A stretch of 15,405 nt of DNA from Candidatus Auribacterota bacterium (GCA_016932965.1 JAFGBW010000140.1:1-15405); one strand, 5' to 3'. Counted from the stretch's first letter, positions 1 to 15,405 are shown. Numbers and translations: made by a program. The notes: generated by a model not told the origin, from the letters alone.

Positions 1-212
1 TTGGGCGCCTTGGCGTCCCTCTACGCCATCCTAGGCTTCGAGTCTCGATTCCTGTCTAAATAACAGCAATAGGGATGAAAAACCTGATGATATCGAAGAT
101 TTATACAATAGGTGAAAATTTAACCGGACAGTACGGCTTGTTGAAAATCGAGCTGCAGAAAAAAATTCTATTTGACCCTTTTGTGATGAAGCATTCCGTT
201 CCTGCGGAGGGT
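1..212. other. Left-edge intergenic DNA, no supported gene
   Basis: I see no supported gene here. A 74-codon plus-strand reading frame starts at 75 but runs into the 3' end of the pilin gene on the other strand, has no convincing ribosome site and resembles nothing I know. The first about 45 bases contain one copy of a short dispersed repeat (see 14-40). Downstream of the pilin stop on the minus strand there is only a 4-bp TCCG/CGGA stem near 198-211, and a T-rich run near 163-176 that is too far away to form a convincing terminator. Confidence 0.5.
14..40 (+). repeat. Short dispersed repeat, copy 1
   Basis: Positions 14-40 match 2081-2107 on the same strand at 23 of 27 bases. The shared blocks are CGTCC, CGCCAT and TAGGCTTCG. 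Both copies are in non-coding DNA beside the pilin/methyltransferase pair. I infer a dispersed intergenic repeat family; its function is unknown. Confidence 0.5.
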
Positions 213-827
213 TTATGTTGTTTGATCAGCAGGTGGCAGTTCCGTTGGAGGAATCCATGTTTTTGTAATATTCGAAGCGGTTGCCAGAAATTTTGTTAAG
301 TTGGTTTGAATATCCTGCATTGAGAATTCAATTATTCTTCCATTGGTCAGCACGGCATATCCTGTTCCATTATGAGGTGGGATTATATTCCCATTAAACA
401 CTTCCACTATATCTGTATCTGAGAAAAGAGGATAATTTGAATATTCATAAAGAGGATCTGAAAAATCCATAAAAACATGATGTCCGTTAATATAAAGTAC
501 AGTCTCCGGGATGGAAACTAATGAAGAATTTTCTCCCCGGATGGCAGGGCAAACCATGTTTTTTGCCTGATCTTTGGCAATTAATTGTACTGACTCCACA
601 GGCTGATTTGTCTCTGTATCCGGGAGCGCTTTGTTCTCCTGGAAATACAGCAAACTCATGGTGTACAGATTTTTTAAATTAGCCATGCATTTCATTTTTT
701 GAGAATGCCTGACGGCTTTTCTCGCAGCGGTTCCTGCGAGCATGACCAGAATCATGATAATGCCGATGACAGTCAGAAGCTCTATCAGCGTAAAACCTTT
801 ATTAAGAAATAATTTTTTCTTTACCAT
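213..827 (-). CDS. Type II secretion/type IV pilus-like pseudopilin (prepilin) with H-X9-NG signature
   Basis: About 204 residues, starting at MVKKK. I chose the ATG at 827 because the class III prepilin leader MVKKKLFLNKG then gives the usual short basic leader, with TAGGA 8 nt upstream of the ATG. An ATG 25 codons earlier would add an atypical hydrophobic stretch. Cleavage is expected before F12 (FTLIE), with the conserved E at mature position 5, followed by a hydrophobic helix to about residue 32. The C-terminal part contains H152-X9-N162-G163, a variant of the H-X9-DG signature of prepilin-like proteins in Planctomycetes/Lentisphaerae relatives. Such proteins are inserted in the inner membrane, processed by a prepilin peptidase, and form pilus-like fibres of secretion or adhesion systems. 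No other pilus gene is in the window, so its system is unknown. It lies 141 nt downstream of the methyltransferase on the same strand. Confidence 0.8.
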   Translation of the reverse strand: MVKKKLFLNKGFTLIELLTVIGIIMILVMLAGTAARKAVRHSQKMKCMANLKNLYTMSLLYFQENKALPDTETNQPVESVQLIAKDQAKNMVCPAIRGENSSLVSIPETVLYINGHHVFMDFSDPLYEYSNYPLFSDTDIVEVFNGNIIPPHNGTGYAVLTNGRIIEFSMQDIQTNLTKFLATASNITKTWIPPTELPPADQTT

Positions 828-846
828 GATCCTGTTCCTAGGATTA

Positions 847-875
847 TTTATAACAAATTGTTTAAACAAAAACAA
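847..875 (-). promoter_or_regulatory. Candidate sigma-70-type promoter for the pseudopilin, spacer containing a 12-bp palindrome
   Basis: On the minus strand, TTGTTT (870-875) and TATAAA (847-852) are separated by 17 bp. The spacer begins with the perfect palindrome TTGTTTAAACAA (858-869), a plausible operator. The predicted transcript start near 840 leaves a leader only just long enough for the TAGGA ribosome site. The -35 is weak (3 of 6). Confidence 0.4.
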
Positions 876-968
876 GGTAAAAACGATTTTGAAGGTTCCC
901 ATTTTTTATCCAAATAGATTATTCCACAGCTTCTTTGAGGAAGAAGTCCGGAGTTGCCAAATAATATT

Positions 969-1787
969 CTATTTTATTGCTTCGATGAGCAGAAATAATC
1001 CATGGTTTTTGAGGATTTTTCTGATCAGCCATCTTGGCCATAGTTTTTTTGCCCACGACAGAAGCATGCTGTGATGTTTTTGGCCCACGGAGCCTTGCAG
1101 TAGATCCCCGAATGATAACTGGCTCCGGATACTGACCTGGGAAAATTTTGCGAACATCTTTTCAGCCTCCTGGATTGAATAGGCTTTCGTTCCGGGACTT
1201 TCCAGATGATTCGCATAAATTTCAGTGAGCGATTGAAAGGGGCGGCCTGTTAACAGGCCGTATCTGGCCCACAGCATGTATCCGGTCAAAGCGTATTTAT
1301 GGTAGATCATGATCCGTGCGATTCCTTTGTGCCGAAGCACACGGAAGACCTGATTAACCGTTTCAGGCGTGTTGGGCGTGTGATGTAAGACGCCCCAGGA
1401 ATAGACCAGGTCAAAAGAAGCATCATCAAAGGAGAGGTTTTCCGCGTCATCCACTCTAAGCTCTGATTTAAGACCATACAGGGCAAGTCTTTTCTGGGTA
1501 TGTTCAATGGCCCTGGTTGTGATATCCACGCCCGTCAGTGTCCGGGGGCCGCTTTTAGCCCATTCTAAGTGATCGGCTCCCATTCCAACGCCGATTTCAA
1601 GCACGTCCTTCCCTTTTCCCTCATGAAATCCGGCGAAATCGTGAAGGTAAGGTTCCAGATTGTATCTGGCCCTGGCCTGCGATTCGTAGTAGTTTCTTTC
1701 AGATTCTCCGGATGCATAGACCTCGCCGCAGCTTTTGTCATTCCAGAACTCTTTTACACGAGTTTTTAGATCGGTTTCATTCTGCAT
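969..1787 (-). CDS. Class I SAM-dependent methyltransferase
   Basis: 272 residues with a Rossmann-type methyltransferase core (Methyltransf_11/UbiE-like). Motif I is VLEIGVGMGAD at 62-72, the acidic residue that contacts the SAM ribose lies in GVDIT (D88), and the motif around 121-140 reads SFDLVYSWGVLHHTPNT. About 55 N-terminal residues (FWNDKSCGE...) resemble those of methyltransferases found near cell-surface polysaccharide genes, but the substrate cannot be read from sequence. The ATG at 1787 is preceded by GTGGAG with 5-6 nt spacing. It is 489 nt downstream of flgL on the same strand and has its own likely promoter, so it is probably not part of the flagellar operon. The gene contains a perfect 18-bp palindrome at 1243-1260. 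Confident as a SAM methyltransferase; no specific function is assigned. Confidence 0.88.
   Translation of the reverse strand: MQNETDLKTRVKEFWNDKSCGEVYASGESERNYYESQARARYNLEPYLHDFAGFHEGKGKDVLEIGVGMGADHLEWAKSGPRTLTGVDITTRAIEHTQKRLALYGLKSELRVDDAENLSFDDASFDLVYSWGVLHHTPNTPETVNQVFRVLRHKGIARIMIYHKYALTGYMLWARYGLLTGRPFQSLTEIYANHLESPGTKAYSIQEAEKMFAKFSQVSIRSQLSFGDLLQGSVGQKHHSMLLSWAKKLWPRWLIRKILKNHGLFLLIEAIK
1243..1260. repeat. Perfect 18-bp palindrome inside the methyltransferase gene
   Basis: CGGCCTGTTAACAGGCCG equals its own reverse complement. It encodes part of YGLLTGRPF in the methyltransferase, so it may be a coding coincidence. See the findings for the odds. Confidence 0.6.
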
Positions 1788-1855
1788 GATGTCTCCACAA
1801 CGCTTTTGTTCTTATGTTATGCTGATGAATCAATCCAGTTTATCCGGAGAGGAGG

Positions 1856-1884
1856 TCTTTAAAACAACCCTAATAATTTGTCAA
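1856..1884 (-). promoter_or_regulatory. Candidate sigma-70-type promoter for the methyltransferase
   Basis: Perfect -35 TTGACA (1879-1884, minus strand), 17-bp spacer, and a weak -10 TAAAGA (1856-1861). The predicted leader is about 60 nt. The -10 matches only 3 of 6 bases. Confidence 0.4.
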
Positions 1885-1956
1885 TGGTGTATGCAATTGA
1901 AGTTACCCAAAAATATGGCGTTATTAAAAGATTATCGTGTTATAAATAATTTATCC

Positions 1957-2146
1957 GCCACGAAGGACACGAAGAGCACAAAGAAAAATAGAATACATTT
2001 TGAGTTGGAATGATGAAATTTTTATTAACTGAGAATTGGACTGCGGACATCTTGCCTTTGCCCTTGCTGGCGACTCAAACCGTCCTTCTTCGCCATAATA
2101 GGCTTCGGGTTAAAACTCAATACTCATCGTTTATACTCTTCGTGGT
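1957..2146. repeat. Inverted-repeat intergenic element with 9-nt CACGAAGRR units
   Basis: The left end carries three adjacent 9-mers: CACGAAGGA (1959-1967), CACGAAGAG (1968-1976) and CACAAAGAA (1977-1985). The right end carries CTCTTCGTG (2136-2144), a perfect 9-bp inverted match to the middle unit. Inside the ends the similarity continues weakly (TTGAGTTGGAA against TTGAGTTTTAA on the other strand). The interior holds copy 2 of the left-edge repeat. No reading frame is present. CACGAAG-type repeats are, from memory, common in intergenic DNA of several environmental phyla; here it looks like a gene-less, MITE-like remnant. Confidence 0.5.
2081..2107 (+). repeat. Short dispersed repeat, copy 2
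   Basis: Matches 14-40 at 23 of 27 bases on the same strand, and lies inside the inverted-repeat element 1957-2146. Confidence 0.5.
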
Positions 2147-2262
2147 GATATTGATTGAATAAAATTAAAATTTCACTTGTCATTAATTCTAATCAATTAC
2201 AGGTTAATAAATGGTGACTCATATGGATATAACGTTGGGATATGTCCTGACTTTGCATGATG

Positions 2263-2288
2263 AAAGAATAAAGATTTCAGATGAAATC
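2263..2288 (-). terminator. Weak candidate terminator overlapping the flgL stop codon
   Basis: On the minus strand GATTTC-ATCT-GAAATC forms a 6-bp stem (arms within 2273-2288) that includes the flgL stop, followed by TTTATTCTTT. The stem is AT-rich and weak. No better terminator is visible in the 489 nt after flgL. Confidence 0.3.
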
Positions 2289-3209
2289 CAGGAGTGAAGG
2301 GGCGATGATTTTGGCCCCGACTTCTAGGGAGCATTGTAAAATATAATTCTGGTAATTCAAATCAATAATGGCCCTTGCCATATCCACATCCAGAATATCG
2401 CTTAGATTCATCTGCTTGAAAATCGAGAGCTCCTCATTGTTCGATTCCGTTGTTTCCATCTGCTGGAGCCTGTTCCCGGCAATGGCTATGGCCACATTGA
2501 TGTTTTCGAATTCGTCTCTCAAATCATCCAGAGCATCAGATGCCGCTCCCATGTCTCCTGAGGTGAGCGCATCCCGAAGACGAAGGACCGAGTCAAAAAT
2601 ATCGTTTTGGCCTCCTTCCCCGTTGGGCATGAAGGGCATGGATCCTGAAACATTGATCTGGATACCGATGCCTTCGGCCACGGTATGCATGATGGGATCG
2701 TCAATCCCCCGGACATTTCTTGAAACCCCGGTGATGTTTCCGTACGCATCCGTGGCCTCGATATAGGGCCGGGTCAGACTTTCATGGCCGCCGAACAGGT
2801 ATTTGCCCAAATACTTGGCATTGGCGTTGATGAAGATTTCATTAATCATTTGATTGATTTCAGTGATGACAATGGGTCTCATGGCGGAGGTCTGGGGAGT
2901 CAGGTTGTTCACGACATCAGCTGAGAGGCCTTCTATCTCCAGGAGCAGATCTGAAGTGCTGGACAACGCTAAAATAGCGGCATTCAACCGTGCTGTTCCA
3001 TCAGAGATGTTCGATTGATGCTGTTCTGTCGCGGCTATTCCTGATTTTAATCCTACGGATTTCACGACGCCGATCGGATCATCGGAAGGCTGGTTGATTC
3101 TTTTTCCTGTGGAAATCTGAAGCTGAAGCTCCTGAAGGAGTCTCAGATTCTTATTGATGTCGGACATCACTTGTCCCATCTGCTGTGAATTGGTAACTCG
3201 AATCGTCAT
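2277..3209 (-). CDS. flgL: Flagellar hook-filament junction protein FlgL (HAP3)
   Basis: 310 residues, close to the usual FlgL length (about 300-320). FlgL is exported by the flagellar type III apparatus and forms the second junction layer between FlgK and the flagellin filament. The N-terminal flagellin-like coiled coil shows the family pattern: RVTNSQQMGQVMSDINKN, then LQLQISTGKRINQPSDDPIGV at about 28-48. The C-terminal helix reads LNYQNYILQCSLEVGAKI and ends SLLDFI, matching the family's terminal SLLDF. The ATG lies 1 nt after the flgK stop (TGA-T-ATG), which implies coupled translation. It is the last flagellar gene here; csrA and fliW, which often follow flgL, are not present in the next 500 nt. 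Confidence 0.95.
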   Translation of the reverse strand: MTIRVTNSQQMGQVMSDINKNLRLLQELQLQISTGKRINQPSDDPIGVVKSVGLKSGIAATEQHQSNISDGTARLNAAILALSSTSDLLLEIEGLSADVVNNLTPQTSAMRPIVITEINQMINEIFINANAKYLGKYLFGGHESLTRPYIEATDAYGNITGVSRNVRGIDDPIMHTVAEGIGIQINVSGSMPFMPNGEGGQNDIFDSVLRLRDALTSGDMGAASDALDDLRDEFENINVAIAIAGNRLQQMETTESNNEELSIFKQMNLSDILDVDMARAIIDLNYQNYILQCSLEVGAKIIAPSLLDFI

Positions 3210-3210
3210 A

Positions 3211-4920
3211 TCACAATCCGTTAATTAAAGTGTCCAGAACCGTGTCCATGGCCGAAATATATTTGGCTGCAGCCTGGAACATTCTCTGAAAAATCAGCAT
3301 GTTTGCCGCTTCTTCATCCAGAGAAACTCCTGTGGAAGAAGCCATTCTCTGTTCCAGCATCAGCATCAGAGCTGTCTGAGTTTCTTCATTTCTTTTGGCT
3401 GTCTGAGATTCCGTTCCCGCCTCGGACACGATGGAAGCGTAATAATCGGTCAAGGTCGTGGTTCCGCTGTTCAGCAACCGTTCATTCTGAAGCGCATAAA
3501 TCAGCAGGGCATTTCTGTTGTCTCCGGGAGAGGCGGATTTTCCGGCTGTGATGGTATCAGGATCGGCTGTGACGGAATCTTTTAAGGCAATCGAGTAAGC
3601 GGAATTTCCTGAAAAGAAAGTATTGACTCCAAATGCCAGTAAAAAATCAGAATCATCGGTGTTTTCAGTGGAATCCTGGATGAATTCGAATTGACATCCT
3701 GCTCCTGCGGTAAATTGAAGCCGGTTGTCCCCGGTCAGACCGGCCGTGAGACTGCCTGTACCTGAAAAAGCCAAAGTTACAGAGTTAATGATGTCATTCA
3801 AGCTCTGTGTTGCAGGATCGACGGTGATGGCCTGTTCATCCACAACCGCTCCTGTAACTTGATCGTATGTTGTGATATAGAATGTACCTGCTTGCACGGG
3901 GTAGGTCACATCATTGTCGGTCAATAGGGCCATGATGACAGCCGGCTGACTCACCACCACGTCCCCTTGCGCTGTCAGATGTCCGGAAAGCGTGGTGCCC
4001 TGCGTATGAAGACGGTTCACTTCTTCTATCAAAGTGGATGCAAGCGTGTCCAGTTTATCCAGGGTCTGTCCTATCATCGTGTCACGGGCATCCAAAAGCC
4101 CCTTTAGTTCTCCCCCGGTTACCACGATGGGCACCCCGGAATTCGCATTAGCCGGCACCAGATGTCCATTTGCGTCTGACACGGCGCTCAGAGGAATGCT
4201 TCGGGTTCCTGCTACCAGCACAGCGCCCTGGGCTTCTATCAGAAGGTTTTTGTTTTCGTCTTCGAATGAAGTCACATCCAGAATTTTATTTAACTGCTTG
4301 ACCAGGAGTTCCCTGGAATCCCTCAGATCGTTGGCATTTTGAATTCCTCCTGCTTCAACGGATGCAATCTTGTCATTTAACACGGCAATTCGTTCGGTCA
4401 GGCTGTTGATTTCATCCACCTTGATGCGGATTACCTGATCCACTTCATTCTGGATCGCCTGCATTTGCCGGGACAATGAATTGAGTTTAGTAACTAGTCC
4501 CTGCGCCTTTCCAAGAACAACGCTTCTGGCTCCATAATCTTCCGGGGTATTGGCAAGCGTATGAAAGGAATTGAAGAAATCGGAAATGGCAGTCTGCAAC
4601 CCAGTATCCGTAGGTTCATTTAAGACCTGTTCGATTTGTTCCATTAATTTCGTATAGATTTCATACTGTCCGGCCTTCTGGTTTTCTTCTTCGATCTGAA
4701 GGCGGGTGAACTCATCCGTGAGTCTTTTAATGGCATCAATATGGACACCGGTTCCCCTTTGTCCAGGACTGTAATCCTGGGGGGGGTTGGTAACCAAGAC
4801 AGCTCTTTGCCGGGTGTATCCTTCTGTATTGATATTGGCAATATTGTGGCCGATCACGCCCAAGGCTCCCTGGGCGGCCCGCATTGCCTCCGTTCCCAGC
4901 GATAATTGTTCAAAGCTCAT
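3211..4920 (-). CDS. flgK: Flagellar hook-associated protein FlgK (HAP1)
   Basis: 569 residues, slightly longer than the approximately 550-residue enterobacterial protein. FlgK is the first junction protein on the hook. The N-terminus has the rod/hook signature around residues 10-40 (MRAAQGALGVIGHNIANINT, then EGYTRQRAVL). A coiled-coil region covers about 120-220, a variable central domain follows, and the C-terminal helix has the FlgK/FlgE-type pattern (SLDEEAANMLIFQRMFQAAA, then KYISAMDTVLDTLING). The ATG at 4920 is preceded by AAAGGGG, and the gene starts 6 nt after the flgN stop, so its export chaperone FlgN is encoded directly upstream, with FlgL immediately after. Full length, with no frame damage. 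Confidence 0.95.
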   Translation of the reverse strand: MSFEQLSLGTEAMRAAQGALGVIGHNIANINTEGYTRQRAVLVTNPPQDYSPGQRGTGVHIDAIKRLTDEFTRLQIEEENQKAGQYEIYTKLMEQIEQVLNEPTDTGLQTAISDFFNSFHTLANTPEDYGARSVVLGKAQGLVTKLNSLSRQMQAIQNEVDQVIRIKVDEINSLTERIAVLNDKIASVEAGGIQNANDLRDSRELLVKQLNKILDVTSFEDENKNLLIEAQGAVLVAGTRSIPLSAVSDANGHLVPANANSGVPIVVTGGELKGLLDARDTMIGQTLDKLDTLASTLIEEVNRLHTQGTTLSGHLTAQGDVVVSQPAVIMALLTDNDVTYPVQAGTFYITTYDQVTGAVVDEQAITVDPATQSLNDIINSVTLAFSGTGSLTAGLTGDNRLQFTAGAGCQFEFIQDSTENTDDSDFLLAFGVNTFFSGNSAYSIALKDSVTADPDTITAGKSASPGDNRNALLIYALQNERLLNSGTTTLTDYYASIVSEAGTESQTAKRNEETQTALMLMLEQRMASSTGVSLDEEAANMLIFQRMFQAAAKYISAMDTVLDTLINGL

Positions 4921-4926
4921 GATTAT

Positions 4927-5433
4927 TTACCCCTTTCGATCCATTAAATTATGAAGATAATATTTGGAATCCACTTTGCACTGCCGGTTGTAGACCATTT
5001 TGCTCCGGTGGCGGTTTTTCCCGCATAATATCCCCATGGAATGATTGACGATCTCGATGGTTTTTTTCAGAAGGGCTTCACATTTTCGGTTTTGATACTG
5101 GATGTTTGTCAACAGATCATGGAGGGTGTTTCTCATGGTCATGAGTGTTTGCGAAAAGCCGGGATCGAGTTTTTCCGCCAGCATTTTCAATGTGATCTTT
5201 CCAGACGGGAATCTCATTTTATTCGCGATCACTCCCACAACGGCCAGACGTGAATTTTCCAGTTCCCTGGATTTTAAAAAGAGGGAATGCTCCTTCATGG
5301 TCAGGTTTCTGAATGCTTCGCTGTCGCCGCTGATCAGCATCTTTTCTTTTTCTTTGAGGTGCCTGAACACGTCTTCGGCGTGCTGGATTTCGCCATTCAC
5401 TATTCGAAGCAGATAATTGACGGAAGCATCCAT
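4927..5433 (-). CDS. flgN: FlgN-like export chaperone for FlgK/FlgL
   Basis: 168 residues, almost entirely helical, with charged heptad-like stretches (about residues 10-60 and 90-135) typical of the FlgN/FliT chaperone fold. FlgN binds the C-terminal helices of FlgK and FlgL in the cytoplasm and delivers them to the export gate. The assignment rests on fold-like composition and on position between flgJ and flgK, where flgN normally lies, more than on sequence motifs. The C-terminal about 35 residues (from GKNRHRSKM) are basic and extend beyond the usual length of about 140. The ribosome site GGAGGAG overlaps the flgJ stop (TAGGAGGAG) and places the ATG 9 nt after it. FlgM, often encoded here, is missing. 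Confidence 0.75.
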   Translation of the reverse strand: MDASVNYLLRIVNGEIQHAEDVFRHLKEKEKMLISGDSEAFRNLTMKEHSLFLKSRELENSRLAVVGVIANKMRFPSGKITLKMLAEKLDPGFSQTLMTMRNTLHDLLTNIQYQNRKCEALLKKTIEIVNHSMGILCGKNRHRSKMVYNRQCKVDSKYYLHNLMDRKG

Positions 5434-5442
5434 TTACTCCTC

Positions 5443-5850
5443 CTATACCAGTTGGTCCACCATGGGCCGGTCATCCTGGTTATTTTTGGCTAATGATTTT
5501 TCATAGGATTGTACGATCATTTTTGAGATACCTACGGATCCCCCTTCAGCCATCTTGCCGGCAGTTTGTTCATCCAGAAGATCCTGCCATATTTCGGAAG
5601 CGGTTGAAGCAGGGAATATCCCGTCTTCCGTATGAAGGGATTTTCTCATTTCTTTTAAAAGCAGATGGATGAACATGCTTTCAAATGCGGAAGCGACCTT
5701 TTTCAACCCCTCGGGTGTTTCCTCCAGGTTTCTCAGGTCTTCTCCGGCCGGATTCGTCCTTCGTTTGAGCATGGCTAAAACGTTTTTTGAATCATCGAGG
5801 AAGCTCTGCATTTGTCCCATTCCATAATCATCTGTCATGATTGCGTCCAT
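5443..5850 (-). CDS. flgJ: Rod-binding protein, FlgJ N-terminal domain only
   Basis: 135 residues. The rod-binding domain lies at about 50-118, with ASAFESMFIHLLLKEMRKS at 53-71 and a downstream QDLLDEQTAGKMAEGGSVGI stretch typical of the family. It assists rod assembly in the periplasm. Proteobacterial FlgJ has a second, peptidoglycan-hydrolase domain (total about 310 residues). Here the stop codon comes right after the rod-binding domain and is followed at once by flgN, so the short form looks genuine and a separate wall hydrolase would be needed. AAAGG lies upstream of the ATG at 5850. A second ATG four codons later (5838) is possible, since the first site is not well spaced. Confidence 0.85.
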   Translation of the reverse strand: MDAIMTDDYGMGQMQSFLDDSKNVLAMLKRRTNPAGEDLRNLEETPEGLKKVASAFESMFIHLLLKEMRKSLHTEDGIFPASTASEIWQDLLDEQTAGKMAEGGSVGISKMIVQSYEKSLAKNNQDDRPMVDQLV

Positions 5851-5889
5851 GCTTGTTCCGTTGCCTTTATTTATGGATTTTCATTTTCA

Positions 5890-6984
5890 TCACATGAATT
5901 CCAGTTTCGCCCTCAATGCTCCGGCCCGTTTCATGGTTTGAAAGATGGCAATGAGGTCAGCCGGAGTCGCCCCCAGGGAATTCAAATTCCTGGCCACCTG
6001 ACCAATATTCACGCTATGGCCCAACATCATGACTTTTTGCGGCGTCTCAGCCGTGTCGGTTGCGGGGACTTCCTTGGCTTTGATGGTGACAGTCAGCGTT
6101 CCGTGACTGATTGCGACAGGCGCTATCACGACGTTTTCTCCCGTGACAATGGTTCCGGTTCTTTCGTTGATCACGACTTTGGCCGGTAAATCTCCCTCCA
6201 CGGTCAATTGTTCTATCCGGGAAATAAAACTGATCGGATTGTCTGTAAAGTCACGGGGTATTTCCAATTCCACGGATCCGCTGTCAGATGCTTGTGCGCA
6301 GGAGGCGAATGTCTGGTTGATGACATTCACGATCCTGTTCGACACGGTGAAATCAGGCTCAATGAGAGCCAAAAGAATTTTATGGTTTTTCACGAAGACA
6401 GAATCCACTTCATTTTCCACTAAGGCTCCCTGCGGGATCACTCCGACAGTAGGATGACTGAGTCCGCCGGTCTGGCTGCCGGTCAATCCGCCCACAGTGA
6501 CCGGTCCCTGAGCCACGGCATAAATCCGGCCGTCCGCTCCCTGCATGGACGTCATGACGAGCGTTCCGCCTTCCAGTGATTTACAGTCTCCAATGGATGA
6601 AACGGTGGCGTCAATTCTGGAACCTTCTTTGATAAAAGGGGGCAATTCCGCCGTCACCAATACCGCAGCCACGTTTTTGACTTTCATTTCCGTATTGGAG
6701 CTGGATAAGCCGAATTTGGATATTTTAGACGGCACGATACCGAGCTTGTCCAGCATGTTGGTGAGGGATTGGGAGGTGAAAACAGTCTGAGTCTTGTCTC
6801 CGGTTCCTTTGAGACCAACGACCAGTCCGTAACCGAAGAGCTGATTGCTTCTCACTCCCTGGATTTCAACCAAATCCTTTAGACGCACTTCCATCTGTGC
6901 CTGGGCATGACAGGAAAGAAAAAGCATTGCCGCGCACATCGCCAGAGACGATTTCACTTGTTCAAGCCAATGTGTCACTTTCAT
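5890..6984 (-). CDS. flgI: Flagellar P-ring protein FlgI
   Basis: 364 residues, matching the usual approximately 365. A Sec signal peptide ends at about HAQA-Q (residue 29). The mature protein starts with the highly conserved RLKDLVEIQGVRSNQLFGYG, followed by LVVGLKGTGDKTQ. The C-terminal IGQVARNLNSLGATPADLIA, then IFQTMKRAGAL, is also a strong family signature. FlgI forms the periplasmic ring around the rod at the peptidoglycan layer and is helped by FlgA, encoded two genes upstream. The start is clear: AAAGGAG overlaps the flgH stop (TAAAGGAGAAATCATG), 10 nt between genes. Intact. Confidence 0.97.
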   Translation of the reverse strand: MKVTHWLEQVKSSLAMCAAMLFLSCHAQAQMEVRLKDLVEIQGVRSNQLFGYGLVVGLKGTGDKTQTVFTSQSLTNMLDKLGIVPSKISKFGLSSSNTEMKVKNVAAVLVTAELPPFIKEGSRIDATVSSIGDCKSLEGGTLVMTSMQGADGRIYAVAQGPVTVGGLTGSQTGGLSHPTVGVIPQGALVENEVDSVFVKNHKILLALIEPDFTVSNRIVNVINQTFASCAQASDSGSVELEIPRDFTDNPISFISRIEQLTVEGDLPAKVVINERTGTIVTGENVVIAPVAISHGTLTVTIKAKEVPATDTAETPQKVMMLGHSVNIGQVARNLNSLGATPADLIAIFQTMKRAGALRAKLEFM

Positions 6985-6994
6985 GATTTCTCCT

Positions 6995-7717
6995 TTAATA
7001 AAGCCCCAGTTTTTCCCAGATTTTGGTTATCCATCCCTTTTTACGCTGGTCGTTCAACGGACCTTTACCCTCAAGAGTGATTTTCGCGTCCGCGACATAT
7101 CTGGACAGGATCGAATTGTCAGCGCCGATATCTTCGGGACGTACGATGCCGGAAAGGACAATGATCCTTTCCTGTTTATCCACATTGACCTGGCGTCTTC
7201 CTTCTATGATAAAGTTGCCGTTCGGCAAGACTTCAAGGATCATGGCTGTGATGTTTCCTGTGATGGTGTCTGAGCTGGAAAGGGCTCCGTCTCCTTCGAA
7301 ATCGGCCTCGGAATTCCAATTGGAATCCGGCAGGGTTCCCCGATGCGTACCCAGTCTTGAACCGATATATGGGGCGTTGGCATAGAGCGGGTCTGTTTTG
7401 GCAGTCGGAGCCGAGGCAGTGGGAAATAAAAGGCTTTTGATCGTGGAAGCCACCGATGATTTTTTGGATAGTGTTGTTTTTCCGCTGTTGGCTGTCCTGG
7501 AACTTTCAGAAATGATCACGTTGATTATGTCACCGACATTTCTTGCTCTTTTGTCGGAAAAAAGAGAGGCGGTGACCGGATTGGCTGTTCCCTTGAACAA
7601 GGAGGTGGCTCCCGCCTGTGAAAAAGTCAGTTCTAATATTGCTATTAAGAAAAATAGCATCAGACGGATTGATCCGGTATGGGTTTTCATGATTGAGTTT
7701 GCTGTTTGTTTTTTCAT
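6995..7717 (-). CDS. flgH: Flagellar L-ring protein FlgH, without a lipobox cysteine
   Basis: 240 residues (usual length about 230). Family signatures are SLFSDKRARNVGDIINVIIS near 52-71, a central variable Ser/Thr-rich part, then NGNFIIEGRRQVNVDKQERI and VADAKITLEGKGPLNDQRKK, then GWITKIWEKLGLY. FlgH builds the ring in the outer membrane through which the rod passes. In well-studied species it is a lipoprotein anchored through an N-terminal cysteine. Here the N-terminus (basic stretch, hydrophobic core about 18-31, then SQAGA-T) looks like an ordinary signal peptide, and the protein contains no cysteine at all. The ATG at 7717 has CGAGGT upstream; an internal ATG at residue 10 is the alternative start and has no clear site. 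Confidence 0.95.
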   Translation of the reverse strand: MKKQTANSIMKTHTGSIRLMLFFLIAILELTFSQAGATSLFKGTANPVTASLFSDKRARNVGDIINVIISESSRTANSGKTTLSKKSSVASTIKSLLFPTASAPTAKTDPLYANAPYIGSRLGTHRGTLPDSNWNSEADFEGDGALSSSDTITGNITAMILEVLPNGNFIIEGRRQVNVDKQERIIVLSGIVRPEDIGADNSILSRYVADAKITLEGKGPLNDQRKKGWITKIWEKLGLY

Positions 7718-7758
7718 GCTGAAACCTCGATTTTGATTTTCATTTTATCAACCATTCC

Positions 7759-8781
7759 TTACCTGGATTGAACAAAGACCGTTCCGTTATCCCCGACACG
7801 GCCGGTCACCAGCCTGCCGGTATCGATATTTTTCGCCTGAATATATTTTCCCGGATATCCGTCTTCCATCGCCTTGCCTGAAACCGTGATATTCAATAAT
7901 TCACTTTGGATTCGGATATTGACCATCTGTCCCTTTCTGACCGTAACGGGGGATCCCACCATTTTTGTTTGCATGAGCGCACCTTTTCTAATGTCCCTGA
8001 GGGCGGTCTTTCCGATGAAATATTGGTTGTCAGTTTGTCCATTCATGCCCTTTTTTCTTTCTTTGCGGACCAGATAGAGGTCGTTTTCGGAAATCAGAGA
8101 TCCTTTTGCTATAAGATGCGAAGCGGCCCAGACTTTCTCAAAGGTTCGGACATGGAAGGTCAGATTGAAGATTTTTTTATTTTCTTTTTTTTGTCGGATT
8201 TTTACATTCAAGAGCACGGACTCCGTTCCTTCTCCGGCAAGAATCCGGAACACGAAATCCACCTTGCCTTCAGGAAGAATCACTTCCTGACAAGTGGTTC
8301 TCGGTTCCAAGAGCACATTCGGATCAGTCAGGCCTATTTTTTGAAGCAGGAAAGCTTTGGCTCTTTCAAGGATTTCATCAGAGGAAATCTTCCTGGTTGG
8401 GGAACTGACCCGGGTTCTGTCGGCTCCTGAAAAAACAAGAGGTTTTGTATTGATCCGGTTTCTTTTCAGATACCATAACACTTCGTATTTTCCATATTCT
8501 TCCGAAATACCGGCCTTGGGACTCTTGCCCAGGATCAATGTATTCAATTCATTCAACAGGTCGAGGTCTTTTCCTTTTATCTCAGCGATGTCTTTCAGTA
8601 GGACCACGTTCCCGCGGGCTATGGCGGATTCTTTCAGGGAAATTTCAACTTGTGCGAAACCGTCGCACTCGACAGTCATACAAAGAACAATGGCCAGGAG
8701 AAGAAGCGCTCCTGAAAAAGAGCGCTTCATGCTTCGATTTGACTTGAACGTACCACTAGAATTGTGACGGATGATTTTCAT
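7759..8781 (-). CDS. flgA: P-ring assembly chaperone FlgA (SAF domain)
   Basis: 340 residues, longer than the approximately 220-residue enterobacterial form; the added length is mainly N-terminal to the SAF region. A long basic N-region precedes the hydrophobic signal core (about 22-36) with likely cleavage near GFA-Q (residue 43). The SAF domain covers about 217-277 (VWAASHLIAKGSLISENDLY), followed by a beta-rich C-terminal domain ending RLVTGRVGDNGTVFVQS, both classic FlgA features. FlgA is a periplasmic chaperone for FlgI. The ATG at 8781 overlaps the flgG stop by 1 nt (TAATG), with AGGA inside flgG, indicating translational coupling. A second ATG at residue 18 gives a more normal signal peptide but has no ribosome site. 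Confidence 0.93.
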   Translation of the reverse strand: MKIIRHNSSGTFKSNRSMKRSFSGALLLLAIVLCMTVECDGFAQVEISLKESAIARGNVVLLKDIAEIKGKDLDLLNELNTLILGKSPKAGISEEYGKYEVLWYLKRNRINTKPLVFSGADRTRVSSPTRKISSDEILERAKAFLLQKIGLTDPNVLLEPRTTCQEVILPEGKVDFVFRILAGEGTESVLLNVKIRQKKENKKIFNLTFHVRTFEKVWAASHLIAKGSLISENDLYLVRKERKKGMNGQTDNQYFIGKTALRDIRKGALMQTKMVGSPVTVRKGQMVNIRIQSELLNITVSGKAMEDGYPGKYIQAKNIDTGRLVTGRVGDNGTVFVQSR

Positions 8782-9563
8782 TATCTCAGCTGTCCTGCGG
8801 TTTGGAGCATGTCATCGCCCACACGGATGGCCTTGGAATTCATTTCATAGGCTCTTTGAGCGAGGATCAGGTTCACCATTTCTTCCACGATCTGGACGTT
8901 AGACAATTCAAGAAAGCCCTGTGCGAGCGTGCCTGCCCCGTTATTTCCGGGGGTCTCTAACGTGGCTGCACCTGAAGCAGGCGTTTCCGTGAAGAGATTC
9001 TTTCCGATCGCTTTCAACCCCTGGGGATTGGCAAACATGGCCAACTGCAGCGTTCCCACGTTTGTTGAGGCGCCATTTTGGTCCAGGACGCTCACCGTGC
9101 CATCATTACCGATGGTGATGGACACGGTTCCTGTCGGGATGGCAATAGTGGGTATGAATTTGAATCCGTCAGGCGTGACCATTTCAGAATTCGTATCCAG
9201 TTTGATGGCCCCGTCCCTGGTGTAAGCAGTGGAACCGTCCGGCATGGCCACCTGAAGGAATCCGGTTCCTTCAATGGCAACATCCAGCGGATTGGATGTG
9301 TTCACCAGGTCACCCTGTTTAAAAATTTTTGCCACGCTGGTCGGACGGACTCCCAGTCCGATTTCAATGCCGCAGGGAACCGTGGCTCCGGAGACGAATT
9401 CCGCTCCTGCCGGACGGATTTCCTGATACAACAGATCCTGAAAATCCACACGATTTTTTTTGAAGCCGGTTGTGTTGACGTTGGCAATGTTGTTGGAAAT
9501 GGTATCCACATACATCTGGTTTCCTATCATTCCCGTGGAAGCAGTGAATAAAGCCGGAATCAT
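8781..9563 (-). CDS. flgG: Flagellar distal rod protein FlgG
   Basis: 260 residues, the same length as enterobacterial FlgG. The N-terminal rod signature is ALFTASTGMIGNQMYVDTIS, then NNIANVNTTGFKKNRVDFQD. The central FlgE/F/G homologous region includes NTSNPLDVAIEGTGFLQVAM and YTRDGAIKLDTN, and the C-terminal helix ends QRAYEMNSKAIRVGDDMLQT. FlgG forms the distal rod that crosses the P and L rings, encoded just downstream in this operon. The ribosome site CAGGAGGAC is ideally spaced. The 73-nt gap after flgF holds no recognisable promoter. Confidence 0.97.
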   Translation of the reverse strand: MIPALFTASTGMIGNQMYVDTISNNIANVNTTGFKKNRVDFQDLLYQEIRPAGAEFVSGATVPCGIEIGLGVRPTSVAKIFKQGDLVNTSNPLDVAIEGTGFLQVAMPDGSTAYTRDGAIKLDTNSEMVTPDGFKFIPTIAIPTGTVSITIGNDGTVSVLDQNGASTNVGTLQLAMFANPQGLKAIGKNLFTETPASGAATLETPGNNGAGTLAQGFLELSNVQIVEEMVNLILAQRAYEMNSKAIRVGDDMLQTAGQLR

Positions 9564-9636
9564 GGTGTCCTCCTGTTAAAATTGAATTGCCGCTTTTCTC
9601 GAAGCGTATTTAAATGCGATCATTTTCATGGATGAT

Positions 9637-10416
9637 TTACCCTCCAAAGGCACTGATGAGATTGCTCACACTTTGCTGGATTGTTTTCAGAGCGTTCGCA
9701 TTGGCGTCAAACAATCTCTGGTTGAACATGATTTCCACCATGTTTTCCACAGGGGAGGTATTGGCCATTTCAAGGTAACCTTGACAGATTTTGGCATCCG
9801 AAGCCACGGTTCCGGGATTTTCTTCCGTGGTTTTCCAAAGGCCGTAACCCAGCCGTTCGAGTTGTTCCGGGTTGGTGAATTTGACCAGGTCCAGTTTGCC
9901 CACCGTGACTTTTTTTGATGCTGCATCCAGGTAGTAGACAGTTCCGTCATCCAATATTCCCAAGCTGCCTGTCAGTTTTCCCGGTTCCGCTCCTTCGAAC
10001 ACGACGGGACTTCCGGAATCTAAAAGCACCTTATATCCTTCATCCGTTACCAGTTCATGGAGGCTGTTGATTTTAAAAACTCCTTTTCTGGAGTAAACCT
10101 TGCCGAAATCCGTTTCCAGGGTAAAGAAACCGTCGCCTTCAATCGCATAATCCATGGGATCGCCCGTGTATTTTAAAGGACCCTGAGAAAAATCCGTGAT
10201 CCCCTGAATGATATCGATCCCTGATGCAAAATCCGTTTCCGCTCCCGGGGCAAATTTTTCCAATTCTCTCTTGAATTCCTCGTCAAAAGAATGAAAGACC
10301 ACGAATTCCTTTTTATAGCCGCTGACATTGGAATTCACCATGTTGGAGGTCAGGTGATTCATGGCAATATCTCTGGTGACCAATCCGGTTGCCGATGCAT
10401 AAAGTCCTGAGAACAT
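9637..10416 (-). CDS. flgF: Flagellar proximal/distal rod protein FlgF
   Basis: 259 residues (usual 250-260). It has the rod-protein N-terminus MFSGLYASATGLVTRDIAMN with SNMVNSNVSGYKKE, the shared FlgF/FlgG core (TGDPMDYAIEGDGFF, YSRKGVFKI), and the C-terminal motif ENMVEIMFNQRLFDANANAL. It is the FlgF paralogue of the FlgG encoded next, by divergence and by order (flgF-flgG). It is the first gene of the operon, with a very strong ribosome site (GGGAGGT, 5-8 nt from the ATG) and a sigma-54-type promoter about 60 nt upstream. The earlier rod/hook genes (flgB, flgC, fliE, flgD, flgE) are not in the window. Confidence 0.92.
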   Translation of the reverse strand: MFSGLYASATGLVTRDIAMNHLTSNMVNSNVSGYKKEFVVFHSFDEEFKRELEKFAPGAETDFASGIDIIQGITDFSQGPLKYTGDPMDYAIEGDGFFTLETDFGKVYSRKGVFKINSLHELVTDEGYKVLLDSGSPVVFEGAEPGKLTGSLGILDDGTVYYLDAASKKVTVGKLDLVKFTNPEQLERLGYGLWKTTEENPGTVASDAKICQGYLEMANTSPVENMVEIMFNQRLFDANANALKTIQQSVSNLISAFGG

Positions 10417-10473
10417 GTTTAACCTCCCTAATGATGAGTCCGGTAATTCCGCCGGAGCTCTTTCAAAAGGAAA

Positions 10474-10489
10474 AGCATAGGATATGCCA
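10474..10489 (-). promoter_or_regulatory. Sigma-54 (RpoN)-type -24/-12 promoter for the flagellar operon
   Basis: Minus-strand TGGCATATCCTATGCT fits the GG-N10-GC layout exactly (GG at 10487-10488, GC at 10475-10476), with the conserved TGGCA and TGC blocks. Against the fuller consensus TGGCACG-N4-TTGCW it departs at a few spacer-side bases. The start point would be near 10463, giving a leader of about 47 nt with the flgF ribosome site. RpoN control of rod/hook genes is established in several flagellated phyla. Confidence 0.65.
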
Positions 10490-10497
10490 GGGGAAAT

Positions 10498-10532
10498 GAA
10501 TTGAGAATTGAGAATGGAGAATCAAGAATTAT
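10498..10532 (+). repeat. Tandem heptamer array (GAATTGA type)
   Basis: Five adjacent 7-mers: GAATTGA, GAATTGA, GAATGGA, GAATCAA, GAATTAT. The same heptamer type recurs at 10979-10999, 11394-11400 (inverted), 14792-14805 and 14864-14878 (inverted). It sits directly upstream of the sigma-54 promoter. Confidence 0.6.
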
Positions 10533-10582
10533 AATAGTATAATATATTGAAAATTCAATGAGTTATGGCAGTATTTTTTTTG

Positions 10583-10620
10583 TTTCGAAATTTATATTGT
10601 ATTAGATCGAAATATATTTG
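10583..10620 (-). promoter_or_regulatory. Candidate enhancer (activator) site pair upstream of the flgF promoter
   Basis: Two direct repeats, TCGAAATTTATATT (10585-10598) and TCGAAATATATTTG (10607-10620), are offset by 22 bp, about two helical turns. They lie about 120-160 nt upstream of the predicted sigma-54 start, where activators of RpoN promoters usually bind. The DNA between is very AT-rich and holds ATTGAA-AA-TTCAAT (10546-10559). This is inference from position and repetition only. Confidence 0.3.
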
Positions 10621-10814
10621 TATGCATTTATTTAAATTAGTTCTGGGAATTTTTTGCCTAGGCTTTTTTTCATTGATTTATAGGCAGTAATGATGTGAAG
10701 ATAATTCATGTAGCCTTTTTGTTCGACGAATATCAGCCGTTATGGGGGGATCTTCCTGTCTGAATAGTAATTACAGAGGAATAGGATTACAACGAAGGGC
10801 GGAAGTTTGTTTCC

Positions 10815-10870
10815 TGCCTTAAAGGCATGAATCTCAGATGACAAATTTCAAATTACAGGCATTTCGCCTG
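10815..10870. repeat. Pair of short palindromes in the 10.4-11.6 kb gap
   Basis: TGCCTT-A-AAGGCA (10815-10827) and CAGGC-ATTTC-GCCTG (10856-10870) lie 28 nt apart. No gene is nearby. The rest of 10640-10975 shows no supported reading frame or other feature that I can see. Confidence 0.4.
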
Positions 10871-10990
10871 CTTCCTTCGAGGTGAAAAAATACAAGTTTT
10901 TTTATATGCCTTCTCAAAAGAATCTATGGGTGAGATAAGCTGGAATTTTATTATATCGTAATGCTTAGGAACAAGTTAGAATTCAGGAGT

Positions 10991-11403
10991 CAGAATTCAG
11001 TATGGAAAAGAAAAGAGCTAAAACTTTTCAAGATTTAATGGTTTGGCAAAAAGCCCATGCGTTCGTTTTAAGAGTTTATTCTTTTAGCCGATCATTTCCC
11101 AAAGAAGAAATGTTTGATTTGAGTTCCCAATTCTGAAGTGCTTCTGTCTCTATACCGGCAAATATTGCTGAAGGTTTCAAAAAAAATCTGACAAGGACAA
11201 AATGCGTTTTTTCAATATCGCTAAAGGCTCAGTTGAAGAATGCCGTTCTTGAATGTCAGGCTAAAAATGAGGAAATAAGATGAAATACGATAAAATAAAG
11301 GGTTTTATTGAAAATTTAAAGAAGCCGGATATAGAATTGCTGCGACCAACGGGAGTCCCCCTTTGGGGATGGAGGCCGAAGGCCGGAACAATACTGAATT
11401 CTG
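10991..11403. mobile_element. 413-bp unit with 13-bp perfect terminal inverted repeats around a decayed S23 gene
   Basis: CAGAATTCAGTAT (10991-11003) is perfectly repeated in inverse at 11391-11403. The left end lies in heptamer-type DNA (GAATTCA, GGAGTCA, GAATTCA at 10979-10999). Between the ends are the broken four-helix-bundle gene (11002-11283) and two small hairpins, CCCC-TTT-GGGG (11358-11368) and GGCC-GAA-GGCC (11374-11384). I see no transposase and no clear target-site duplication. Calling it mobile is inference; it may be a non-autonomous element or a repeat-framed passenger. Confidence 0.4.
11002..11283 (+). pseudogene. Decayed four-helix-bundle protein (S23/IVP family)
   Basis: From the ATG the frame reads a clear S23-family N-terminus: TFQDLMVWQKAHAFVLRVYS, FSRSFPKEEMFDLSSQ. 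An in-frame TGA follows at 11134-11136, where the family normally continues into RRAAVSIPANIAEGF; the sequence after the stop, SASVSIPANIAEGF, keeps the family core. A second lesion lies at the 8-A run 11179-11186: a shift there restores SDKDKMRFFNIAKGSVEECR, again family sequence, which then ends at a TGA. The gene therefore has at least a nonsense change and a frameshift. Intact relatives are about 115-130-residue helical bundles first known from 23S rRNA intervening sequences and also common as stand-alone genes; their role is poorly known. Being full of lesions, this copy is very probably non-functional. Confidence 0.85.
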
Positions 11404-11496
11404 CTCATCAAGGAAGAAAAGAATATAAAACCGAAAAAAATGGTTAAAAATACCCACAGTTTTTTTTATAGAGCCAAGTTTTTATATATTAATATA
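11404..11496. other. AT-rich spacer, nothing recognised
   Basis: About 90 AT-rich bases with an 8-T run near 11460-11467. No stem precedes the T-run, so I do not call a terminator. No reading frame is supported. Confidence 0.4.
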
Positions 11497-11551
11497 AACC
11501 GCTTAGAGCGGTTCTCATTTTAAAGCTATCGGCTCTGCCGGTAGTATATTT
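11497..11551 (+). repeat. Two-hairpin element, copy A
   Basis: Hairpin 1 is AACCGCT-TAG-AGCGGTT (11497-11513). Hairpin 2 is CTATCGGC-TCT-GCCGGTAG (11526-11544), an 8-bp stem with one T-G wobble. The element aligns over about 55 bases with 14896-14952 on the same strand (about 40 identical), and hairpin 2 has compensating changes between copies. It could be a structured RNA, a REP-like DNA repeat or a transcription-end element. Confidence 0.55.
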
Positions 11552-11575
11552 ACTAAAATCTGTTTCAGCAGAATA

Positions 11576-11608
11576 AAAAACCGGCCGGTTTTTGACCGGC
11601 CGGTTTTT
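11576..11608 (-). terminator. Strong intrinsic terminator of the TonB-dependent receptor gene
   Basis: The inverted repeat AAAAACCGGCCGG (11576-11588) and CCGGCCGGTTTTT (11596-11608) surrounds a 7-nt loop, about 30 nt after the receptor stop. Runs on both sides make it usable in both directions. Confidence 0.9.
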
Positions 11609-11638
11609 ATCATTCTAACTAACTGGAAAAGATATCAA

Positions 11639-13954
11639 TTAGAAAGTAAATGAGCTTTTGATGCCTATCACCGTAGGCTCATCAACAGCCGCTCCGCCTT
11701 CCATGATATACACATAGCGCCAGTTCTTGGTCAGCTTCAGCAGGTTCTGTCCATACAGGGTGACTGACCAGGGTTCCGTTATCTTGTATGAAAGAGCCAG
11801 ATCAAATCTGAAATCCATTTCAAATATGTCTTCACCTTCCATTTTATCCAGATTGTCTTGGGTAACTGTTTGAACGGAAGTTCCGACAGAACCTTCTTCG
11901 TACATTTTCATCCAGTTTTTATTGCCTTCATATTCCCAGACCACTCTCATGCTGTTGAAGAGAGTCAGTTTTTCGGTCAGTTTCATGATGGTATAAAACT
12001 TGGTGACATGGTTTGCCCAGTTCATCCTGTCATCACCGGTGCTGTATCTTCTGACTCCTTCCTGATCCAGGTTGTTTGAATCAGAACGGCTGAGATAACT
12101 GCCTGATTGGTCAGCAGCCAGTTCAAAATCCAGTTCTGCTGAATAAGCATGGTTCAGGCCGTAGATATATTTCTCATCTTCGGTTTTGTATTGAAGGGTC
12201 ACGTCAACACCGCCAAGGGTTAAGCTGCCTGTAATCGTGGTTGTGGCCCTCGGATCTCCCTCTGCATTGGCACCGGAATTCCAGCCCAAAAGGTCAGCCT
12301 TGCTGTAAAACAGGGCGACTTCTGCTGAAAACTGCGGGGTCACGTTTTTCTTGTAGATGAATTCCAGTCCGTCAAATTCTTCCGGTTCCGGAGTCTGGTT
12401 GTTAAAATAATCCGCTGAAATAAGCTGAATGGTGGTGTTTTCGCGGATGGACCGCTGGATGTTGAATTTGAATAGTCCGGCAGTTTCATTATTGTAAATA
12501 AGAGAAAGACGGGGTGAAAAGCTCATGTCTGAAAATTCATATTTATCCGCTCTACCGGACAGCATGATGTCGAATTCCGGAGTCAATGAAAAGTTCATCT
12601 CCGCCAGGAACGCATAGCTCGACATGTCAGCGCTGGTCAGGTAAACCTGCCTGTCTGTCCCGATCCAGGAACGTGCTGCCAACGCAGGAGACCCCGGACG
12701 ACTTACAAAGAGAACTCCGTCATCCATGATGAATTCGTCCTCATCGTCATCTCCCCAGCCCTGGTCCAGACTGTCCTTGGCCAACTCGAATCCGAACGCA
12801 GACTTGATTTTTTCCGTGATATTGTATTTGAGGATGCTTTTTAAAAGGATCCTGCTTTCCGAGTAATTTTCCACGTAATTGCCTTTTTCAATCGTGCTTT
12901 GGTCTGTTCTTTCCTGGTCAATATTGCTGTAGCTGAGAGTGGTTTTTAACGAAAGGTCATCTGAAAAAACATGATTGTTTTCACCGGCAAAGATGCATTG
13001 CTGCACTCCGGTTGCGGATGAGTTTTCCCAGTCTCCGTTGTTGTTCCGCTGATAAAACCACGTCGGAGCACCGCCTGTAGAGTGCGCCCATACAACCATT
13101 CTGGATGTGCCTGATCTGGTATACCTGCCCCAGATTTTGAATTCTTTGAAAAGCGCCAGTTCAGCATAGGCTTTGATCTGAGCTCTGTCCAGATAATCCG
13201 GATAGTATTCCAGAACAGGTGATACATAGGTGTTGGTATCGAGCACCATGGGCGAGACATACCTGGCTTCTACAGAGGGGGGGGCAAAGGTAAAAATATC
13301 AGGTTCTTCCTGTCCGTCAGTCGCCGTATAACTGACGTACGAGTATAATCCGAAATTATCCCCGACAAAGGAATTGCTGAGATGAATGCCCTTTGAACTG
13401 TATTCGGTCACATACTGCACACCGACTACAGTGCCTTTCTGGACAACAGAGGCATTTTTCGTCGTGATGCTGATCACACCGGCAACCGCGCCGGGTCCAT
13501 AAGTTACAGAACCGGGCCCGCGGATGACTTCCACTTTTTCAATATCATTGATATCCCAGTTTTCCATTTCTGTCACCACACCGGCGTGGGAACGCTGATT
13601 GGCAAGCACTCCGTTGACCAATAAAAGCCACGTATAGTCCCTGTCTATCACCAGTCCTCTCAATCCCATGTGGGTGGAATCAAAATGCGTGAAAGTCTGA
13701 AAACCCGGAACAAACATCTCCAGTAGATCATATAAGTTTCTTACCGGAGCCAGGGCGATTTTTTCCTTGTCAATCACGGTGGTTGAAACCGGTGATTTTT
13801 CTTTTTGAGTCTGGGTCAGGGTGCCTGCTGCAATCGGAATTTCTTCAAAAAGCAGGTATTCCAGGCCTTCCTCTGCAATATTGGCCTGCTGGGCGTATAC
13901 AGAACACCCTGTAGCCAGCATCAATGTCATCAGGTACAAGAACAATTTTTTCAT
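11639..13954 (-). CDS. TonB-dependent outer-membrane receptor
   Basis: 771 residues. A signal peptide (1-21, cleavage near VYA-QQ) is followed by a TonB-box-like segment around 37-44 (FEEIPIAAG). A plug domain at about 53-168 has the diagnostic IEKVEVIRGPGSVTYGPGAV, then AGVISI. A long beta-barrel follows, rich in alternating aromatic strands, ending in phenylalanine (SSFTF) as outer-membrane barrels do. Such receptors import siderophores, cobalamin, metals or glycans using TonB-ExbBD energy. The plug start (SPVSTTVIDKEKI) is of the common BtuB/FepA type, without a carboxypeptidase-like extension. No neighbouring transporter, biosynthesis or regulator gene indicates the substrate. The cysteine at 17 (LATGC) is not a good lipobox. 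AAAGGA precedes the ATG at 13954. It has its own promoter and terminator, so it is monocistronic. Confidence 0.92.
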   Translation of the reverse strand: MKKLFLYLMTLMLATGCSVYAQQANIAEEGLEYLLFEEIPIAAGTLTQTQKEKSPVSTTVIDKEKIALAPVRNLYDLLEMFVPGFQTFTHFDSTHMGLRGLVIDRDYTWLLLVNGVLANQRSHAGVVTEMENWDINDIEKVEVIRGPGSVTYGPGAVAGVISITTKNASVVQKGTVVGVQYVTEYSSKGIHLSNSFVGDNFGLYSYVSYTATDGQEEPDIFTFAPPSVEARYVSPMVLDTNTYVSPVLEYYPDYLDRAQIKAYAELALFKEFKIWGRYTRSGTSRMVVWAHSTGGAPTWFYQRNNNGDWENSSATGVQQCIFAGENNHVFSDDLSLKTTLSYSNIDQERTDQSTIEKGNYVENYSESRILLKSILKYNITEKIKSAFGFELAKDSLDQGWGDDDEDEFIMDDGVLFVSRPGSPALAARSWIGTDRQVYLTSADMSSYAFLAEMNFSLTPEFDIMLSGRADKYEFSDMSFSPRLSLIYNNETAGLFKFNIQRSIRENTTIQLISADYFNNQTPEPEEFDGLEFIYKKNVTPQFSAEVALFYSKADLLGWNSGANAEGDPRATTTITGSLTLGGVDVTLQYKTEDEKYIYGLNHAYSAELDFELAADQSGSYLSRSDSNNLDQEGVRRYSTGDDRMNWANHVTKFYTIMKLTEKLTLFNSMRVVWEYEGNKNWMKMYEEGSVGTSVQTVTQDNLDKMEGEDIFEMDFRFDLALSYKITEPWSVTLYGQNLLKLTKNWRYVYIMEGGAAVDEPTVIGIKSSFTF

Positions 13955-14093
13955 TCTTTTTTTCCTTTGTTAGGTGTTAAGTTTAAAGTTTGAAATCAAC
14001 CATTTATTTCTTACAAATTTGACAAATCTATGAAAAAGTAATGTACCTCCTTTCTCATTCAAAAATAAAGGGTTAGACAATATGACAAAAATT
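13955..14093 (-). promoter_or_regulatory. Long leader of the receptor gene, with an orphan Shine-Dalgarno and micro-ORF
   Basis: The predicted transcript starts near 14093, giving about 139 nt of leader. It contains AAAGGAGGT (14045-14053, minus), a better ribosome site than the gene's own, with no ATG, GTG or TTG at usable spacing after it. A 15-codon frame, MRKEVHYFFIDLSNL, runs from 14058 to 14011 and overlaps that site. No named riboswitch is recognised. Confidence 0.35.
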
Positions 14094-14099
14094 TTTTTT

Positions 14100-14128
14100 A
14101 TTATATATGATTGAATGTGATATGTAAA
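14100..14128 (-). promoter_or_regulatory. Sigma-70-type promoter of the receptor gene
   Basis: Minus strand TTTACA (14123-14128), 17-bp spacer, TATAAT (14100-14105): a perfect -10 and a 5-of-6 -35. It abuts the stop codon of the acetyltransferase gene (14129-14131). Confidence 0.7.
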
Positions 14129-14617
14129 TTAAAATAATATTTTTTCGAAGAAAAATTCTTTTCCCGGAATGGACTCCTCCCTGATCCGGATAAATCCGTT
14201 TTTCTCAACCGATTTGACAGACGGTTTATTTTCAGAATAGATGGAACAAGTGAGCTTTTTCAATCCGATTTCCTGTGCTTTCTGACAGATCATAGACACC
14301 AGGAGGCATCCCAGTCCTTTTCCTCGGAAGCCGGGATCCCCTATGAGAAACGAGAACTCCCCCGTCTGTTTCAAGGGGTTCACATCGTATATGGAACCAT
14401 ATCCGATGATTCTGCCGTTTGCCTTGAAAGCAAAATAAAAGCATCCCTGCGGGTCCGTGATCATGGAATCAATGTCGGACTGGGTATAGATTTTGTTCTC
14501 TTCAGTATCGGTCATGAAACCTGACAGGACCGGATCGTTGAACCATTTCACCAGAAAAGGGCCGTCTTCTTCAGAAACAGGTCCAAGCGAGAAAGTATCC
14601 TGAGCTTTGTTATTCAT
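14129..14617 (-). CDS. GNAT-family N-acetyltransferase (RimJ/RimL-like)
   Basis: 162 residues, typical for a single GNAT domain. The acetyl-CoA pyrophosphate-binding motif R-G-K-G-L-G is at 98-103, preceded by the beta-4 strand GEFSFLIGDPGF, and motif B follows with SENKPSVKSVEKNGF at 128-142, the usual N-S-EKNGF pattern. The N-terminus (LGPVSEEDGPFLVKWFNDP) fits the Acetyltransf_3/RimJ-RimL group, which acetylate ribosomal protein N-termini, polyamines or small amines. The substrate is not predictable. The ribosome site is weak (CCGGA about 9 nt upstream of the ATG). The gene's stop codon touches the receptor promoter, but the two genes appear to be separate transcription units. Confidence 0.88.
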   Translation of the reverse strand: MNNKAQDTFSLGPVSEEDGPFLVKWFNDPVLSGFMTDTEENKIYTQSDIDSMITDPQGCFYFAFKANGRIIGYGSIYDVNPLKQTGEFSFLIGDPGFRGKGLGCLLVSMICQKAQEIGLKKLTCSIYSENKPSVKSVEKNGFIRIREESIPGKEFFFEKILF

Positions 14618-14790
14618 GAAGGATTATCCGGTTGAATGATTTCATGTTTGATTCTGTTAAAAAAGACAAAATTTCTTGTCAAGTCAATCGTTTCCGAGTA
14701 TAGGTTCATTCATTTAATCAATCCGATAAACTATCACGACGGGTTTTGGATTTGAAACGTATGATAGTGACTGGATGATATATTTGTTAA
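14618..14790. promoter_or_regulatory. Upstream region of the acetyltransferase gene
   Basis: On the minus strand a perfect TTGACA (14677-14682) is followed at 17 bp by the poor TAACAG (14654-14659), so the promoter is uncertain. An inverted repeat ACTATCA (14730-14736) / TGATAGT (14762-14768) lies further upstream. No gene is supported on either strand. Confidence 0.3.
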
Positions 14791-14878
14791 GGAATTGAGA
14801 ATTCAGTGGAAGAATGAACAGAATCAGGAAAGAAAGAATGAACTTATTTTTTATTCCCGATTTTGAGTTCTCAATTCC
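14791..14878. repeat. 88-bp inverted-repeat element with heptamer ends
   Basis: Left arm GGAATTGAGAATTCA (14791-14805) and right arm TGAGTTCTCAATTCC (14864-14878) are inverted at 14 of 15 bases. Each arm is two heptamers of the GAATTSA type. The 58-nt interior has the direct repeat GAATGAAC (14812-14819, 14836-14843) and no reading frame. It is similar in its ends to the S23 unit at 10991-11403. Confidence 0.5.
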
Positions 14879-14895
14879 TGGCAGTATAAAACAAT

Positions 14896-14952
14896 CCGCA
14901 ATGAAGCGGTCCGCATAATAAAGCAGCCGGCTCTGCCGGTTGTATTTTTTTA
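14896..14952 (+). repeat. Two-hairpin element, copy B
   Basis: Hairpin 1 is CCGC-AATGAA-GCGG (14896-14909). Hairpin 2 is CAGCCGGC-TCT-GCCGGTTG (14924-14942), with one G-T wobble, followed by a 7-T run (14945-14951). It is homologous to copy A at 11497-11551. It starts 17 nt after the 88-bp inverted repeat and ends 77 nt before the foldase gene. The stem plus T-run could also end transcription on the plus strand. Confidence 0.55.
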
Positions 14953-15028
14953 CACCAATACATGGAGTCAGTTTGCCTCTGTCCATCTGGATAAGGGGCA
15001 TTTTGATCACTGAAGGAGAATAAAAAAA

Positions 15029-15405
15029 ATGTACCATTTTTTTCAAGCTCATATGAAGAAGATTTTTTGGGCGCTTTTGTTTTTGATCATTCCGCCTTTT
15101 TGTTTTTTCGGGAATTTCAGCATGGGAAGCAGGGAAAAGGTGGTTGGCGAGATGTACGGAAAACCGGTCAAGGAAAATCAGTTCCAGAGAGCGTACAATG
15201 CCGTGTCGCTTGAGGCCCTGTTGAGATACGGGGAGAACTACCATAAATTTTTAAAATTCTTGAATTTGGATCAGCAGGCCTGGGACAGGATGATCTTATT
15301 AAAAAAAGCCAAGGATATGGACATTGAAGTTTCCGACAGCGAATTGCGGAATTACCTGGTGAAACTGTTTTCCGTACCGGGAGAAAAGGGGCCGGTTTTT
15401 GACAA
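15029..15405 (+). CDS. Membrane-anchored SurA/PpiD-like periplasmic foldase, N-terminal part (runs off the window)
   Basis: The first 125 codons are present with no stop before the window edge. The start at 15029 (MYHFFQAHMKK) is supported by AAGGAG 10 nt upstream; the inner ATG at 15053 has no site. A short cytoplasmic N-tail is followed by one hydrophobic segment (about 9-28), then GEMYGKPVKENQFQRAYN at 40-57. The later stretch, LNLDQQAWDRMILLKKAKDMDIEVSDSELRNYLVKLF, is the N-terminal chaperone domain pattern of SurA/PpiD (SurA_N). PpiD-type proteins are held in the inner membrane facing the periplasm and assist secreted and outer-membrane proteins. The isomerase (parvulin) domain would lie beyond the edge and cannot be checked. 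It is the only intact plus-strand gene in the window. Confidence 0.8.
   Translation, partial: MYHFFQAHMKKIFWALLFLIIPPFCFFGNFSMGSREKVVGEMYGKPVKENQFQRAYNAVSLEALLRYGENYHKFLKFLNLDQQAWDRMILLKKAKDMDIEVSDSELRNYLVKLFSVPGEKGPVFD

Follow-up and report, generated by a model that had tools for sequence, protein, structure and literature searches.

The window analysed here, a stretch of 15,405 nucleotides from Candidatus Auribacterota bacterium, carries two copies of a short two-hairpin element on its plus strand, on which the parts of both copies and the broken gene 5' of copy 1 described below also lie. As the initial annotation had described, positions 11499-11551 and 14896-14952 align on the same strand (42 identities over 58 aligned columns here, about 40 over about 55 bases in that annotation), each copy contains two hairpins with the loop TCT in hairpin 2, and the lower pairs of hairpin 2 change together from copy 1 to copy 2 (T-A to A-T, A-T to G-T, and T-G to C-G). 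Hairpin 2 comprises 8 pairs in each copy, and when folded as single-stranded DNA each copy forms both hairpins (z = -4.5 for copy 1 and -2.0 for copy 2). In copy 1, sequence and DNA fold place hairpin 1 (AACCGC-TTAGA-GCGGTT) at 11497-11513 and hairpin 2 at 11526-11544, with a guide-like TAAAG at 11521-11525, immediately 5' of the foot of hairpin 2, and a TTAC tetranucleotide at 11550-11553. The corresponding features of copy 2, read from the sequence, are hairpin 1 (CCGC/GCGG) at 14896-14909, TAAAG at 14919-14923, hairpin 2 with its TCT loop at 14924-14942, and TTAC at 14950-14953.

Upstream of copy 1 lies a broken gene of the 23S_rRNA_IVP/four-helix-bundle type (11003-11283; two pieces matching PF05635 with E values of 7e-19 and 1e-4, and TIGR02436), which is flanked by two halves, 10909-11000 and 11390-11477, that match another locus (L155) where the halves stand closer together. 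The gene sits as if nested in another repeat, of which it is possibly a passenger. Downstream, tandem CCGGCCGG palindromes flanked by A and T runs (11577-11612) likely form a two-way terminator between copy 1 and a TonB-receptor-like gene. Copy 2 forms part of a larger unit, in which a pair of internal inverted-repeat arms, GGAATTGAGAATTC (14791-14804) and GAGTTCTCAATTCC (14865-14878), complementary at 13 of 14 positions, precedes the two hairpins; the copy lies 78 bp upstream of a gene, and a terminator-like T-run follows hairpin 2.

Further copies were sought with a covariance model of the core (R1, 75 positions, built from 16 copies), a search that the initial annotation had proposed, and copies were counted with models. 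Of the 39 host-genome copies that R1 detected at E<=1, 32 also passed E<=0.01, whereas the relatives searched gave a single weak, unrelated, terminator-like match; the copies are not chance matches. An exact-pattern search of the genome_contigs set gave no match. A 20-nt pattern matched 33 times in the host genome vs 6 times for its reversed control. Within the window, R1 matches 11481-11554 in copy 1 (E 5e-19), delimiting an element at 11481-11553, and 14878-14953 in copy 2 (E 6e-13). A second conserved block, TTAATTAATCCGGTAAACCACCG..GGACTAGCAAAGTTTGACAATTCCGGAA, lies upstream of most core copies, and in the host genome a model of this block (R2) identified 80 copies at E<=1. The block, referred to below as the left end (LE), stands upstream of the core, or right end (RE), on the same strand in 22 cases, with 0.3 expected by chance; no pair in the wrong order or orientation was found beside these 22 ordered pairs. 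The resulting units span 163-514 bp. Their spacers vary; inverted repeats built from short periodic motifs (CACGGAG.. or GAATTGAG..) often border them, and some spacers contain other repeats. In the window, R2 detected no left end beside copy 1 and recognised a diverged one at 14712-14789 for copy 2 (E 1.8e-5, copy 2 itself being among the R2 training sequences). With both end models matching on one strand, copy 2 is a whole unit of about 235 bp running from 14719 to its right tip at 14953. Thus, the two-hairpin core of the initial annotation stands, but the element is larger than described, as the left end of copy 2 belongs to it as well.

Periodic CACGGAG/CTCCGTG inverted repeats give 173 pattern matches in the host genome vs 7 in the control (e.g., L070); they often occur as facing pairs inside LE-RE units, and the arms of single copies share odd changes (L070). 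In addition, a second type of right end, with an additional hairpin between hairpins 1 and 2 (GCCACTTTGAGTGGC..GAGGCTT..GCC..TCAAGCC..TTTGACT), was observed at L075, L132, L141, L150, and L155, where it is located after other left ends.

The core copies are mostly intergenic, and their neighbours, as judged by reading, include aconitase-like, type II secretion, ribosomal protein, and tRNA ligase genes, among others, in every orientation. The idea that these neighbours make up a regulon was set aside, since they are unrelated. A structured host RNA, such as a cis-regulatory leader, an attenuator, or a small RNA, would account for hairpins that fold well, for the position of copy 2 just upstream of a gene with a T-run behind hairpin 2, and for the frequent presence of a same-strand gene after the core (about 19/28 by eye). 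However, the T-run is absent from most copies, searches with Rfam covariance models at gathering and relaxed thresholds matched no family, and a cis-regulatory role is disfavoured because the neighbouring genes are unrelated and lie in every orientation. Together with the occurrence of the same structure 3' of tnpA in intact insertion sequences (ISs) of many phyla, described next, these points make a host RNA very improbable.

A blastn search with a short LE+RE unit led to plasmid pLBX of Leptolyngbya boryana, where the match lies just upstream of an annotated IS200/IS605 tnpA gene. At this locus, the LE model matches before tnpA (66 bits, E 8e-11) and the RE model after it (40.4 bits, E 1.4e-8). 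A scan for relatives of the Leptolyngbya TnpA gave 468 confirmed places, and 80 loci were fetched. At nearly all of them, an RE match follows tnpA directly on its 3' side; at about half, an LE match stands where it is expected, about 125 bp 5' of the gene. Loci with a right end 3' of tnpA occur in cyanobacteria, Desulfobacteria, Verrucomicrobia, Beta- and Gammaproteobacteria, Acidobacteria, and others. Because both models match around tnpA in pLBX and in the fetched loci, the two-hairpin element can be assigned to the right end of this IS200 lineage, and the left and right ends of the host family match those of intact, tnpA-bearing family members. Multi-copy ISs within one genome also define the boundaries: TAAT on the left and, on the right, TTAC or TGAC, after which a T usually comes. 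Accordingly, the TTAC of each window copy is equivalent to the cleavage site at the right tip, and a TAAT at 14715-14718 represents the presumed target to the left of copy 2.

The intact elements further clarify the meaning of the paired stem changes, from which the initial annotation had suggested selection on structure. Within the host, covariation is weak: 87.4% of cells are paired vs 85.9% in shuffles, and only 2 pairs are changed on both sides vs 2.3 in shuffles, so that selection on structure is unprovable from the window or host copies alone. It is clear, in contrast, in 40 distinct intact right ends, where 95.1% of cells are paired vs 87.2% in shuffles, 8 pairs are changed on both sides vs 3.3, and the covariation score reaches 0.231 vs 0.082 (0/500 shuffles in each comparison), while slid controls reduce the paired cells to 28-48%. 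The position of hairpin 2 that is A-T or G-T in the window copies is U-A in 21, C-G in 11, and A-U in 8 of these ends, always paired, and 38 ends have C-G as the next pair down. In the left end, one pair is changed on both sides (9/22).

A second kind of covariation links the guide to the tip. In IS608, the tip base-pairs with a tetranucleotide located 5' of the hairpin foot, and this pairing, not the protein, determines where the cut falls (PMC5934647, PMC6006769). Among 41 distinct intact ends of the present lineage, the guide base and the tip base are distributed 14:0:0:27, TAAAG occurring with TTAC in 14 and TCAAG with TGAC in 27 (Fisher p 3e-11, a value that ignores relatedness; 11 further ends were unparsed). 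In the host, 14/16 parsed right ends conform to this rule and 2/16 break it, and both window copies combine the guide TAAAG with the tip TTAC. The guide rule worked out for IS608 thereby gains comparative-sequence support across phyla.

Taken together, these results make it highly probable that the window elements are right ends of non-autonomous, transposase-less derivatives of an IS200-type (IS200/IS605, tnpA-only) insertion sequence, which gives a name to the family that the initial annotation had not recognised. The family is a known kind of mobile element rather than a new RNA, and the simplest reading of its hairpins is that they descend from an IS, in which the transposase recognises them, and are not host regulatory RNA. 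Of the two options originally left side by side, RNA or DNA hairpin, the DNA hairpin is the better one. Under the proposed mechanism, hairpin 2 would be the palindrome bound on single-stranded DNA by the Y1 HUH transposase TnpA, and the TAAAG at its 5' foot would act as the guide, pairing with the right-tip tetranucleotide TTAC and thereby placing the cut. The upstream left end would be the partner of the right end, and with TnpA supplied in trans, the unit may have left as a single-stranded circle and inserted 3' of a TAAT-like target. Two puzzling intergenic hairpins thus become a recognisable transposon relic whose compensated stem changes are explained, because elements of this type are cut in a single-stranded, folded form. 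The case also calls for caution, since compensated hairpin changes between repeats of one genome need not mean regulatory RNA.

An autonomous IS200/IS605 element encodes TnpA, as do the intact relatives with the same ends; in the host assembly, by contrast, three queries found no intact tnpA, no gene carried PF01797 or NF033573, and searches with Y1_Tnp, TnpB, and IS200 profiles gave no match. The sole trace is a relic of 20 codons corresponding to the start of TnpA (MKDEDSIVHAKWECKYHIV, C103:735-794), located just 3' of a left end. In tblastn, this very short query matches annotated IS200/IS605 tnpA genes with an E value of about 0.03, and it is 65% identical to the Leptolyngbya protein; phmmer against PDB returned chance matches only, and neither Pfam nor NCBIfam gave a match. 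The host copies have diverged, and in many of them the hairpins are broken. Because the copies have diverged and the transposase was not found, they probably no longer move, and the population appears to be stranded. It is conceivable that the elements are still mobile in trans through an IS200 copy absent from the assembly, which is 92.6% complete and split into 300 contigs, as ISs present in several copies are frequently lost from assemblies of this sort, and several copies do retain near-intact guides and tips. Nevertheless, the divergence of the copies, the many broken hairpins, and the reduction of tnpA to a fragment make continued mobility unlikely.

The Y1 transposases of the phylum provide a further comparison. 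Among 43 phylum relatives, no close relative of this TnpA was found (best 37% identity), while Y1_Tnp proteins of other lineages occur in 33/44 genomes of the phylum. None of six Y1 transposase loci from relatives carried ends that match, and the four that were read belong to a different lineage, most with REP-like arrays. At L081, L082, L083, and L085, Y1 transposase genes of phylum relatives stand among repeated REP-like hairpins, their lineage being unlike that of the host elements. Many short palindromic intergenic repeats in a phylum rich in Y1_Tnp proteins might suggest REP/REPIN sequences that depend on a domesticated transposase of the RAYT (TnpA_REP) type. The host family resembles REP/REPIN sequences in having short hairpins between genes together with a guide tetranucleotide (PMC6006769). 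Yet the host has no Y1_Tnp gene and hence no associated RAYT, the Y1 loci of relatives lack these ends, and the unit has two distinct, asymmetric ends, one on either side of a spacer, that both match an IS200 element and are tied directly to a mobile one. A RAYT-served family accordingly seems extremely improbable, more so than a structured host RNA, and derivation from a tnpA-only IS remains the preferred reading.

With respect to the tnpA-only IS200 group itself, the host family shares ends that match intact tnpA-bearing elements, subterminal hairpins, and a guide 5' of the hairpin foot whose pairing partner is the tetranucleotide at the tip, and terminal inverted repeats were not seen; it differs in that its copies lack tnpA and have variable spacers, often with internal inverted or other repeats. 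The right-end hairpin region also recalls the omega-RNA of TnpB, which lies at IS605 right ends, but there is no TnpB in the host and none is annotated beside the Leptolyngbya tnpA. A closer parallel is offered by the palindrome-associated transposable elements (PATEs) of Haloquadratum walsbyi, which are transposase-free, lack terminal inverted repeats, carry near-terminal palindromes derived from IS605-type elements, exist in many divergent copies, and have other repeats nested inside, with tnpA absent or broken in H. walsbyi (PMC3119063). The host family has the defining properties of a PATE, namely freedom from transposase, near-terminal palindromes related to the ends of IS605-type elements, and no apparent terminal inverted repeats (PMC3119063). 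Unlike PATEs, it is bacterial, stems from a different, tnpA-only lineage, and has an extra conserved hairpin 1 in its right end. The family therefore fits closely as a bacterial counterpart of the haloarchaeal PATEs derived from a tnpA-only lineage, a PATE-like population of about 80 left and 40 right ends that fills intergenic space in a bacterial assembly without a remaining transposase.

The conserved hairpin 1 may have a role of its own. In about 40 of 50 intact ISs, a stretch of 7-16 nt in the tnpA leader is perfectly complementary to hairpin 1 of the right end, on its 3' side (loci L162-L237), and GTGA[A/G]CCGC in the leader complements GCGG[T/C]TCAC in the hairpin over 8-16 nt; the complementarity is absent from the cyanobacterial ISs. 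The two sides covary between lineages, GAACCGC occurring with GCGGTTC and GAGCCGC with GCGGCTC. True pairs have a mean duplex energy of -25.2 kcal/mol, vs -22.7 +/- 0.32 for permuted pairs (0/2000, a result inflated by relatedness) and -15.6 for shuffled leaders. From these sequence comparisons, it may tentatively be proposed, with some doubt, that in the IS200 lineage hairpin 1 is one half of a conserved 5'-3' pairing with the tnpA leader rather than a transposition signal. A limited literature search found no report of such pairing for IS200; elsewhere, pairing between 5' and 3' UTRs controls translation, as reported for icaR (PMC3868564). If the proposal is true, the two mRNA ends, or an RNA derived from the right end, could control tnpA translation, and the host relics would keep only the right-end half of the pairing.
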